From Roseimicrobium sp. ORNL1 (GTDB taxonomy: Bacteria > Verrucomicrobiota > Verrucomicrobiia > Verrucomicrobiales > Verrucomicrobiaceae), in contig NZ_CP049143.1 in NCBI RefSeq assembly GCF_011044495.1, positions 930,001-994,000 on the forward strand: a stretch of DNA of 64,000 nucleotides, in the 5' to 3' direction. The position numbers were made by a program, and so were the translations under genes. The notes below the pieces were generated by a model. It ran no database searches. It was not told the DNA's origin and saw only the letters and a program-made list of their open reading frames with translations. This document shows, in pieces, positions 1-64,000 of the stretch (its first letter is position 1; each line of letters starts with the position of its first letter).

Positions 1-633
1 GAGCAGGTACAGGATGTGCAGTACTCCCTCCAGACGCGGAGGAAGTTCCGGACCGCTGGGAATCTCAAACGGAATCCCCATCTCCTGGATGCGCTGGCGG
101 GCACGGGTGAGCCGCTTGGCCGTCGCTGCTTCCGTCGTGAGGAAGGCCTTCGCGATTTCAATCGGTGTGAAACCGCACAGCGTTTTTAACGCGAGCGCAA
201 TCTGCGACTCCTGCGGAATCTCCGGGTGGCAGCAGGCAAACATCAGGCGCAGTCGGTGCACCTTGATTTCATCCTCGAACATGGGGCCTTCGGCATCATT
301 TGGAGTGGAGGTGGACTGCTCCATGTGGAGGACGATTTTCTCCTCCTTGTCACCGAAGGACTTCTCCCGCCGCACCACATCCAGAGCAAGATTGCGCGCG
401 GTCTGCATGAGCCACGCGGTGGGATTCTGCGGGATGCCGTAGTAGGGCCACACCTGCAGGGCGCGAGCCATCGCCTCCTGCACCACGTCCTCCGCGAGTT
501 GCAGGCGATTGATGCCGAAGATGCCTGTGAGCATGGCCACGAGCCGCCCCGCTTCATGGCGGAAGAGGTGCTCGGTGAGGCGGGGCACATCGTGCTTCAC
601 CGCCGGATCGGGCATGGCCGTGGAGTCGCTCAC
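1..633 (-). CDS. ECF-type RNA polymerase sigma factor, C-terminus beyond window edge
   Basis: Reverse translation gives an open frame from a GTG at 633 to the window edge (211 codons, no stop). It contains sigma region 2 features (HLFRHEAGRLVAMLTGIFG, LAEDVVQEAMARALQVWP, NPTAWLMQTARNLALDVVRR) and region 4 (IPQESQIALALKTLCGFTP followed by IAKAFLTTEAATAKRLTRAR). This is the long ECF family (SigJ/DUF6596-like) that usually sits beside YCII/DGPF proteins, and such a gene lies directly upstream (stop at 646, 12 bp away). An ATG at 615 is an alternative start. Family assignment is firm; the physiological signal is unknown. The missing C-terminal part should carry the DUF6596-type extension. Confidence 0.9.
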   Translation of the reverse strand, partial: MSDSTAMPDPAVKHDVPRLTEHLFRHEAGRLVAMLTGIFGINRLQLAEDVVQEAMARALQVWPYYGIPQNPTAWLMQTARNLALDVVRREKSFGDKEEKIVLHMEQSTSTPNDAEGPMFEDEIKVHRLRLMFACCHPEIPQESQIALALKTLCGFTPIEIAKAFLTTEAATAKRLTRARQRIQEMGIPFEIPSGPELPPRLEGVLHILYLL

Positions 634-645
634 GCGGCGCGGGTG

Positions 646-1074
646 TTATGAGACCTGGGAAAGCGTGGCGGCATTCGCCAGGCGCTGGCCCACGATCTGC
701 ATGGTGGGGCACTGCTGGATGACCGGACGCACTTCCACGGAGGACCCCCAATCAATCAACGGGCAGTTCTTCGCGATGTCGATGGCTTCCTCTATGGTCT
801 CCACCGTGAGCAGCAGATAGCCACCCACTGCTTCCTTGGATTCGGCAAAGGGACCGTCCGAAACCGTGCGCTCCTTGTTGCCCACAATCTTGCCATCGTG
901 GCTGAGCGGCTGGGCGAGCTTGAGTTTACCCGCGAGCGCGAGGCTGGACACCCACTCGGTGAATTTGCCCATGGCCTCCTGCATTTCATGCAAAGGCAGT
1001 CGTTGATCGAGCTGCGTACCGCGGAGAAGCAGGAGGTACTCAGGCAAGGCGGAGGGAGTCGCGTTAACACTCAT
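646..1074 (-). CDS. YCII-related (DGPF) domain protein
   Basis: A 142-residue protein with the family signature DGPFAESKE at residues 73-81, followed by GGYLLLTVETIEEAIDIAK and a C-terminal EVRP strand. YCII-like proteins adopt a ferredoxin-like dimeric fold. Their biochemical role in this context is not established, although they are very commonly encoded just before a long ECF sigma factor, as here. The 12-bp gap to the sigma gene suggests one transcript. No export signal is visible, so it is expected in the cytoplasm. Confidence 0.88.
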   Translation of the reverse strand: MSVNATPSALPEYLLLLRGTQLDQRLPLHEMQEAMGKFTEWVSSLALAGKLKLAQPLSHDGKIVGNKERTVSDGPFAESKEAVGGYLLLTVETIEEAIDIAKNCPLIDWGSSVEVRPVIQQCPTMQIVGQRLANAATLSQVS

Positions 1075-1179
1075 GGCGGTGGCAGGGGTGGGTGAGGGAC
1101 GAGTGCGAATGATAGCCGGAGCAATCGACCGGCGACAAACACTTTGATGTGAGAGTTTCTTTGGCTCCAGGAGGGCAAG

Positions 1180-1632
1180 CTAGGGCTTCAGATGGAGCGC
1201 GGCCTTGTAGGGAGGCTTCATGTGGAAGGGGACAGAGCTGTGCTCATGGACGATGAGCCACGAGCCATCGATCTTCCGCCAGCCAAGAGTCATGCGCATC
1301 CAGACATCCGTGTCACTTTCGCCAGTACGCTTGCCAGTGAGATGATTCAGGCTGTGGCTGAAGGCAACATCGCCGGACACGTGCACCTGGAGCTCTTTCA
1401 ATTCCAGTCCGATGGGGCCTGGCCAGGAGCCGAACCATTCCGCAATGTTCCGCGCAAAGGTCATGACGCCCTCCGTGACCAGGGGCGGCGCTGCGTCATA
1501 CAGCACCACATCGGGCGCATAGAATCTCTGCAGCGTGGCAAGATTCTTCGTGTGTATGGCCTCCGCCCAGAGGTGGGTGAGTTCTTTGAGTTCCGCTTCG
1601 TTGTCGATGGAGGGTGGTGGTTCCGCGATCAT
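1180..1632 (-). CDS. SnoaL-like / DUF4440 ketosteroid-isomerase-fold protein
   Basis: About 150 residues in the cone-shaped alpha+beta fold pattern of SnoaL-like proteins: LTHLWAEAIHTKNLATLQRF, then YAPDVVLYDAAPP, a central FSHSLNHLTG strand and WRKIDGSWLIVHEHSSVPF near the end. The ATG at 1632 is preferred over the longer frame because AGGAA lies just upstream and the extra N-terminus looks non-coding. Proteins of this kind often accompany long ECF sigma factors together with YCII and DUF899 genes, all of which are present here. Substrate unknown. Confidence 0.82.
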   Translation of the reverse strand: MIAEPPPSIDNEAELKELTHLWAEAIHTKNLATLQRFYAPDVVLYDAAPPLVTEGVMTFARNIAEWFGSWPGPIGLELKELQVHVSGDVAFSHSLNHLTGKRTGESDTDVWMRMTLGWRKIDGSWLIVHEHSSVPFHMKPPYKAALHLKP

Positions 1633-1732
1633 GGGATGTTCCTGTTTGGAGTTGGAGAATCGAGGGCCTGTTTTCCCAGTTCCTGAATCGCGCCGCGTAC
1701 CGACATGCCGCGCATGGCTGCATTGCCTCACG

Positions 1733-2050
1733 TCATGAGCGCACCCTGGCGCGGCTCTGGTACAAACGATGCAGCGTGCGAACCGTGAGCCATGACAGCG
1801 AGGCGATGCACAGGGTGATGAGCATGAACCTCACATTGGCAGCAGCGGGCAGTGAGATGCCGAGCCCGGTGGCCATGGCGATGTATGCCGCCATGCACGC
1901 GGGGCACTTCGGCATCAGTACAAGCAGGGCGCTTGGGAGGAGCCAGCCGGTGAGATTCACTCGACGAGGCGTGCGATGGATGGCGCGATCGTGCTGACCG
2001 GAAGGAGCAGAAGCCGCACGGCAGCAGCAGGTGGAGACGCTGGCATTCAT
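1733..2050 (-). CDS. Small Cys-rich membrane protein with CPAC motif
   Basis: A 105-residue protein whose ATG overlaps the stop of the DUF899 gene (ATGA, 4 bp), so it is probably translationally coupled to it. It shows an N-terminal Cys cluster (STCCCRAAS), a first hydrophobic helix ending in LVLMPKCPACMAAYIAMAT, and a second helix FMLITLCIASLSWLTV. The MPKCPACMAAY motif recurs in small two-helix membrane proteins of Verrucomicrobia and Acidobacteria (recalled, not searched). Function unknown; metal or thiol chemistry is possible. The longer upstream frame is a shadow of the DUF899 gene. Confidence 0.72.
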   Translation of the reverse strand: MNASVSTCCCRAASAPSGQHDRAIHRTPRRVNLTGWLLPSALLVLMPKCPACMAAYIAMATGLGISLPAAANVRFMLITLCIASLSWLTVRTLHRLYQSRARVRS

Positions 2051-2910
2051 GACGCGGATTCCTCCCCGGTTGAGTTTTGCTTTTGATTTTGTTTTTGATG
2101 GCAGCAGCAGCCCCCAGAGCTCGCGCCCGAAGGCTGGTACTTGTCGTGGTGCTTCACCCAATCCATGAGATTGAGATGGGGGCCGTTCTCGTTGCGGCCT
2201 TTGGGAGTGAAATCGAGGAAGTTGTAGGCTCCGACAAGCTGCTCCTGCCCACGGCTGAAGGTGGAGTAGGTGTGATATACCGTATTGTCCGCATCCTTGT
2301 AGAAGACACTGATACCGGGTGATTCCTCTTCCTCGGTGTCTGACCACGCATAGTTGTAGAAGGCGCGGCCCTCGGCGATTTGTTTGGGCGAGAAGGAAAC
2401 GTTGAAGTCGTAGTTGAAATCGCTGCCGTAGGAGGAGACCCACTTGAACTGCCAGCCCATGCGTTTCTTGAAGGCGGCGATCTCCGGATAGGTGGCGCGT
2501 GATACCGCCACGACCGTGACATCATGTGGCTCCAGATGCTGCCGCGCGCAGTCGATGTGGTCCGCGATGAAGGAGCACCCGGTGCAGCCTTCCTTCCAAC
2601 CAGGACCCATCATGAAGTGCTGGATGATGAGCTGGCTGCGGCCGTCGAACAGTTCGTTCAAGGACTCAGGTCCATTGGAACCTTCGAACGTGTAGCTCTT
2701 GTCCATGCGCACCCAGGGGAGCGCGCGGCGCTGGGCGCAGAGGGCATCATAGCGGCGGGTGTGCTCCTTTTCCTTCTGGAGCAGTTCCTTGCGGGCCTCG
2801 GTCCAGGCTTCGCGGGAGACAACTTGATGCTCTGCGAGCAGGGGATCCTGCTGCGGTGAAGAGAGAGTGTGGGAAGTGGTGTTCATGGCCTGCGTGTGCG
2901 GGTTCCTCAT
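2047..2910 (-). CDS. DUF899 family thioredoxin-like protein
   Basis: A 287-residue protein with hallmarks of DUF899: AWTEARKELLQKEKEHTRR at the N-terminus, then YTFEG, LFDGRSQLIIQHFMMGP, and the Cys pair in WKEGCTGCSFIADHID. These lie on a thioredoxin-like fold, followed by GWQFKWVSSYGSDFNYDF and a late tyrosine-rich YSTFSRG region. It is a predicted cytoplasmic redox protein. A downstream ATG at 2886 is an alternative start; the ATG at 2910 has GGAAG upstream. It is coupled by ATGA overlap to the small CPAC membrane protein. Confidence 0.88.
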   Translation of the reverse strand: MRNPHTQAMNTTSHTLSSPQQDPLLAEHQVVSREAWTEARKELLQKEKEHTRRYDALCAQRRALPWVRMDKSYTFEGSNGPESLNELFDGRSQLIIQHFMMGPGWKEGCTGCSFIADHIDCARQHLEPHDVTVVAVSRATYPEIAAFKKRMGWQFKWVSSYGSDFNYDFNVSFSPKQIAEGRAFYNYAWSDTEEEESPGISVFYKDADNTVYHTYSTFSRGQEQLVGAYNFLDFTPKGRNENGPHLNLMDWVKHHDKYQPSGASSGGCCCHQKQNQKQNSTGEESAS

Positions 2911-3174
2911 GGGCTTCCGGGGAGAAGCGTGGTTTCAATGAGGTGACGAACAGGCCCGCGATGGCAGGACATGGGGGCGAAAGTTTTTGTGGGAAAACTT
3001 CGCGAAGGGAGGTGTGCGTCCTGAATCGTGCAGGACGCATGGGGATGAGGGCTTTGTAATACCCAAAACATCGCCTGCCTGCTTCATATCAGGAGACGGG
3101 CACTGAGGGACAAGAGTGTCCCCGATCCTTGTGGCGCTGGCGCCCCTTGGGAACGCTACGCAGAAGATGCCCCC

Positions 3175-3251
3175 AAGGAGGGGCGACTTTAGTCGCCCGC
3201 TTCTCGCGCTTCGGGCGCGAGTTACAACGGCAGCTAAAGCAGCCGCTCCTT
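3175..3251. repeat. Double-hairpin intergenic element A (AAGGAG ... CTCCTT arms)
   Basis: AAGGAG at 3175-3180 is followed by an 8-2-8 hairpin (GGGCGACT / AGTCGCCC, 3181-3198), a central hairpin CTCGCGC / GCGCGAG, and an imperfect GGCAGCTAAAGCAGCC hairpin that ends in CGCTCCTT at 3244-3251. The architecture matches elements at 24321-24436 and 29126-29243. It fills the middle of a 439-bp gene-free stretch (2911-3349) in which I see no other gene. Confidence 0.65.
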
Positions 3252-3289
3252 GAGCATGTGCCTCGGCGAATGCAGCGTATTCCAAGAAT

Positions 3290-3315
3290 TGGGGGCACTC
3301 CTGCCCCCATTTTTG
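3290..3315. terminator. Candidate terminator for the DUF2071-DUF5069 cassette
   Basis: GGGGGCA, a 4-base loop and TGCCCCC form a 7-bp stem, with ATTTTT on the plus side and a weaker AATTCTT on the minus side. It lies about 35 bp past the stop of the minus-strand DUF5069 gene, the end of that cassette. A hairpin of this strength is clear, but the minus-side T tract is poor. Confidence 0.5.
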
Positions 3316-3349
3316 GGATGAGCCGACAACGCTTAAAACGCCCGAACCG

Positions 3350-3793
3350 CTACACCTTCCTCGCCGGGCGCTCTTCATCCTTGTCGATGAAGTCAAACAT
3401 GGTTTCCACACCGCAGTCGGTGCCGAAGCCAGCCTCATTGAGGCGGAACACGAGGCGCTCATGAGCCTCATCACGCCAGCCCCGCTTCGTCATGAAAGCA
3501 TTCCAAATCAGGATCTCTTCTTCATTGGGCTTGCGACCATTGGCGAAGGCCCATTCGAGAATTTCCTCATCGCTTCCACCGGCGAGTGTTTTCTCCCGGA
3601 GCGCGTCGTAGTTCACTTTCAAGAAGCGGGCGCAGCGCCCGTCGAAGGTGCCACCTTGATCGCCGAGTTGTTCCGCGTAGTCCGCGGGGAGGTTCCCTGC
3701 GGCGTGAAGGCGAATCTTATCCAGCATGCGGCCAAAATGGACGATGCCACCAACCATATCATAGGGACTGCGGAGACCAGGAACGTGTGCCAT
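3350..3793 (-). CDS. DUF5069 family protein
   Basis: A 147-residue protein beginning VPGLRSPYDMVGGIVHFGRM and continuing LDKIRLHAAGNLPADYAEQLG, the typical N-terminal signature of DUF5069. The C-terminal half contains WNAFMTKRGWRDEAHERL and VETMFDFIDKDEE. No signal peptide or membrane segment. The ATG at 3793 is chosen because the family signature starts right after it; the open frame extends further but without similarity. It is the last gene of the minus-strand cassette, 53 bp after the BtaA-like gene. Function unknown. Confidence 0.8.
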   Translation of the reverse strand: MAHVPGLRSPYDMVGGIVHFGRMLDKIRLHAAGNLPADYAEQLGDQGGTFDGRCARFLKVNYDALREKTLAGGSDEEILEWAFANGRKPNEEEILIWNAFMTKRGWRDEAHERLVFRLNEAGFGTDCGVETMFDFIDKDEERPARKV

Positions 3794-3846
3794 GCAGAGC
3801 CATACGGCTGATTCCCGGATACGGCTCACATAAAAAATGCCGAGAC

Positions 3847-4881
3847 TCACGCGACGCGTTTCATGACGACTGAGACCCGGCAAAGAGGTGCCTGGTCGAG
3901 GGCTTGCGCTTGGGATGTTTGTTCGCGATCAACCTCCCAACCCGCGGGAGGGGCGGCCCATTCTCCTGCATCACGGAAAAGAGAACGTACCACCACCAGG
4001 CTGCCAGCTGTCGTGCAGGGCTGCAGGTGCATCAAAAAGTCGCGCAGAGTGTCTGGGGAACTGGCGTCGAAAATGTTCGAAGCCGAAATCAGGTGAAAAG
4101 GCAGTGGTGCGGATGAAGCGTCTAGCGGTCCCTCGTGGAGGCAAAGCACGTCAGACTCGATAGGAGATTTTTGTGCCGGCCATGATGTCTTCAACACTTC
4201 CGGCTGTGTCCATGGTTGAGGCTGGAGCAGGCGTTGCAGCCATGGATTGTCCGCCGCATCAGAGGCGGCAAGGCGGCTCTCCATGCGCTGCTTCACCCGT
4301 GCGCCAAGATCGGCAGGAAGATGCAGGCGAAGATCCCGGGGGAACACCATGCGGATGGCGGTGCCAAGCAGATACCACGGAGCCCGCCAGCGCAGGCGAC
4401 CAAACCGCCGTTCATCCGTGGCCGGTGGAAGGACCCAGGGCGCGATCCATCGCGCGAGGATTCTGAGTCGCAGGTCGATATCCCCAGCCGCCAGAAGAGG
4501 GCGGGACATATATTTGGCTGCGCCCAGCAGGTCACGATCCCCGTCACGCACCCAGGCTTCATGGCCAGCATTTCGCAGTGCCTGCGTGACATCGGACAGC
4601 GCCGCATCGGACAACGACCATCCCTGGGCATGAAGAGCGAGTTTCATGCGAGCGAGGGCGTGCTGTGCTGGGTTCACATCAGCGGCAGTTACGTGACAAG
4701 CGCCCGACTTGAGAAGGGAGAAGGCCATGTCCCCTGCGGAGAGCACGCAGGCCACGCGATGACCGGGCTGCAAGAGCGCGATTTCGGGGGCCGGATCTTC
4801 ATGCATGAATCCGAAGAGCAGCGCCGGACCCTTCGATAATGCTGCGCCTTTTAACTGTGCGGATGACCAGGCGTCACTCAT
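3847..4881 (-). CDS. DUF3419 / BtaA-like S-adenosylmethionine:3-amino-3-carboxypropyl transferase
   Basis: A 344-residue protein with the SAM-binding signature of the BtaA family: VACVLSAGDMAFSLLKSGA then VTAADVNPAQHALARMKLAL. In characterised members BtaA transfers the 3-amino-3-carboxypropyl group of SAM to diacylglycerol, the first step of betaine-lipid (DGTS) synthesis. The ATG at 4881 overlaps the stop of the DoxX-like gene by 8 bp, so it is translationally coupled to it. A predicted methyltransferase lies two genes upstream, reminiscent of BtaA/BtaB pairs, but that protein is membrane-anchored, unlike known BtaB. The betaine-lipid role is inference. Confidence 0.75.
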   Translation of the reverse strand: MSDAWSSAQLKGAALSKGPALLFGFMHEDPAPEIALLQPGHRVACVLSAGDMAFSLLKSGACHVTAADVNPAQHALARMKLALHAQGWSLSDAALSDVTQALRNAGHEAWVRDGDRDLLGAAKYMSRPLLAAGDIDLRLRILARWIAPWVLPPATDERRFGRLRWRAPWYLLGTAIRMVFPRDLRLHLPADLGARVKQRMESRLAASDAADNPWLQRLLQPQPWTQPEVLKTSWPAQKSPIESDVLCLHEGPLDASSAPLPFHLISASNIFDASSPDTLRDFLMHLQPCTTAGSLVVVRSLFRDAGEWAAPPAGWEVDREQTSQAQALDQAPLCRVSVVMKRVA

Positions 4882-5269
4882 GAAGCCGTTGTTGGGAGAC
4901 CTTTCCCTGGGTCCAGATCGCCATGGCAAAGGCGAAGTTCATCGTCAGCATCGCTCCGGGATCAGGGATGTCTTTTGCCGCCGTGAGCAAACCTGCACTG
5001 TTCATGCCGGCGAGTAGTCCAATCTGAATCCAGGCCACTGGCATGGGACGAATGTTCAACAGCACCGCAAGGCCAAGCAGGCATTCGAAGAGGCCCAGGG
5101 CCACACAGGCCGCACCACCGTAGGTCGTGCCCAGGGCCTGCTTCATGATTTCGCGATGCCGTCCATCCAGGGCAATCACCTTGTGCCATAGACCCTGATA
5201 CACCCATACGGAGGCAATTGAGAGTCTCCACAGAAACATGACCGGACGGGAGAAGGATGGAGAACTCAT
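4874..5269 (-). CDS. DoxX-like small integral membrane protein
   Basis: A 131-residue protein with four hydrophobic segments: a first helix around FLWRLSIASVWVYQGLWHKV, then VALGLFECLLGLAVLLNI, WIQIGLLAGMNSAGLL, and a last one around MNFAFAMAIWTQG. The pattern and the early WVYQGLWHK motif fit the DoxX-like family. The ATG at 5269 overlaps the stop of the methyltransferase gene (ATGA), which I prefer to the longer start at 5299. Embedded in the DUF2071-DUF3419 cassette. DoxX-like proteins are poorly characterised membrane proteins, some linked to redox complexes. Confidence 0.78.
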   Translation of the reverse strand: MSSPSFSRPVMFLWRLSIASVWVYQGLWHKVIALDGRHREIMKQALGTTYGGAACVALGLFECLLGLAVLLNIRPMPVAWIQIGLLAGMNSAGLLTAAKDIPDPGAMLTMNFAFAMAIWTQGKVSQQRLHE

Positions 5270-6069
5270 GACTGGGTGCTGGCGGGTTGGAGTATCCACA
5301 CCCGGAGGAAGGGCGTCACGCGAAAGGCTCGCACGGATTGCAGACCCGCCGCCTCCCAGTCACGCTGCCACGTCGCAGGGGAATGGAAATGCAGGAAGCC
5401 GGGGCCAAAGGCGAGGAAGTTTGCAGCATCCCGTGCGTGCTCAGCCAGCACAATGCAGGCAGAGGGGCTGATCCGCAGTGTGCTGCGAGCCTGCTCCAGC
5501 AAGCGACGCCTTTCGTGGGATTTCCGAAACTCATGTGCGGCGAGCAGGAGGCACACCACATCCTGCGAACGCGATGACACTGACCACGCATCGAGGCTTC
5601 CAACGAGCGTGCCTGGAGGTGTCGGCAAAGACGCGCGTGCTCTCAGCAGGCTGCATTCCGTGTTTACCTTGGGGTCGAATAAATCAAGGGCAGTGATCTT
5701 TGCGCCTGGAAGCCAGCGCCGCAGCCGCACGGTGGTTTCATCGAATCCAGCATGCACATTCAGCATCTGTTCGGGATTGGGTTGGAGCAGCGCACGCTGC
5801 AGCCATTGCCCACGAGGCCAGTCTGAGCGGTCGTAGATGAGGTGAGAGACCAACAGCGAGCCAACAGTCAGCCACCCACAGGCACCGAGCGCAAGCATTC
5901 CAAGAGCCTGCAGCCACCACGGCCACGCGTGCATGCAGGTGGAGAGCACGACAGTCCCGAGAATGATGCCGCTTACACTGGCGACATATGGCCACGGATT
6001 GAACCTGACAATTTGCAGCATGCCTGCAAATCCCGGCGAATCAGATGCATTGGTGCCCGGGGTATTCAC
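5266..6069 (-). CDS. Membrane-anchored class I SAM-dependent methyltransferase-like protein
   Basis: The N-terminal part carries two hydrophobic helices (YVASVSGIILGTVVLSTCM and LQALGMLALGACGWLTVGSL). The following domain has a Rossmann methyltransferase pattern: QMLNVHAGFDETTVRLR as a degenerate motif I, ITALDLFDP as motif II, and VVCLLLAAHEFRKSHERR as motif IV/post IV. A GTG at 6069 overlaps the DUF2071 stop (GTGA) and would make the genes translationally coupled; an ATG at 6021, just before RFNPWPYV, is a good alternative. The relaxed motif I means SAM binding is likely but not certain. Its partner genes suggest a lipid or membrane substrate (inference). Confidence 0.72.
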   Translation of the reverse strand: MNTPGTNASDSPGFAGMLQIVRFNPWPYVASVSGIILGTVVLSTCMHAWPWWLQALGMLALGACGWLTVGSLLVSHLIYDRSDWPRGQWLQRALLQPNPEQMLNVHAGFDETTVRLRRWLPGAKITALDLFDPKVNTECSLLRARASLPTPPGTLVGSLDAWSVSSRSQDVVCLLLAAHEFRKSHERRRLLEQARSTLRISPSACIVLAEHARDAANFLAFGPGFLHFHSPATWQRDWEAAGLQSVRAFRVTPFLRVWILQPASTQS

Positions 6070-6836
6070 GCGTTTGCATTGCTGGGGGTGATCGGTGTCA
6101 CCACGCCGCGGGCCCACTGGTAATCCACGTCCTCCACATAAAAGGCATTGGCCAGCAGTGGCAGCCCTTGGGAGGCGAAGGGCTCGCGTTGGAAGAAAGC
6201 AAGGTGCTGCACCTGCACAGACACGGGCCGCGGTATCCAGTGTTGCCTCGCGCCTTCCACGACGACCAGGGAGTTCGTTTCCGGTTCGTGTGAAAAGGTG
6301 AACGGCATCGGGCCCGCGAACCGGCGGGCTGTAACGAGATCTGGAAAGGGTGAGTCAGGAGGTGGCGAGGTCGCTGGCGTCAGCGAGGCCTGCAGGGAAA
6401 CTTCCACCTGCCCGGCAGGCTGTCGTACCTCAAGCGAGAGCTGCTCGTCCGTCTTCACCATGTTCACGATCCGCAGGCGGTACCCATAGTGAGTCAGCAC
6501 GGTGCCGAGGCGTACCATGCGACGGCTATCGGTGTCGCTCCCCAGGATGTAAAGCCCGCGCCGTCTCCGGCCATCGGGTAAAGTCGACCGCACAAAAATC
6601 CGGTAGCCCGCGAGAAAAAAATCCTGCGCCATCCATGAGGGAGCCCAAGAAGGCCGCAGCCGTCGCGTCTGTACGAACGCAGCGGCCACGAAGCCCCACT
6701 CGCCATAGGTATCAGGCTCCAGCCCTGGGGGCAGGAGGGGGCGCAGCTTCTCCACTGGCAGGGCAAACACCAGTGCCAGCGACCAGTCGAAATGGGCCTG
6801 AACGCGCCAGGGATGGCGTTTGAGGAGATGAAGCAT
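6066..6836 (-). CDS. DUF2071 family protein (acetoacetate-decarboxylase-like fold)
   Basis: A 256-residue protein with the DUF2071 pattern: WSLALVFALPVEKLRPLLPP near the N-terminus, EWGFVAAAFVQTRRLRP, FFLAGYRIFVRS, and a central LYILGSDTDSRRMVRLGTVL. No clear export signal. The fold relates to acetoacetate decarboxylase, but the catalytic role of DUF2071 proteins is unknown. It starts 41 bp after the typA stop and is coupled by a 4-bp overlap to the methyltransferase-like gene, so it heads the cassette and may be read through from typA. Confidence 0.82.
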   Translation of the reverse strand: MLHLLKRHPWRVQAHFDWSLALVFALPVEKLRPLLPPGLEPDTYGEWGFVAAAFVQTRRLRPSWAPSWMAQDFFLAGYRIFVRSTLPDGRRRRGLYILGSDTDSRRMVRLGTVLTHYGYRLRIVNMVKTDEQLSLEVRQPAGQVEVSLQASLTPATSPPPDSPFPDLVTARRFAGPMPFTFSHEPETNSLVVVEGARQHWIPRPVSVQVQHLAFFQREPFASQGLPLLANAFYVEDVDYQWARGVVTPITPSNANA

Positions 6837-6877
6837 GCGAAGGAGGCCGTTCCGTGGGGAAGTGCCTCCTCGCGGTC

Positions 6878-8716
6878 TTACACTGCTTCCAGCTCGGCTT
6901 CCAGGCGCTTCTTCTCCTTGTTGCGCTGGTTGGAGTCCAGCGTGCGCTTGCGCAGGCGGATGCTCTTCGGCGTGGCTTCCACGAGCTCATCGGGGGCGAT
7001 GTACTCAATGGCGCGCTCCAGGCTGAAGCGAACCGGAGGCGTGAGCTGGATGCCCTTGTCCGAGCCGGCCGCACGGAAGTTCGTGAGCTGCTTGGAGCGG
7101 GTGGGGTTCACGGGAAGGTCATCGGTACGGGGATTCTCACCGACCAGCATGCCATCATACACAGGCTCGCCTGCGCCGATGAAGAGCTTGCCGCGCACCT
7201 GGATGGTATCCAGCGCGTAGCCGGTGGCTTCACCAGACTCCGTGCTCACCAGCGTGCCGGTGCTGCGGGTCTGCATGACGCCGGCGTGTGGGGCGTACTC
7301 GCGGAAGAGGTGCGAGTGGATGCCATGACCGCTGGAGAGGTTCATGAGTTCGAACTCGAATCCGATGAGACCACGCGTAGGTGCACAGGCGGTGATGCTC
7401 GTGCGTCCATTGTGGGCGGACATGTCTTCGATCTGGCCCTTGCGCTCGGAGATGCTCTTCATCACGCCGCCCAGGTAGTCATCCGGCACGTCCACGTAGA
7501 GCGTTTCGAACGGCTCACAAAGTTCATCATTGATGCGCTTCGTGATGACCATGGGGCGGGACACGAGCACTTCGAAACCTTCGCGGCGCATCTGCTCCAC
7601 AAGCACGGCGATCTGCATCGCTCCACGAGCGCTCACGTTGAAGATACCAGCGAGGTCGGTGTCTGCGACGCTGATGGTCACGTTCATCTTCTGTTCGCGG
7701 TCCAGACGCTCACGAATCTTGCGGGAGGTGACGTGGTCGCCTTCGCGGCCGGCCAGGGGGCCGTCATTCACCGCGAACTGCATCACAATCGTGGGCGGGT
7801 CGATGGCCACGAAGGGAAGGGCCACGACATCAGCAGTGCCGCCGACGGTCTGGCCGATGTCCACGTCTTCAAATCCGGAAATGCCCACGATGTCACCTGC
7901 GGTGCCTTCCACCGTGTCACTTACAGCGAGAGTGGTGTACTGGAACACCTTGGTCACCTTGATGGCCTTGGCGGGATCGCCAGGATTCTTGCCGAGCAGG
8001 AAGACGCGGTCGCCCATCTTCACCTTGCCACGGGTCACCTTGCCGATGGCCACACGGCCGACGAAGTTGTCCCAGTCGATGTTGCTCACCAGCATCTCAA
8101 AGGGGCCGTCGAGTTCCGCCTTGGGAGCGGGGATGTGCTCCTGAATCTTGTCCAGGAGGAAGCTCATTTCCTTGTGCTCACCTTCAGCGGAGTCGCTCAC
8201 CCAGCCGGCGCGGGCGCTTCCATAGACGAAGGGGGCGTTGAACTGGTCTTCCGTGGCGTCCAGTTCGAGGAAAAGTTCGAGGACCTTGTCATGCACCTTC
8301 CCGGGTTCCACGTTCGGGCGGTCCATCTTGTTGATGAGCACAATGGGCTTCAGGCCCTGCTGGAGCGCCTTCTTCAGCACGAAACGGGTCTGGGCCTGAG
8401 GGCCTTCATAGGCGTCCACCACCAGCATCACCCCGTCCACCATCTTCATCACGCGCTCCACTTCCCCACCGAAGTCTGCGTGGCCAGGGGTGTCTACAAT
8501 GTTGATGATGTGGTCATTGTAGTGCACCGAGGTGTTTTTGGCCTTGATGGTGATGCCCTTTTCACGCTCCAGGTCCATGGAGTCCATGGCGCGTTCGGCG
8601 ATTTGCTGGTTTTCCCGGAAGTTGCCGCTGGCACGCAGGAGTTGGTCGACCAGGGTCGTTTTGCCGTGGTCAACGTGGGCGATAATGGCGAGATTGCGGA
8701 TCTTGTCGGGCGTCAT
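6878..8716 (-). CDS. typA: Ribosome-associated translational GTPase TypA/BipA
   Basis: A 612-residue protein of normal family length. G1 is AHVDHGKT at residues 13-20, G2/G3 regions include [15 protein letters not shown] and [16 protein letters not shown], and G4 is NKMDRP. The translation-factor beta-barrel, the EF-G domain V region ([14 protein letters not shown]) and the TypA C-terminal domain with [17 protein letters not shown] and MLVGENPR follow. TypA is a ribosome-binding GTPase needed at low temperature and under stress. The ATG at 8716 directly precedes [15 protein letters not shown]; no Shine-Dalgarno is visible before it. A 643-aa plus-strand frame across it is a shadow. Confidence 0.97.
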
Positions 8717-8826
8717 GGGGATGGGAAAGGGGGCAGGCAACCTAGAGGAGATTCGAAAAATCGCAACTTCCGTGCAAAGGGGTGACGGAATCGACACGGA
8801 TTTGGGGGTGGGAAAGTCGGGTCGGA

Positions 8827-8989
8827 ATGGCCGCAAAAGAACGCAGAGAATGCAAAAAAGAGGCGGCCTGCGGGGCGTGGTCAGTGGGGGGAAACTTTGG
8901 AGTTCCTCTCCGCAGGTGACACTCGCGACTTCGCACGACAGACCTCCGAAGCAAACTTTTGTGTTCTTTGCGTTCTTTTGCGGCCATCC
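8827..8989. repeat. Imperfect inverted repeat around a 100-bp spacer
   Basis: The left arm (8827-8857) starts ATGGCCGCAAAAGAACGCA; the right arm (8956-8989) is its near-perfect reverse complement, differing at a few bases in the inner part. Together they could form a stem of about 30 bp enclosing about 98 bases. The arms lie in a 395-bp stretch between typA and the TonB-receptor remnant (8717-9111) that shows no gene on either strand. Confidence 0.7.
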
Positions 8990-9111
8990 AAAGAGAACGA
9001 AGCAGCCGGCCGACGTCGATTTGCGCCCCGACCTCAGTAGGTGGCGCTTTTTCCATTGTCAGTTGCAAGGTTCCTGCTAATAATTCGTACATGCGCATTA
9101 AAGCATATTAG

Positions 9112-9369
9112 GAAACGTCGACCACAAACCTATGTGATGGCCATCTGCGAAATACCAAGTTCGACGACTTCAACCGCGAAGAATTCCAGCAGGACAGCTT
9201 TTGCCTGCTCAATGCCGCAGTGGGCTGGCGCGCCAAAAACTGGAGCGTCGCCTTCTATGCCACGAATCTGACCGAGGAGGAGTACTACACCAACATGAAC
9301 ACCGACGTGCGCACGGGAGCTCCGGGAGCCCCGCGTGAGTTCGGCGTCCGGGTTGGTGTGAAGTTCTAG
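9112..9369 (+). pseudogene. 3' remnant of a TonB-dependent outer-membrane receptor gene
   Basis: The frame ending at TAG 9367-9369 encodes about 80 residues with the unmistakable last strands of a TonB-dependent receptor barrel: LLNAAVGWRAKNWSVAFYAT, then NLTEEEYYTN, GAPGAPREFGVRVGV and a final Lys-Phe (terminal aromatic residue). An in-frame stop at 9109 and non-coding-looking sequence upstream show that the plug and most of the barrel (normally 700 or more residues) are gone. There is no plausible start codon. A terminator-like hairpin follows at 9424. It is probably a deletion relic of a nutrient-uptake locus whose transporter and esterase remain downstream. Confidence 0.8.
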
Positions 9370-9423
9370 CTCTGATGCGCTAGCGCACCCGGCCAAACAA
9401 TCCGTCTTGGTGGGCGGAACCTG

Positions 9424-9478
9424 TGCCCCACGTTGTCCCCATCTCGCAGGGTGGGAGGGCAGCGTGGGGCAGTCTTTT
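9424..9478 (+). terminator. Intrinsic terminator after the receptor remnant
   Basis: TGCCCCACG (9424-9432) pairs perfectly with CGTGGGGCA (9463-9471) and is followed by GTCTTTTTT. The 30-base loop can fold further (CCCATC / GGTGGG). Its orientation fits the end of the receptor gene. Confidence 0.7.
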
Positions 9479-9669
9479 TTGGAAGGAACAGGGTGTCTGG
9501 GCAACGGGCGGGAGAGGTCGGCGCAACTTGGGATCACCCCGCATCTCTGGCACCGGCAACACGGGAGAATTAGCCATGCCTAAGAAATCTTCGGACCCTG
9601 AAGAAATGCGCGACCACGGGGCAACTTCTGCCTTGTCAGCCCGTAAGGCTCTTGCCACACTCCGCGCCC
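9479..9669 (+). other. Leader region of the MFS gene with a possible upstream ORF
   Basis: No recognisable gene or riboswitch consensus. A short frame opens at ATG 9577 with GGGAG nine bases upstream (MPKKSSDPEEMRDHGATSAL at its start). It runs out of frame into the transporter gene, ending near 9815. Its composition is not convincing as a protein, but its Shine-Dalgarno is better than that of the transporter, so translational coupling is possible. Confidence 0.3.
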
Positions 9670-11073
9670 ATGAGCCAGAATCCGTCCACTCCCAACCTCA
9701 CCCTTCCCTGGTGGAAGCATCTAAACGGCTACCATTGGTTTGTCTTCTTCGTTGCTTCTGCGGCCTGGTGCTTGGACTGCCTCGACCAGCAGCTTTTCAT
9801 TCTGGCGCGCGATAATGCGCTCAAAGCGCTCGATCCGACGGGCGACCAGGCGAAGCTGAGCGGCATGGCCATGGCGGTTTTCGTGGCAGGGTGGGCTACG
9901 GGTGGATTGATTTTTGGCGCGGTCGGTGACCGCATTGGTCGTGCAAAGACCCTGGCGATAACGGTGCTCATTTACTCCGTCTTCACCGGTCTGTCTTCGC
10001 TGGCAGCAGATTCAACCCACTTCATGATCTACCGTGCGCTCACGGGTCTTGGAGTGGGGGGCGTGTTCGGCCTTGCGGTGGCCTTGGTGGCAGACTCGCT
10101 TCCGGACGCGGCCCGTGCGAAGGCGCTGGGCACGCTCCAGGCACTCTCTGCGGTAGGCAATGTGACTGCGGGTCTCTTTGCCATGGCAGTATCAGGCATG
10201 GATCCCAATGTATCTTGGAAATATCTCTTTTGGATTGGAGCTGCACCGGCCTTCCTTTGCATCTTCATCATGATTCGTCTGAAGGAGCCCGAAAAATGGG
10301 TTGCCGCGAAGGCGCTGAGTCAAACTGACAAATCGAAGTCCATGGGCTCGTACGCGAGCCTCTTCGGCGATGCCCGGTGGCGCAAGCCGGCGCTGTTTGG
10401 CATGCTGCTGTGCGTATCTGCGGTGATTGGTCTCTGGGGCATTGGCTTCTTCAGCAATAAGCTCACGGCTCCGGCCATCGCGCAGGCTCTCGCGGCGCAA
10501 AATCTTTCACCAGCGGAAATCCAGGCCGGCAAACAGTGGTGGGCCGCTGCCAATCTCATTGTGCAGAACATCGGTGCGTTCTTCGGAATGATCATGTTTA
10601 CCAAGGCGGCATCCCGATTCGGTCGCAAGCCCGTCTTTGTCGTGGCCTTCCTGGCAGCCATGGCCTCAACGGTCATGTTCTACCAGTTCTTCAAGACCAC
10701 CACGGACATCTGGATGAGTTTCGTGATGGGCTTCTGCCAGCTCTCGATCTTTGCTGGTTTCGCGATCTACCTGCCCGAACTGTTCCCCACGCGTTTGCGC
10801 AGTACAGGAACCAGTTTTTGCTACAATGTGGGCCGATTTATCGCTGCCAGTGGTCCCATTACCCTCGGCGTCCTTGCTTCCAACCTCGCGAAGACTGCGA
10901 AGGCCGCTCTGCCTGCAATTCCTGAGGAGGGGGCGCGCAAAGCAGCAGAAGCAGCTGCAGAACTGGCAGCCTTCCGCAATGCCGGTACGTGGATGAGTCT
11001 GATTTTCCTTCTCGGCCTCGTTGCCTTGATGTTCCTGCCGGAAACGAAGGACCGTCCATTGCCAGAAGATTGA
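9670..11073 (+). CDS. Major facilitator superfamily transporter
   Basis: A 467-residue protein with about 12 hydrophobic segments. The MFS signature between helices 2 and 3 is GAVGDRIGRAKTLAITVL, and the second-half equivalent is FTKAASRFGRKPVFVVAF. An acidic residue in helix 1 (WCLDCLDQQLF) and the overall pattern fit the sugar/organic-acid (AAHS/SHS-like) porters. The ATG at 9670 is used; a TTG at 9652 with AAGG upstream would add six residues. It is flanked by a TonB-receptor relic upstream and a SASA esterase downstream, suggesting uptake of a carbohydrate-derived monomer (inference). Inner membrane. Confidence 0.92.
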   Translation: MSQNPSTPNLTLPWWKHLNGYHWFVFFVASAAWCLDCLDQQLFILARDNALKALDPTGDQAKLSGMAMAVFVAGWATGGLIFGAVGDRIGRAKTLAITVLIYSVFTGLSSLAADSTHFMIYRALTGLGVGGVFGLAVALVADSLPDAARAKALGTLQALSAVGNVTAGLFAMAVSGMDPNVSWKYLFWIGAAPAFLCIFIMIRLKEPEKWVAAKALSQTDKSKSMGSYASLFGDARWRKPALFGMLLCVSAVIGLWGIGFFSNKLTAPAIAQALAAQNLSPAEIQAGKQWWAAANLIVQNIGAFFGMIMFTKAASRFGRKPVFVVAFLAAMASTVMFYQFFKTTTDIWMSFVMGFCQLSIFAGFAIYLPELFPTRLRSTGTSFCYNVGRFIAASGPITLGVLASNLAKTAKAALPAIPEEGARKAAEAAAELAAFRNAGTWMSLIFLLGLVALMFLPETKDRPLPED

Positions 11074-11104
11074 TCCACTGCCGGATTGAGAGGTTTGAAA
11101 AGAG

Positions 11105-11140
11105 AGAGGGCGGAGTCGCGAGACTCCGCCCTCTTTTTGT
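11105..11140 (+). terminator. Intrinsic terminator of the MFS gene
   Basis: A perfect 13-bp stem (AGAGGGCGGAGTC / GACTCCGCCCTCT) with a GCGA tetraloop is followed by TTTTGTTT. It lies about 30 bp after the transporter stop. A near-copy lies after the next gene at 12477. Confidence 0.92.
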
Positions 11141-11179
11141 TTAAGGAGCGATGTAAGATGTGGTTCTCTTGGGTCTTTG

Positions 11180-12433
11180 ATGCAGGCGCTGATGAATCAG
11201 CATCCACTCATGAAATCGCTCTTCTCAAGCGCTGCGATACAGTTGGGCTTCGTCCTGGCCTCACTGGCGATGTTGGTTTCCCCAGCTACTGCGGTTCCCG
11301 TGAAGAAGCCACTCAAGATCTACATCCTCGCGGGGCAGTCCAATATGGAAGGTCACGCCAAGGTCGAGACCTTTGACTACATCGGCGACGACCCCGCGAC
11401 GGCCCCCTTGCTCAAGCAGATGCGTGGAGCGGATGGCAAACCGACTGTGTGTGAAAATGTCTGGATCTCCTACTTCACCGGCACGGGGGAGGCAAATGGC
11501 GAGGGATTCGGCAAGCTCACTGCAGGCTACGGCTCACGGCAGAAGCCGGACCAAGATGGAGGCAAGATTGGGCCAGAGTTCACCTTCGGCCTCACGCTCG
11601 ACGTGGCGCTCGATGAGCCCATTCTCCTCATCAAGACTGCCTGGGGAGGGAAGTCGCTCTACTACGACTTTCGGCCACCGAGTGCGGGCGTTTACCAGCG
11701 CACGGCGAGGGACCTTGAAAAGGGGGAGAATCCCGAGGCGCAGAGCGGGCACTACTACCGGCTTATGGTGGCTCATGTGCGAAAGGTGCTCGCTGACATC
11801 AAACGCGTCTGCCCTGCGTACGACGAGACACAGGGGTTTGAACTGGCTGGCTTTGTCTGGTTGCAGGGTTGGAATGACATGGTGAATCGCGACGTCTACC
11901 CGCTTCCGAAGAAGGACGACAAGACACCTCGCTACGCCGACTACAGCCGCTGGCTGGCGGATTTTATTCGTGACGTGCGCAAGGATCTCCAGGCTCCACG
12001 CCTGCCCTTTGTCATCGGGGTCATGGGCGTGGGCGGCACGGCACCGAACGAGCATGTCGCCGCTTTTCGCGAAGCGATGGCAGCTCCCGCTGCACTGCCG
12101 GAGTTTCAGGGAAACGTGTTTGCCGTACCGACGGCTCCGTTCTGGTCGATGGAACTTGGCGCCATTGCGGACAAGAAGGACCAGGTCCGCCAGATGCGAT
12201 ACTACCTGGACTCAAAGCACAAAGACCACGCCAACGCTGAAGGCAACATGACCGAAGAGCAGAAGCGCGAGTACGTGAAGGAGTATGAAGCCAGGCTGAT
12301 CTCACCGGCTGAAGTGGCACTCTGGAATCGGGGTGCTTCGAATGCCGGGTACCACTACCTCGGATGTGCCAAGACGTTCGCGCTGATGGGCAGGGCTTTT
12401 GCCGAGACATTACTGAAACCAGCCAAGCCGTGA
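11180..12433 (+). CDS. Exported sialate O-acetylesterase-type (SASA) carbohydrate esterase
   Basis: The protein starts with a Sec signal peptide (hydrophobic LGFVLASLAMLVSPATA). The SGNH-like block I follows: IYILAGQSNMEG (nucleophile Ser in GQSNMEG). IKTAWGGKSLYYDF and the FVWLQGWNDMVNRDVY block fit the SASA/CE6 family of acetyl-esterases that remove O-acetyl groups from sialic acids or xylan. ATGs at 11180, 11195 and 11210 are possible starts; the last begins directly at the signal peptide. About 417 residues from 11180. Terminators flank it on both sides, so it is probably a monocistronic gene. Confidence 0.87.
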   Translation: MQALMNQHPLMKSLFSSAAIQLGFVLASLAMLVSPATAVPVKKPLKIYILAGQSNMEGHAKVETFDYIGDDPATAPLLKQMRGADGKPTVCENVWISYFTGTGEANGEGFGKLTAGYGSRQKPDQDGGKIGPEFTFGLTLDVALDEPILLIKTAWGGKSLYYDFRPPSAGVYQRTARDLEKGENPEAQSGHYYRLMVAHVRKVLADIKRVCPAYDETQGFELAGFVWLQGWNDMVNRDVYPLPKKDDKTPRYADYSRWLADFIRDVRKDLQAPRLPFVIGVMGVGGTAPNEHVAAFREAMAAPAALPEFQGNVFAVPTAPFWSMELGAIADKKDQVRQMRYYLDSKHKDHANAEGNMTEEQKREYVKEYEARLISPAEVALWNRGASNAGYHYLGCAKTFALMGRAFAETLLKPAKP

Positions 12434-12476
12434 CATGGCGGCCTTCCGTGACTTGTGCCAGAAGTCAAAAAATGAA

Positions 12477-12505
12477 GAGGGCGGAGTCGTGAGACCCCGC
12501 CCTTC
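12477..12505 (+). terminator. Terminator after the esterase, near-copy of the one at 11105
   Basis: GAGGGCGGAGTC, a GTGA loop and GACCCCGCCCTT form a stem differing from the upstream terminator at only a few bases. The T tract is weak (CTTCTTG). It lies between convergent esterase and aspartate kinase genes and may serve both. Confidence 0.7.
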
Positions 12506-12543
12506 TTGATGGATGATAATACGATGGCTGCGGTGTCGCTGGC

Positions 12544-13773
12544 CTACTCCTTGTCCAGCCCAAACGCCGTGTGCACGACCTTGGCGGCTTGCTCGATCTC
12601 GGTTTCGTTCACCGTGACGGCGGTCTTGATCTCGCTGGTGGAGATCATCTGGATGTTGATACCAGCTTCGGAGAGTGCGCCGAACATGCGGGCGGCCACA
12701 CCACTGTGGCTGCGCATGCCGATGCCCACGATGCTGAGTTTGGCGATGCCGGACTGGCTGCGGAAGCTGGCGTGCGGTCCGAGCTCGGCGAGCACCTTGC
12801 GGAGTTCGGCCTCGGCCTTCGGAAGGTCGGCGGCGCTGCAGGTGAAGCTGATGTCCGTCTCGGCTTCCCAGCTCACGTTCTGCACGATCATGTCCACCAC
12901 GATGTTCGCCTTATTGATGGCGCCGAAGATGCGTGAAGCGATGCCGGGACGGTCGGGCACGTCATCAATGGTGATCTTCGCCTGGTTGCGCTCGATGCTC
13001 ACGCCGCGCACGACGACGGACTCCATGCCGGGTTCTTCTTCTTTCACCAGGGTGCCGGGGTTGTTGTTCATACTGTTGCGGACTTCAAAGCGGACTCCAA
13101 ACTTTTTCGCGAACTCGACCGAGCGGCTCTGCATGACCTTGCTGCCGCTGCTCGCCATCTCCAGCATCTCGTCATAGCTGATGGTGTCGATCTTCTGGGC
13201 CACGGGAACCACACGAGGGTCGCAGGTGTAGACACCATCCACATCCGTGAAGATCTGGCAGAGGTCCGCCTTGATGGCGGCTGCCATGGCGATAGCGGTA
13301 AGGTCCGAACCACCACGGCCCAGCGTGGTGATGAGGCCATCGCGCGTCTGGCCCTGGAAGCCGGCGAGGATCACGATGTGACCTTCATCCAGCATTTCAT
13401 GGACTTCGGTCGGAGTAATGTCGGCGATGCGGGCCTTCGTATGCACGCCATCCGTCTGGATGCCCGCCTGCGCTCCGGTGAGGGAAACAGCCTTGCCACC
13501 GAGGGCATTGATGGCCATGGCCGTGAGGGCAATCGTCTGCTGCTCGCCCGTGGCCAGCAGTACGTCGATTTCGCGCTCAGTCGGAGGATGGGCAGGGGAA
13601 GAGACCTCGTGGGCGAGCCGCAGGAGATTATCCGTCACGCCAGACATGGCGGAGACGACCGCAACGACTTGGTTGCCTGCCTGCTGTGTCTCGAGGACAC
13701 GGCGTGCGACGTTCTTGATGCGTTCAGGCGTGCCGACTGAAGTGCCGCCGTATTTCTGGACAATGAGTGCCAT
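12544..13773 (-). CDS. lysC: Aspartate kinase
   Basis: A 409-residue monofunctional aspartokinase: N-terminal VQKYGGTSVG at residues 5-14, catalytic-domain blocks GFQGQTRDGLITTLGRGGSD and TDVDGVYTCDPRVVP, and two C-terminal ACT repeats (VSIERNQAKITIDDVPDRPG and LSIVGIGMRSHSGVAARMF). It phosphorylates aspartate, the first step to lysine, threonine and methionine; the ACT domains imply feedback inhibition. The ATG at 13773 immediately precedes ALIVQKYGGTS; the extra upstream residues are ignored. No Shine-Dalgarno is evident. Single gene between convergent and divergent neighbours. Confidence 0.96.
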   Translation of the reverse strand: MALIVQKYGGTSVGTPERIKNVARRVLETQQAGNQVVAVVSAMSGVTDNLLRLAHEVSSPAHPPTEREIDVLLATGEQQTIALTAMAINALGGKAVSLTGAQAGIQTDGVHTKARIADITPTEVHEMLDEGHIVILAGFQGQTRDGLITTLGRGGSDLTAIAMAAAIKADLCQIFTDVDGVYTCDPRVVPVAQKIDTISYDEMLEMASSGSKVMQSRSVEFAKKFGVRFEVRNSMNNNPGTLVKEEEPGMESVVVRGVSIERNQAKITIDDVPDRPGIASRIFGAINKANIVVDMIVQNVSWEAETDISFTCSAADLPKAEAELRKVLAELGPHASFRSQSGIAKLSIVGIGMRSHSGVAARMFGALSEAGINIQMISTSEIKTAVTVNETEIEQAAKVVHTAFGLDKE

Positions 13774-14006
13774 GCGCGAGGAGGAAGCGAAAGGGGCGCG
13801 AAGGATGGCACGAATTGGCAACTGCGCAAGCCCGACGAAGTGAACGGTGCAGTCTCTTCGTCTGGAGCGTCATCCCCGACCGACTTGGCGGCTCGTGGAT
13901 CGGGGAGCACCTACGTGCACGAGGGTATCACACCAAAAAATAAAGAGCAATTTAGCCTCAAGATTTCCAGATTATCGGATAAATTTTATAATAATAGGAG
14001 CCGGTA

Positions 14007-14597
14007 ATGCTCCGGAGCATGAATATCAGCCAAAGTTTCAAAAAAACGATCTGCCTTGCATGGGGCATCGGGCTGATTTTCATGGCCATAGGCGGCGAAA
14101 TCTCTGCGCAGGGCCAGCAGTTCATGAGCACCTCCGCGGCATCGCGAGTTTACCGGCCGACCTCCATGGCTTACGGGTATCCGCAGTACCTGCATTACAA
14201 CGGGAAGTACGCCGCAGCCCCCGCCGGGGTACCGCCTGCGATCTATCGCGCGGTGACTGCCGCGAATGAGCTGCAGGGCAAACCCTACAAGTGGGGCGGC
14301 GGTCATCGGCAGCTCCATGACCGGGGCTATGACTGCTCCGGTTCTGTTTCTTATATCCTTTTCAAGGCGGGCCTGATTCGCGGCCCCATGACCTCCAGCG
14401 AGTTTCGCAGGATTGGCAGGCCCGGTCCGGGGCGTTGGCTGAACCTGTATGTCAGCGGGGATCACGTGTTCGTGTCCATCTGCGGACTTCGGTTTGATAC
14501 CAGTGACTATGGATCCAACCGTGGCGATGGCCCCAAATGGCGTCCCACCGCGAGGAAGTTTCCGGGATTCGAGGTTCGCCACCTGCCGGGTCTCTGA
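14007..14597 (+). CDS. Secreted NlpC/P60-like peptidoglycan peptidase
   Basis: A 196-residue protein with a signal peptide (LAWGIGLIFMAIGGEISAQ). The NlpC/P60 core has the catalytic Cys in GYDCSGSVSYIL (Cys110) preceded by GKPYKWGGGH, and a candidate catalytic His in SGDHVFVSICG (His153). Such enzymes cleave cell-wall peptide stems, here presumably in the periplasm. The start is well supported: TAGGAG lies 6-7 bases before ATG 14007. The region between the two key residues is short for the family. Ends just before a strong terminator. Confidence 0.85.
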   Translation: MLRSMNISQSFKKTICLAWGIGLIFMAIGGEISAQGQQFMSTSAASRVYRPTSMAYGYPQYLHYNGKYAAAPAGVPPAIYRAVTAANELQGKPYKWGGGHRQLHDRGYDCSGSVSYILFKAGLIRGPMTSSEFRRIGRPGPGRWLNLYVSGDHVFVSICGLRFDTSDYGSNRGDGPKWRPTARKFPGFEVRHLPGL

Positions 14598-14651
14598 CCC
14601 AGTCGGCGGTTCCATGCAGTTTTGTGCCAAATGTGCTGAGTTGTAGTTGCT

Positions 14652-14695
14652 AAAAAAAGCGGGCCTGACACCGGTAGTGTCAGGCCCGTCTTTTT
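14652..14695. terminator. Bidirectional intrinsic terminator
   Basis: A run of seven A, then GGGCCTGACAC / GTGTCAGGCCC (11-bp perfect stem, CGGTA loop), then GTCTTTTT. It separates the convergent NlpC/P60 and PSCyt1 genes and has a T tract in both directions. Confidence 0.93.
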
Positions 14696-14728
14696 GCTGC
14701 TGATGGAGCAGGGAAGAGGAAATCAGAA

Positions 14729-15316
14729 TCAGGGTGCCTTCGCCGCGGTCTGGCTTTCCGGGGAGAGCTTCGAAAGTGGCACGTTGAAGATCACGCCATC
14801 GGCGCGCTGGAGCACTACATTGTCACCTTCGAGTCGGAGTTTCTTGGCCTGGATGGTGCGGCCATCCGCGCTAGTCCAGGTGGCCATGGGGGCATCGGCT
14901 GCGGCTGGCGCAGGGGCGGCGGGAGCAGCAGGTGTCGTGGTGGCTGCGGCGGGGGCGGCGCCGCCCTTGGTGAAGCTCGCGCCTGCGGCGATCCAGCTCT
15001 TGATGACGTCGATGTCCTTGTCCGGCATCATCTTCTCGGGGGGCATGTGGTCGGTGTCATCGGCCGGTGATGTCAGGCAAGTGAAGAAGCTGCTTTTGTC
15101 CGCATCACCCGGTACAATAATCTTTCCCGCGCCGACCTTTTCGCCAAGACGCGTCAGGTTGTCGAGCACCAGCTTGCCCTTCTCCTTCTTCTCTGCCTCG
15201 GAGTGGCACTTGTAGCAGTGCTGTTTCAGTACGGGAACGACTTGGGAAGCGAAGTCAGCAGCAGGCGTGAAGCTGGCCGGAGCGAGGGCCAGGGCGGTGA
15301 GCAAAAGTTTGTTCAT
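14729..15316 (-). CDS. Planctomycete-type cytochrome c (PSCyt1) protein with SHD1-like C-terminus
   Basis: A 195-residue exported protein. A signal peptide at the N-terminus (NKLLLTALALAPASFTPAA) is followed by a c-type cytochrome domain with the CYKCH haem motif and LVLDNLTRLGEKVGAG, ending DHMPPEKMMPDKDIDVIKSW. An Ala/Pro linker then leads to a C-terminal SLA1-homology-like segment WTSADGRTIQAKKLRLEGD with VPLSKLSPES. The ATG at 15316 starts the signal peptide. It is a predicted periplasmic haem protein; the redox partner is unknown. Adjacent to no other cytochrome gene. Confidence 0.85.
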   Translation of the reverse strand: MNKLLLTALALAPASFTPAADFASQVVPVLKQHCYKCHSEAEKKEKGKLVLDNLTRLGEKVGAGKIIVPGDADKSSFFTCLTSPADDTDHMPPEKMMPDKDIDVIKSWIAAGASFTKGGAAPAAATTTPAAPAAPAPAAADAPMATWTSADGRTIQAKKLRLEGDNVVLQRADGVIFNVPLSKLSPESQTAAKAP

Positions 15317-15555
15317 GGAAACTGGTGAGATACGGTAAAATGGAACGCACGGCCCTAGACATGACTTAGTGGGAAATTGCAAGCGGGGGCGTGCCGGTTT
15401 TGTGAACTGGGTTGTTGCAGCCTCCCTGATGGTATTTGGTTGTCGTACCGCTCGCTTTTCTGCAAGACTTTGACCGTTGCCCAGCGTTTGTGATTTCTCA
15501 CATTCCGCGATTTTCCTGATTGCGGACTGAATCTGAGGTTCGTAGATCCCCTAGC

Positions 15556-17298
15556 ATGTCCACCGTCGCCGTTCGTTCTGCCCAGCTTCCGCCGTCCATT
15601 CCCCTGACGGTGCGGAGGTTTCGCCAGCCGAAAAAGACCCTGCCGCAGACCAAGATCGAGCGCGATAATGTGCTGGCCAAGGTGCGTGCCTATGTAGAAA
15701 CGCACACCCTCGTGCCGCCCATGCCGCTGGAGGAACTGCGCGTGCATGCGGAGACCCTCATCGCGGAGCACAACTTCAACCCGGTGTGGATTGATTACAT
15801 CGGCGTGCTGCTGGGGAACGAAGCCTGGCGCGAAACACTGGCCACCATCCCCTACGAGCGCCGCCTCCTGCTGATGCCAAAGTGCCTCCGCGTGGAGAGC
15901 AAGTGCCCGGCGCCCTTTGATGAATTCGGTCTGCTCTGCAAGCAGTGCGGTCTTTGCACCATCCAGGATTTCCAGAATGAGGCGGAGAAGCTCGGCTATG
16001 CCGTCCTCGTGGCAGAAGGCTCGGCCATCGTCATGAGCCTCATCCAGACGGGCAAGATCGAGGCGATCGTCGGCATTTCCTGCCTGCCGGTGCTCGAGCG
16101 CACCTTCCCGTATGTGGAGGCCGCCGCCATTCCCGCTGTGGCCGTGCCGCTCCTTCAGGATGACTGCATCGACACCACGGTGGATATCGACTGGGTGTGG
16201 GACTACATCCACCTCACCAGTGATGACAAGACCCGCCGCTTGAACCTCAATGCGCTGCATGAAGAAGTGCGCGGCTGGTTCACCCGTGAATCCCTCGACG
16301 CCCTTCTCGGCAAGCCTGCAGACAAGACCGAGGAAATCGCCCGCGACTGGCTCGCCCGCGCCGGCAACCGCTGGCGTCCCTTCCTCACCGTGGCGGCTCA
16401 TCAGGCCCTGCGCGACGACTCCGAAGGCCCGCTGAGCGATGCGCTCAAGAAGGCAGCCATCGCGGTAGAGTGCTTCCACAAGGCCTCGCTGGTGCATGAC
16501 GACATCGAGGACAACGACGCCCAACGCTACGGCGAGGCCACCCTCCACGCCGAGCACGGCATGCCCGTTGCGCTGAACGTGGGCGACCTCCTCATCGGTG
16601 AAGGCTACCGCCTGCTGGTGGACAACAACGTTTCCGGCTCCCTCCGCAGCGCCATGATCAAGGTGGCCGCCGAAGGCCAGCGCGAACTCTGCCGCGGCCA
16701 GGGCGCCGAACTCCTCTGGAACAACAATCCCGTGGCCCTCACCAGTGCCCAGGTGCTGGAAATCTTCCGCAGCAAGACCGCTCCTGCCTTTGAGGTAGCT
16801 TTGAAAATCGGCGCCGCGCTGGCAGGCAAGCTGGATGACACTGCCGACGCATTGCATGACTACAGCGAGGCCCTCGGCATCGCGTATCAGATTCACGACG
16901 ACCTCGATGACCTCGGCGACGACTCCGTGGCGGACAACATCGCCGCCATGCGCCCGAGCATCGTCCTTGCCCTCCTCCGCGAACGCGGCAAGGGCGAGAT
17001 CAAGGAGACGATGGAGAAGCTCTGGAACGGTGAACTCCCCACCATGCCGGACAAGGCCACCATCCGCGACTGGGCCCAGTCCAGCACCGCGCATGAAAAG
17101 GCCATGCTCCTGCTGGAGAGCTACAAGGAGCAGGCCATCCGCTCCCTCCAGGCCGTGGACAACGCCAACCTCAAGGGCCTGCTGCGCCGTGTGATCGGGA
17201 AGATCTTCAACGATCTCGAGATCAAAGGCTGGTGCCGCGAGTTCGAGGTGAAGAACGCCACCGCTCAAGCGAAGGAAGCGGGTGCGGTGGCTGCATGA
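15556..17298 (+). CDS. Fusion of a DUF116 domain and a trans-polyprenyl diphosphate synthase
   Basis: A 580-residue two-domain protein. Residues about 100-215 form a DUF116 domain: Cys110, Cys117, Cys128, Cys131 and Cys134 (MPKCLR, KCPAP, LCKQCGLCTI), then LGYAVLVAEGSAIV. These cysteines could hold an Fe-S cluster or zinc. Residues about 250-560 form a prenyl synthase: NRWRPFL, first Asp-rich motif LVHDDIEDND at 313-321 and second YQIHDDLDDLGDD near 445-456. Known homologues of the C-terminal part condense IPP with allylic diphosphates. The fusion suggests that prenyl synthesis is coupled to a redox or metal state. Start ATG 15556. A 650-aa minus-strand frame over it is a shadow. Confidence 0.9.
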   Translation: MSTVAVRSAQLPPSIPLTVRRFRQPKKTLPQTKIERDNVLAKVRAYVETHTLVPPMPLEELRVHAETLIAEHNFNPVWIDYIGVLLGNEAWRETLATIPYERRLLLMPKCLRVESKCPAPFDEFGLLCKQCGLCTIQDFQNEAEKLGYAVLVAEGSAIVMSLIQTGKIEAIVGISCLPVLERTFPYVEAAAIPAVAVPLLQDDCIDTTVDIDWVWDYIHLTSDDKTRRLNLNALHEEVRGWFTRESLDALLGKPADKTEEIARDWLARAGNRWRPFLTVAAHQALRDDSEGPLSDALKKAAIAVECFHKASLVHDDIEDNDAQRYGEATLHAEHGMPVALNVGDLLIGEGYRLLVDNNVSGSLRSAMIKVAAEGQRELCRGQGAELLWNNNPVALTSAQVLEIFRSKTAPAFEVALKIGAALAGKLDDTADALHDYSEALGIAYQIHDDLDDLGDDSVADNIAAMRPSIVLALLRERGKGEIKETMEKLWNGELPTMPDKATIRDWAQSSTAHEKAMLLLESYKEQAIRSLQAVDNANLKGLLRRVIGKIFNDLEIKGWCREFEVKNATAQAKEAGAVAA

Positions 17299-17373
17299 CC
17301 TCTCCAACGGGGCGCTGAGCTATTGGTGCATCTCTCGCTGGCGAGGCTGGGCGATGATCGTACTATCATCCCA

Positions 17374-17844
17374 ATGACTGCGGCTCAAACTGAGCGAATG
17401 GTGGGCGATCCCAGCAGTTTTGCGCTGCAATTCTTGCCGCAGCAACATCCGCTCGGACCCTACGGTGGCTGCTATCTGTGGATAGGAAATAGCAAATTGG
17501 GCATCGAGGGAGATGCTCACTTTTTCGGATTGGTTTGCTCTGTACTTCGACTCAATCCTGACACCAGGAAGCCCCCGGTTGAAGGACTCTCCGGCGGAGA
17601 GCTAATTTCGTTGCTTCGGAACGGACGCGACAGGTATCATCTTGGCACCGCCGAGATTTTTGATGGCCTGGAATTTTACGCTGTTTTCAGCAAGCCGGGC
17701 TTGGTCTTTGTGTGGAAGAAAAGCTGTGAACCAGACGAAGCTTTTCGTGTGGAAAACATCCCCTTGGAATACTTCGAGAAAGTCCTCGGAGAAGCCGTCG
17801 ACTACGTCGCGGGTTTGCGACAGGGAGTGAATACCATCTACTGA
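17374..17844 (+). CDS. Hypothetical protein, Imm42-like
   Basis: About 156 residues. The N-terminal block MVGDPSSFALQF followed by GPYGGCYLWIGNSKLGIEGD resembles the Imm42 immunity-protein pattern (an (I/V)GDP-SxFA opening, then a YWINGxxIGD-type strand), as recalled rather than searched. The C-terminal part has EIFDGLEFYAVFSKPGLVFVWKK. No export signal or membrane helix. The start is uncertain among ATGs at 17323, 17374 and 17398 (the last opens the Imm42-like block). No toxin gene is recognisable beside it, so it would be an orphan immunity-like gene. Separated by a 285-bp gene-free gap from the next gene. Confidence 0.6.
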   Translation: MTAAQTERMVGDPSSFALQFLPQQHPLGPYGGCYLWIGNSKLGIEGDAHFFGLVCSVLRLNPDTRKPPVEGLSGGELISLLRNGRDRYHLGTAEIFDGLEFYAVFSKPGLVFVWKKSCEPDEAFRVENIPLEYFEKVLGEAVDYVAGLRQGVNTIY

Positions 17845-18129
17845 CCGCTGGGAAAGGTGGAGACGCTGGCCGGCGCAACCGCGAGCTCTTTTGCCACCGG
17901 ATTCCCGTGGAAGTCGCATCATGGGATATCGCCGCGCGCAGCAAAAGTGGTTTGCAGTTTCGGAGGCCGGGCGTATAAAGTTTTTGCTTTCCATGCTCCG
18001 GTTGAAAAAAGCTTGTCGTTGTTCCAGTGTCAGGTTTTCTTGAGTGCTGCATTAGAAATTTTGGCTTGAAGCACACGTGGTCCCAGGGCCGATGAACTTC
18101 GAGTCGTCAGAGTCCAACCACTATCTCTC

Positions 18130-19857
18130 ATGGAATATTTAAGCTTTGAGGATTTTGCGACCACCGTGGCTGTGGGCATCTACGTATGTGTTGGCGCTCT
18201 GTTATGCCTCCATACCTTTTGTCCCCGCCTGCTGACGCAGGTTGCAGGCAGTGTTGCCAAGTTGACGACCGGGCCGATGACCCTTCTTAGCATTGGCGCC
18301 GCGGTTGGTTTGCTTGTCGTCGGAATATTTGGAGAGGATATCTCCAATAGACTGGCCGACGCAGATGGGCAGTCCAAGCAGTACTACTGGGTATTTGACA
18401 GTGAAAAGGACATGCGAGACCGGACCTTTCGGATTCTTGTGGAGGAGCTTGCTTCGGCGCGGCGCTTGTCTCCCTATGCTTTGGGTGAACATGAATCGCT
18501 GTTAGCCCAGCAGCTCGAGGCTCATCCTGGAAAGAATTTGAGCAGGCTTTCTGAAGAAATGGAAGAAGCCAGAAAAGGCCTGGCCTCCCAGATCTATTAT
18601 GTGGCGAAGAATACGCTCATGAACCACGACGGATATCGGGGAGAGTTACAGCAGATACAGACCCGCATTGACTTCAGCCGATCGTTTGCCAGTTACTCAG
18701 CAATCTTCTTCCTATTGGCCCTCGTCTTGGGCACGATTCAGTTGTTGAGAATAGGTATTACTGAGAGTCCAAAGCCCTTTGAGCACATATGTCCACGGAG
18801 GTGGTGTTTTGACTGGTTGGCGACCAATTCCAGGTATTCACGAGGAAAGATTGCAAGACGTGTGGCTACACGCTGGGTTGTTGTGGCGGGCGTTTTCGGG
18901 CTGCTGTTTCTAGTTACACGCATTTCATTTTCAGCGGAGGAACGCGAGTTCAATCTCCGGACCTACGGGTACTTCGCATCACTCCACGTGGAGGAGTTGC
19001 CGACAATATACAAGAACGGCGATTCAGGAGATGCTGCAAGTGAAGGCGCCAAGCATGGCGGTATGCTGGCTGAATATGGTATCAGCGGGCTCGCCTTGGT
19101 CGGGAAAGATCTGTTGGCTGTGCACGATGTAAAGCAGCCGAATCTTGAACGGCGGCCCTATGTTAGCAAGATCTCACCGGACGGCACAATCAAGCCCATG
19201 ACGCTCAAGAACTGCACTGAGCTACCGAGTGACCTCGAGGCCATTTGTACCATTCCTGAACGAAAAGGCGAAATTCTCATGGCTGAAAGTGGATACTACA
19301 AGGGTATGTTCGGGAGGGTTTTTCGAGGGAAAGTGGATGCGGATTCCATTCACATCAATGAAGTCTGGAATTATCCCCCGGAAACAACCGACATCGAAGC
19401 GCTGGTGTGTGTGAAGCACCGGGGGGCTTACCAATTGCTTCTTGGCAATCGCAACGGCACCATCCATGTGGCGGACATTGAGTTTGGAGGTGATCAAGGC
19501 GAGCTTCAATTGAAGCATCTTCCCCTCAAGATGGTCAGCCTTCCGCCGGAGACGAATGATTTCAATCGGAAGATCACGGACTTCTCAATTGACCGGGCAG
19601 GTTCTTTGTACGCTGTGGCTGCCAACGATCCCGGTGACATGCACGGATCTTTGGGGCCCTTCAAATCAGTGGTATATCAACTTGGCAGGATCGAGCAACA
19701 CGATGAAAATCCGCTCAAAATCTTGGAGGGTGATTGCCTTAAATGGAAAGTGTCGGGATTCAAGGTCGAAGGTCTCGTGGTTGAGGACAATAAAAGCATC
19801 ACGATAGGCACAGATGACGAAGGCTATGGAGGCGTCTGGAGACGTTTGAGTTGGTAG
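18130..19857 (+). CDS. Four-helix membrane protein with C-terminal phytase/SdiA-regulated-like beta-propeller
   Basis: A 575-residue protein. Hydrophobic helices lie at roughly residues 14-32, 47-68, 187-207 and 247-267, with a charged helical segment between the second and third. The C-terminal 300 residues have repeated propeller-like blades with YGISGLALVGKDLLAVHD, DLEAICTIPERKGEILMAES and DIEALVCVKHRGAYQLLLGN. The ISGLA and DLEAI elements resemble the esterase-like-phytase (PF13449) or SdiA-regulated propellers. Base composition is visibly less GC-rich than the surrounding genes, suggesting acquisition. Function unknown. Confidence 0.75.
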   Translation: MEYLSFEDFATTVAVGIYVCVGALLCLHTFCPRLLTQVAGSVAKLTTGPMTLLSIGAAVGLLVVGIFGEDISNRLADADGQSKQYYWVFDSEKDMRDRTFRILVEELASARRLSPYALGEHESLLAQQLEAHPGKNLSRLSEEMEEARKGLASQIYYVAKNTLMNHDGYRGELQQIQTRIDFSRSFASYSAIFFLLALVLGTIQLLRIGITESPKPFEHICPRRWCFDWLATNSRYSRGKIARRVATRWVVVAGVFGLLFLVTRISFSAEEREFNLRTYGYFASLHVEELPTIYKNGDSGDAASEGAKHGGMLAEYGISGLALVGKDLLAVHDVKQPNLERRPYVSKISPDGTIKPMTLKNCTELPSDLEAICTIPERKGEILMAESGYYKGMFGRVFRGKVDADSIHINEVWNYPPETTDIEALVCVKHRGAYQLLLGNRNGTIHVADIEFGGDQGELQLKHLPLKMVSLPPETNDFNRKITDFSIDRAGSLYAVAANDPGDMHGSLGPFKSVVYQLGRIEQHDENPLKILEGDCLKWKVSGFKVEGLVVEDNKSITIGTDDEGYGGVWRRLSW

Positions 19858-19903
19858 TCCCAATGCCTGGGAGCGCGCGCCCGTGTCGCCGAAGTTATTG
19901 TGA

Positions 19904-20935
19904 CTACGGCACAGTGAGCCGTTGCAATCGCTTTTTCACCCACGCCGCTTCCTCCGTGAAGCCATGCTTCTCGTAAAAGGCGAGCAGCTTCCGATAGCGG
20001 GTCGCGAAGTCGAACTTTGCGCTGGAGTGCAGCTTGCGCAGGCAGACGGGACACGCATGCATGGGGCGGGAGTCCGATTCGCCAAGGTGATTCGAGCCGC
20101 ACATGATGCACTCAAACCAGACGCAGTGGGTGATGCCAAACATGTGGCCGGTCTCATGCACGAGCACCTGGCAACTGCGGCGCAGCATGCGGCGACGAGT
20201 CTCGTCGTTCCACTCCTCACCGTTGAATTCGGGCGAGTAGCGCTTGAAACTGAAGACGCCGACACGATTCGCATAAGTCGCCTGGCCGAAGACGAAGTTC
20301 CAAGAGTCCTCGGGATAGAGATCCTCCATGGTGACGCCGATGACGCAGAACGCATTCTTCGGAACGTAGCCAAGCATCACCTTCAGGATATCGGTGGTGA
20401 GGTATTGCATCCCATCTTCACCCCGCGAGCGACGCTCGATGGCTGAGTTGGATGCCAGGGGAATCCCTGTGAGCATTTTCACCGGAAGTCCGAAGAACGC
20501 TCCGGCGAACTCTTGCAAATCTGCCAGCGCCGGTCCCTTTCCCTCTTCAAAGTCGTCAAGTGGAAGCACGTAGATGGTGTTCGCGACGGAAGAAGGGAGG
20601 TTGTGTGGCGTGCGAAGGAAGCTCTCAAAAGTCTGTCGGCGTTCCTGGTGATGGGCCAGCCAGTCTGCGGGCTCCGGCGCGCGAATGGTCTGGAAATCGG
20701 ACGTGATCTCGAAAGCGCGCTGCTCCGCCAGGGGCAGCTTGTCCAGTGGACCGACGGCGGCGAGCTGTTGCTCACGCGTGGGGACGCGAAAGAGTGCCGG
20801 GGCATCTTGTCCCCGCGCCATCCCGAGCCCACACCAAAACCCTGCGGATATTCCGAGCATGCGGTGAAGCACGCTTCGGCGCGAAAGGGCCCCGGTGAGA
20901 GGGATGTCGGACACAGGCATGTGGTTCCGACTCAT
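19904..20935 (-). CDS. Exported archaemetzincin-like metalloprotease (M54)
   Basis: A 343-residue protein with a Tat-like signal (LSRRSVLHRMLGISAGFW). The metzincin zinc site VHETGHMFGITHC (His260, Glu261, His264, His270) is followed by Cys271, FECIM (Cys276, Met278) and CPVC (Cys295, Cys298), the cysteine set that distinguishes archaemetzincins (HExxHxxGxxHC...CxM...CxxC). Archaemetzincins are usually cytosolic in characterised organisms; here an export signal is present. It is a predicted zinc protease with an extra structural zinc. It precedes an unknown exported protein on the same strand (gap 9 bp to that gene's stop). Confidence 0.88.
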   Translation of the reverse strand: MSRNHMPVSDIPLTGALSRRSVLHRMLGISAGFWCGLGMARGQDAPALFRVPTREQQLAAVGPLDKLPLAEQRAFEITSDFQTIRAPEPADWLAHHQERRQTFESFLRTPHNLPSSVANTIYVLPLDDFEEGKGPALADLQEFAGAFFGLPVKMLTGIPLASNSAIERRSRGEDGMQYLTTDILKVMLGYVPKNAFCVIGVTMEDLYPEDSWNFVFGQATYANRVGVFSFKRYSPEFNGEEWNDETRRRMLRRSCQVLVHETGHMFGITHCVWFECIMCGSNHLGESDSRPMHACPVCLRKLHSSAKFDFATRYRKLLAFYEKHGFTEEAAWVKKRLQRLTVP

Positions 20936-20944
20936 GCCTGCGGA

Positions 20945-21874
20945 CTATTTCGCCTTCTGCTTCGCCAGATGATCTTTGATCGCTTGGGCCAGGTCTGGAT
21001 TGTTTGACAGATATTCCGCGGGGACCTTGTCGATGGCGAAGGTTTCCGTGGAGCCCACGCGTGTGATGGTCACTTGATCTCCGACGATGGAGTAGGAGAG
21101 GGTATTGTACGCGCCTGAATTCACGACGGCAGCGGCAGCGATCGAACCGGCCGACGAACCCAGGTCAGCCGCCTTGTAGCCGAGGATGGAAGCCAGCCGC
21201 GGGTTGGTCTTGGCAAGGGGCTTGCGCTGATCGTCGGGGAGCTTTTTCAGGTCCGCGAGTGGCACGTTGGCGAATCCGCTGTCATGCATCAGCTTCACCA
21301 GGTCGCCATTCACCGCGGAGAGCCGTACGTTCTTGTACATCTTTCCGGAAAGCACCAGCTTCTCCACGTAGTCCGCCTTGGTATCCGTGACCTTCTTGGC
21401 GTAGTCCTCCTTGCTGAGCCATCCACCGGAGATGACCACATAGCCTTGCTGATGTTTCTGCAGCGCGGTGGCGAGCGTGGCCTTGAGCGCCTGCATGAGT
21501 GGAGCGCTCTTGGGATACTTCACGGCTGCGGCGTCCGCATCCTGTGCAATTTTCTCCAACGACTGCCAGTCTGTGTCCGTCACCAGCGTGAGAGCGGCGT
21601 AGTCCGGGTAGGGGACCACCACGCGCAAGGCGGGCGGCTGCATCTGCCGGGTCTGGCCGTTGGCAAACTTGAAGGTGCTCGTCATGCCAAACGACTCCAT
21701 GGACACATATTCATTAGCCATGGCGAACTTGTCACTTTCACTATCCGTAGTGGTGAAAACGACAATGCCGCCCTTGGAGGGAATATCCACGGCATGGCAC
21801 AGGGAGGCCGACGTGAGAAGGGTGGCCATCACCAGAGTGGCTCGGCGGAGAAAAGAGGTAAATGGGGTGCTCAT
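20945..21874 (-). CDS. Exported hypothetical protein
   Basis: A 309-residue protein with a Sec signal (LRRATLVMATLLTSASLCHA). The mature part opens VDIPSKGGIVVFTTTDSESDKF, has an Ala-rich helical centre (WQSLEKIAQDADAAAVKYP; QALKATLATALQKH) and ends with ITRVGSTETFAIDKVPAEYL. No family recognised. The ATG at 21874 starts the signal peptide; the frame extends 18 codons further upstream. It lies directly upstream of the archaemetzincin gene, so a shared transcript is likely. Whether it is a substrate or regulator of that protease is unknown. Confidence 0.75.
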   Translation of the reverse strand: MSTPFTSFLRRATLVMATLLTSASLCHAVDIPSKGGIVVFTTTDSESDKFAMANEYVSMESFGMTSTFKFANGQTRQMQPPALRVVVPYPDYAALTLVTDTDWQSLEKIAQDADAAAVKYPKSAPLMQALKATLATALQKHQQGYVVISGGWLSKEDYAKKVTDTKADYVEKLVLSGKMYKNVRLSAVNGDLVKLMHDSGFANVPLADLKKLPDDQRKPLAKTNPRLASILGYKAADLGSSAGSIAAAAVVNSGAYNTLSYSIVGDQVTITRVGSTETFAIDKVPAEYLSNNPDLAQAIKDHLAKQKAK

Positions 21875-22011
21875 GGTGCAGCTGTGCTTGGCAGGTAGGG
21901 GGGAGACGCTGAAGCGTGGGGTTGTCATACGATGACACCGCCTCCATCCATCAAACCAATTCTAATTCAGCAGACAATCTTTTTCCTCGGCCATCGAGTG
22001 GTCCAGATCAG

Positions 22012-23082
22012 CTATGACCGCACACCCGCACCGTAGCTGCGCAGGGCCGCCACGCTCCGCTCGAATTCGCCCTTCTGATACTTGATGTCGGCCTCCTTGT
22101 CCGGAGCCTTGAAGGGCGGGATGGGTTTGCCCTTCTTGGCCAGTGCCACGAATGCCGCGAGGTCATCCGCCGGCATCTTCTCATAACCGAGTTCTTTGAC
22201 GAATTCCGGTTTCTGAAAGGGAAGCGGTTTGGCAAATCCGGAGATGGTTTCGATGTTGAGAGGCACGCCGGGGCAGAGTTCCGCAAAGCGCTTGGTGTAG
22301 GCTTTGAAATCCACAAGGCCCTCACCGATGGCCGTCCACTGCACCACGGCCTCGTCCTTGTCATTGAGCCAGATCATTGAGTCGCGCACGCTGGAGCAGT
22401 TTACATAAGGTCCCAGCACCTCAAGGTGGCGCAGCGGATCTTCCATGACCCAGGTCGCGTTGCCGGGATCGATATTCGCACCCACCCAATCTTTGCCGGC
22501 GGCTTCAATCAGCGCCTTCAGCTCGTGCGACTGCATGTCTCCGGCGTGGTTCTCGATGGAGATCTTGATGCCCGCATCAGTGGCCTTGCTCTTGCACGCG
22601 GCGAAGACCTTGAGCAGCGCCTCGATGTGGCGCTGGATGCCGCCGTCGCCCTTGCGGTCATCATTCCCGCCCAGGTAGCAGCGCGCCACGGGGGAACCAA
22701 GCGCCTGGGCCACGCGGATGCATAGGGAGAGATGCTCCTCCGCCGTGCCGAACGTCGGCTTGAACCGCGCCGAAGTGGGGCACACGCTGCTGGTGCCCAC
22801 GTAGAGGGCGATGCCCGCCTTATCGGCCTGCTCTTTCAGGCCCTTGAGATACGCATCTTCAAAATTCTCGAAGGGCAGCAGCTCGGACAGGAAAAGAGTA
22901 TCGACCTTCTGGCTGCCGGCATACTCGATGAACTGTGGCGCCTTCCATCCCGTGGCGCGTACCGCAAAGTGGTCGAGCCCGATGCGCACTTTTGCAGGCA
23001 CTGCCTGGGCAGATGCGGTTGAAACCGCGGCGGGAGCGGCGAGTGCGGCGGTAGCGGACTGAAGGAAGCGGCGGCGGTTCAT
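22012..23082 (-). CDS. Tat-exported sugar phosphate isomerase/epimerase-like TIM-barrel protein
   Basis: A 356-residue protein with a strong twin-arginine signal (MNRRRFLQSATAALAAP). It continues as a xylose-isomerase-like TIM barrel: IGLDHFAVR, IALYVGTSSVCPTSA, metal-site blocks ISIENHAGDMQS (Glu) and WVGANIDPGNATWVM (Asp), and a late LNIETISGF (Glu). Members bind a divalent metal and isomerise or epimerise sugars; export by Tat after cofactor loading is typical of these Planctomycetes/Verrucomicrobia versions. Divergent from the BNR sialidase-like gene, 75 bp apart, consistent with a carbohydrate role. Confidence 0.88.
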   Translation of the reverse strand: MNRRRFLQSATAALAAPAAVSTASAQAVPAKVRIGLDHFAVRATGWKAPQFIEYAGSQKVDTLFLSELLPFENFEDAYLKGLKEQADKAGIALYVGTSSVCPTSARFKPTFGTAEEHLSLCIRVAQALGSPVARCYLGGNDDRKGDGGIQRHIEALLKVFAACKSKATDAGIKISIENHAGDMQSHELKALIEAAGKDWVGANIDPGNATWVMEDPLRHLEVLGPYVNCSSVRDSMIWLNDKDEAVVQWTAIGEGLVDFKAYTKRFAELCPGVPLNIETISGFAKPLPFQKPEFVKELGYEKMPADDLAAFVALAKKGKPIPPFKAPDKEADIKYQKGEFERSVAALRSYGAGVRS

Positions 23083-23157
23083 GTGAAAGGAGGCGACAAT
23101 TGAGGAAAAACGGAACGGGCGGAGCGGGCAATCTTTTTCTCAGGTGTCCGGCAGGCG

Positions 23158-24300
23158 ATGAAAAATCCACACCGCACGTCCAGTAGTGGTCTGGTGAAAG
23201 CTGCCCTCCTCGCGCTTCTTTTGCTGGCCGCCTGCCCTGTGCACGCGGAGAACATCGTGGTCCGCAACGTCGAGCCCACCAAAGAAAATCCGCGCAATTC
23301 GGAGGGTTCCTTTGCCACCCTGGCATCAGGGCGCATCATTTTCTGCTACACCCAGTTCTACGGTGGCGCGGCGGATGAGAGCCCCGCGCGGATTGTGCAG
23401 ATTCACTCCGATGACCAGGGCCGCACCTGGAGCGAGCCTCAGGTGGTGGTGGAGAATACCGCGGGGAACAACGTGATGAGCGTCTCTCTGCTGCGCCTGC
23501 AGGATGGGCGGCTGGCCATGTTTTACTGCATCAAGAACAGCTGGCTGGACTGCCGGCCGCACATGCGTGTCTCTACGGATGAGGCCGCTTCTTGGTCGGA
23601 ACCGAAGCTGCTCCTCCAGGCGCCGGGCTACTTTGTGCTGAACAACGACCGCGTCATCCAGACCTCCAAAGGCCGCATCATCCTGCCGCTTGGGTATCAC
23701 CGTTCGAGGCTGAGTGATCCGCACAGCAGCAAGTCCTTCGATGCTCGCGCCATCACCATGTGGATCTACTCGGATGACGCCGGGCAGACGTGGCAGGAGG
23801 CGGCAAACTGGTGGGCCATTCCGGTGGCGAGCGGCTCGGGCCTACAAGAGCCTGGCGTGGTGGAACTGCCGGATGGCACCCTCATGGGCTGGAGCCGCAC
23901 GGATCAAGGTGCGCAATATGGATTCACCTCCACGGATGGAGGGCGCACCTGGTCCGCGCCCGTGCTCACGGAAATGAAATCACCCACCTCGCCTGCCAGC
24001 ATCCGCGTGCTGCCTGGCACCACGGACCTGCTCGCCATCTACAACGACCACTCGGGCAAGTTCGCTTTTCCCGCGAAGAAGCGCACCCCGCTGAATGCCT
24101 GTGTCTCCCAGGACGGTGGCAAGACCTGGCCGGTCCGCAAGCTGCTGGAGGAGGACCCCGAAGGTTGGTACTGCTACACCGCCATGCACTTCACCAAGGA
24201 CAACGCCGTGCTGCTCGCTTACTGCGCCGGTGATACGAAGGTCGGCGGGCTCAATCGCCTCCGCATGCGTCGCGTGTCACTGGATTGGCTGAAGGAGTAG
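23158..24300 (+). CDS. Exported sialidase-like BNR/Asp-box beta-propeller protein
   Basis: A 380-residue protein with a lipoprotein-like or Sec signal (VKAALLALLLLAACPVHA; LLAAC could be a lipobox). Five Asp boxes are visible: SDDQGRTWSEP, STDEAASWSEP, SDDAGQTWQEA, STDGGRTWSAP and SQDGGKTWPV. An early RNSEGSFATLASGRIIF and LQEPGVVELPDGTLMG fit the exo-sialidase/BNR family. Catalytic Arg triad and Tyr/Glu not assigned. Presumably acts on extracellular glycans; the divergent neighbour is a Tat-exported sugar isomerase-like protein. Confidence 0.87.
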   Translation: MKNPHRTSSSGLVKAALLALLLLAACPVHAENIVVRNVEPTKENPRNSEGSFATLASGRIIFCYTQFYGGAADESPARIVQIHSDDQGRTWSEPQVVVENTAGNNVMSVSLLRLQDGRLAMFYCIKNSWLDCRPHMRVSTDEAASWSEPKLLLQAPGYFVLNNDRVIQTSKGRIILPLGYHRSRLSDPHSSKSFDARAITMWIYSDDAGQTWQEAANWWAIPVASGSGLQEPGVVELPDGTLMGWSRTDQGAQYGFTSTDGGRTWSAPVLTEMKSPTSPASIRVLPGTTDLLAIYNDHSGKFAFPAKKRTPLNACVSQDGGKTWPVRKLLEEDPEGWYCYTAMHFTKDNAVLLAYCAGDTKVGGLNRLRMRRVSLDWLKE

Positions 24301-24320
24301 ATGGGGCGTGCCTCAGTAGC

Positions 24321-24436
24321 GAAAGGAGCGTGGCCTTTCCAGGCCGCTTGTTGGCAACTTCCCTGGTGAAGCATACCCATGATTTCCTTGTTATGGGCCC
24401 TGCTCACTTGCGGCTTGGAAAAGCCGCGCTCCTTTC
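24321..24436. repeat. Double-hairpin intergenic element B (perfect 10-bp terminal inverted repeats)
   Basis: GAAAGGAGCG (24321-24330) and CGCTCCTTTC (24427-24436) are perfect inverted copies. Just inside them are hairpins GGCCT-TTCC-AGGCC (left) and GCGGCTT-GGAA-AAGCCGC (right); a CCCAT / ATGGG hairpin lies between. Total length is 116 bp. It is the best-preserved member of the family also seen at 3175 and 29126, with a half copy at 47276. Confidence 0.75.
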
Positions 24437-24441
24437 CAAAC

Positions 24442-24469
24442 AAAAAAGCGCCACTTCCGTGGCGCTTTT
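24442..24469. terminator. Bidirectional terminator between the sialidase-like gene and the surA-like gene
   Basis: An A run, GCGCCAC / GTGGCGC with a TTCC loop, then TTTT: with flanking A-T pairs the stem reaches 11 bp. It serves both convergent genes. Confidence 0.93.
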
Positions 24470-24506
24470 CGTGAAACTTAAGGGACCGCAGCTTCGGTCG
24501 CTTGCC

Positions 24507-25574
24507 TTACGGCTGGGGCTGCTGGGACTGTTGCGGCTGCTTCTGCTCCGCCTCTTTGCTCTCCTTGTTCAGCCACTCGAAGAAGGACTTCCGCACGGAT
24601 TCCGGCTGGATGATGGCCTTGGAGGCCAGGCCGGAGAGCCAGCGGTTCACCGCTTCGCGGCCCATCTCAGCGGAAATGACTTTTTCAATCTTCGGACGGG
24701 CCGTTTCCAGCGGCTCCAGTTTGCCGAGTTCCTTGGATTCGCAGAAGATGATCATGTAGTTCGGCCCGATCTCAGTCACCGGGCTGATGCTACCCTGCTT
24801 GAGGTCGAAGGCGACGTCCGCAATCTCCTTGCTCAGGCCGTCGCGTTCCTGTAGGCCCCAGTCACCTCCCATTTCCGAGCGGCTGTCTTGCGAGTACGTG
24901 CGGGCCATGGTGGCGAAGTCGGCACCGCCGGAGATCTTGGTGCGGATTTCCTGGGCCAGTTTCTTCTGGGACTCCGTGCTGGTGGAGGCGTCGCCTACCG
25001 GATACTTTGGAATCGTGATGGTGCTGAACTTGATGTAGCCCTTTTCGCGGAACTTATCGAGGTTCTTCTTGTAGAAGGCGTCCACCTGCGCGGGCGTGGG
25101 CGGCGGCAGGTTTGCCGTCTGGCGGGAGCGCAGCACGGAGACCACCATCATCTTCTCCCGCTGCTCGCGGAACTTCTTGATGGTCATGCCCGTCTTGGCC
25201 AGGTCATGAAGGAACTTTTCGCGGTCACCACTGTAGCTCTCGCGGATGATGTTGTTGATGTCGTCATCCACGTACTGGGCCTTGATGCTGCCTCCCAGCT
25301 TCTCGAACTCGCTCAGCACGAGCTGGCGCTCGATGAGGGCGAAGAGAGCGCTCTCCCTCAGCTCGGCCAGCCGGGCCGCCGCGATGCGGGGGTCCTTGAC
25401 GGTCATCTGGATGAGCTGCTCCTGCATTTGGACGGCTTCACGCACCTCGGAGGTGGTGATGACCTTGCCATTCACGGTCGCTGCGATCCCATAGGACGCG
25501 CCGGAACTGGAGCTTGTGCTGGCGTGCACAAGCAACGCGGTTACGGCAATCAATATGGTACGGCTGATCTTCAT
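24507..25574 (-). CDS. SurA/PpiC-type periplasmic peptidyl-prolyl isomerase
   Basis: A 355-residue exported protein: signal peptide ILIAVTALLVHASTSSSS, a SurA N-terminal-like domain (IAATVNGKVITTSEVREAVQ; ESALFALIERQLVLSEFEK), then one parvulin domain from about residue 175 (YIKFSTITIPKYP, GADFATMARTYSQDSRSEMG, GDWGLQERDGLSKEIADVAF, GPNYMIIFCESKE). The C-terminal tail is Gln/Pro rich. It is predicted to chaperone outer-membrane proteins. It starts 3 bp after the mfd stop, so the two genes form one transcript. A single parvulin domain rather than the two of E. coli SurA. Confidence 0.88.
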   Translation of the reverse strand: MKISRTILIAVTALLVHASTSSSSGASYGIAATVNGKVITTSEVREAVQMQEQLIQMTVKDPRIAAARLAELRESALFALIERQLVLSEFEKLGGSIKAQYVDDDINNIIRESYSGDREKFLHDLAKTGMTIKKFREQREKMMVVSVLRSRQTANLPPPTPAQVDAFYKKNLDKFREKGYIKFSTITIPKYPVGDASTSTESQKKLAQEIRTKISGGADFATMARTYSQDSRSEMGGDWGLQERDGLSKEIADVAFDLKQGSISPVTEIGPNYMIIFCESKELGKLEPLETARPKIEKVISAEMGREAVNRWLSGLASKAIIQPESVRKSFFEWLNKESKEAEQKQPQQSQQPQP

Positions 25575-25577
25575 GGA

Positions 25578-28500
25578 TTAAAAACTTCTCAGGAGGTGGA
25601 GAGATTCGCGCAATAGTAGGGGCGCGTCAGGGGCTGTCAAACGAGGAAACTTGCCTCCAACCAACACGTAGCCACCCTTGCGTGTGAGCATCAGTTTTCC
25701 TTCTTTTATGTCGATCGCTGTGATACCTTTGGCGGCAGCCGTGAGCTTCATGGCGGCGCAGATGAGCAGGTGCTCCACGGCCTCCGGCGGACGGCCGTAC
25801 TGGTCCCTCCAGGAGGCCTCCAAACTGTCCAACTCCTTGCGCGTGAGCACTTCCCCCAGCATGCGGTACGCGGTGATGCGGCTGCGTGCGTCCTCCATGT
25901 AGGTCTGCGGGATGAAGGCCGGGATGCGCCACTCCTTCGCCGTGACCAGCTTCTGACGGTCGGCGGGGCGGTGGGCGGTGGCTGCGGTGACCCGTTTGCG
26001 GGGCGCAGCTTCCGGATCAGTCGCCTCCAGCCATTCGGCCTCGCTCATGCAAAGGAAGTCCACGTGGAGGGTGACTTCCATGGGAGGGGGAGCGCGGCGG
26101 CCCTGCAGCCTGGCGGTCGTGGCCTTGAGCATCTGGCAGTACAGGTCAAACCCGACCGCCACGATGTGGCCACTCTGTTCCGTGCCCAGGAGGTTCCCGG
26201 CGCCACGGATTTCCAGGTCGCGCATGGCAATCTTGAAGCCGCTGCCGAGCGCCGTGTACTGCTTGATGGCATTCACCCGCTTGCGCGCGTCGCCACCTGT
26301 CATCAGGTCTCGGGGCAGCATGAGGTAGGCATGGGCGCGCTCGCCCCCGCGGCCCACACGACCGCGGAGCTGGTAGAGGTCCGCGAGACCAAAACGATCC
26401 GCACGGTCGATGATGATCGTGTTCGCATTTGGAATGTCGACGCCACTCTCGATGATCGTCGTGCAGAGCAGCACATCCGCATCGCCATTGATGAAGGTCT
26501 GCATCACATCCTCCAGCAGTTCGGAGTCCATCTGGCCGTGACCGATGATGACGCGCGCCTCGGTGCAGAGTGCCTCGAGCTTGGCCTTCATCTTTTCCAT
26601 GTCCATCACGCGGTTGTGCAGGAAGAAGACCTGCCCGCCGCGCTGGATTTCCGCGTTGATGGCATCGCGGATCACACGCTCGTCATAACCGGAAACCGAC
26701 GTCTGCACCGGGATGCGGTTGGGCGGGGCGGTGTCGAGCGTGGACATGTCGCGCATGCCCATGAGACCGAGGTACAGCGTGCGCGGAATGGGAGTCGCGC
26801 TGAGTGTGAGCACATCGACGAGCTTGAAGAGCTCCTTGAACTTCTCCTTGTGCTTCACGCCGAAGCGCTGCTCTTCATCAATGATCGCCATGCCGAGATC
26901 CTTGAAGCGCACATCCTTGGAAATCACCCGGTGCGTGCCTATGACGATGTCGACAGTGCCTTCCTTCACGCCGGCGAGGATTTCCTTTTCGCGTTTCTTG
27001 GGCGTGAGACGGCTGAGCATTTCCACCGTCACGGGGTAGTCGCTCATGCGCTCGCGGAAGGTCTGCCAGTGTTGCTGGGCGAGCACGGTGGTGGGCACGA
27101 GCACGGCCACCTGCTTGCCACCCATCACTGCTTTGAACGCCGCGCGGATGGCCACCTCCGTCTTGCCAAATCCCACGTCACCGCACAGCAGGCGGTCCAT
27201 GGGTTTTTCCAGCTCCATGTCACGCTTGATCTCCGCGATGCTGCGGAGCTGATCCGGCGTTTCGCGGTAGAGGAAGGACTGCTCAAACTCCACCTGCCAT
27301 TTCGTATCCGGTGGATGTGCGAAGCCCTGGAGCGTCTGCCGTTGCGCAGCGAGTGAGAGCATGCGCGCGGCGAATTCCTCCACACTGCGCTCGGCATTAG
27401 CGCGGGTCTTTCCCCAGCGCGCGTCACCGAGTTTGTTGAGTGTGGGAGCTTTGCCACCCACACCCACGTAACGTGAGACGAGGTGCGACTGGCTCAGCGG
27501 CACGAAGACCTTGGCCTGGTCCGCATAGCGGATGACCATGACCTCCTCGCGCTTCACCCCTTCGCGCACCTCGATGCCGGCGAACTTGCCGATGCCGTAG
27601 TCCAGGTGCACGACGAGGTCGCCCTCCTTCATGTCGCGCATCTGATCGCGCGCCTGGCGCAGCACCTGGGCTTCGTCCAGTTTGGAGCCGCGCACGCGTC
27701 GCGTGTGCTGGTGGCGGCCGAAGATCTCTGCGCCGGTCAGCACGGCAAGTGAAGCGGCTGGCACGGTGAAGCCGCGATGCAGCAGCCCCAGCGTGAGCTC
27801 CATGCGTTGCGCGGCCAGCCACTGTGGTCCTACGAGCTCTTCGAAGCGTTCGCGTTCGCCTTCATTGTGGAAAAACATCACCACGCGCCACTTCTCGCGA
27901 TGCCACTCCTCCACCTGTTTGGTAAACTGGATGCGCCGCGCTTCCTGCACCACGAAGTCACCCGCGTGGAAGATGCCCAGTGGGTTTTCAAAAATGGCCG
28001 CGGAGTAGTCTTCAGTGGCGCTGTCGTCATCATCGTCCCGCGGAGCACCTGCGGTGATGGTGATGCGCCGCTTCACCTCTTGCGGCACGGCTTGCACATC
28101 GTCTTCAACGGGCTCGATGAAGATCACTGCGTCATCCTTTGAGAAGAGGGTGGAGAGTGCGGTGGTCGCGCTGGAGGCGTCCACCTGCTGCATCAGAAGC
28201 TGCGCGCGCAGGAGTCTCTGCACGGACGCTTGCGTGTGAATGTCGAAGGTGCGCAGCGATTCGATTTCGTCATCGAAGAACTCAATGCGCAGCGGTTCTT
28301 CTCCCTGCCAGGAGAACACATCCACAATGCCGCCGCGCCGTGCGAATTGACCACGCTCCGCGACGGTGGGCATGCGCTCGTAGCCGGAGGCTTCCAGTTC
28401 CTGCAGCAGTGCCTCCACCTCGATCTTCATGCCGAGCTCCAGGCTCTTCTTGAAGGAATCCAGATCCTTCGGGGAGGGCACCTGCTCGTCGAGGCTGTCC

Positions 28501-28922
28501 GTGCACAGCACGAGCACGCGAGCTGCAGGTTCGTCTTCACTGGGGCTGCCTGAAAAGCGGGTGATGACGGAGATGCGTTCTGCCTGTGTGTCCGGATCGC
28601 TGAGCCCGTTGGGGCCGTCGCCCTGCGGAGCGCGCGGGTAGAACATCGCCGGCATTCCCCATGCCTGGAGGTCCGCGTGGGTCTGCTCCTGCGTGCGTGC
28701 TTCACGACACAGCACCCACGTGCGGCACGGTTGCGTGGCCTTGAGCGTCACGGCCGTGGCAAAACCGAAGGCCTCCCGGCACACGTGGCCCAGTGTCACG
28801 GTGCCTTCGCGCCGGTACCGCTTCCACAAGGCCGCGAAGGCCTTCGAGCCAAAGGCCGCGTCCACCAGCCCGGGTGCCAGGTGTGCGGTCTCTGTGGTTG
28901 GCTCTGCGTGGGATTCCGACAT
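25578..28922 (-). CDS. mfd: Transcription-repair coupling factor Mfd
   Basis: About 1114 residues, normal for Mfd. In order: UvrB-homology N-terminal module (RRGGIVDVFSWQGEEPLRIEF), RNA-polymerase-interacting CarD-like domain (MKEGDLVVHLDYGIGKFAGI), RecG-like ATPase with Walker A LLCGDVGFGKTEVAIRAAF and DEEQRF in motif II, motif III LTLSATPIPRTLYLGL, motif VI QLRGRVGRGGERAHAYL, and the C-terminal TRCF domain. It removes stalled RNA polymerase and recruits UvrA. The ATG at 28922 opens MSESHAEP; a start at 28940 is possible. Co-transcribed with the SurA-like gene. Confidence 0.97.
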   Translation of the reverse strand: MSESHAEPTTETAHLAPGLVDAAFGSKAFAALWKRYRREGTVTLGHVCREAFGFATAVTLKATQPCRTWVLCREARTQEQTHADLQAWGMPAMFYPRAPQGDGPNGLSDPDTQAERISVITRFSGSPSEDEPAARVLVLCTDSLDEQVPSPKDLDSFKKSLELGMKIEVEALLQELEASGYERMPTVAERGQFARRGGIVDVFSWQGEEPLRIEFFDDEIESLRTFDIHTQASVQRLLRAQLLMQQVDASSATTALSTLFSKDDAVIFIEPVEDDVQAVPQEVKRRITITAGAPRDDDDDSATEDYSAAIFENPLGIFHAGDFVVQEARRIQFTKQVEEWHREKWRVVMFFHNEGERERFEELVGPQWLAAQRMELTLGLLHRGFTVPAASLAVLTGAEIFGRHQHTRRVRGSKLDEAQVLRQARDQMRDMKEGDLVVHLDYGIGKFAGIEVREGVKREEVMVIRYADQAKVFVPLSQSHLVSRYVGVGGKAPTLNKLGDARWGKTRANAERSVEEFAARMLSLAAQRQTLQGFAHPPDTKWQVEFEQSFLYRETPDQLRSIAEIKRDMELEKPMDRLLCGDVGFGKTEVAIRAAFKAVMGGKQVAVLVPTTVLAQQHWQTFRERMSDYPVTVEMLSRLTPKKREKEILAGVKEGTVDIVIGTHRVISKDVRFKDLGMAIIDEEQRFGVKHKEKFKELFKLVDVLTLSATPIPRTLYLGLMGMRDMSTLDTAPPNRIPVQTSVSGYDERVIRDAINAEIQRGGQVFFLHNRVMDMEKMKAKLEALCTEARVIIGHGQMDSELLEDVMQTFINGDADVLLCTTIIESGVDIPNANTIIIDRADRFGLADLYQLRGRVGRGGERAHAYLMLPRDLMTGGDARKRVNAIKQYTALGSGFKIAMRDLEIRGAGNLLGTEQSGHIVAVGFDLYCQMLKATTARLQGRRAPPPMEVTLHVDFLCMSEAEWLEATDPEAAPRKRVTAATAHRPADRQKLVTAKEWRIPAFIPQTYMEDARSRITAYRMLGEVLTRKELDSLEASWRDQYGRPPEAVEHLLICAAMKLTAAAKGITAIDIKEGKLMLTRKGGYVLVGGKFPRLTAPDAPLLLRESLHLLRSF

Positions 28923-29125
28923 GTGTAGACGGCAAACCACCCCAACCGCCGGAAAAGGCGGGCGTGGTGATGCATACTGAATTCGCTGCTGCGCCTCACC
29001 CTGTGCTCCGATTGGCGTTGGGACAAGCGCTTTGTCGGGGGCAGAAGGCAGTCCACTGGATACGATTCCAACCTCAAGGTCGGTGCTCCAGGTTTAGCAC
29101 GTGAAACAACGGCGCAGTCCCTCGC

Positions 29126-29243
29126 AGGGAGCGGCACTAGCCTAGTGCCGTCATGCACGTGGCAGCCGACAAAATGCAATAGCAAGGAAGAGGCTCCGCA
29201 CCCTCATCGCTTACCACCGGCACTAGGGCTAGTGCCGCTCCTT
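29126..29243. repeat. Double-hairpin intergenic element C
   Basis: AGGGAGCGG leads into a perfect 9-1-9 hairpin (CGGCACTAG-C-CTAGTGCCG, 29132-29150). About 67 bases later comes a 9-2-9 hairpin with the same arms (29218-29237), running into CCGCTCCTT. The outer arms can also pair with each other over about 15 bp. It sits in the 377-bp gene-free gap 28923-29299, where no other gene is seen. Confidence 0.75.
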
Positions 29244-29299
29244 GGGCTACAAGTGCCTCCCTGTCGAAAGGCAGTTGTTCATTGTAAGGCATTTCACCC

Positions 29300-30028
29300 T
29301 CACCGTTGCCTGAGCGCCGCAAGCAGGTGCTGCATCTCCAGATCCACATCCGCACCCACCGCGAGAGTCTGGGCAATTTCGCGCCGGAGTTGCTCGCGGA
29401 AGCGTTGCCGCAGTCGATGCACGGCTACCCGAAGCGCGCCGTCTTGCAGGCCGAGCTTTGCCGCTGCTGCAGCTTCTTCATCACTGATGCTGGAAGTTAC
29501 CAGCCACGGCTTCAGCGCCTGAAAGTGTTGCTCTTTTCCATCTTCCTCGAACACCTCCTCCAGCGACTCCAGCGCCCGCTCCAGCACATGCAGCGCCCAC
29601 TGACGATCAAACTCCACATCCGGTGGTGGTGTTGATGCGTCTTCGATCCCTACCGGTTCCACTGCCTCACCACCTTCTTTAACCGACGCATCCAGTGCGA
29701 CATGTTCCACGCCACCACCGCGTTTCAAGCGTGCACCACGGTCGCGCATGTCACACAAGAAGTGCTTCACTGCCCCGAGCAGGAAGGAGCGAAATTTCCC
29801 ATGTTCCGGGGCTGCTCCACCAATCTGCGGACGGGCAAGCAACCGTGCAAAGAACTCCTGCGTAAGGTCGCGTGCATCCTCCGCATGGCCGCACCATCCG
29901 CACACAAAACGGTGTACTGGGGTGTAGTACGCCTCACACAGCTCGCTCAAGGCCACCGACGCATCCGCGGAGTGACCCTGGGCGCGTTGCACCAGGGTCC
30001 AGCGGGTTTCGATGAAGGAGTGGGCCAT
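29300..30028 (-). CDS. ECF sigma factor of the TRWTL type, kinase-associated
   Basis: About 242 residues. The N-terminus has FIETRWTLVQRAQG, region 2 has LCEAYYTPVHRFVCGW and EDARDLTQEFFARLLAR, then FRSFLLGAVKHFLCDMRDR. Region 4 is degenerate but recognisable (ISDEEAAAAAKLGLQDGALRVAVHRLRQRFREQL). The same TRWTL opening is found in the sigma factor at 41022. It is third in a minus-strand run after a Ser/Thr kinase and a secreted sensor-like protein, so phosphorylation-controlled sigma activity is a reasonable inference. ATG 30040 is an alternative start. Confidence 0.88.
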   Translation of the reverse strand: MAHSFIETRWTLVQRAQGHSADASVALSELCEAYYTPVHRFVCGWCGHAEDARDLTQEFFARLLARPQIGGAAPEHGKFRSFLLGAVKHFLCDMRDRGARLKRGGGVEHVALDASVKEGGEAVEPVGIEDASTPPPDVEFDRQWALHVLERALESLEEVFEEDGKEQHFQALKPWLVTSSISDEEAAAAAKLGLQDGALRVAVHRLRQRFREQLRREIAQTLAVGADVDLEMQHLLAALRQR

Positions 30029-30061
30029 CATGGAAAGCATGACAGAAGGCGCCGCTGGGGA

Positions 30062-30604
30062 TCAATGGTCCAGGGTGTAGGCTGCTGAAAGCCCTTTCGC
30101 CTTTTGAAAGGTGATTTGATCCACCCACACCGTGCCAGAACCTTCGATAACCACGTTCACCAGTGCCCGGTTCACCGTGAAGTCATCATTCACCATCATG
30201 GGCAGGCGGATTTCATACCATTCCGCACTGCCTTGCATCGCCTGATTCAGGCCCTTGGAGAAGGCGCGTTTGCCTTCTGCGACTTCGCACCACATTTCCA
30301 GGAAGGCGCGCTGGGAAACGCCTTCGCATTTGACCTTGAGGATGCACCAGAGAGTCTCACCCTTTTCCACCCGAAGGTTCTTCTGATCGGCGATGGTGAT
30401 CACGGCATTCTGGGCCGCTGCAACCTTGAGAGAACCGTTGCCATCTGCCGTGACGGATTTGTCCACGGTGACGAGGGTCTTCACTTGGCTGAGATCGTTG
30501 CAGGGGAAAGAGCCGAGTTCGACTGCCGAAATGCTGGTGGAAGTCAGCACGAGCACGCTGACGAGGTGGCGCAACAGGCTATGGGGGATGGCTGAGGTGA
30601 TCAT
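30062..30604 (-). CDS. Secreted protein paralogous to the extracytoplasmic domain of the adjacent kinase
   Basis: A 180-residue protein with a Sec signal (LLRHLVSVLVLTSTSISAVE). The mature part aligns by eye along its length with residues about 378-515 of the kinase encoded just upstream: VDKSVTADGNGSLKVAA versus VDHTVTPNGAFKIEA, ITIADQKNLRVEKGETLWC versus LTVAEQKDIIVPPGGKLWC, WYEIRLPMMVND versus WREVVVPVSISR, and ALVNVVIEGSGTVWVDQI versus VLVNVSLDGPGTVWIKDI. The beta-rich pattern suggests a jelly-roll ligand-binding fold. It is probably in the same transcript as the kinase (34 bp away) and the sigma factor. Ligand unknown. Confidence 0.78.
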   Translation of the reverse strand: MITSAIPHSLLRHLVSVLVLTSTSISAVELGSFPCNDLSQVKTLVTVDKSVTADGNGSLKVAAAQNAVITIADQKNLRVEKGETLWCILKVKCEGVSQRAFLEMWCEVAEGKRAFSKGLNQAMQGSAEWYEIRLPMMVNDDFTVNRALVNVVIEGSGTVWVDQITFQKAKGLSAAYTLDH

Positions 30605-30638
30605 GGCTGGAAATAGGAAGGTTGGTTCGGAAGCAGCA

Positions 30639-32195
30639 TCACGGAGTGGGTTCGTGCGAGAGTCGAATGTCCTTGATCCAGACAGTGCCGGGTCCGTCCA
30701 GGCTGACGTTCACCAGCACCTTTCTGAGGGTTTCGTTCCGGCTGATGCTTACGGGGACGACGACTTCACGCCATTCCCATGAACCGTACATTTTTCCGGG
30801 GGTGCTTCGGGAAAAATATCGATCGCCCAGCGTGCTCTCCTTGTATACTTCCAGGAACGTCAGTGTTGAGCTTGGGGTGCCTTCGGACTTCATCATGGCA
30901 CGGCACCAGAGCTTGCCTCCCGGGGGAACGATGATGTCCTTTTGTTCAGCCACAGTGAGGATTGTGCCGTGCGGGGCTTCGATTTTGAAGGCGCCGTTCG
31001 GTGTGACCGTATGGTCCACAGAGACTTTGGTCGCGACCTGATTGAGCGTGTCGCACATCTGGGTGGCGACGGGTTGATACGCGACCGGTGGGTGAGAGTG
31101 AGCCCTGAAGTAGAGGACCATGGGGATCGCCAGCCCTGCGAGAAGGCAAAAGAAGACGCTCACAAGGATCCATGCCAGCACATTGCAGCCGCTATTTCGT
31201 GGCAGCAGGGTTGGTGCCACGTCCGTGCTGGGAGACGCAGGTGCCGTGTAGACATGCTCCAGTCCCGTCTTCACCTCGCCAGCGGATTGGTAGCGCTTTT
31301 CGCGATGCTTTTCCAAGGTGCGAAACACCACGCCATCCAGCCGAGGGTCCACGCCACTGGTCTCACTCGGAGCGGGGAATCTCCCCAGAGGAAGGCCGCC
31401 CGTGAGCATCTCATAAAACACCACGCCGAGACTGTAGATATCCGCACGATGATCGACGTCCTGCGGATGCTCAATTTGCTCCGGCGCCATGTACGCGGCG
31501 GTGCCCATGTGCATGCCCGTTTGTGTGAGCATCGCCGACGGTGGCGGGTCCTCCTTGCCATGCACAAATTTCGCCAGTCCGAAGTCCGCGATCTTCACCC
31601 GGCCCTCGCCGTCCATGAGGATGTTTTCCGGCTTCAGGTCGCGATGCAGCACGCCGCGCTCGTGGGCATACTGGAGCGCTTCGCAGAGCTTTGGTACAAT
31701 GGCGAGCGCCTCGCGTGCCGTGAGGGTGCCGGCCTGCATCGCCTGGCGGAGATTCACGCCGTCCACAAGCTCCATCAGGAGATAGGGTAGGGGAGGGCGG
31801 TCGTCCACGGAAGACGCCTCGCCGAAATCAAACACCTGCACGATGTGCGGATGATTCAACCGCGCCAGCGCCCGCGCTTCGCGATGAAACCGCTCCACCC
31901 ATCCAGCATCCGAGGCCAGTTCAGGAGGCAGGATCTTCAGCGCGGCGATGCGATCCAGATGGGGCTGGCGCACCTTGTACACCCGGCCCATACCGCCAGC
32001 GCCGAGTGGTTCGAGTATTTCGAGCTGTGGAAACGCCTTTGCCAGCATCTCCGGCTCCGGTGCCGGCATGGCAGAGGCGGGGAGGGGCTCCGTCTCCATC
32101 GCCGCCGCCATCAGACACGCCGGGCACAGGCCGCGTGGCGCGTCCGGAGGCAGCGGCTGGCTGCATTTTGGGCAGAGATTTGAGTCGGTGCTCAT
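30639..32195 (-). CDS. Transmembrane Ser/Thr protein kinase with extracytoplasmic sensor domain
   Basis: A 518-residue protein. An N-terminal zinc-ribbon-like pair CPKC (8-11) and CPAC (24-27) precedes the PknB-type kinase domain (about 57-315): GAGGMGRVY loop, Lys87 in AALKIL, HRDLKPEN at 184-191 (Asp186), DFG at 204-206, MAPEQ. A single transmembrane helix lies at about 339-363. The remaining 150 residues form an outside domain that also occurs as a free secreted protein in the next gene. It is predicted to sense an envelope or external ligand and signal inward, perhaps to the sigma factor two genes downstream. Confidence 0.92.
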   Translation of the reverse strand: MSTDSNLCPKCSQPLPPDAPRGLCPACLMAAAMETEPLPASAMPAPEPEMLAKAFPQLEILEPLGAGGMGRVYKVRQPHLDRIAALKILPPELASDAGWVERFHREARALARLNHPHIVQVFDFGEASSVDDRPPLPYLLMELVDGVNLRQAMQAGTLTAREALAIVPKLCEALQYAHERGVLHRDLKPENILMDGEGRVKIADFGLAKFVHGKEDPPPSAMLTQTGMHMGTAAYMAPEQIEHPQDVDHRADIYSLGVVFYEMLTGGLPLGRFPAPSETSGVDPRLDGVVFRTLEKHREKRYQSAGEVKTGLEHVYTAPASPSTDVAPTLLPRNSGCNVLAWILVSVFFCLLAGLAIPMVLYFRAHSHPPVAYQPVATQMCDTLNQVATKVSVDHTVTPNGAFKIEAPHGTILTVAEQKDIIVPPGGKLWCRAMMKSEGTPSSTLTFLEVYKESTLGDRYFSRSTPGKMYGSWEWREVVVPVSISRNETLRKVLVNVSLDGPGTVWIKDIRLSHEPTP

Positions 32196-32293
32196 GGTTC
32201 TGCCCTGTACTGAGGCGTGCTCAGCGGGATGTTACATAAAAAATTTCATGCACGCCAGCCTGTGGAAACCGCGGCTACCCGCCTGCCCCCATT

Positions 32294-32836
32294 TCAGTAC
32301 TTGATCGTCTTTCCACGCGAGCACACTTCCGTGTAGAAGGCATTTCCCTGACCAAGTGGCAGGCCCAGTTCGCTGCAGAGGGTGTACAGCGCCGGCGTGT
32401 CCACGTATTCCGGCAGACCGTCCGGCGTTTCCTTGAACTTGTTGCAGCCAAAGCACATCTCAAACACGCCCACGACGCGACCGGAGGCATCATAGAAGGC
32501 AAAGGCGTGGTGCGGCTTGTAACAGGGGGTGCGGTCCTGCTTGCCATGAGAAATGGTGATCGCCTTCATCAGCTGAGCCACCTGCGGCTCGGTGAGCTTC
32601 ACGCCCTTGGGATCCAGCACGCCCTTGTGCATGCGACCGTTGATGAAGAAGGAACTGGCCTCGTCCGCCGTGAAGTCATAGCAGTAGCCGCGCACTTCCG
32701 TGAAGGGAGCGTGCGGCCAGCCCTTCACTTGGGTCCCTACCGCCGGCTTCGGGGGAGCGTTGACGCCGAAATAGACACAGGAGGGCAGGGTGAAAGCCAG
32801 CAGAGCGAGAAGGCAGAGGCGTGAGACCATGGGCAT
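32294..32836 (-). CDS. Lipoprotein of unknown function
   Basis: About 180 residues with a lipoprotein signal (LCLLALLAFTLPSCVYFG; lipobox LPSC). The mature part has paired cysteines in RGYCYDFTADEAS, GVFEMCFGCNKFK and LCSELGLPLG, and a GKQDRTPCYKPHHAFAFYD strand. The ATG at 32836 is chosen because the signal peptide starts there. No family recognised. Divergent from the GcvH-like gene (160 bp apart) and outside the kinase operon. Confidence 0.75.
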   Translation of the reverse strand: MPMVSRLCLLALLAFTLPSCVYFGVNAPPKPAVGTQVKGWPHAPFTEVRGYCYDFTADEASSFFINGRMHKGVLDPKGVKLTEPQVAQLMKAITISHGKQDRTPCYKPHHAFAFYDASGRVVGVFEMCFGCNKFKETPDGLPEYVDTPALYTLCSELGLPLGQGNAFYTEVCSRGKTIKY

Positions 32837-32996
32837 GTTGTGAACGGTCCAAGCGCGATGGTCAAGAATGACAAGTGACGAATGATGTATCGGGAGGCGC
32901 CGGCCATGTCCACTGTTCGCCATTCCTCATCCGGGCTTTGTCATTTGCCCATTGACCCCTCGGCCTTTGCCTGTTGAATCCCGATTCCCGCCTCCC

Positions 32997-33485
32997 ATGC
33001 CCCTCACCTTCGTCCGCTTCAAACACGCCCGCTTCACGGCACGTTTCCCCGAAAACTATCGCTACTCCCGCAGCCACTACTGGATGGCGCCGGTGGAGGG
33101 GGAGGAGGGCCTGTGGCGCGTGGGTTTCACGAAGTTCGCCACCCGCATGCTGGGCGAACTGGTCGAGGCGAACTTCAAAGTGCAAGTGAGCGACCCCATC
33201 TTCCCCGGGGACTCCATCGGCAGCGTCGAGGGGTTCAAAGCCGCCAGCGACGTCCTCTGTGTCATGGAAGGCTCCTTTGCCGGAATGAATGACGCGCTGA
33301 ACGTCGACGCCTGCATTGTGAAGAGCGACCCCTACGAAGTCGGCTGGCTCTACGCCGCGAAGGGCCAACCGGAGGAAGACTCCCTGGATGTGCACGGCTA
33401 CGTGGCCCTCCTGCAGGAAACCATCCAGCGCATGGCAGATGCCGGGTACGGGCACGATGAGGACGGGGCAAAGGAAGACGAGTGA
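32997..33485 (+). CDS. GcvH-like lipoyl carrier protein
   Basis: A 162-residue divergent relative of glycine-cleavage H protein: SRSHYWMAPVEGEEGLWRVG, LGELVEANFKVQVSDPIFPG, then GSVEGFKAASDVLCVMEGSF with candidate lipoyl-lysine Lys81 (Glu at -3, as lipoate ligase substrates have), and DPYEVGWLYAAKG near the end as in true GcvH. No gcvT or gcvP lies nearby; instead a radical SAM gene starts 88 bp downstream on the same strand. It is expected to carry a lipoyl arm for a partner enzyme other than the glycine system (inference). ATG 32997 opens the domain. Confidence 0.85.
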   Translation: MPLTFVRFKHARFTARFPENYRYSRSHYWMAPVEGEEGLWRVGFTKFATRMLGELVEANFKVQVSDPIFPGDSIGSVEGFKAASDVLCVMEGSFAGMNDALNVDACIVKSDPYEVGWLYAAKGQPEEDSLDVHGYVALLQETIQRMADAGYGHDEDGAKEDE

Positions 33486-33573
33486 CGAAAGCCGATACAC
33501 TCTGCACCTGCCAGTCGTAGGCATACAGAATGCACGCCCGGACTTGCCATCCGTGCGATGGTACCCCGCTCGC

Positions 33574-34779
33574 ATGATTTTCTCCCTCTCCAACCGCATC
33601 CTCAGCACCGTGGACCCCAAGTGCCTCGCCAAGATGGCGTGGAACTTTGGCTTCAAGGGCGCGCGCTCCGTGATGCTGTTCAAGAAGCGGATGAAGCAGG
33701 GCATCCACTTCCCGCCCTTCCTCTACCTCAGCATCCTGAACTCGTGCAATCTGCGCTGCCAGGGCTGTTGGGTGGACGTGGAGGCTCCACGTAACGCCAT
33801 CGACCTCGATACGCTGAACCGCACGGTCAATGACGCCCGCGAGCACGGGAACAGCTTCTTTGGCATTCTCGGTGGCGAGCCCTTCATGCATCCCGAACTG
33901 CTCGACTTCCTCGCGCAGCATCCCGATTGCTACTTCCAGGTCTTCACGAACGGCCAGCTCATCACCGAGAAGGCTGCGCGCGCCATGCGGCAGATCGGCA
34001 ATGCCACACCCCTCATCAGCATCGAAGGCAGCAAGACGGTGAGCGACGAACGCCGCGGCAACAAGGATGTGCTCAATCGCACCCTGCGTGGCCTGCAACA
34101 CTGCCTGGAGCAGAAGCTCCTCACCGGCGTGGCCACCAGCCTCTGCCAGACGAATCTTGATGACCTGCTCAGCGAAGCCTGGCTGGACAAGCTCATCGAC
34201 ATGGGTGTGCACTACACGTGGTATCACACCTACCGTCCCGTGGGACCGAAGATCAATGAACAGCTCGCGCTGAATCCCAAGCAGATCCAGCGGGCACGCC
34301 GCTTCATTGTGAACATGCGTGCGCGCAAGCCCATCGCCATCGTAGATGCCTACTACGACCACGCTGGCCAAGCCTTGTGCCCCATGGCCACGGGCATCAG
34401 CCATCACGTGAGCCCGAAGGGCAGCATCGAGCCCTGTCCCATCATCCAGTTCGCTACTGAAGACATCACGGACAAGCGTGGTCTTTTCGAGACCTTCACG
34501 AACAGCGCCTTCCTTGCCGACTTCCGCAAGACTTCCGCAGAACACACCCGCGGCTGCGTGGTCCTGGAGCGTCCGGACGTGGTGAAGCAACTCGTGCTCA
34601 AGCACGGCGCCAAAGACACCACGGTTCGCCAGACTGCCATCGCCGAACTGGAGCGGATGACCCCGCGCCCGAGCCAGTGGGTGAAGGAGGAGAACATCCC
34701 CGAGAAACACTGGATGTATTGGGTCGCGAAGCGGTTCTTCTACACGGACTTCGGGGTGTACAAGGATTTGAAGGCGTGA
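33574..34779 (+). CDS. Radical SAM protein with SPASM-like C-terminal cysteines
   Basis: A 401-residue protein. The radical SAM cluster motif is NSCNLRCQGCW (Cys58, Cys62, Cys65), followed by FFGILGGEPFMHPELL (GGE motif) and PLISIEGSKTVSDERRGNKD. The C-terminal third has ALCPMATGISHHVSPKG, IEPCPIIQFATEDIT and EHTRGCVVLE, cysteines that may bind a second cluster. Substrate unknown. Its gene is co-directional with the GcvH-like, CRCxYA and ferredoxin genes. The ATG at 33574 follows a weak ribosome site; the longer frame from 33388 overlaps the GcvH-like gene. A 732-aa antisense frame here is a shadow. Confidence 0.9.
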   Translation: MIFSLSNRILSTVDPKCLAKMAWNFGFKGARSVMLFKKRMKQGIHFPPFLYLSILNSCNLRCQGCWVDVEAPRNAIDLDTLNRTVNDAREHGNSFFGILGGEPFMHPELLDFLAQHPDCYFQVFTNGQLITEKAARAMRQIGNATPLISIEGSKTVSDERRGNKDVLNRTLRGLQHCLEQKLLTGVATSLCQTNLDDLLSEAWLDKLIDMGVHYTWYHTYRPVGPKINEQLALNPKQIQRARRFIVNMRARKPIAIVDAYYDHAGQALCPMATGISHHVSPKGSIEPCPIIQFATEDITDKRGLFETFTNSAFLADFRKTSAEHTRGCVVLERPDVVKQLVLKHGAKDTTVRQTAIAELERMTPRPSQWVKEENIPEKHWMYWVAKRFFYTDFGVYKDLKA

Positions 34780-34815
34780 CAGTGGATGGGTGAATGGGTA
34801 GGCTTGGCGACAGCC

Positions 34816-35184
34816 ATGCTGAAATTCCCTCCCAAGGTCGTCGGTATCCTTTGTGTCCTGCAGGTCATGGCGATTGTGGGCACTTGTCTGATTGCCCGGA
34901 CGATGCTGAAGTTGTACAACTCGACGCAACTCACGGACGACGGTATCAGGCCGCATCGCTTGTATCTGACGGTTAGTGCCCTGCCCTATGTGGTGCCGTG
35001 GATGCTTTTGATCCCTCTTGTCTGGGGAGTGGTTGCCACCTTGCGCGCAGATATGGAGGAACGTGTGCCTTTGATTTCCGAATCGCAGACTAAAGTTGGC
35101 TATGGAGCCACCCTGTTGGTTTTGATTTTTTGCATGGTCGCCATCATGAGGTCCATCCAGATGGCATTCGAACCGTCGATATGA
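34816..35184 (+). CDS. Small membrane protein of unknown function
   Basis: About 122 residues with three hydrophobic segments: VVGILCVLQVMAIVGTCLIA, LPYVVPWMLLIPLVWGVVA and GATLLVLIFCMVAIMRSI. Polar loops contain LYNSTQLTDDGIRPHRLY and ERVPLISESQTK. No family recognised. The upstream ATG at 34786 is possible. Located between the radical SAM and CRCxYA genes on the same strand; whether it belongs to that set or is an insertion is unclear. Confidence 0.6.
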   Translation: MLKFPPKVVGILCVLQVMAIVGTCLIARTMLKLYNSTQLTDDGIRPHRLYLTVSALPYVVPWMLLIPLVWGVVATLRADMEERVPLISESQTKVGYGATLLVLIFCMVAIMRSIQMAFEPSI

Positions 35185-35301
35185 CAGCAGGAAGTTGGTC
35201 GTGCGGTGTTGAATGCAAGTGAGGACGGAGCTTTGATTGTTTTGGCCTCGCGAATGCCCCTTGTACCCGGCTTGCAGGCGTAGCATAGTTGTCCTGTGAC
35301 C

Positions 35302-35646
35302 ATGTCCGAGCCCTCTTCCCAAGCCCCCAAGCTCCTCTACTGCCGCTGTGCCTATGCCCAGGTGGTGCCGCAGGGCGTGAAGAATGGCGTGCTGGAGAAG
35401 CTGTGCGAATCTGGCGCGAGCTTTGAATCCGTCTCCGATCTTTGCGAGATGGCGGCTCATCGCGACCCACGGCTCAAAGCCTTTGCGGAGACCACCCCGC
35501 TGCGCATCGCTGCCTGCTATCCCCGCGTGGTGCGCGGTCTTTTCCGCCAGTGTGGCTCCCCGCTGCCCGAGGAGGGCGCGGAGGTGCTCAACATGCGCGC
35601 CCAGAGTGCGGAGGAAGTTGCGGATGGCATGCTGAAAGCGGAGTGA
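35302..35646 (+). CDS. Cysteine-motif (CRCxYA) protein of unknown function
   Basis: A 114-residue soluble protein with conserved-looking cysteines: LLYCRCAYAQVVPQGVKNGV at the start, SDLCEMAAHRDPRL in the middle, and TPLRIAACYPRVVRGLFRQC at the end, followed by EVLNMRAQSAEEV. The spacing of single and paired cysteines on a compact alpha/beta pattern suggests an Fe-S or thiol-redox subunit of the heterodisulfide-reductase kind, but I cannot place it in a named family. It belongs to the co-directional run with the radical SAM and ferredoxin genes. A GTG at 35296 would add two residues. Confidence 0.7.
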   Translation: MSEPSSQAPKLLYCRCAYAQVVPQGVKNGVLEKLCESGASFESVSDLCEMAAHRDPRLKAFAETTPLRIAACYPRVVRGLFRQCGSPLPEEGAEVLNMRAQSAEEVADGMLKAE

Positions 35647-35679
35647 TCTTTTTCGTTTTTCCCACGTATACTCTGGGTC

Positions 35680-36375
35680 ATGTCCACTCCCGCCAGACAG
35701 CCTGTGCCCCAGGCTCCGAAACAGGTGACGCGCATCGGTCCGATGACCATGCAGGAGTACCTGCGCCGGGAACGTGAGTCAGAGTTCAAGCATGAGTACC
35801 GGGATGGCTACATGTACCCGGTGGGTGAGATGTTGGCGATGTCTGGGGGGACGATTCCGCACAGCAAAATCAAGGTGAACTTGATGCGAGAGCTTGGTAC
35901 CCGCCTGCGCGGAAAGAAGTGCCAGCCATTTGATTCCGACTTGATGATTCTGCTCACGCACGCAAACAAGGGTGCCTACCCCGATGCAAGCGTGTTCTGT
36001 GAACCGCTGGAAGTCACGGAAGAGGAGAAGAATGCTCCTGCCAACCCATCAGCCATCTTTGAGGTTCTCTCCAGTTCCACCGAGGCGTATGACCGGGGGG
36101 GGAAGTTCGAGGCGTATCAGCAGGTTGCCTCGATGAGGCTCTACATTCTCATTTCGCAAAGCCATCCCCTTGTTGAAGTCTACGAACGCCCGGAAGGCGG
36201 TGGCTCTCAATGGCTCTACACCGCGTATGCGCGCATGGACGCCGTCGCAAAACTCCCCGCCCTTGGCATCGAAATTCCGCTCGTCGACCTCTACGAAAAC
36301 GTCGAGTTCCCTCCCGAAGATCCCCTTTACACAGCCATGCTGCGCGAGCAGGAGGCTGCTTACGCCATCCCATGA
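35680..36375 (+). CDS. Uma2 family (DUF820) restriction-endonuclease-fold protein
   Basis: A 231-residue protein with the Uma2 pattern: MTMQEYLRRERESEFKHEY, DGYMYPVGEMLAMSGGTIPH, LGTRLRGKKCQPFDSDLMIL, YPDASVFCE, and the PD-(D/E)XK-like core IFEVLSSSTEAYDRGGKFEA then YQQVASMRLYILISQ. Members have a nuclease fold and are spread as multicopy genes in Cyanobacteria, Planctomycetes and Verrucomicrobia; their role is unclear. Its TGA overlaps the ATG of the ferredoxin gene (ATGA), so it has become translationally coupled to it. Confidence 0.88.
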   Translation: MSTPARQPVPQAPKQVTRIGPMTMQEYLRRERESEFKHEYRDGYMYPVGEMLAMSGGTIPHSKIKVNLMRELGTRLRGKKCQPFDSDLMILLTHANKGAYPDASVFCEPLEVTEEEKNAPANPSAIFEVLSSSTEAYDRGGKFEAYQQVASMRLYILISQSHPLVEVYERPEGGGSQWLYTAYARMDAVAKLPALGIEIPLVDLYENVEFPPEDPLYTAMLREQEAAYAIP

Positions 36376-37226
36376 TCACCCACACCGCCCGCCCGCTTCG
36401 CGTCGTCCTTTACGAAGGCAACGGCGCCATCCCTCTCTCCGTCGAGGCCAGGACCCAGGTCATGGTCGCGCTACTGGACAAGGGCTATGTGGTCACACGT
36501 GCCACGGCTCAAGGCGGCGGCGCGATGCCACACGATGATCGCAGTCTGCTGGTGCTGGGTTTGTTTCCCGAAAAGCAGGCGCCCAATCTCGAGGACGTCA
36601 CCGGCCAGGTCAGCATCCAGTCGCGCGACATCACCGGACTCGATGCCGAGGCGGTGTTGGAACTTGTGGAGAAGGTGCGCGGCGCTGAGCCCATGAACCA
36701 GCCCGGGACGTGGAAGCCGTGGTTCCCCGTCATCGACTACTCCCGCTGCACGAACTGCATGCAGTGCCTGAGCTTCTGCTTGTTCGACGTGTACAGCGTC
36801 AGCGACATCGGCAAGATCCAGGTCGAGAACAACGACAACTGCAAGACGAACTGTCCCGCCTGCTCCCGCGTGTGCCCGGAGGTGGCCATCATGTTCCCGA
36901 AATACTCCGCCGGTCCCATCAATGGCGACGTGGTGAATGACGAGGATCTCCGTCGCGAGAAGATGAAGGTGGACATCACCAGCCTGCTCGGAGGCGATAT
37001 CTACTCCCGCCTGCGCGATCGCAGCGAGGCCGCGAAGAGCCGTTTCAGCAAGGAGCGCAGCGCGGACAAGGCGCTGGATGAACGCAAGAAGTGCCTCACC
37101 AAGATGGCGCAGGATGGCTTCATCCCAGCCGAGGTGCTCGCCGCCCTGCCGTCTCCGGATGAGATCATGCGCAAGGCCGAGGCTGCCCAGGCCAAAGCTG
37201 CTGCCGCCCTGGCTCCCGGTTCCTAG
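36372..37226 (+). CDS. Two-cluster 4Fe-4S ferredoxin-like protein with an N-terminal alpha/beta domain
   Basis: A 284-residue protein. Residues 1-100 form an alpha/beta domain (RPLRVVLYEGNGAIPLSVEA; SLLVLGLFPEKQAPN). Residues about 115-180 carry two clusters: YSRCTNCMQCLSFCLFDVY and NCKTNCPACSRVCPEVAIMF. The C-terminal part is charged and helical (RLRDRSEAAKSRFSKERS; Ala-rich tail). It is an electron carrier or a subunit of a redox complex; cytoplasmic. The start is fixed by ATGA overlap with the Uma2 stop. Together with the lipoyl carrier, radical SAM and CRCxYA genes it suggests a redox pathway. Confidence 0.85.
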   Translation: MITHTARPLRVVLYEGNGAIPLSVEARTQVMVALLDKGYVVTRATAQGGGAMPHDDRSLLVLGLFPEKQAPNLEDVTGQVSIQSRDITGLDAEAVLELVEKVRGAEPMNQPGTWKPWFPVIDYSRCTNCMQCLSFCLFDVYSVSDIGKIQVENNDNCKTNCPACSRVCPEVAIMFPKYSAGPINGDVVNDEDLRREKMKVDITSLLGGDIYSRLRDRSEAAKSRFSKERSADKALDERKKCLTKMAQDGFIPAEVLAALPSPDEIMRKAEAAQAKAAAALAPGS

Positions 37227-37250
37227 GTGTCAGCACTCGTGCTCGTGTTC

Positions 37251-40200
37251 TCAGGGCACGCCTTTTTTGGGTACGATCATCTCCTCCACCAGAGGTGATG
37301 GCTGATGAACGAGCGGCGTGAACTTCCAATCCAGCCGCAGTCGCGCGACCTCCTGGCGTATCCACGCCATGTCCCACTGGAACAGGAAGCCCTGAGGATT
37401 CGCGGAGAGGAATTGGGATCCATCAGGACCGAAACACAGCGGCACATGCGGACCGCAGTCTGGCTCGCCGACGTCCTCCAGGGTTTCTGCATTCACCATC
37501 TTCACCTTGTTCCTCGCGTAGGGAATGGCGGCGACGGTTCCGCGCGGGCTCATGGCGATGTGATCTCCAATCTGGTCGTGCTTGGGATGCACGGCACCCG
37601 GCTTCCACGTGCTGGTGTCCCAGCAGCGGAACTCCTCCGAGCTTCCGGTGATGAGCCACTTGCCATTCACGGCAAATGCGACCGCGGCGCCTCCCGGGAT
37701 GGCGAGCTTCTGCACGACCTCACCGGTCTGCGCATTCCACACCCACACATCATTGCCCATCGCATAGGTGCCCGTCGCCACGAGACGCCCATCCGGACTC
37801 ATCGAGACGGTGTGAGCTCGCGCATGACCGGTGAGCGTCAGTGGTGCAGAACCACGGCTGCTGAGGTTGAATACACGCACTCCATCATCAAACACCACCG
37901 CCAGTCGTTGCTCATCTCCGGCCAGCGCCGAATATCCGTGAGAGGGGTCACGAGTGAGCGCTTCTGGTTCGTCCAGCACGACCTGCAGCTTCTTGCCGGA
38001 TGTCTGCGTCTGCATGGGCCAGCGCCAGACACCACTACCGCCGGTGACGATCAGAGAGTCCTTGCAGAAGAAGAGACCGCGCGGCGCCTGGAAATTCAGT
38101 GAGGCCAGCTCGTAGCCCTCCGCATTCCAGAAGCGCACCTTCTCCGATGTAGCTCCAATGATTGATCCATCGTGATTCCAAGCAGCACGATAGACCGTGC
38201 CATCGGACGGACTGCGCAGGCGACGACACGCTCCGAGCGAAGTCACCTCATACAATCGCACACGCGTGCCATCCTGCCCCACACCGAGACGTGAACCGTC
38301 CGTGGAGAATTGCAGGTGCTCCGTGGTGGACTCCTGGGACACATACATTTCCCCGGTGGTCGCATCCCACAGCTTCAGGCTGCCATCCCGCGAGCCGGTG
38401 GCGATGAGTTCTCCTCCGGGATTCCAGACGGCCTCGTAAACATTATCCAGTGGACCGGAAATCATCTGTCGAAGCGTCCCAGTCTCGGCATCCCAGATGC
38501 GGATGGTTCGCTCTCGTGGCGAGGGAACGGCGAGCCAGTTCATCCGCGGGTGCCATGCAAAGCGTCCCACCGTGGCGGGATGGTCCAGCCAGGACGTTTT
38601 TACTTCTGCCTGTCGCAGGTCGAGCAGCATGACACGACCTTCAGGCATTGCTTCGTTGCTGACAAAGTTGATGGCCAGAAAGTCGCCGCGCGGTGACACT
38701 GCCACCATCCTGGCCTCCGCAGGGAGGGCCACTGGTGCCCCCTGCAGCGAGCCATGAGCCAACTCGTAAATACGAAGTTCGCGATCCAGGCACACACAGA
38801 TGCGAGAGGCGTCGGACCAGAAACTCAGCGCGCCGTCGTGCACGCCATGCCACTGGTGGATCAAGGTGGCATTCTTCCAGTCCCACACTTTCACATCCAT
38901 GATGCGGTCTGCGGAGCTCTCGTATCCGACCGCCAGCCAGTGGGCATCAGGACTGAAGCGGATGAGCCGTGATGCCGCTTTTCCTTCGCCCGGCAGCACC
39001 GACACTTGTTTGGATGAAGCTCGCTCCGTCACCACCACCGTGCCGTCCTTCAACGCATGAGCCGTGAGGGTGAAGTCGGTACTCAGAGCCACGATGGGCT
39101 GACGATCAGGATTGCCCTCCCACACTTCCGCAGGACGCAAGTCGGAGATGACGAGCACGGCCACGGCTTCGTTCTGCAACTCCATGGAGGGGCGGATGGC
39201 GGCGGCGCGCTGCAGCGATTCAATGGCGAGATAGCGAGCACCCGGCTGATGGCTCCATCGCCGTGCCCGGGCTTCGGAGAGGAGAGAATCCCACAAGATG
39301 CTGGTCTGCTCTTTGCGAGCCTGTACGGCTTCGGTCCAGTTGATGAACACGCCGGCGAGTCCAATCAGCGCCGTGAGAACCAGCGCGACGCTCAGGACGG
39401 CGACACCGGGCCTCCGCCGTGCCCACTTCATCGCGCGCGAGGTGATGGTGCTCGCTCTCGCACGGATGGGCATGTCCTTGAGCCAGTGTTCCAGATCCTC
39501 GGCGAGCGCCAGGGCGGAGTCATACCTTCGCTCGACTTTTTTCTCCACGCATTTGAGGCAGATGATCTCCAGTTCCCGATCCATCGTACTGCATTGCACC
39601 CTCAGAGGTTGCGGTTCGCGCTCCACCACCTGCCGCAGGGTTTCCGCCACGGTCTTACCCCGGAAAAGCGGTCGACCACTCAGAGCCTCGTAGAGCACCG
39701 CGCCCAGGCTGTACACATCACACGCCGTGGTGAGATCCTCTCCCGTAGCCTGTTCGGGAGACATGTAGGCCGGAGTGCCAAACACCAGATCCGAGCGCGT
39801 GAGGGAGAAGGCGGCGTCATCCAATCGCGCCAGACCAAAGTCCACCAGAAGCGGATTGCCCGCCTCATTGAGGAGGATGTTGCTTGGCTTGATGTCGCGA
39901 TGCAGGATCCCATGCTGGTGGGAAAAGTGCACCGCCCTTGCGACGGTGGCGACAAGCTGTGCCGCGCGCCGCATGGGCAGCGCACCTCTGGCAATTTCAT
40001 CCGCCAGGCTTCTGGCGTTTTCCACCAGTTGCATGGCCATGTAGGGACAGTTCTCGTGGTATCCCCATTCGTGCACCGCGATGATGTTGGGATGCTGCAG
40101 GCGAGCCGCTGCCTCCGCCTCCCGGCGAAACCTCTCCAACTGCTCTGGTGAGGCAAAGTCCGCCCATGGCAGCACCTTGAGCGCCACCTTCCGGTTCAGT

Positions 40201-40490
40201 TTGGCGTGGCGGGCCTCATACACCTTGCCCATGCCGCCACGGCCGATCTCGCGAAGGATTTCGTACGCCCCCACGTGGAATCCCACCTTGAAGGACGTGG
40301 TCGTCTTGTGGGCTGATTCCTCCGCAGGCGTGTCCACGCCTTCCATCGTGCCACCATCGTTACCGGTACTGTGGCAAGTCGCCAGCTTCAGGAGACACGC
40401 CGGGCACAGGAACTCCGGAGCCTGCTCGGGCACGGGATTGCCGCACACCGGGCAGGCTGCTGTGACATGCGCAGGAGAGGGAGTCGCCAT
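37251..40490 (-). CDS. Transmembrane Ser/Thr kinase with C-terminal WD40 propeller
   Basis: A 1079-residue protein. An N-terminal ribbon (CPVC 13-16, CPAC 29-32) precedes the kinase domain (about 76-345) with GRGGMGKVY, Lys105 in VALKVL, HRDIKPSN at 197-204, DFG at 217-219 and MSPEQ. One membrane helix spans about 361-383. The remaining 690 residues are WD40-like repeats (for example WHPRMNWLAVPSPRERTIRI, WNPGGELIATGSRDGSLKLW, VSMSPDGRLVATGTYAM). The propeller would be outside the inner membrane and may bind a protein partner. Convergent with the ferredoxin gene (24 bp). Part of a sigma-lipoprotein-kinase set. Confidence 0.93.
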   Translation of the reverse strand: MATPSPAHVTAACPVCGNPVPEQAPEFLCPACLLKLATCHSTGNDGGTMEGVDTPAEESAHKTTTSFKVGFHVGAYEILREIGRGGMGKVYEARHAKLNRKVALKVLPWADFASPEQLERFRREAEAAARLQHPNIIAVHEWGYHENCPYMAMQLVENARSLADEIARGALPMRRAAQLVATVARAVHFSHQHGILHRDIKPSNILLNEAGNPLLVDFGLARLDDAAFSLTRSDLVFGTPAYMSPEQATGEDLTTACDVYSLGAVLYEALSGRPLFRGKTVAETLRQVVEREPQPLRVQCSTMDRELEIICLKCVEKKVERRYDSALALAEDLEHWLKDMPIRARASTITSRAMKWARRRPGVAVLSVALVLTALIGLAGVFINWTEAVQARKEQTSILWDSLLSEARARRWSHQPGARYLAIESLQRAAAIRPSMELQNEAVAVLVISDLRPAEVWEGNPDRQPIVALSTDFTLTAHALKDGTVVVTERASSKQVSVLPGEGKAASRLIRFSPDAHWLAVGYESSADRIMDVKVWDWKNATLIHQWHGVHDGALSFWSDASRICVCLDRELRIYELAHGSLQGAPVALPAEARMVAVSPRGDFLAINFVSNEAMPEGRVMLLDLRQAEVKTSWLDHPATVGRFAWHPRMNWLAVPSPRERTIRIWDAETGTLRQMISGPLDNVYEAVWNPGGELIATGSRDGSLKLWDATTGEMYVSQESTTEHLQFSTDGSRLGVGQDGTRVRLYEVTSLGACRRLRSPSDGTVYRAAWNHDGSIIGATSEKVRFWNAEGYELASLNFQAPRGLFFCKDSLIVTGGSGVWRWPMQTQTSGKKLQVVLDEPEALTRDPSHGYSALAGDEQRLAVVFDDGVRVFNLSSRGSAPLTLTGHARAHTVSMSPDGRLVATGTYAMGNDVWVWNAQTGEVVQKLAIPGGAAVAFAVNGKWLITGSSEEFRCWDTSTWKPGAVHPKHDQIGDHIAMSPRGTVAAIPYARNKVKMVNAETLEDVGEPDCGPHVPLCFGPDGSQFLSANPQGFLFQWDMAWIRQEVARLRLDWKFTPLVHQPSPLVEEMIVPKKGVP

Positions 40491-40529
40491 GCGTGGGATG
40501 GCACACTTCAGGTTTGGAATGCTGGCAAA

Positions 40530-40549
40530 CTCCTGCCGACCGGCAGGAG
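40530..40549. other. Perfect 9-2-9 hairpin between lipoprotein and kinase genes
   Basis: CTCCTGCCG (40530-40538), AC, CGGCAGGAG (40541-40549). No T tract on the minus side, so it is more likely an mRNA stability or processing hairpin than a full terminator. Confidence 0.5.
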
Positions 40550-40554
40550 CGGTA

Positions 40555-40929
40555 TCAAGGTGCAGATGGCAGGGGCTCGTCGAGTGCGGCTTCGATCATC
40601 GCCATTGATGCATCGGGTCGGCCCGCCATGAGTCCACCCCCGATCGCGAAGGGGATCAGCGCTGCCCTTCCCGTGATGCACAAACCTCGAGACACCGGGA
40701 TGAGCGTGGCTTCGGCAAGGGTGGGCGTCGGCTCCGGCGTCAGCGGCGTGTGAGGGCCCGGGGGATCGAGGTGCTTCGCATTGGGATAGGATTGATACAG
40801 CACCTTGGCAATGGGCGGCGGTGTGCCGTAGCGGGTCCCGCCTGTCGAGCATGCCCCCAGGAAGAGCACGGCGAGAGTGATGCAGGTGGGACGCAGGATG
40901 GCAGCGGTCGCGGTATGGGCCTGATTCAT
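40555..40929 (-). CDS. Small lipoprotein between sigma factor and WD40 kinase
   Basis: A 124-residue protein with a lipoprotein signal (CITLAVLFLGACSTGG; lipobox LGAC). The mature part is Pro-rich (PPGPHTPLTPEPTPT) and ends with a Gly-rich hydrophobic stretch ALIPFAIGGGLMAGRP. No family recognised. Its gene is 64 bp upstream of the kinase gene and about 90 bp downstream of the sigma factor gene, all on minus; it occupies the same slot as the secreted sensor-like protein of the other module but is unrelated to it by eye. Confidence 0.7.
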   Translation of the reverse strand: MNQAHTATAAILRPTCITLAVLFLGACSTGGTRYGTPPPIAKVLYQSYPNAKHLDPPGPHTPLTPEPTPTLAEATLIPVSRGLCITGRAALIPFAIGGGLMAGRPDASMAMIEAALDEPLPSAP

Positions 40930-41021
40930 GGCACAGTGGTCCGGTGGTTGTATCCGGACCTCCTTTCACAGGGTGCATCTTGAATCAGGGATGAAGGGTT
41001 ACAGGGAGCGCACGTTTTGTT

Positions 41022-41741
41022 TCACGAAGCGGTGCCGATGACCTTGAGCAGGTGCCGCAGCTCTTCCTCGATCTGGTCCGCCGAGTCCACGGTGGTGGCC
41101 ACCTCCTCACGGAGACAGGTGCCAAAGCGATGTCTCAGGCGATGGAGTGCCACCTTCACGGTTCCTTCCTCCATGCCCTGCTGCTGCGCCACTTCCCGCA
41201 CCATGCCTGGAGGTGTGCTCAGGAGCAGGGGAAGCAGGGCTTCGAAAGTACGCCTGCGCGTGGGGTTCTGGTGTTCCTCGCGCAGACGGGCAAAGACACG
41301 CTCAATGAGGGTGAAGGCCCATTGACGGTCAAACAGCACGCTGTCATCCGGACCCTCTTGGAGATGCCTCGCAGGCACCTCCTCCTCCTCCAGGCTGACT
41401 CGCATGAGGTGGCCGCCGCGTTTCTTGGTCTGGGTGCGTGTCCAGGCATCGTACAGGAATCGCTTGAGCAACATCAGCATCCAGGCGCGCAGTTTCCCGT
41501 GCGCAGCGTCCACCTCCTTCAGCAGGTTTTCGCGAATGAGCATGCAGAAGAATTCCTGCCCCAGGTCATCCACATCGTCCTGGCCATTGAGGTGCCGGCG
41601 GATGTAGGCATGCACCGGTTTCCAGTAGGCGCGGCAGACGTCATCCCAGGCCCGGAGCGCGGTTTCCGTGGGCGACCCTTGGAGACGCGCGATCAAGGTC
41701 CATCGCGTGCCGGGGAAGATGCTGGCAGTCTCGCTCTTCAT
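41022..41741 (-). CDS. ECF sigma factor of the TRWTL type, upstream of WD40 kinase
   Basis: A 239-residue protein. The N-terminus has FPGTRWTLIARLQG, region 2 has VCRAYWKPVHAYIRRHLNG and DDVDDLGQEFFCMLIREN, then LRAWMLMLLKRFLYDAWTR. Region 4 is VREVAQQQGMEEGTVKVALH followed by RLRHRFGTCLREE. A close architectural match to the sigma factor at 29300. It heads the minus-strand run sigma, lipoprotein, kinase, so the kinase is probably its regulator or its target gene (inference). Confidence 0.9.
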   Translation of the reverse strand: MKSETASIFPGTRWTLIARLQGSPTETALRAWDDVCRAYWKPVHAYIRRHLNGQDDVDDLGQEFFCMLIRENLLKEVDAAHGKLRAWMLMLLKRFLYDAWTRTQTKKRGGHLMRVSLEEEEVPARHLQEGPDDSVLFDRQWAFTLIERVFARLREEHQNPTRRRTFEALLPLLLSTPPGMVREVAQQQGMEEGTVKVALHRLRHRFGTCLREEVATTVDSADQIEEELRHLLKVIGTAS

Positions 41742-41882
41742 GCGCCGGTAAAGGAAACCTTAGCAAAACAGGGCAATCCCACAAGATCCACTTTTTGCCA
41801 TGCGCACAAAAAACGTGACAGTTCCGGGGACTTTGGCAGACTCCGTGCGTCAGTCTGTGCACCAATCCACACTCTCAAATCC

Positions 41883-42089
41883 ATGAGCGACAAGAAATTC
41901 CTACCCGCATTGCTTCTGGCCATCTTCCTTGGGTTTGCAGGCGGTCACCGCTTCTACGTCGGAAAAACGGGCACTGCGATTCTTCAGCTCGTCACCTGTG
42001 GTGGAGCCGGCGTTTGGGTATTGATCGACATCGTGATGATTGCCATGGGGAAATTCCTCGATAAGAACAACCTCCCGCTCGCGAAGTAG
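41883..42089 (+). CDS. TM2 domain protein
   Basis: A 68-residue protein that is essentially one TM2 domain: two hydrophobic helices (LPALLLAIFLGFAGGHRFYV and TAILQLVTCGGAGVWVLIDI) linked by the GKTG turn, with the GGHRFYVGK signature. The true start is ATG 41883 (MSDKKFLPA); the longer frame from 41052 is antisense to the sigma factor. Inner-membrane protein of unknown role. Confidence 0.85.
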   Translation: MSDKKFLPALLLAIFLGFAGGHRFYVGKTGTAILQLVTCGGAGVWVLIDIVMIAMGKFLDKNNLPLAK

Positions 42090-42161
42090 CAGCAGAGTCG
42101 GCGCAGTCAGTACGCTCGGGCAGGGAAAGGGAATGTCTTGCGGCAGGCGTCTGCGCCTGCC

Positions 42162-42470
42162 ATGAGTCCCGCCATGACTGCTGCCGAACTCGCCCAATCC
42201 GCCAAGTCTGATGCCGCGCCGCCCGCCGGATTGTCCCCCGAGGCGGAGGCCCTTTGGCACGCGAAGAAGGGGAACTGGCATGAGGCGCATGAGATTGCCC
42301 AGGACATCCACACTCCCATGGGTTCGTGGATTCACGCCCTGCTGCATTTGATTGAGGGGGACATCGGCAATGCTGGCTACTGGTACGCCAAGGCCCGCAA
42401 ACCGGCGCGCTCGCGTGGGGAGATCGACGCTGAATGGGAAACCATCGCCCGCGAGGTAACAGACTCATGA
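42162..42470 (+). CDS. Small conserved hypothetical protein (HALLHxxEGDxxNAxYWY motif)
   Basis: About 102 residues, soluble and helical: LSPEAEALWHAKKGNWHEAH, then WIHALLHLIEGDIGNAGYWY and ending EIDAEWETIAREV. The His/Glu-rich second block looks strongly conserved and may bind metal, but no named family is recognised. Start ambiguous between ATGs at 42162 and 42174. It overlaps the next gene by ATGA. Confidence 0.72.
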   Translation: MSPAMTAAELAQSAKSDAAPPAGLSPEAEALWHAKKGNWHEAHEIAQDIHTPMGSWIHALLHLIEGDIGNAGYWYAKARKPARSRGEIDAEWETIAREVTDS

Positions 42471-42865
42471 GCACCGAGAATCAACCTCCCGATCCTCCGC
42501 CTTATGTGCCGCGGACGCGCCCCCCGTCGCCTTCAGAGCCGGATCCGACGATAAACACGGGTTCCCGCTGGATTGCCTGGGTGGTGTCCTCGGTCGTTCT
42601 ACCTGTCCTTGGGTGGCTCGTCATGCTGTTATTCAAGCTCCGGGGTGACTCAGTCGTGGTCTTGCTGACGGCCTTCGCGTTGCTCTGCCAGTTCGTGACG
42701 TCGGTGCTCTTAGCGCAGGGTTTCTGCGCGCGGCGAGGCTCGGGAGTCGGAGCCGCCTTCGGCATGACCATTGTCTTCTTTCTGGCAAGCGTAGCCATCG
42801 GTACTGCCGCTTGGTTCGCAGGATGCCTGGTGTCATTCTCCTCCGGCGGATCATTCATCCATTGA
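42467..42865 (+). CDS. Hypothetical proline-rich membrane protein
   Basis: A 132-residue protein: Pro-rich cytoplasmic N-terminus (PPDPPPYVPRTRPPSPSEP) and three hydrophobic helices (WIAWVVSSVVLPVLGWLVML, VVLLTAFALLCQFVTSVLLA, AAFGMTIVFFLASVAIGTAA). ATG 42467 overlaps the previous stop (ATGA). No family recognised. Confidence 0.65.
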   Translation: MSTENQPPDPPPYVPRTRPPSPSEPDPTINTGSRWIAWVVSSVVLPVLGWLVMLLFKLRGDSVVVLLTAFALLCQFVTSVLLAQGFCARRGSGVGAAFGMTIVFFLASVAIGTAAWFAGCLVSFSSGGSFIH

Positions 42866-42938
42866 TGCCGTCGATGATGGTCGCCGGATTTTTGATTTTC
42901 CCCAGGAGGTTGCCGACGCTCATGTTCCGGGAAGCCCC

Positions 42939-44363
42939 ATGAGTGGCGTTCATTCCATGCTTTCGACCTCTTCTTCCCCGGACACTGTGCTGAAGCACAC
43001 CACGTCCCGTTGTCCCGTTTGTCAGGCTGCCTGCCCCGCGCGTGTCGTGAGCCGCTGGGGCAGGGTGTACCTCCAGCGCACCTGTGCCACGCATGGGGAG
43101 TTCAGCGCGTGCCTGGCCAGTGACGAGCGTTTTTACTGGCTCGCACAGGGCAAGGAGGAAAATCGTGAGTGCTGCCCGGGTAGTGCCTGCTGCTCTGCGG
43201 ATGGTGCAGCTGCGGGCACGCTGGGACGGAACGCGGCCGGACACGGGACACAGCCTTTTGAAATGCTCTCCACCTGCCTGGCGCTGATTGAGATCGTCCA
43301 TTCCTGCAATCTCGCCTGTCCCACATGCTATGCGGATTCTCCCCTCGGCGCCGGTTCCAAGGTGAACGCAGTGCCCTTGGAAGACATCAAGCAGCGGATC
43401 CAGGGGGTGATTGATCGGAAGGGTGGGATTGAGATTCTGCAACTGAGCGGTGGCGAGCCCACCCTTCATCCCCATCTCTTCGAGCTCTGCGCGTGGATTA
43501 AAGAGCATCCGAAGATCGATTTTGTCCTGCTCAATACCAACGGTGTCCGGCTTGCGAAGGAACAGGAGTTTGCGCTTCGGTTGAGCGAAGTCTTTGGTGG
43601 TAGTGGAGTGCAGATCTATCTTCAGTTCGATGGGGTGCAGGAGCAGGGCCAGCGAACCCTGAGAGGGGCTGACTTGCGAACTCTGCGTGAGGAAGCCCTC
43701 GCCCAGTGCGCAGCCGCGGGTCTACCCGTGACACTGGCCATGACGGTCACGACGGAGAATCTTCCCTCCTTGTGGGAAGCGGTGCACTTCGGCCTGCAGA
43801 GGGAGGTAGTGCATGGCATCACCTTCCAGCCCGTCTTTGACAGCGGCCGACGAGCGGTCCCATCCGCAGCCGCTCGTGAAACTCAAGGTACGACGCACGG
43901 CAGTCTCCAGCGCCAGCGGCACGACCGGCTGAACACGGCGGATATTCTAAAAGCCGTGGTCGGGCAGAGCAGTGGACAGCTTCGCGTGGAGGACTTCACA
44001 CCACTGCCCTGTGGAGATCCGAACTGCGCCACCATCGGTTATCTCATCAGGCAGGGAGCACACGTTTGGCACGTGAGTGATTTCATGGACTTCACCAGAC
44101 TGCAGGGGTTCCTCCAGGATAAGATGCACTACACGCTGGAGGACCTGGCGCGCTGCGGTTGTGAGAACACGGACCTCGGTGAACTGCTGAAGACCCTTGA
44201 GCGCACCCGCAGCATGGCCTTCCGCATCATGGTAAAGCCGTTCATGGATTCCTGGACATGGGATGAGGATCGCATCGATCGCTGCTGTACCCATGTGATC
44301 CGGCCGGACGGCAAACTGGATTCCTTCTGCCGCTATTACAGCACCCAGGCGTCCGTCGTTTGA
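42939..44363 (+). CDS. Tes-like radical SAM protein (tetraether lipid synthase / TBTDM family)
   Basis: A 474-residue protein. The N-terminal rubredoxin-like site CPVC (25-28) plus TCATHGEF (Cys49, His52) is followed by TCLALIEIVHSCNLACPTCY with radical SAM Cys123, Cys127 and Cys130, then LQLSGGEPTLHPHLF. C-terminal cysteines occur in PCGDPNCATIGY, ARCGCENT and RCCTHVIRPDGKLDSFCRYY. This arrangement (CPxC...C..HG, T-LALIE-CNL-CP-C) is that of archaeal tetraether lipid synthase Tes/GDGT-MAS and its bacterial relatives, which join alkyl chains or methylate unactivated carbons. GGAAG lies before ATG 42939. The Lgt-like gene follows after 6 bp. Confidence 0.85.
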   Translation: MSGVHSMLSTSSSPDTVLKHTTSRCPVCQAACPARVVSRWGRVYLQRTCATHGEFSACLASDERFYWLAQGKEENRECCPGSACCSADGAAAGTLGRNAAGHGTQPFEMLSTCLALIEIVHSCNLACPTCYADSPLGAGSKVNAVPLEDIKQRIQGVIDRKGGIEILQLSGGEPTLHPHLFELCAWIKEHPKIDFVLLNTNGVRLAKEQEFALRLSEVFGGSGVQIYLQFDGVQEQGQRTLRGADLRTLREEALAQCAAAGLPVTLAMTVTTENLPSLWEAVHFGLQREVVHGITFQPVFDSGRRAVPSAAARETQGTTHGSLQRQRHDRLNTADILKAVVGQSSGQLRVEDFTPLPCGDPNCATIGYLIRQGAHVWHVSDFMDFTRLQGFLQDKMHYTLEDLARCGCENTDLGELLKTLERTRSMAFRIMVKPFMDSWTWDEDRIDRCCTHVIRPDGKLDSFCRYYSTQASVV

Positions 44364-44369
44364 TTCGCC

Positions 44370-45101
44370 ATGCCGCCGCCTCCTCATTGGTCAGACGCAC
44401 TGCTGGCGGGCTCCTATCGTTGGTTGATGGTCGCGGCCATCCTCATGAGTGCGGGCTGGTGGTACTTCCGCAACCGGCGGGATCCTGACCTGATGGTAGT
44501 CTACCTCGGTGCGCTCGGGGGTGCCTTTCTGGGAGCGAAGATGGCCTATCTTTTCGCGGAGGGCTGGCGGGACTGGCCGCTCCCGGATCGTTGGTTCCGG
44601 CTGGCCACGGGGAAGAGCGTGCTGGGTGGTCTACTCGGTGGCTATGCTGGTGTGGAGGGGATGAAATGGCTGGCAGGTTACCGCAAGAGCACGGGGGACC
44701 TTTTTGCCATCATTGCCCCGTTGGGCATCGCCGCTGGGCGTGTGGGCTGCGTGTTGCAGGGGTGTTGTCAGGGAAGGGTTCTCACACGCTTGCGCCCTGG
44801 CGCTTTCGTGGACGCCGCTGCGCTGCCCGCGCGATGGCCCGCTGCCGAGGTGGAGTTTGCATTCCAGCTCATCATGGTTGCCGTGCTCATGATCTTGCGC
44901 GCCAAATCGCTCTGTCGTGGGAGATTGTTTTTTCTCTATTTGTTTGTGTACGGCCTCTTTCGCTTTGGCCACGAATGGATGCGGGAAACTCCCGTGATGC
45001 GAGGCGGTCTGAGCGGTTACCAATGGATCGCGCTTGCCATGGCCGGCATCGGCGGATGGATGTTTTTTCGGCGTGCCCGGAGGCCTGTGGAGGTGGTGTA
45101 A
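44370..45101 (+). CDS. Lgt-like integral membrane protein (prolipoprotein diacylglyceryl transferase superfamily)
   Basis: A 243-residue protein with about seven hydrophobic helices. Lgt-type elements: SVLGGLLGGYAG (where true Lgt has a His before GGL), GRVGCVLQGCCQG at 123-135 (Arg124 kept, Asn replaced by Cys), WPAAEVEFAF and YGLFRFGHEWMRE (compare GRFxxEFFRE). The changes show it is not a canonical lipoprotein Lgt but a member of the GCCxG branch. Coupled to the Tes-like gene, it may transfer or modify a glycerolipid (inference). Confidence 0.82.
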   Translation: MPPPPHWSDALLAGSYRWLMVAAILMSAGWWYFRNRRDPDLMVVYLGALGGAFLGAKMAYLFAEGWRDWPLPDRWFRLATGKSVLGGLLGGYAGVEGMKWLAGYRKSTGDLFAIIAPLGIAAGRVGCVLQGCCQGRVLTRLRPGAFVDAAALPARWPAAEVEFAFQLIMVAVLMILRAKSLCRGRLFFLYLFVYGLFRFGHEWMRETPVMRGGLSGYQWIALAMAGIGGWMFFRRARRPVEVV

Positions 45102-45217
45102 AAAGTCTGGAGACCCTTCAAGTCCAGAGCCGTCAGGGTTTGGAAAGATGCATGAGAATCTACCGGGGCCGTCTTGTCTGTTGACTCCCGCCCCGCGCCC
45201 GCTCAGTTGCACGCCCC

Positions 45218-45598
45218 ATGCAAATCATCTCCGCACCCAACGCTCCCGCCGCTGTCGGCCCCTACTCCCAGGCCGTGCGTACGGGCAATCTCCTCTTCTG
45301 CTCCGGCCAGATCCCGATCGACCCGGCCACCGGCAAGATCGAAGCCACCGACGTGGAAGGCCAGGCCCTGCAGGTCATCGCCAACATCAAGGCCGTGCTC
45401 GCCGGCGCAGGTCTCACCATCCAGAACGTGGTGAAGTCCACCATGTTCCTTCAGGACATGGCCGATTTCCCCAAGGTGAACCCCATCTATGAAGCCGGCT
45501 ACGAAGGCCACAAGCCCGCCCGCTCCACCATCCAGGTGGCGAAGCTTCCTCTCGGCTCCTTGGTCGAGATCGAAGTGATCGCTGAGTTCGCCAGCTAG
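45218..45598 (+). CDS. ridA: RidA family enamine/imine deaminase
   Basis: A 126-residue RidA protein of standard length: GPYSQAVRTGNLLFCSGQIP, the trimer-core VVKSTMFLQDMADFPKVNPI, and the active-site Arg in PARSTIQVAKLPLGSLVEIE. RidA hydrolyses reactive 2-aminoacrylate and related imines in the cytoplasm. Monocistronic by appearance; a 9-bp stem hairpin without a T tract follows at 45617. Confidence 0.95.
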   Translation: MQIISAPNAPAAVGPYSQAVRTGNLLFCSGQIPIDPATGKIEATDVEGQALQVIANIKAVLAGAGLTIQNVVKSTMFLQDMADFPKVNPIYEAGYEGHKPARSTIQVAKLPLGSLVEIEVIAEFAS

Positions 45599-45616
45599 TC
45601 CCTCTGGCTGCAATCT

Positions 45617-45648
45617 GGGAGCATGCATCTTTGGTGATACATGCTCCC
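45617..45648 (+). other. 9-bp stem hairpin after ridA
   Basis: GGGAGCATG (45617-45625) and CATGCTCCC (45640-45648) with a 14-base loop. No T run follows. It lies between ridA and the propeller gene, whose ATG is about 50 bp downstream; role unknown. Confidence 0.45.
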
Positions 45649-45700
45649 GTGCAAGACGGGACAACGGCGATTCGTTGGCATGGAAATACCCGGTCCCACC

Positions 45701-47269
45701 ATGCTGCGCCGCATTGCCCCCCTTGCTGTAATCTCGTGCTTGTCCGCTGCCACACTCCACGCGGAGTGGAATCAATGGCGTGGCTCGCAGCGCAACGGCG
45801 TCAGCGATGACTCCACGCCGATAGCCGGTTCGCTTCCTGAGGGCAGCCTCACACCCATCTGGGAGAGTGGTACCATCCCTAGTGATCACGATGGCGGCCA
45901 CAGCAGTCCCGTGGTCAGCGGCGGTCGCGTTTATCTGAGTGTGGTGTGGCACACACGCGTGCCATCCGAGACGCGTCTCATCGATGAGGAAGTCGTGAGT
46001 GCCGTGGGGCATCGCGGTACCAACCAACTCGGTCCGGAGCTCACGAAGAAGATGGAGGACGCGCGCAAGAGCCGTCCCGGCAGCACGCGCGGCACGGCGC
46101 TCGATGAAGCGGCGAAGAAGTGGGTGGATGACAACTTCAACGAAGAGCAGAAACTCGTGCTCGGCACCTGGGCCGAGCAGCGCTTCAAGCAGGGGAAAAA
46201 CGCCATTGATGTCGAACTCCTCGACAAGGTGGCCAAGCGCCAGAACAAGCCCTTCGCCAATGCCGCTGAGATGATGACCTGGGCTGAAGCGGAGTTTCCA
46301 GATGCCGCCGTGCGTGAGCGCATCCTCAAGGCGATTCCAGACACGTTGAAAGTCGGTCGTGACACAATCGTGTGCCTCGATGGTCAAACCGGGAAGGAAC
46401 TGTGGAAGTTTGAGCACGAGGGCCAACCCACCGGTCGCCGCACCTCTGGCACTCCCGCCGTGGTAGATGGCAAGGTGTACGCCGTCGGCAGCACCCATCT
46501 CTATGCCGTGGATGCGGAGAAGGGCTCGCTCGTCTGGAAGACGGAACTCAAGCCTGCCGGTGCAGGCAGTTCACCACTGGTGAATGACGACAAGGTGTAC
46601 GTCATGGCTGGTGGTCTCATGTGTGTGGAAGCCGCCACGGGAAAGTCCCTCTGGACCAGCAAGGACGTGAAGGGGGACACCGCCAGTCCCATTCTCTGGA
46701 AGACCAGCGACGGCAAGACCACCCTGGTGTGCAACGCCAACAAGGGACTTATCGGCCTTGATCCCACCACGGGTGAGAAGCGTTGGGAAGTGGAGGGCGG
46801 CGGCCAGTCATCCCCGGTGATTGAGGGAGACCACCTTGTGATCTTCAGCGGCACCCAAGATGTGGGACTGCGTTGCTATCTCGCGCAGAAGGATGCCGCG
46901 CCCAAAACGCTCTGGTCCCACTGGTGGATGTCACGTCGCTACACGGGCTCACCCATCATCCACGAAGGTCACGTGTACCTCATGTGCGGTGGCAAACACC
47001 AGTGTGTGAGCCTTGCCGATGGCAAGGTGAAGTGGCAGGAAGACGTGGAGAGCACCATCACCTCACCCCTGTTGGTGGATGGAAAGATCCTCAGCATCGA
47101 GCAGAACGGCATCTTCCTCCGCCTCATCAAGGCGGACCCCACAAGTTACCAACTTCTCGGCCGTGCCAAGGTCGAGGCCATGTGGTGTCCTACACCAGCC
47201 CCCTACGACGGACGTCTCATCGTCCGCCGCAAGGACAAGGTCGTCTGCTTCGACCTGCGGCAGAAATAA
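45701..47269 (+). CDS. Exported PQQ-type beta-propeller protein
   Basis: A 522-residue protein: signal peptide (RRIAPLAVISCLSAATLHA), then WNQWRGSQRNGVSDDSTP (typical WxxWRGxxxxG opening of Planctomycetes/Verrucomicrobia PQQ-like proteins). A helical insertion (ELTKKMEDARKSRPG; AAKKWVDDNFNEEQKL) sits between blade 1 and the rest, and several tryptophan-docking blades follow (GQTGKELWKFEHEG, DAEKGSLVWKTELKP, DPTTGEKRWEVEGGG). Enzymatic PQQ site not evident, so it may be a binding scaffold. Start ATG 45701 opens the signal. Periplasmic. Confidence 0.87.
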   Translation: MLRRIAPLAVISCLSAATLHAEWNQWRGSQRNGVSDDSTPIAGSLPEGSLTPIWESGTIPSDHDGGHSSPVVSGGRVYLSVVWHTRVPSETRLIDEEVVSAVGHRGTNQLGPELTKKMEDARKSRPGSTRGTALDEAAKKWVDDNFNEEQKLVLGTWAEQRFKQGKNAIDVELLDKVAKRQNKPFANAAEMMTWAEAEFPDAAVRERILKAIPDTLKVGRDTIVCLDGQTGKELWKFEHEGQPTGRRTSGTPAVVDGKVYAVGSTHLYAVDAEKGSLVWKTELKPAGAGSSPLVNDDKVYVMAGGLMCVEAATGKSLWTSKDVKGDTASPILWKTSDGKTTLVCNANKGLIGLDPTTGEKRWEVEGGGQSSPVIEGDHLVIFSGTQDVGLRCYLAQKDAAPKTLWSHWWMSRRYTGSPIIHEGHVYLMCGGKHQCVSLADGKVKWQEDVESTITSPLLVDGKILSIEQNGIFLRLIKADPTSYQLLGRAKVEAMWCPTPAPYDGRLIVRRKDKVVCFDLRQK

Positions 47270-47275
47270 CCGGCC

Positions 47276-47300
47276 AAGGAGCGCGGCCTTTCCAGGCCGC
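47276..47300. repeat. Half copy of the GGAGCG hairpin element (element D)
   Basis: AAGGAGCG overlapping a perfect 7-4-7 hairpin GCGGCCT-TTCC-AGGCCGC. It matches the left arm of element B (24321); no right arm is present before the PepSY stop at 47322. It lies between the convergent propeller and PepSY genes and may be used as a terminator-like structure. Confidence 0.65.
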
Positions 47301-47321
47301 ATGGTGTACGCTTACTTCCGT

Positions 47322-48485
47322 TCACGCATCCTGCACACGCCGCGCGGCCAGCTCCGTGACTTCCTCGCGCGTGTCTGATGTCACCGAGGCCTTGCCGGAG
47401 ACTTTCTTCTTCCGTGTGGGATTCCGCCGCTTCCGCCACATGATGAAACCCGTCACCGCAAGCACGCCAGGCGTCAGTCCACCGATGCACCAGAGGATCT
47501 TCACCGGCAGGCCACCGAAGTTCCCGAAGTGCAGCGGACGGAAGGTGTCTTCCACCTTTTCCCACACACTTCCCTGTCTCAGGTCCTTGGCTTCCTTCAG
47601 CTCTCCCGTCTGCTGGTCAAACATCACGCTGCTGCCGTAGGGACTGGTCAGGATGCCAGTTCCAGCTTGTCCAACGATCGTGATGCCCAGCTCAGGAGCC
47701 GACGGCAGCGAAACGGCACTCGCGTTGAATCCGGGAATCGTCCCCTGCGCTTTCTTCAGCAGCGCCTCCATCGAGATCGTGTCCGCATAGTGCGACTTCG
47801 TGATGTACTGCGGCTGCTCACCCTCGGGCGCTTCCTCTTCCCACAGGTGACCGATGATGTGTCGCAGATTCCACCAGCCGCCGGTGAAGCCCAGGATGAG
47901 ATTGAAGGCCACAGAGGTGATGCCCACCATCTTGTGGAAGTCCGAGAAGAAGATGCGCGCACTCCGGCCCCAGCGCAGTAGGAAGAGCGTCTTCCAGAAG
48001 CCGCGGTAGAGCCACACACCTGTGATGCCCAGGAAGAAGAGCATGGCGCCAAAAACACCGGCAATGAACTCACCCACGTGGTCCGCGAGGAAACTATAGT
48101 GCAGCGAGAGCGCCAAGCCTGTGATGGTGTCTTCGCGTTCCATCGGACCGGCGAGCAGTTCGCCCGTGTAGGGATTGACGGTGATGCCCTTCCAGATCTC
48201 CGTGCCGTGGACCACCACATAGACGTAGTCGGCGCGGTCCGACTCTCTGGCCATGTCCCACCACATGATCTCATGGCCAGGGACTGCCTTCTTGGCAGAG
48301 GCCAGCAGGACATCAAAGGGCAACCTCTCGCGACCCGCCGGATCGGCTTTCACCATCTGGGGGAAGAGCACGCCATCCAGCTCGTCCTTGAACACCAACA
48401 CGCTGCCCGTGAGGCCGATGAGAATCAAGCCGAGCCCGGCGATCAGGCCAAGCCACGAGTGGAGGAAGAACAGACGGCGCTTCAT
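47322..48485 (-). CDS. PepSY-associated transmembrane protein
   Basis: A 387-residue membrane protein with the PepSY_TM layout: first helix HSWLGLIAGLGLILIGLTGSVL followed by FKDELDGVLFP, periplasmic PepSY regions (ITVNPYTGELLAGPMEREDT; MFDQQTGELKEAKDL), LHYSFLADHVGEFIAGVFGAML, DFHKMVGITSVAFNLILGF and a last helix LTPGVLAVTGFIMWRKRRN. Histidines in the helices could bind haem. Such proteins commonly act with siderophore receptors, probably in ferric reduction. A Fur-like site lies 27 bp upstream of the ATG. Confidence 0.9.
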   Translation of the reverse strand: MKRRLFFLHSWLGLIAGLGLILIGLTGSVLVFKDELDGVLFPQMVKADPAGRERLPFDVLLASAKKAVPGHEIMWWDMARESDRADYVYVVVHGTEIWKGITVNPYTGELLAGPMEREDTITGLALSLHYSFLADHVGEFIAGVFGAMLFFLGITGVWLYRGFWKTLFLLRWGRSARIFFSDFHKMVGITSVAFNLILGFTGGWWNLRHIIGHLWEEEAPEGEQPQYITKSHYADTISMEALLKKAQGTIPGFNASAVSLPSAPELGITIVGQAGTGILTSPYGSSVMFDQQTGELKEAKDLRQGSVWEKVEDTFRPLHFGNFGGLPVKILWCIGGLTPGVLAVTGFIMWRKRRNPTRKKKVSGKASVTSDTREEVTELAARRVQDA

Positions 48486-48511
48486 GAGGGGGATGTCCTT
48501 CTTAGCTCATT

Positions 48512-48526
48512 TGAAATTAAGTCTCA
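48512..48526 (-). promoter_or_regulatory. Candidate Fur-like box before the PepSY gene
   Basis: TGAAATT-A-AGTCTCA, read on minus as TGAGACT-T-AATTTCA, matches the 7-1-7 Fur consensus TGAGAATnATTCTCA at about 11 of 14 positions. It is centred about 35 bp before the PepSY start. Weak on its own; supported by the clearer site at 54050. Confidence 0.4.
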
Positions 48527-48665
48527 ATAGCAACGTCGGGCAAGTGTGCGTGGAAAGTGGTCCGCCGAGGCTCGGCGATCAGGTCAGAGCACCACGCGTG
48601 TCCTTCGCGAGTCTCCCCAAGAGCTCACTTTGATGCCTCGGAAGCCGCGAGGACGACTCGGCTCT

Positions 48666-49460
48666 TCACGAAACCCTTCGCTTTTGCCGTAGCGCCATCA
48701 CGATGGCCACAACGCCCGCCGCCCCTGCCAGCACCAGCAAGATGCCAGGAGGCAGGGACAGGCTCTTTTCCATCGTGATGCTCGTCGAAGCTGTCTCGGC
48801 AGTGCCATCGTCGTCGCCTTCCGTGCTCGCGCCGTTGTTCCCTTTCAGCCCGGTTTCGATCTTCAGATCTTGGGAGGGAGAAAGTGACACGTGCTGCATC
48901 TTCCCATCCGCCTGCTTCACGCCGAAGAGATACGTGACATGCCAGGGATGCCCACCCGTCACGGAGAACTCCCGGAGCATGTTCTGCCGCAGCGTGACTT
49001 CTGCTGGTTTCAGGTCATCATACGTGTACCGCAGTTGAAATCGATACTTCGTCTGGCTGGGTGAGCTGTACGCGGCAGGCGGTGTGGTTTCCAGGACGCG
49101 CCCCGTCAGCTTTTCACCGCCCGCGCGGACTTCGAAATGACTCGTAAGGTACTGCTCATGCTTGCTCACCGCTGCTGCGATGGCATCCGCATCGAATCCA
49201 CCCTGCTCTTCATCACGCAGTCCATGCACCAGGAGAATTTCACGGAGTGCCACCTCGGTGTTCACCAGCATGGCATCGTCTGTGAAGGTGATGCGCGCAG
49301 TGTTCAGGATGCCCGAGTGCGCGTGCAAGGCTGGCACCACCAGCATGCAGGTAGCGGTCACAAGAGCGGCAAATGGGAGGCTTCTCAGCACAACAGAGAA
49401 ACGCTCACCGCAGTGCGCCGCGGATGCAACGCCGATTTCTGCGATTGAGAAATCCTGCAC
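48666..49460 (-). CDS. Exported hypothetical protein with C-terminal membrane anchor
   Basis: A 264-residue protein starting at a GTG that overlaps the DUF1501 stop by one base (TAGTG). The signal sequence LRSLPFAALVTATCMLVVPALHAH is followed by SGILNTARITFTDDAMLVNTEVALREI and beta strands (YRFQLRYTYDDLKPAEVTLR; HPWHVTYLFGVKQ). It ends with one membrane helix (LPPGILLVLAGAAGVVAIVMAL) and a basic tail. No named family. Coupling to DUF1501 suggests a shared envelope role. Confidence 0.75.
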   Translation of the reverse strand: MQDFSIAEIGVASAAHCGERFSVVLRSLPFAALVTATCMLVVPALHAHSGILNTARITFTDDAMLVNTEVALREILLVHGLRDEEQGGFDADAIAAAVSKHEQYLTSHFEVRAGGEKLTGRVLETTPPAAYSSPSQTKYRFQLRYTYDDLKPAEVTLRQNMLREFSVTGGHPWHVTYLFGVKQADGKMQHVSLSPSQDLKIETGLKGNNGASTEGDDDGTAETASTSITMEKSLSLPPGILLVLAGAAGVVAIVMALRQKRRVS

Positions 49461-50911
49461 TACGCCAGCACCGGCTTCACCACGTGGCCGTGCACATCTG
49501 TCAGTCGGAACTGCCTTCCTTGGAATCGGAAGGTGAAGCGCTCGTGGTCGATGCCCAGCAGGTGCATCACCGTCGCCTGGAAGTCGTGCACATGCACTTT
49601 GTCCGTCACCGCGTTGAAGCCGAACTCATCTGTCGCCCCGTGACTCATGCCCGGCTTCACACCACCGCCCGCCATCCATAGCGTGAAGCCGTACGGATGG
49701 TGGTCGCGACCCCACTGGGCTGTCTCGGAGATCTTGCCCTGCAAGAACGGCGTGCGGCCAAACTCACCACCCCAGATGACCAGCGTGTCCTCCAGCAGGC
49801 CGCGTTGCTTCAGGTCCTTCACCAGTGCTGCGCTGGGCGCATCCGTGTCCTGGCACTGGATCTTGAGCTGCGTGTTCAGGTTGCGATGCTGGTCCCACCC
49901 GGCATGCATGAGCTGGGTGAAGCGCACGCCGCGCTCGGCAAGCCGTCGCGCCATGAGGCAGTTGTACGCATAGCTGCCCTGCTTCATCACATCCGGACCA
50001 TACATGTCGAGGATGTGCTTCGGCTCCTTCGAAAAGTCCGTGAGCTCCGGCACACTCGCCTGCATGCGGTACGCCATCTCATATTGCGAAATGCGTGTGG
50101 CGATTTCTGGATCGCCCGACTGCGCGAGCTTCATCTCATTGAGCTGCGCCAGATCATCCAGAAGACCGCGCCGTACCGAGCGGCTCATGCCTTCTGGATT
50201 ACTCAGGTACAGCACAGGATCTCCGCTGCCGCGGAATTTCACCCCTTGATACTTCGAGGGCAGGAAGCCACTGCCCCAGTAGAAGTCATAGAAGATCTGC
50301 CCGCAGGACGCCTCTGTGTCACGCGAGGTCATCACCACAAAGGAGGGCATGTCATTGGAGTCACTGCCCAGTCCATAGCTCAACCACGAGCCCATGCTCG
50401 GTCGCCCCGCCTGCTCGCTGCCTGTGAGGAAGAAGGTGATCGCGGGCGCATGGTTCACCGCCTCTGTGTGCATCGACTTGATGAAGCACAGGTCATCCGC
50501 AATCGCCGCCGTGTGCGGCATGAAGTCACTCACCCACGCGCCGCTCTGTCCATGCTGCGCGAAGTTCGTGATGTTACTCAGCACTGGCCGCTCGGTCTGA
50601 TTTCCCGTCATCGTGCTGAAGCGGCGTCCGCCCACCACCTCATCCGGGATTTGCTTCCCGTGCCACTCCTTGAGTTTTGGCTTGTAGTCGAAGAGCTCCA
50701 CATGCGCCGGCGCCCCATTTTGCAGCAGGTAGATCACCCGCTTCGCCTTCGGCGCGAAATGCGGCAGTACCGGCGCAAGCTTATCCGGCAGGGTCGCAAA
50801 TCCATCCCGCGTGAGTAGTGAACCCAGCGCTGCCGCCCCAAGCCCGTGCGCCGCCTTCCCAAACAGGGCACGGCGGGTCAAGCTGAGACGATGTGATGCA
50901 AACGGATCCAT
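49460..50911 (-). CDS. DUF1501 family Tat-exported protein
   Basis: A 483-residue protein with a Tat signal (SLTRRALFGKAAHGLGAAAL). DUF1501 hallmarks follow: VIYLLQNGAPAHVELFDYKP, a late DTLVIWGGEFGRTPF and WGRDHHPYGFTLWMAGGGVK, ending with HDFQATVMHLLGIDHERFTF. The fold is related to alkaline phosphatase/sulfatase, but its activity is unknown. It lies 4 bp after the DUF1549/DUF1553 gene, the usual partnership in Planctomycetes and Verrucomicrobia. Confidence 0.93.
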   Translation of the reverse strand: MDPFASHRLSLTRRALFGKAAHGLGAAALGSLLTRDGFATLPDKLAPVLPHFAPKAKRVIYLLQNGAPAHVELFDYKPKLKEWHGKQIPDEVVGGRRFSTMTGNQTERPVLSNITNFAQHGQSGAWVSDFMPHTAAIADDLCFIKSMHTEAVNHAPAITFFLTGSEQAGRPSMGSWLSYGLGSDSNDMPSFVVMTSRDTEASCGQIFYDFYWGSGFLPSKYQGVKFRGSGDPVLYLSNPEGMSRSVRRGLLDDLAQLNEMKLAQSGDPEIATRISQYEMAYRMQASVPELTDFSKEPKHILDMYGPDVMKQGSYAYNCLMARRLAERGVRFTQLMHAGWDQHRNLNTQLKIQCQDTDAPSAALVKDLKQRGLLEDTLVIWGGEFGRTPFLQGKISETAQWGRDHHPYGFTLWMAGGGVKPGMSHGATDEFGFNAVTDKVHVHDFQATVMHLLGIDHERFTFRFQGRQFRLTDVHGHVVKPVLA

Positions 50912-50915
50912 GGTT

Positions 50916-53447
50916 CTATTCTTTGGTCAGCGCCTCATCCAGATTCAGCACCAGCAGGCACACCGAGGTCCACGCCGCGTGCGTGCTCGCATCCAGCAAA
51001 GTGTCCCTTGGAGATTCTCCCACTTTAAGAAGCTTCTCCGCTTCGATCTTGTTCTCGTCGAACTGTGTCTTTAAATAGGCCACTCGCTGGAGAAGCACGC
51101 CTCGCTCATCCGCTGTTGCATCACGTGAGAGTACCAGACGGAAGGCGAGGTCCAGTCGTGCGGCATCATCCTTTTCCGCAAGCAACACCCGCTGGGCCAG
51201 CGCACGAGCTGCCTCCACATAGGTGACGTCATTCATCGTGATGAGCGCGTGCAGCGGTGTGTTCGTGCGGCTCACGTTCACAGAGCAGTACTGCCGTGCC
51301 GGATTGTCGAAAAGCATCGTGGGCCCCACGATGCGGCGCCAGAAGGTGTAGAGCGTGCGGCGATGCAGCGCGTCACCGGTGTCCGGCTTGTAGGTGATCT
51401 TGCCGAAGGTCGCCTCCTCCCAGATGCCCTCGGGCTGGTAGGTCTTCACCGGCGGACCACCAAGCGTCTCCTTCAGCAGACCGGAGGAAAACAGCGCCGC
51501 ATCGCGAATCATCCACGAAGGCAGGCGATAGCGTGGCGCACGAGCGAGCAGGCGGTTCTCCGGATCCTTTTCCAGCAGGGCAGGGGAGACCGTGGAGGAT
51601 TGCCGGTAGGTCGCACTCATCACCATGAGTTTGTGCAGCGCCTTCACGTCCCAGCCACTTTCCATGAAGTTCACGGCAAGCCAGTCGAGCAGTGGCTGGT
51701 GCACCGGCTTCTCGCCCTGCACGCCGAAGTCTTCCGCCGTCTTCACCAGGCCAATGCCAAACAGCGCCTGCCAGAAGCGATTCACGGTCACGCGTGCGGT
51801 GAGTGGGTTGCTTCGATCCACGAGCCACTGTGCGAGGCTCAGGCGGTTGCGTGGTGCATCCGCGGGCAGGGCAGGCAGCGCCGCAGGAGTGTTCGCCGTG
51901 ACCTTCTCGGGTGTGGGCTTGTCGTACAGGCCTTTGGAAAGGATGAAGGTCTCGCGCGGCTTTGCGATGGTATCCATCACCATCACGCGCACGATCTTGT
52001 TGCTGACCTCATCCCGTCGCTTCACCGCACTACGAAGTGGTTTCAAGACGGCCACGTATTCCGTTTCATCCTTCAGGTCGGTCGTGATGCGGTCGATGAG
52101 ACCGGTGGATCTCCGCACGGGAGCCTCCGCGAGCGAACTTGTTACATTGCTGGACAGGGATTTCGCGGCCGGTGATTCCGAAGCCGGCCTGCCCTTGGCA
52201 CGAGGGAAGCGCGTCTCTTCAAACTTCTCCACGGCGGCTGCGGCGTCCTTCACCACCTTTTCCCGCTTCGCGAGTTCCTCCAGTTCGTCGCCACCGGCTA
52301 CATCGAGCACAGGCGGCACTCCTCCCGTGCGTCCACCGCCTGCCCGGCCTTCTTCCGTGGTCTGGTTGAAAATGTCGTAGAGCCCGTAGTAGTCCCGCTG
52401 GGTGAGTTGGTCGAACTTGTGATCGTGGCACTTCGTGCACGCCATCGTGAGCCCCAGCCACACGGTCCCCGTCGTCTCCACGCGGTCGAACACATTCTCC
52501 ACCCGAGTCTCTTCCGCGATGCGCCCGCCCTCGCCGTTGAACATGTGATTGCGATTGAATCCGGTGGCCAGACGCTGCTCCATGGTGGCATTGGGCAGCA
52601 GGTCACCCGCAATCTGCCAGACCGTGAACTGGTCATACGGCATGTTGTGATTGATGGCATTCACCACCCAATCCCGCCACGGCCACATGGTGCGTGTGGG
52701 GTCGCCCTGGTACCCATTCGTGTCTGCATAGCGCGCCGCATCCAGCCAGTCCCAGCTCCAGCGCTCGCCATAGCGAGGCGATTGCAGCAGGCGGTCCACC
52801 ACCTTCTCATAAGCTTGCGGAGAGTCGTCTTTGAGAAAGGCATCTACTTCCTCCGGTGTCGGCGGTACTCCGGTGAGATCCAGCGTCACGCGGCGGAGGA
52901 GTGTTTGCTTCGATGCCTCCGGACTCGGTTGCAGCTTCTCCTGCACCAGCTTCGCGCGAATGAAGGCATCGATCGCATTCCCCGATTTGAAATTTGAAAT
53001 CTCAAATTTCAAATCCTGTGCATCAGGCACCTTGGTCTTCTCCACCCGCTCAAACGCCCAGTGCTTGCCCCACACGGCGCCTTCATCGATCCAGCGCTTG
53101 AGCGTTTCTCTCTGCTGCGTGGTGAGCTTGCGATTGCTCTTCGGCGTTGGCATGACCTCATCCGGGTCATGGGTGAAGATGCGCTTGATGATTTCGCTCT
53201 CCGCGCTTTTGCCGGCGAGGATGGCCGTCACCCCGTCCTTGGTTTCCTTCGCCGCTTTCTCTTCGTCGAGCCGCAGGCCACCCTTGCGCTCATTCTTGTC
53301 CGGCCCGTGGCAGTGGTAGCAGTTATCACTGAGGATGGGCTGGATGTCGCGATTGAAGTCCAGCTTCTCCGCCGCGGGTGCAAAACAAGCCGAGCCCACG
53401 AGGACGAATCCCGTGAGCGTGAGGTGCTTTGCCAGCGACGAAGGCAT
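50916..53447 (-). CDS. PSCyt1-DUF1549-DUF1553 protein
   Basis: An 843-residue exported protein: signal peptide, PSCyt1 haem domain (DNCYHCHGPDKNERKGGLRL; ending LTTQQRETLKRWIDEGAVWG), DUF1549 (VTLDLTGVPPTPEEVDAFL; WSWDWLDAARYADTNGYQ) and DUF1553 from about residue 540 (RLSLAQWLVDRSNPLTARVT; VNRFWQALFGIGLVKTAEDF; LLDWLAVNFMESGWDVKALH). Function of the set is unproven, possibly degradation or uptake of complex substrates; here the neighbours suggest iron. It starts 59 bp after the ferritin stop. Confidence 0.94.
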   Translation of the reverse strand: MPSSLAKHLTLTGFVLVGSACFAPAAEKLDFNRDIQPILSDNCYHCHGPDKNERKGGLRLDEEKAAKETKDGVTAILAGKSAESEIIKRIFTHDPDEVMPTPKSNRKLTTQQRETLKRWIDEGAVWGKHWAFERVEKTKVPDAQDLKFEISNFKSGNAIDAFIRAKLVQEKLQPSPEASKQTLLRRVTLDLTGVPPTPEEVDAFLKDDSPQAYEKVVDRLLQSPRYGERWSWDWLDAARYADTNGYQGDPTRTMWPWRDWVVNAINHNMPYDQFTVWQIAGDLLPNATMEQRLATGFNRNHMFNGEGGRIAEETRVENVFDRVETTGTVWLGLTMACTKCHDHKFDQLTQRDYYGLYDIFNQTTEEGRAGGGRTGGVPPVLDVAGGDELEELAKREKVVKDAAAAVEKFEETRFPRAKGRPASESPAAKSLSSNVTSSLAEAPVRRSTGLIDRITTDLKDETEYVAVLKPLRSAVKRRDEVSNKIVRVMVMDTIAKPRETFILSKGLYDKPTPEKVTANTPAALPALPADAPRNRLSLAQWLVDRSNPLTARVTVNRFWQALFGIGLVKTAEDFGVQGEKPVHQPLLDWLAVNFMESGWDVKALHKLMVMSATYRQSSTVSPALLEKDPENRLLARAPRYRLPSWMIRDAALFSSGLLKETLGGPPVKTYQPEGIWEEATFGKITYKPDTGDALHRRTLYTFWRRIVGPTMLFDNPARQYCSVNVSRTNTPLHALITMNDVTYVEAARALAQRVLLAEKDDAARLDLAFRLVLSRDATADERGVLLQRVAYLKTQFDENKIEAEKLLKVGESPRDTLLDASTHAAWTSVCLLVLNLDEALTKE

Positions 53448-53506
53448 TCCCCATCATACGCAGCCCCGAGGGGCTTCTACATGGGGAATGCTCTCAAGCG
53501 GATGGA

Positions 53507-54037
53507 TCATTTGCCGCCACCAGAGGCAGGGGCGGGAGCCTCGGCCACACGGCGGCCGGCTTCATCGTCGAGGCGCAGCAGGCCGGCGGGGTCGTTGCCC
53601 ACCAGTTCCAGGCGCTCGATCATGAGCAGCACGGTGCTTTCCTCCTCCACCTGCTCCTGAAGGAACCAGGCGAGGAACTGCAATGTGGCGAAGTCCTTCT
53701 CCTTCTGGGCCAGCTCGTACAGGTCATTGATTTGTCCCGTGACGAGTTGCTCGTTGGCGAAGGACGACCTGAAGGCATCCAGCGGGTGCGCGTCGTAGGA
53801 GGTCTTGGGCGCGTCGAGCGTGGCGAGCTCCACCCGGCCGTTGCGGTCGGAGAGGAAGTCATACAGCTTCATCGCGTGGCCATACTCCTCGGTGGCCTGG
53901 AGGCGCATCCACTTGGCAAAGCCCCGGTACGGCGTCGCGTCAAAGTGGACAGCCATGCCGAGGTAGTTGTAGTGTGCCTGCAGCTCATTCTTGATCTGGG
54001 CATTGATGGCTGCTTGGACGGAATTGGGGATGGGCAT
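53507..54037 (-). CDS. ftnA: Ferritin (FtnA-like)
   Basis: A 176-residue non-haem ferritin with the ferroxidase residues at family positions: Glu18 (KNELQAHYNYLGMA), Glu51 and His54 (QATEEYGHAMKLYDFL), Glu96 (FANEQLV) and the FLQEQVEEES block. A Pro/Gly tail (APAPASGGGK) extends the C-terminus. Cytoplasmic iron storage by oxidation of Fe(II). ATG 54037 is preceded 13 bp upstream by a Fur-like palindrome (54050-54064). First gene of an apparent minus-strand run leading into DUF1549/1553 and DUF1501. Confidence 0.94.
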   Translation of the reverse strand: MPIPNSVQAAINAQIKNELQAHYNYLGMAVHFDATPYRGFAKWMRLQATEEYGHAMKLYDFLSDRNGRVELATLDAPKTSYDAHPLDAFRSSFANEQLVTGQINDLYELAQKEKDFATLQFLAWFLQEQVEEESTVLLMIERLELVGNDPAGLLRLDDEAGRRVAEAPAPASGGGK

Positions 54038-54049
54038 AATCGTCTAGAA

Positions 54050-54064
54050 TTAGAATGATTCTAA
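54050..54064. promoter_or_regulatory. Fur/PerR-like 7-1-7 palindrome
   Basis: TTAGAAT-G-ATTCTAA is a perfect 7-1-7 inverted repeat in the spacing of Fur boxes (TGAGAATnATTCTCA; 12 of 14 positions agree). Flanking TCTA and TAGA extend the dyad. It lies between the divergent ferritin and HPVxDFLFTYYS-family genes, so it could regulate both. Confidence 0.65.
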
Positions 54065-54069
54065 GTTAG

Positions 54070-54969
54070 ATGCCCTCGTGCACAATGCCAACGGAAATCA
54101 CAGAAACTCTAGCCCCACCTTGCACTTCGTGGCCGACCACGGAGTGGCAGCAACGTGAGCATGCACATCGCGCTCGCGTGTCGGAGCATGCGGAGGCTTT
54201 CGTGTGCCGCCGCTCCGCGGGAGAGAAGCATCCCGTCTGGGACTTCCTCTTCACCTACTACAGCTTCTCTCCGGGTAAGCTGATGACGTGGTGTCCTGCC
54301 ATGGAAGAGGCGCAGCGCGCCACGCAGGATAGTTTGCTATCGAACATCGACATGGTGACTTGGGAGTGGCCCCCGCTCAGCGACCGCATCCGCCGCGAAG
54401 CCGCGTGGATTGCCCAACTCTGTGGGAACATCGTGGGTCGCCCTGCACGTTTTGCCTGCCATGGCCTTCATGAGTGGGCCATGGTGTACAAGCAATCCGC
54501 GGAGCAGGTGCGTCACAACGGGTACGAATTGCGCATGGAGCCCGGCGAACTGGCTGCCTTCGTGGAAAGCCAGAACATCTGCTGCACGCACTACGATGCC
54601 TTCCGCTTCTACACCCCTGATGCGCGGCCGATGAATACCTTCAATCCGAGCTTCGGGACACGCCTGGAGATGGAGCAGGGCGGCTGCCTGCATGCGAACA
54701 TGGACCTCTACAAGTGGGCCTACAAACTCTGGCCCTGGATCGGCAGCGATCTGGTGGCAGATGCCTTTGAAGTGGCTCTCTTCGGCCGCGCCATGGACAT
54801 GCGCGCCAGTCCCTATGACTTGGAGGCCCTTGGCTTTCCTCCCATCCATATCGAAACGGAGGAGGGCAGGGCTGAATATCGCCGCTGCCAGCAGGAACTC
54901 GCGGTGAAAGCAGAGCCCGTGCGGCGCAGGCTGCAAGTAGCGGCAGCCTGGCTTGCTTCTGCTGCTTGA
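54070..54969 (+). CDS. Conserved protein of the HPVxDFLFTYYS family (annotated elsewhere as 3-methyladenine DNA glycosylase)
   Basis: A 299-residue soluble protein with the signature EKHPVWDFLFTYYSFSPGKL, then ARFACHGLHEWAMVYKQ, CCTHYDAFRFYTPDARPMNT and MEQGGCLHANMDLYKWAYKL. Similar proteins in Actinobacteria and Verrucomicrobia often carry the label 3-methyladenine DNA glycosylase; I recall that name but see no helix-hairpin-helix or other glycosylase motif, so treat the function as unknown. Start at 54070 or 54085. The Fur-like palindrome immediately precedes it, so it may share iron control with ferritin. Confidence 0.72.
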   Translation: MPSCTMPTEITETLAPPCTSWPTTEWQQREHAHRARVSEHAEAFVCRRSAGEKHPVWDFLFTYYSFSPGKLMTWCPAMEEAQRATQDSLLSNIDMVTWEWPPLSDRIRREAAWIAQLCGNIVGRPARFACHGLHEWAMVYKQSAEQVRHNGYELRMEPGELAAFVESQNICCTHYDAFRFYTPDARPMNTFNPSFGTRLEMEQGGCLHANMDLYKWAYKLWPWIGSDLVADAFEVALFGRAMDMRASPYDLEALGFPPIHIETEEGRAEYRRCQQELAVKAEPVRRRLQVAAAWLASAA

Positions 54970-54990
54970 GCCAGGAAGCAGAGCAGACGC

Positions 54991-56376
54991 TTACGTGCGA
55001 GCCGGTTCCACCCTGCCCATGGCATCACCCAGGAGATTGATCGCGCGCCGAATGTCCTCCTTCGGTGCGCCGGTGCCGAAGGTGACGATGCGATCTGGCA
55101 ACTGCAGCTCCCCATGATAGATGGGATTGGAGTTCATCCGCATGGATGTTTCCACGGACATGCGCTGTACCTCCGCCGGGTTCCATGTGTGCTTCACGAC
55201 TCGGCGTCCGGAGGTGGCGATGACCGTGAGAGACTGCGCATCCGCGTGCAGCATTTTGATCGTGTTCCGTGCAATCCAGCCAAACCGGAACATGGCCATG
55301 CCAGTCAGCAGGGCGATGGACACCAAGAGGCACCAGAAGACGATGAACCCATTGAAGAAGTAGTAGAAGACCTTCGCATGCGGCTCCCAAGGCATCCACA
55401 TGCTCAATCCTCCGCGCAGCATGAAGATGGCAATGGCCACGAAGAAGCCGCCAATGACGAGAACGATGGTCCCGACCCTCCTCGACTGTGAGCGTACGAT
55501 CGTGTGATCCGATCCCCGCTCCATCTCCAGCTTTCCATGGCGCCATTCGCTGAGGAGCTTCGAATCGGGTGGTGGATTAGTGGCAGAGCTTAGCCCCAGT
55601 GCCTGTCGTATTTCCTGGCACAGCCAGGCTTTCTCCTGAGGCTCAAGCATACTGCCAAACACCATCCTGCCCCGCTTCGCTTTCACTTCGATGGCATAGA
55701 CGGGGCGGTTGTTTTCTATGTAGATGCAAGTGAGTCGGGCGCTCACGATGACATCGCGTTGGAGGATTTTGCGTCTGGTGAAACCAAGGAAATGGCGTGT
55801 GTACACCACCTCCCTCGAATCCACTTCCAAGGTGTGGCGTGCCAGGGAGGCCCGCAGCCCGGCGTAGAGGAGCCCCACGCCAATCAACGGGAATATCAGC
55901 GGGACGAATGCCTTCGCGGTGACCTTGGGAGCGTCCAGCGAGTGCGTGAGCGACAGGGCACAAAGAGTGAGAGTCAAGGCCAGCCACAGCGAGGAAAAGG
56001 TCAGCAGGAAATTCCACCCTCCCTTCGCGGGAACCTCCCAGCGGCGTCCGTTTGCCGTGCTGTCTGCCACGATGCGGGTGTGGAGAGGTTGCTCGATGAG
56101 CTCTTCTGTCTCGGCAAGCTTCGTTTCCTCAGTCTCCCTCGGATGCTTGAACTTGAGGTAGGAGGAGATGGGTGCGTAGCCCCTGCACTCCGAACATGGC
56201 ATCACTTCCTCCCAGAGCAGACCTGCCTGAACACGTGCCGGGAGGGTGGCTTCGCATGTTGGGCAATGAAACTGCGCCTTGGCCCGGCGCAGGGACCGGT
56301 TGGCGAACCACGCAAAAATGCGGCGGCACCAGGACGGGATCAGTTCTACAGACATGCGGGCAAACTCCGCACTCAT
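54991..56376 (-). CDS. Membrane protein with N-terminal zinc-ribbon cysteines
   Basis: A 461-residue protein. Near the N-terminus FHCPTCEATLP and VMPCSECRGYAP form a CxxC...CxxC ribbon. Four hydrophobic helices follow in two pairs (FLLTFSSLWLALTLTLCALS, AFVPLIFPLIGVGLLYAGL; then VGTIVLVIGGFFVAIAIFML and GFIVFWCLLVSIALLTGMAM). After each pair lies a PH-like beta-rich region (LEVDSREVVYTRHFLGFTRR; LTVIATSGRRVVKHTWNPAE), giving an internally repeated helix-pair/beta layout. ATG 56355 is an alternative start. Function unknown. Confidence 0.75.
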   Translation of the reverse strand: MSAEFARMSVELIPSWCRRIFAWFANRSLRRAKAQFHCPTCEATLPARVQAGLLWEEVMPCSECRGYAPISSYLKFKHPRETEETKLAETEELIEQPLHTRIVADSTANGRRWEVPAKGGWNFLLTFSSLWLALTLTLCALSLTHSLDAPKVTAKAFVPLIFPLIGVGLLYAGLRASLARHTLEVDSREVVYTRHFLGFTRRKILQRDVIVSARLTCIYIENNRPVYAIEVKAKRGRMVFGSMLEPQEKAWLCQEIRQALGLSSATNPPPDSKLLSEWRHGKLEMERGSDHTIVRSQSRRVGTIVLVIGGFFVAIAIFMLRGGLSMWMPWEPHAKVFYYFFNGFIVFWCLLVSIALLTGMAMFRFGWIARNTIKMLHADAQSLTVIATSGRRVVKHTWNPAEVQRMSVETSMRMNSNPIYHGELQLPDRIVTFGTGAPKEDIRRAINLLGDAMGRVEPART

Positions 56377-56446
56377 GGAAGCGGGAATTCCACCTCATGG
56401 CAACAGTCGTCATGTGGCCACTGTTGCGCTGCCGTCCCCTGCAGAC

Positions 56447-56782
56447 TTACCCCACCCTGCCGCCCAGCGAAAGAATGCGGGCCTTGCCCTTGGCGTCTTC
56501 CGCTTCGGCGATCTGGCCATTCTTCACATACATCTGTGAGAGCGCCGTCCACGCCAGCAGATCGTTGGGATTGATCGTCGTGGCCATCAATCCCGCACCG
56601 ATGGCTTCTTTGATGCTTCCAGACTTCATCAGCGCCATGCCAAGGGCGTGCCAGCCATCAAAAAACTGGGGGTCAACCTCCACGCTGCGGCGGTACAGCT
56701 TCACCGCCTCCTCCAGCTCACCCACAGCCACCAACCCGCTGGCCTCGTCATAGAGAGCGTCTCTTTCGATCGATTCGCTCAT
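56447..56782 (-). CDS. Small TPR protein
   Basis: A 111-residue soluble protein of about three tetratricopeptide repeats: DEASGLVAVGELEEAVKLYR, FDGWHALGMALMKSGSIKEA and LLAWTALSQMYVKNGQIAEA. No signal peptide. It is a scaffold-type protein with unknown partner. It lies 81 bp after the stop of the PpiD-like gene on the same strand. Confidence 0.85.
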   Translation of the reverse strand: MSESIERDALYDEASGLVAVGELEEAVKLYRRSVEVDPQFFDGWHALGMALMKSGSIKEAIGAGLMATTINPNDLLAWTALSQMYVKNGQIAEAEDAKGKARILSLGGRVG

Positions 56783-56863
56783 CAGATGAAGGGCGGTGGG
56801 GGGAAAGCTGAAGGTGGAGCCGGCTTCCCCCCAGTGTGAGTGAGTGGGGGAAAGCGGTGGCGA

Positions 56864-58435
56864 CTATCGCTCTTTGTCGACCGCGACCTGCAGCAAGGTG
56901 TCAACCTTGATGTGGGCGTTCCGGTGTTGCTCTTCAAACCAGGAGCGGAAGATGTCCTGCTGCGCCATCCGGTCGAGAGAATTGGCGATCATGGTTTTGG
57001 TCGAGGCACCCTCAGGGCTCTTGCGCAGTTCCTTGGACAGCACGAAGAGCAGCAGCACTCCGTTTTCAGAGTCCAGGAGTTCCTTGGCAAAGGTTCCCGG
57101 AGCGGTGAACTGGGCGCCCCTGGCGATGGCATAGCCGATGCTCAGGTCGGTCGGAGGATTGGCTGCGGAGAATTCAGCAAGCACCTGAGGAGCCAGTCCG
57201 GCTTCCTTGGCAGCGTCTGCAAAGGACTTTCCACCCTTGATGGCTGCTTCCAGCTTGGCGCGGGCTTCGTTCGCGGCCTTGGTCATTGCTTCCGTAGCCC
57301 TCTGGTGCACGAGCACATCGCGAATCTTGTCCTTCACATCCTTCAATTCCTGGGGCTTGGGCTCCTCCACGGCGGTCACCTGGAAGAAGGCATAACCCTT
57401 TGCGGTTTGCACCGGATCGCTGATGGGGGTGAGCTTGGGATCGTTGCGGAAGATGGCCATCAGCAGGTTGGTTTCCGATTTGATTTCCTCCGGCGGAGCG
57501 CTCAGCGCGAACGCGGCAATCTGGCGGACTTCCCCCTTTGCAGCGGTGGCTTCGGCCGCGAGATTGACCTTCGGATCCAGCACTTTCTCGGCGAACTTCT
57601 GCACTCGCTCCTGGTATTCGTGTTGGGCCTTCACGGTACTCTCCGCGTTCATGGCGGCGGTGTCAGGCTTGGGCATCACCACCAGGGTCACGGCGCGCTT
57701 TTCTTCCGTCTTGTAGCCGTCCTTGTTCTCTTCGAAGTACTTCTTGATGTCGTCTTCGCTGATCTCGACCTTCTTTTTGAAGTCTTCCAGGGGGAAGGGG
57801 ATGGTGGCAGCCTTGATGGTGCTGAAACCGGCGGCGTAGTACCGATCCGCGATGCCAGGGCCGGACACCACGTTTCCTGCCACGATTTGGTGAAGGCGCT
57901 GCAGGCCAAGGGAGTCGCGGATCACTTGATAGAGTTCCTCTTGTGAAAACTCACGGCGGATATAATCCTCGGCCTGTCGGGCGAGTTCCGGATTGTACTG
58001 GCCATTGGAGGAGAAGGCGGGGAGCTTCTGGAAAGCTTGCTGGACTTCTGCATCGGAAGCGTGGATGCCGTATTGGTCCAGCGCGCGGCGCAGCACGAGC
58101 AGGTTGATGCCGAAATCCACGGGGGCCTTGTCAAACATCAAGGGCCTGCGGGTGTTCGTGTTGCCGTGTTCGTAGTGCAGTCCCACCACGTCGGTGGCAA
58201 AAGCCTCCGTCACTCCGGGGAGACCCAACTCGCTCGCAAGCTGGAAGGCGCGCTGCAGGCGGCTAAACTCCATGAAAGTATAGTCCCGTCCATGCACCGT
58301 GAGGGCGGTGGAGTCATGGCCGATACCGCCTGTACGTCCCTTCCCCGTACCGCTCCAGAAGGTGAAGGCAATGATGATGATCGCGGCGACTGCGATCATG
58401 ATGGGCTTGGACTGGCGGCGGAGAAATTCGAGCAT
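56864..58435 (-). CDS. PpiD/SurA-like membrane-anchored periplasmic folding factor
   Basis: A 523-residue protein: N-terminal anchor PIMIAVAAIIIIAFTFWSG followed by SurA_N-like LTVHGRDYTFMEFSRLQRAF and YIRREFSQEELYQVIRDSLG. The layout is that of PpiD (inner-membrane chaperone for exported proteins). A parvulin-like C-terminal region may exist around ISDPVQTAKGYAFFQVTAVEEPKP, but the catalytic core is not clear, so it may be chaperone only. Opens with MLEFLRRQSKP at 58435. Same strand as the TPR gene. Confidence 0.85.
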   Translation of the reverse strand: MLEFLRRQSKPIMIAVAAIIIIAFTFWSGTGKGRTGGIGHDSTALTVHGRDYTFMEFSRLQRAFQLASELGLPGVTEAFATDVVGLHYEHGNTNTRRPLMFDKAPVDFGINLLVLRRALDQYGIHASDAEVQQAFQKLPAFSSNGQYNPELARQAEDYIRREFSQEELYQVIRDSLGLQRLHQIVAGNVVSGPGIADRYYAAGFSTIKAATIPFPLEDFKKKVEISEDDIKKYFEENKDGYKTEEKRAVTLVVMPKPDTAAMNAESTVKAQHEYQERVQKFAEKVLDPKVNLAAEATAAKGEVRQIAAFALSAPPEEIKSETNLLMAIFRNDPKLTPISDPVQTAKGYAFFQVTAVEEPKPQELKDVKDKIRDVLVHQRATEAMTKAANEARAKLEAAIKGGKSFADAAKEAGLAPQVLAEFSAANPPTDLSIGYAIARGAQFTAPGTFAKELLDSENGVLLLFVLSKELRKSPEGASTKTMIANSLDRMAQQDIFRSWFEEQHRNAHIKVDTLLQVAVDKER

Positions 58436-58528
58436 GGTCGTGGAAAGGAGGAGACGTAACGCGGGCGGCGAAGAAATGCCGCCCTGCGCGGGGGGTCAAT
58501 CTGTTTTTTGCAGGATCCTCGGGCTGGA

Positions 58529-60634
58529 CTATTGGGCCGAGGCCGTGGCGCTCTTGGTCTGGACGGCAGGGCTGCCGGGTGCTTTCAGCAGGCGTTCCAG
58601 AGCCGTGTCCGGCTTGATGCCTCGATCCAGCGCGTTTTGGTAGTGCTGCCGTGCCTTTTCGTAGTTGGGAGGATTGCTGGTCACGTAGAGGACGGCCAGA
58701 TTGAAGTGCGCATCGCCGTAGTTCGGGTCGATGGCGAGGGCGCTCTTGAATTCGGCCTCCGCCCGGCTCCGGTTGCTCATATTGCTGGCGATGATGCCCA
58801 GGTAGTGGTGGGCCTTCGAGTTGTTGCGGTCGTTGGCCACGGTCTTTTCGAAGGAGTTGAGCGCATCACTGAGCTTGTTCTGGCGGAAGTAGCACACGCC
58901 CAGGCTGTAGTGGGCCACGGAATTGTCTGGCGAGTAGACCAGGCACTTCTGGAAGAGCACCTCGGCTTCCTCATACTTCTTCTGCCGGAGCTTGATGCCG
59001 GCGAGGCTCGTCAGGGCAAAGGAGTTCTTCGGATTCACGCGCAGGGCGTCCTGCAGGCTCTGTTCGGCGGCGACGTAGTCGCTGCGGAGGATGGCCGAGT
59101 CCGCGGCCGCCATGAGGGTCTCCTCGGAGGAGCCATTGACGCTGGCTGGAGGGGCGGCAGGCTTGGGAGTATTGTCGCTGCCAGCCGCCTCGGGGGCTTG
59201 GGCTGGGGCGCTGGGAGGTGCTGCCATGCCTGAGCGGGCTTCCAGCGTGGCGGTCACACCACTGGCGGCCAGGATTTCCTTGAGCTCGGGCTCGGTGAAG
59301 AGGGACTCTTCTCCCACGGAGATTTGGATCTTGCCGGAGGTGAGGTCCTCCAGGTTCTCCATCAGCGTCTGCGAGGTGCTCTCCATCTTCTTCATTTCCG
59401 CGATCACCAGTTCCTTCGCCTGGCGGGCGCGTTCCTGCTGGCGGAGCTGGCGCATGATGATGGCGCGCAGAGCCTTGTTCTCTTCAGCAGCCTTGGCATC
59501 TTCAGGAGAGGCGCTCTTGACGGACTTGCCGGAGCTGGCGAGTTCCTTGCTCATCTCCTTGTACTTCATCGTGAGTTCCGCCACCTGCGTCTGGTAGGCG
59601 GTGTTCTCCTGGCGAAGCTTGGCCAGTTCGGACTGGATGCCGGTGATCTGCGTCTTGAGAGCCACGATTTCCTGGTCCTTCTTTTCGCTCTCGGACTTCA
59701 GCTTCTCCACCTGGGCCTTCGCGGTCTCCAGTTCCTTCTTGATGCGGGTGTTCTCCGCAATCAGCTTGGTCATCTCCTCGGGCTTCGCGTTGCCTTTCTT
59801 GGCATCTTCCAGTTCCGCAGTGAGCTTCTTCTGGTCTTCCATGATGGCGGCCTTCTCCTTCTGGAGGGACTCGATGACCTTGCCAGACTCTTCAAATTCC
59901 TTGGTCTTGGCCGCGAGCATGTCATTCACAATCTTCGATTCACTGCGCAGGCGCTGGAGTTCCTGCTGCGTGGCCACATCCGAGCTGCTGGCCTCCTTGT
60001 TCATGCTTTCCATGCGCTTCATCAGGTCGGATTGCATGCCCTTGAGTTGGTCACGCTCCTGGGCGGCGCCCATGTAACCGCGGGAGTAGACGTCCAGGTC
60101 CTGCAACAGCTTTTGGTTGCTGCGCTCCAGTTCCTGGATTTTCTGCTGCTGCTGCTGGAACTGCTGGTTGAGTGCGTCCACCGGGCTGGTGCCGGGACTC
60201 AGCGTGGGAGCTTGCATGGGGGCCTGAGGTGTCACCGCGTAGGTGCCGGGCTGGGGAACCGGGGGCATAGGCAGCGGCGCAGAGGTGGCCGGCATCACCG
60301 GGACCTGCTGGACGGGAGCTGCCGGCGCGGCGTTCAGACCGCTGACATTGTACCCCAGGCGTTGCAGGCCGGTGACGACGATGCGCAGGCGGTAGCCCAC
60401 CACGTCTGGCTGCCAGTCGGGATAGTTCTGCGAGACGGAGCTGATGATGCGATAGGCATCCAGGTAGGCGCGGATGGCCGAATCCTTCTTGCCTTCCTGC
60501 TCGAGCTTTTCGCCCTGTTTCCAGAGCTGGTAGCCATCGAAGAAGACATCACCGCCAACACTGCCGGACTGGGCGGGGGCCAGCGCAAGGCTGCAAAGGA
60601 GCCAGCTAAGGACGAGAAGAGGGAGTCTGGGCAT
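58529..60634 (-). CDS. Exported coiled-coil and TPR protein
   Basis: A 701-residue protein: signal peptide (RLPLLVLSWLLCSLALAPA), a first helical repeat (YQLWKQGEKLEQEGKKDSAI), a Pro/Gln linker, then a long coiled coil (about residues 155-420; for example LAAKTKEFEESGKVIESLQ and IQSELAKLRQENTAYQTQVA). An Ala/Pro linker follows, and four to five TPRs at the C-terminus (AEQSLQDALRVNPKNSFALT; NSVAHYSLGVCYFRQNKLSD; AHHYLGIIASNMSNRSRAEA). Probably a periplasmic scaffold. Start ATG 60634 opens the signal; the longer frame is not supported. Base of a gene pair with the PpiD-like gene (93-bp gap). Confidence 0.87.
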   Translation of the reverse strand: MPRLPLLVLSWLLCSLALAPAQSGSVGGDVFFDGYQLWKQGEKLEQEGKKDSAIRAYLDAYRIISSVSQNYPDWQPDVVGYRLRIVVTGLQRLGYNVSGLNAAPAAPVQQVPVMPATSAPLPMPPVPQPGTYAVTPQAPMQAPTLSPGTSPVDALNQQFQQQQQKIQELERSNQKLLQDLDVYSRGYMGAAQERDQLKGMQSDLMKRMESMNKEASSSDVATQQELQRLRSESKIVNDMLAAKTKEFEESGKVIESLQKEKAAIMEDQKKLTAELEDAKKGNAKPEEMTKLIAENTRIKKELETAKAQVEKLKSESEKKDQEIVALKTQITGIQSELAKLRQENTAYQTQVAELTMKYKEMSKELASSGKSVKSASPEDAKAAEENKALRAIIMRQLRQQERARQAKELVIAEMKKMESTSQTLMENLEDLTSGKIQISVGEESLFTEPELKEILAASGVTATLEARSGMAAPPSAPAQAPEAAGSDNTPKPAAPPASVNGSSEETLMAAADSAILRSDYVAAEQSLQDALRVNPKNSFALTSLAGIKLRQKKYEEAEVLFQKCLVYSPDNSVAHYSLGVCYFRQNKLSDALNSFEKTVANDRNNSKAHHYLGIIASNMSNRSRAEAEFKSALAIDPNYGDAHFNLAVLYVTSNPPNYEKARQHYQNALDRGIKPDTALERLLKAPGSPAVQTKSATASAQ

Positions 60635-60846
60635 AGATCGGGGCAATAAAATAAAAGCACGTAGATTAACCGCTGCGTGGGGACTTGTCCATGCCCAGGA
60701 ACGGCCCAGAATCGCACGGCGGGCAGGCGTTTCGCACGCTGTGACGGTGGGCGAACGGTTCCCGACCATGCAACGGGCGCAAATCCAGTGATTTACGGGC
60801 ACGAGCCTTCGCCTCTCCCCTCACGCGAGGGCAAGCAGGCTGCTTT

Positions 60847-60867
60847 CGCGCGTCCTCAGGACGCGCG
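60847..60867. other. Perfect 10-1-10 palindrome
   Basis: CGCGCGTCCT-C-AGGACGCGCG in the 247-bp gap between the stop of the 60882 gene and the coiled-coil gene. It is close after the minus-strand stop at 60882 and could act as a terminator hairpin, though no T tract follows. Confidence 0.5.
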
Positions 60868-60881
60868 AGGGGAAACATCGA

Positions 60882-61463
60882 TTACTTCCTCAGATCGTAA
60901 GCGGCCATGAAGTATTGCACCGGACTGTCTTTGGAGTGGAGCACGATCGCCAGCCCCGGATTTGAGGTGCTGAAGGAGTAAAGCGTCGGATTGTTCGGCG
61001 ATTCTCGAACTTGAGGCTCTCCGTATTTCGCCACAAAATCCTCGAAACGGCTGCCCACGCCTAGGCCCTCCGTGGTCTTGACGTTGTCTGAGTTTACCTG
61101 GAGTTGGGCAAACTGCCCGTTGTAGGCATTGAACCGCAACGTGATCCCATAGTTGCCCGGTACTTGCACAGCCAGATTGGCCTTCTTTCGCGGAGGCTCC
61201 ATGAACTCAGTGAATTTGCGCACGGCCGCCGCTCGCTCTTCGGGAGCATTGAAGAAGAGCGCTGCGATCACATCCGCACCGTCCTGCTTGAATCTGATTC
61301 CCTCAAAGGTTGCTGCCTTCGTATCGAGGAGAAACTCCCTTTGCTTCTGCGGCAGCGGGGCCGGTGCTTGGGCATTCGAACGCAGACTTCCTGTCAGCAA
61401 GGAGACGAGGGTGAGAGACAGGGTGCACAACAGCGGAGTGAAGGTCAGATTCATAAGCTGCAT
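60882..61463 (-). CDS. Exported hypothetical protein
   Basis: About 193 residues: signal peptide (FTPLLCTLSLTLVSLLTGSL), then LPQKQREFLLDTKAATFEGI, an AERAAAVRKFTEF-type helix region, ITLRFNAYNGQFAQLQVNSD and LGVGSRFEDFVAKYGEPQVR, resembling the repeated strands of small periplasmic proteins whose GxGxxxxxxxxxYGxP motif recalls BamE/SmpA-like domains. That likeness is weak. ATGs at 61463 and 61454 are candidate starts; the longer frame from 61709 is not supported by a signal peptide. Confidence 0.68.
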   Translation of the reverse strand: MQLMNLTFTPLLCTLSLTLVSLLTGSLRSNAQAPAPLPQKQREFLLDTKAATFEGIRFKQDGADVIAALFFNAPEERAAAVRKFTEFMEPPRKKANLAVQVPGNYGITLRFNAYNGQFAQLQVNSDNVKTTEGLGVGSRFEDFVAKYGEPQVRESPNNPTLYSFSTSNPGLAIVLHSKDSPVQYFMAAYDLRK

Positions 61464-61662
61464 CAGGTGGATATCGCGATCTTCTTTGTGCGATATAGAA
61501 GTGTAATGACTGGCGAAGGATGGAGCAAGACTGAAATGGAAAGGGCGGCTGAACCCACCTTCATTCCGCAATCGTTGCGACCGCTTGATTGACAAAACTT
61601 TCCCGCTACCGAACACTGGCCGCAGAGTTAACAAAAGTGGTTCAGATAGAAAGGCTGAAAAC

Positions 61663-63030
61663 ATGATGAGGAACTCAATCTTGCTGCTCGGGCTGCTTTT
61701 TGCCGGCATTGCAAACGCCCAGACCGCTTCACCAGCGCCGACTCCAGCTCCGCCGGTGGTCCTGTTTCAGAACGTTCGTATCTTCGACGGCAAGAAGAGT
61801 GAGCTGTCTCCGCCGTCTCATGTGCTGGTGCGAGGTAACAAGATCGAGAAAATTTCGGATCGCCCCATCCCGATCGAAAACGAAGCGAATGCCACGACGA
61901 TCGACGGAACGGGCAAGACCCTCATTCCCGGGCTGATCGACATGCATTGGCACACGATTCTGGTGCGACCGACCGCATTGCAGGCCATCGAGGGAGATGT
62001 TGGTCATGTCACGCTGATGGCGGGTGCCGAGGCTACTGATACGCTCATGCGCGGCTTCACCACGGTGCGGGATCTGGGCGGGCCGGCCTTCGGATTGAAG
62101 CGCGCGATTGACGAGGGTACTGTCGTTGGCCCTCGCATCTACCCATGCGGCGCGATCATCAGCATCACGGGAGGACATGGCGATTTCCGGCGTCCGTCGG
62201 AGATTCCCCGCGAACTCGGAGGCAGGCTGGCACGCATGTCACAGGTGGGCGGCAGCATGATTGCCGATAATCCCGATGAGGTACGCTTGCGCGTCCGGGA
62301 GCAATTGATGCTCGGCGCGACCCAAATCAAACTGACGGCCGGTGGCGGAGTGGCATCCCCACACAGTCCTTTGGACGTCTCCACCTTCAGCGAGGCTGAA
62401 CTCCGGGCTGCCGTGGAAGCGGCGGAGAACTGGGGAACGTACGTCACCGTCCACGCCTACACACCTCAGTCCATCCAGCGCTCCATCAATGCCGGGGTGA
62501 AGTGCATCGAACACGGCCATCTCATGGACGAGGAGACGGCGAAGTTGATCGCTGAGAAGGGCGTCTGGCTGAGCACGCAGCCTTTTCCTGATGAAATTGC
62601 AAATGCCTTCCCTCCCGGTTCCTTTGAGCGTGAGAAGGCGATGAAGGTGCTGACCGGTGTGGAGACGGTGTATGGCTTCGTGAAGAAGTACAAGCTGAAG
62701 ACCGCCTTCGGGACGGACGTCCTTTTCTCACGGGCACTGGCGCAGAAGCAGGGTGCGCTCCTGGCGAAGTTGTCACGCTGGTTCACACCGGCAGAAGCAT
62801 TGAAGATGGCCACTTCCACCAATGCCGAACTCCTCTCACTCTGCGGGCTGAGGAATCCCTATCCGGGCAAGCTTGGCGTCGTGGAAGAGGGCGCACTGGC
62901 AGACTTGCTTCTGGTCAATGGCGATCCACTGGTGAACCTCGAATTGATCGCGGATCCGGCGAAAAACTTCCTCGTGATCATGAAGGACGGAACGGTCCAC
63001 AAAAACACGCTCGGCGCCCGCGCGCAGTAG
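61663..63030 (+). CDS. Exported metal-dependent amidohydrolase (imidazolonepropionase-like)
   Basis: A 455-residue protein with a Sec signal (NSILLLGLLFAGIANAQ). Amidohydrolase features: LIPGLIDMHWHT (HxH metal site), GFTTVRDLGGPAFG, GATQIKLTAGGGVASP (candidate carbamylated Lys), YVTVHAYTPQSI and CIEHGHLMDEE (metal His residues), and FGTDVLFS (Asp). The final VVEEGALADLLLVNGDPL is the usual beta-sandwich end. Close to secreted Xaa-Pro dipeptidase-like or prolidase-type amidohydrolases; substrate uncertain. Start ATG 61663 or 61666 opens the signal. Confidence 0.9.
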   Translation: MMRNSILLLGLLFAGIANAQTASPAPTPAPPVVLFQNVRIFDGKKSELSPPSHVLVRGNKIEKISDRPIPIENEANATTIDGTGKTLIPGLIDMHWHTILVRPTALQAIEGDVGHVTLMAGAEATDTLMRGFTTVRDLGGPAFGLKRAIDEGTVVGPRIYPCGAIISITGGHGDFRRPSEIPRELGGRLARMSQVGGSMIADNPDEVRLRVREQLMLGATQIKLTAGGGVASPHSPLDVSTFSEAELRAAVEAAENWGTYVTVHAYTPQSIQRSINAGVKCIEHGHLMDEETAKLIAEKGVWLSTQPFPDEIANAFPPGSFEREKAMKVLTGVETVYGFVKKYKLKTAFGTDVLFSRALAQKQGALLAKLSRWFTPAEALKMATSTNAELLSLCGLRNPYPGKLGVVEEGALADLLLVNGDPLVNLELIADPAKNFLVIMKDGTVHKNTLGARAQ

Positions 63031-63051
63031 CTTAGCAGACGTGCTTGTGCT

Positions 63052-64000
63052 TCACGCGTACGTCCGCAGGACGTCGTGCACACCCTCCACGGCCATCCCG
63101 CCTTCACCCACGGCGGCAGCGCAGCGTTTCACGGAACCGGAGCGCACGTCCCCTGCGGCGAAGACTCCTGGTATGCTTGTCTCAAGCGCACCAGGTATCC
63201 GCTCTGCCCCTTTCCATGCGGGTGAATTCGCGACGGCCGCGCCGGTCTTGACGAAGCCTTTTTCGTCGCGCTCGATTTCGGGCGGCAGCCAGTCGGTGCA
63301 CGGCTTGGCGCCAATCATGGAAAAGACGGCGGGTGTTTGCACGGTGCGACGCTCGTGGGTGACCGTGTTCTCCAGTTCCACGGCTTCGAGAAGCTTTCCG
63401 CCCATCATCTTCCGAATCTCGGTGTGGCACAGCATCTCGATATTCTCTTTCGCCTCCACGCGCCGGGACAGGTAACTGGACATGGTGGAGGAAAGGCCCG
63501 CGCCACGGATCACCAGCACCACCTTCGCCGCATGTTCGGAGAGATACATCGCGGCCTGCCCGGCGGAGTTACCCGCTCCAGTCACCACCACCGTGGAGCC
63601 TTTGCAGAGGCGGGACTCACGCGCTGTTGCCGCGTAGTAGACACCGTTGCTCTCGAAGTCTTCACGACCCTCAGCATCGAGCCGGTGGTACTGCGCGCCC
63701 GTGGCGATGATAGCGCACTTGGCACGCAGGATGGCATGGCATCCATCCGACTGCAGGCTCACGCGATATTCGCCACTGCTGAAGCTCATGGTCAGCGCTC
63801 GCGAAGGCATGGAGAAGCTGGCACCGAACCGGTGCGCCTGAAGCTGCGCGCTGTACGTCAGATCTCCACCGCCGATGCCCGTGGGGAAGCCGAAGAAATT
63901 TTCGATCAACGACGAAGATCCCGCCTGCCCACCGGGCGCATAGCTCTCCAGGACGATGGTTTTGAGTCCTTCAGAAGCGGCATAGACCGCTGCGCCCAGC
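63052..64000 (-). CDS. Thioredoxin-reductase-like FAD/NAD(P) oxidoreductase, N-terminus beyond window edge
   Basis: Open frame from the stop at 63052 to the window edge (about 315 residues seen). The first visible part LGAAVYAASEGLKTIVLESY, then APGGQAGSSSLIENFFGFPT, places it in the thioredoxin-reductase-like family often fused to an upstream cNMP-binding or response domain. NAD(P) motif STVVVTGAGNSAGQAAMYLS and the second FAD motif SIPGVFAAGDVR follow. The redox CxxC of true thioredoxin reductases is not seen, so the electron acceptor is something else. The apparent start at 63909 is an internal TTG, not the real N-terminus. Confidence 0.9.
   Translation of the reverse strand, partial: LGAAVYAASEGLKTIVLESYAPGGQAGSSSLIENFFGFPTGIGGGDLTYSAQLQAHRFGASFSMPSRALTMSFSSGEYRVSLQSDGCHAILRAKCAIIATGAQYHRLDAEGREDFESNGVYYAATARESRLCKGSTVVVTGAGNSAGQAAMYLSEHAAKVVLVIRGAGLSSTMSSYLSRRVEAKENIEMLCHTEIRKMMGGKLLEAVELENTVTHERRTVQTPAVFSMIGAKPCTDWLPPEIERDEKGFVKTGAAVANSPAWKGAERIPGALETSIPGVFAAGDVRSGSVKRCAAAVGEGGMAVEGVHDVLRTYA

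Follow-up and report, generated by a model that had tools for sequence, protein, structure and literature searches.

A co-inherited gene set of Verrucomicrobiota uniting a DUF116-polyprenyl synthase fusion, a radical SAM enzyme and iron-sulfur proteins, with a possible role in isoprenoid tailoring

Results and Discussion

Six genes, encoding a GcvH-like protein, a radical SAM enzyme, a small cysteine-rich protein (CRC), a ferredoxin, a CobW-type GTPase and a fusion of DUF116 with a polyprenyl synthase (DUF116-PPS), were found to be inherited together in the order Verrucomicrobiales. We tentatively interpret them, at somewhat short of an even chance, as a two-module pathway of Verrucomicrobiota in which isoprenoid tailoring is complemented in some lineages by a lipoyl and GTPase add-on. 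In Roseimicrobium sp. ORNL1 four of the genes lie on the forward strand at 32997-37226 of the window (the whole 64-kb stretch of DNA analysed), DUF116-PPS is located 16 kb upstream of them and the CobW-type GTPase gene is found elsewhere in the genome, outside this cluster. The features of the window are as follows.

15556..17298, forward strand: DUF116-polyprenyl synthase fusion, core (PF01976 and PF00348)
32997..33485, forward strand: GcvH-like lipoyl carrier of the accessory module, predicted lipoyl site Lys81 (PF01597)
33574..34779, forward strand: radical SAM enzyme carrying an extra set of C-terminal cysteines, core (PF04055)
34786..35184, forward strand: small membrane protein, a rarely conserved passenger
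35302..35646, forward strand: CRC protein of 114 amino acids, core (no Pfam or NCBIfam family; AlphaFold model, invariant cysteines)
35680..36375, forward strand: Uma2-family gene between CRC and the ferredoxin, passenger (PF05685)
36372..37226, forward strand: ferredoxin with an N-terminal alpha/beta domain, a two-cluster part and a conserved C-terminal part, core (Fer4 matches, alignments)

The preliminary description of this DNA, which proposed a redox or sulfur pathway dependent on a lipoyl arm, had included neither DUF116-PPS nor the CobW GTPase, and both alter the likely meaning of the set. It likewise did not mention the membrane-protein and Uma2 reading frames within the span. These two were ruled out as parts of the system and are regarded as passengers because they are rarely conserved: among the 80 named loci (the best 80 of 429 relatives, picked via the ferredoxin) the membrane protein recurred at two, with 37-38% identity, and the Uma2 gene was found in the same place at one (L092).

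Co-inheritance and linkage of the genes

In the order Verrucomicrobiales 141 genomes were compared: 76 possess all six genes, 92 possess three or more and 49 possess none; in one family (f3) five genomes lacked the entire set. The genome lists for this tally were compiled by hand from the search tables, with cut-offs of E < 1e-40 for the GcvH-like protein and E < 1e-50 for the radical SAM enzyme placed in clear gaps before other homologues, and the p values for co-occurrence ignore the relatedness of the genomes. In a relative, all six genes form one contiguous operon (locus L136, 4789-10649), and DUF116-PPS shares an operon with other genes of the set in further relatives as well. At the ferredoxin-picked named loci (best 80 of 429), the CRC gene was also present at 73, more than expected by chance, while the genes are otherwise often dispersed, with radical SAM at 32 and the GcvH-like gene at 12. 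The loose linkage of the latter could be taken to mean that unrelated housekeeping genes lie together fortuitously. We find this hardly credible, as the six-way co-occurrence and joint absence across the order contradict it, and so do the fusions of CRC with ferredoxin and the loci shared in distant families. The proposal that the four clustered genes belong together thus held across the order.

Outside the order, 40 of 54 ferredoxin matches were analysed, 14 being omitted, and these distant loci contained radical SAM in 31 cases, DUF116-PPS in 29 and CRC in 26. The core in distant Verrucomicrobiota is CRC, ferredoxin, radical SAM and DUF116-PPS, and the GcvH-like protein is an accessory. Where GcvH-like, DUF116 or radical SAM genes stand alone, no further recurring partner was recognised among the 45 largest clusters of their neighbours. 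A description of the gene set was not found among the papers listed by our literature search, in agreement with its presentation as undescribed.

The DUF116-polyprenyl synthase and its neighbours

Both domains of the fusion scored far above the Pfam cut-offs (PF00348, 135.3 versus 27 bits; PF01976, 119.4 versus 25 bits), and the protein encoded in the window carries both aspartate-rich motifs, DDIED and DDLDD. The first DDxxD and seven cysteines of DUF116 are kept in all 33 aligned DUF116-PPS sequences; for the second DDxxD, no pattern match was obtained in 5 of the 33. Two more PF00348 genes are present in the genome, therefore DUF116-PPS need not be the housekeeping synthase. The identical domain fusion is described for Psta_0175 of Pirellula staleyi (PMC5898192), and the passage on it in that paper differs from our case in naming no radical SAM, CRC, ferredoxin, CobW or GcvH-like partners.

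A gene for a protein of the prenyltransferase/cyclase fold (alpha-alpha toroid) was located at most 2.3 kb from DUF116-PPS at 24 of the 29 distant and 10 of the 20 named loci that have the fusion, and at none of the loci that lack it (0/11 distant, 0/60 named, the named loci being the best 80 of 429). As the two toroid queries cross-match (23 and 19 of the 29 distant loci), the merged count was used. Toroid genes were not found inside the 64-kb window.

DUF116 has been suggested to act in electron transfer, according to a passage of PMC5898192, and this offers another reading, namely that DUF116, CRC and the ferredoxin form an electron relay linking membrane polyferredoxins to a quinone-like lipid, with the radical SAM enzyme serving only in maturation. 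Polyferredoxin genes near the core at distant loci are consistent with such a module (membrane type at 6 of 40, soluble type at 9 of 40). However, they were not found at the retrieved Verrucomicrobiales loci and the intact catalytic motifs of the prenyl synthase point to synthesis, hence we consider this explanation rather improbable.

The radical SAM enzyme and the iron-sulfur proteins

The radical SAM protein matched PF04055 with 46.6 bits. In all 37 aligned sequences the CX3CX2C motif and three more cysteines are invariant (residues 59, 63, 66, 270, 289 and 329 in query numbering, which is one above the count from the start methionine), which bears out the extra C-terminal cysteines noticed earlier. 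Among the curated families listed, no cut-off was reached (HpnH, 44.2 versus 225.05 bits; AhbC, 55 versus 650; NirJ, 52 versus 515.45). HpnH is an isoprenoid radical SAM family, and it counts against isoprenoid tailoring that the enzyme from the window lies far below its cut-off.

The CRC protein has no match in Pfam or NCBIfam. Its AlphaFold model (pLDDT 88) shows an alpha/beta domain with four cysteines, 14, 16, 48 and 72, at strand ends or just past them, and none of the four varies among the 32 aligned sequences, as befits the single cysteines first seen in this 114-residue protein. The cysteine pattern of HdrA prompted the comparison with this protein and the tests came afterwards. The CRC spacing of 2, 32 and 24 resembles the 2, 33 and 25 of the HdrA N-terminal domain, with N-x-R following, a match with a chance of 2e-4 as computed post hoc. 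Superposition of the model on HdrA (VIA-align, 8rvy_A) gave Z 6.8 and rmsd 3.8 over 105 aligned residues with 16% identity, a score tied by unrelated folds. The profile comparison with hhalign was weak (E 0.0016, probability 16%). When the alignment was widened the result was E 0.0075 with a probability of 5%, a score that 4 of 200 shuffled controls also attained. Against sequences of solved structures the CRC profile matched just two proteins, both of them designed and aligned by way of low-scoring repeated segments. Homology to the HdrA N-terminal domain is thus only suggestive; CRC differs in being stand-alone or fused to ferredoxin, and a FAD domain was not seen. In distant relatives the CRC and ferredoxin domains occur in a single reading frame in at least 15 of the 34 listed.

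The ferredoxin was recognised by Fer4 matches, and it has the N-terminal alpha/beta domain originally assigned to it. The predicted structure is confident only for about residues 9-103, and a fold search with the model, reliable in this N-terminal part alone, revealed no clear relative. We also considered the domain as a decayed copy of CRC, since the order of strands and helices is similar, and do not uphold this because the profile comparison was non-significant (probability 1.1%, E 0.047).

The lipoyl carrier and the GTPase

The GcvH-like protein exceeded the Pfam cut-off for PF01597 (61.7 bits) and did not reach that of the curated gcvH equivalog (63.2 bits, cut-off 115.85). It has a lysine of the lipoyl type, Lys81, with glutamate at -3 (Lys80 and Glu77 when the start methionine is uncounted), and both residues of the E-x-x-K-A motif are the same in all 19 aligned sequences, that of the window among them. 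Lys81 is accordingly the predicted lipoyl site, as had been proposed. By eye, neither gcvT or gcvP nor a lipoate-protein ligase gene was seen beside it in the list of window reading frames, the former again matching the first account. The objection that it is simply the only GcvH of the genome failed: a second GcvH, with 152.2 bits on the equivalog, lies within a separate gcvT-gcvH-gcvP operon (G000:C1:637321-641837). The two share the family and the motif; the GcvH-like protein differs in its sequence (30% identity), its score under the equivalog cut-off and its partners, CobW, radical SAM and iron-sulfur proteins.

Among the 40 distant genomes, the GcvH-like protein was found in 5, only weaker GcvH matches in 29 and none in 6, and the same five genomes carry a CobW gene at the ferredoxin locus. 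Because the core mostly occurs without the carrier, the preliminary view of a lipoyl-dependent pathway stands only in part: the lipoyl-type lysine is conserved, while a dependence of the core on it was not supported. That view had pointed to a sulfur pathway like sHdr, which employs the GcvH-like carrier LbpA and has radical SAM genes close by, as a section of PMC6067878 states. The invariant lysine and the vicinity of Fe-S proteins and radical SAM genes are shared features, and the cysteine pattern of CRC is suggestive of HdrA. However, the sHdr pathway is not indicated, because no match to HdrA (NF041778) at E <= 1e-30 was obtained among 6 scored of the 29 first-look candidates in the genome. 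Moreover, no HdrB or HdrC family appeared among the listed matches of the core proteins, the carrier is optional here and a prenyl synthase belongs to the core. We therefore dropped sHdr as the leading view and rate it as very doubtful.

The combination of radical SAM enzyme, GTPase and lipoyl carrier is also found in [FeFe]-hydrogenase maturation, where aminomethyl-lipoyl-H-protein acts with HydE, HydG and HydF (according to the abstracts of PMC11736057 and PMC12752695). By analogy the set may assemble a metallocofactor, perhaps a thiol-bearing metal centre. The three genes co-occur and lie together in the L136 operon and in one cluster in L144. In contrast to hydrogenase maturation, the GTPase is CobW-like and the trio is not universal: most of the 40 distant genomes are without the carrier and most of the 40 distant loci without the GTPase, with the core still present. 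The prenyl synthase would be left unexplained, and we regard metallocofactor assembly as unlikely.

Proposed pathway

For isoprenoid tailoring, we infer the catalytic steps, clusters and product as follows. DUF116-PPS would make an isoprenyl diphosphate chain, often passed to the enzymes of prenyltransferase/squalene-cyclase fold encoded beside it, and the radical SAM enzyme would introduce a radical change on the isoprenoid itself or on a molecule linked to it. CRC, predicted to be a [4Fe-4S] domain that stands alone and is similar to the HdrA N-terminus, might together with the ferredoxin supply electrons specifically to the radical SAM enzyme, perhaps also to the DUF116 cysteines. In some lineages, Roseimicrobium included, the lipoyl carrier and CobW GTPase would constitute an accessory module, which we take to provide a dithiol or metal service. 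More speculatively, and with a rather low probability, the product might be a novel isoprenoid of Verrucomicrobiota, perhaps also of Planctomycetes, that serves as a redox-active cofactor or lipid, arising when a radical SAM enzyme fed by a minimal HdrA-like Fe-S electron chain modifies the DUF116-PPS product, with a lipoyl arm and GTPase step in some lineages that would be novel for lipoyl proteins.

DUF116, a family of unknown function that also occurs in methanogens (search controls), gains a testable bacterial context. The set, in which isoprenoid synthesis is combined with radical SAM chemistry and an optional lipoyl carrier, is kept across many families of the phylum with no described function found, and thus marks an unknown pathway.

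Conservation of the four genes in the window

The four genes of the preliminary description are present in the window as stated:

32997-33485 (+), GcvH-like protein
33574-34779 (+), radical SAM protein
35302-35646 (+), CRC protein, named for its CRCxYA motif
36372-37226 (+), ferredoxin

The plausible lipoyl lysine of the GcvH-like protein (gene start 32997), Lys81 with Glu at -3, was confirmed as part of a motif invariant in 19/19 aligned sequences, and the extra cysteines reported for the radical SAM protein proved to be three residues besides CX3CX2C, all invariant in 37/37 aligned sequences. The ferredoxin cluster-binding stretches, RCTNCMQCLSFC and CKTNCPACSRVCP, are identical across 14 aligned sequences, and the CRC protein matched no Pfam or NCBIfam family. 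Two further genes within the span are rarely kept at 80 ferredoxin loci taken from the best of 429 relatives (the named loci): a membrane-protein ORF (2/80) and a Uma2 gene (1/80). A Uma2-family gene separates CRC from ferredoxin in two different genomes (window 35680-36375; L092 1006-1638; 44% identity), as though such genes had settled there repeatedly. A divergent neighbour 5' of the GcvH-like gene (32294-32923, -) is kept in loci L064, L065, L084, L085 and L130 (59-73% identity). The region is flanked by two ORFs that, judged by eye from their translations, are serine/threonine protein kinase-like (30639-32195, -; 37251-40490, -), the latter with a WD40-like repeat part.

The GcvH-like protein was rejected as a glycine cleavage H protein: it scores 63 bits against the gcvH cut-off of 116 and is not the sole GcvH of the genome, as a second one lies within a gcvT-gcvH-gcvP operon (G000:C1:637321-641837). 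Genome G024 carries two GcvH-like copies of equal score (G024:C2:526572-527045 and G024:C6:18616-19089), perhaps an assembly duplicate. A single stop codon (TGA, TAG or TAA) interrupts the GcvH-like match in a number of genomes of family f3 (e.g. G125, G149, G119), perhaps where the match runs past the gene's natural end.

A co-inherited set of six genes

Other families of Verrucomicrobiales accompany the same genes with a CobW-type GTPase and a DUF116-polyprenyl synthase fusion (PF01976 + PF00348), and at L136 (4789-10649) all six are consecutive in the order GcvH-like, CobW, radical SAM, CRC, ferredoxin, DUF116-synthase. Roseimicrobium sp. ORNL1 (G000) holds both additional genes:

window 15556-17298, DUF116-polyprenyl synthase fusion
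G000:C1:7245032-7246126, CobW-type GTPase

All six were searched across the same 141 genomes of the order and found in 88 (ferredoxin), 88 (DUF116), 88 (GcvH-like), 87 (radical SAM), 91 (CobW) and 88 (CRC) genomes, the GcvH-like and radical SAM counts resting on cut-offs that we set. The co-occurrence expected of the first four genes thus holds: the full set is complete in 76 genomes, five genes occur in 12, four in 2, three in 2 and none in 49, and no genome has just one or two. Pairwise co-occurrence gave nominal p < 1e-26, values that ignore relatedness. Eight of the 16 genomes with an incomplete set are below 90% complete; some gaps may be real losses, since the other eight (G049, G086, G094, G100, G101, G106, G111, G134), drafts in roughly 110 contigs or more, reach 90-96% completeness. 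Five f3 genomes (G085, G088, G091, G140, G159) are without the entire set, the pattern that joint loss would give. Physical linkage is looser than co-inheritance, with CRC at 73, radical SAM at 32 and GcvH-like at 12 of the 80 named ferredoxin loci.

A probable core and accessory module across the phylum

The ferredoxin profile gave at least 61 matches across 387 genomes of the phylum. At 40 of the 54 ferredoxin loci outside the order (the distant loci) we found radical SAM (31), DUF116-synthase (29), the CRC domain (26), CobW (5) and a GcvH-type match (4, among them L304, which falls among the weak ones); of 34 ferredoxin ORFs examined, at least 15 encode a fusion in which CRC precedes the ferredoxin. 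The GcvH-like family profile matched strongly (E 1.6e-49 or better) in five of the 40 distant genomes (G464, G372, G176, G268, G222), gave nothing better than E 2e-12 to 4e-21 in 29, and no match in six. The weak matches, with E values about those of the second GcvH copies in the five, we take to be ordinary GcvH. As the same five genomes carry CobW at their ferredoxin loci, where CobW was counted, the lipoyl carrier and the GTPase appear to form a single accessory module, added to a core that does not need them. Some distant genomes place the core near polyferredoxins, an NHL-repeat membrane protein and several PQQ-type beta-propeller proteins (L270 809-2901, L273 12334-13398, L275 451-3222).

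The lipoyl-dependent sHdr-type sulfur pathway first proposed is a less likely reading, since the carrier is optional to the core and no HdrA match at E <= 1e-30 was obtained in G000 among the 6 scored of 29 candidates. The strongest rival would be metallocofactor assembly, by analogy: radical SAM, GTPase and lipoyl carrier parallel the trio of radical SAM enzyme, GTPase and lipoyl-H-protein described for [FeFe]-hydrogenase maturation (abstracts of PMC11736057 and PMC12752695).

A possible likeness of the CRC protein to HdrA

The AlphaFold model of CRC is confident (pLDDT 88); in it, Cys 14, 16, 48 and 72 lie at, or immediately after, three strand ends, an arrangement that would suit a predicted [4Fe-4S] site. 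Its top structural match is PurE (Z 7.8); HdrA structures 8rvy_A (Z 6.8, rmsd 3.8, 105 aligned, 16% identity) and 5odc_A (Z 5.7, rmsd 4.0, 105 aligned, 20% identity) are tied with unrelated folds. Seven HdrA-type N-domains from genomes of the phylum share invariant Cys 16, 18, 51 and 76 and N-x-R at 103-105, resembling the CRC cysteines and its N-x-R at 97-99; random placement gave such Cys spacing in 2/10,000 trials, computed after the likeness had been spotted. Profile comparison with HdrA was weak (E 0.0016, probability 16%) and no stronger when the CRC alignment was widened (E 0.0075, probability 5%; 4/200 column shuffles scored as high). We regard the HdrA likeness as suggestive.

A proposed isoprenoid link

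The first DDxxD and seven DUF116 cysteines of the fusion are kept in 33/33 aligned sequences; the second DDxxD gave no pattern match in 5/33. With two other PF00348 genes in G000, the housekeeping role need not fall to the fusion. A gene of prenyltransferase/squalene-hopene-cyclase (alpha-alpha toroid) fold lies within 2.3 kb of the fusion at 24/29 distant and 10/20 named fusion-bearing loci, and at 0/11 distant and 0/60 named loci lacking the fusion, the loci being of unequal lengths and selected for ferredoxin. At least 8 distant loci carry two genes of this fold; a search of the window found none. An earlier prediction gave DUF116 a flavodoxin-like fold and an electron-transfer role, and the same paper noted that Pirellula staleyi has it fused to polyprenyl synthetase (PMC5898192).

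No published description of the six-gene set was found in the openly licensed literature, and known superfamilies cover all its proteins except CRC. We provisionally place the set among radical-SAM-based biosynthetic operons. We favour a core that would build an isoprenoid and then modify it radically, with CRC-ferredoxin as its putative electron line and the lipoyl/GTPase module as a probable add-on in some lineages.
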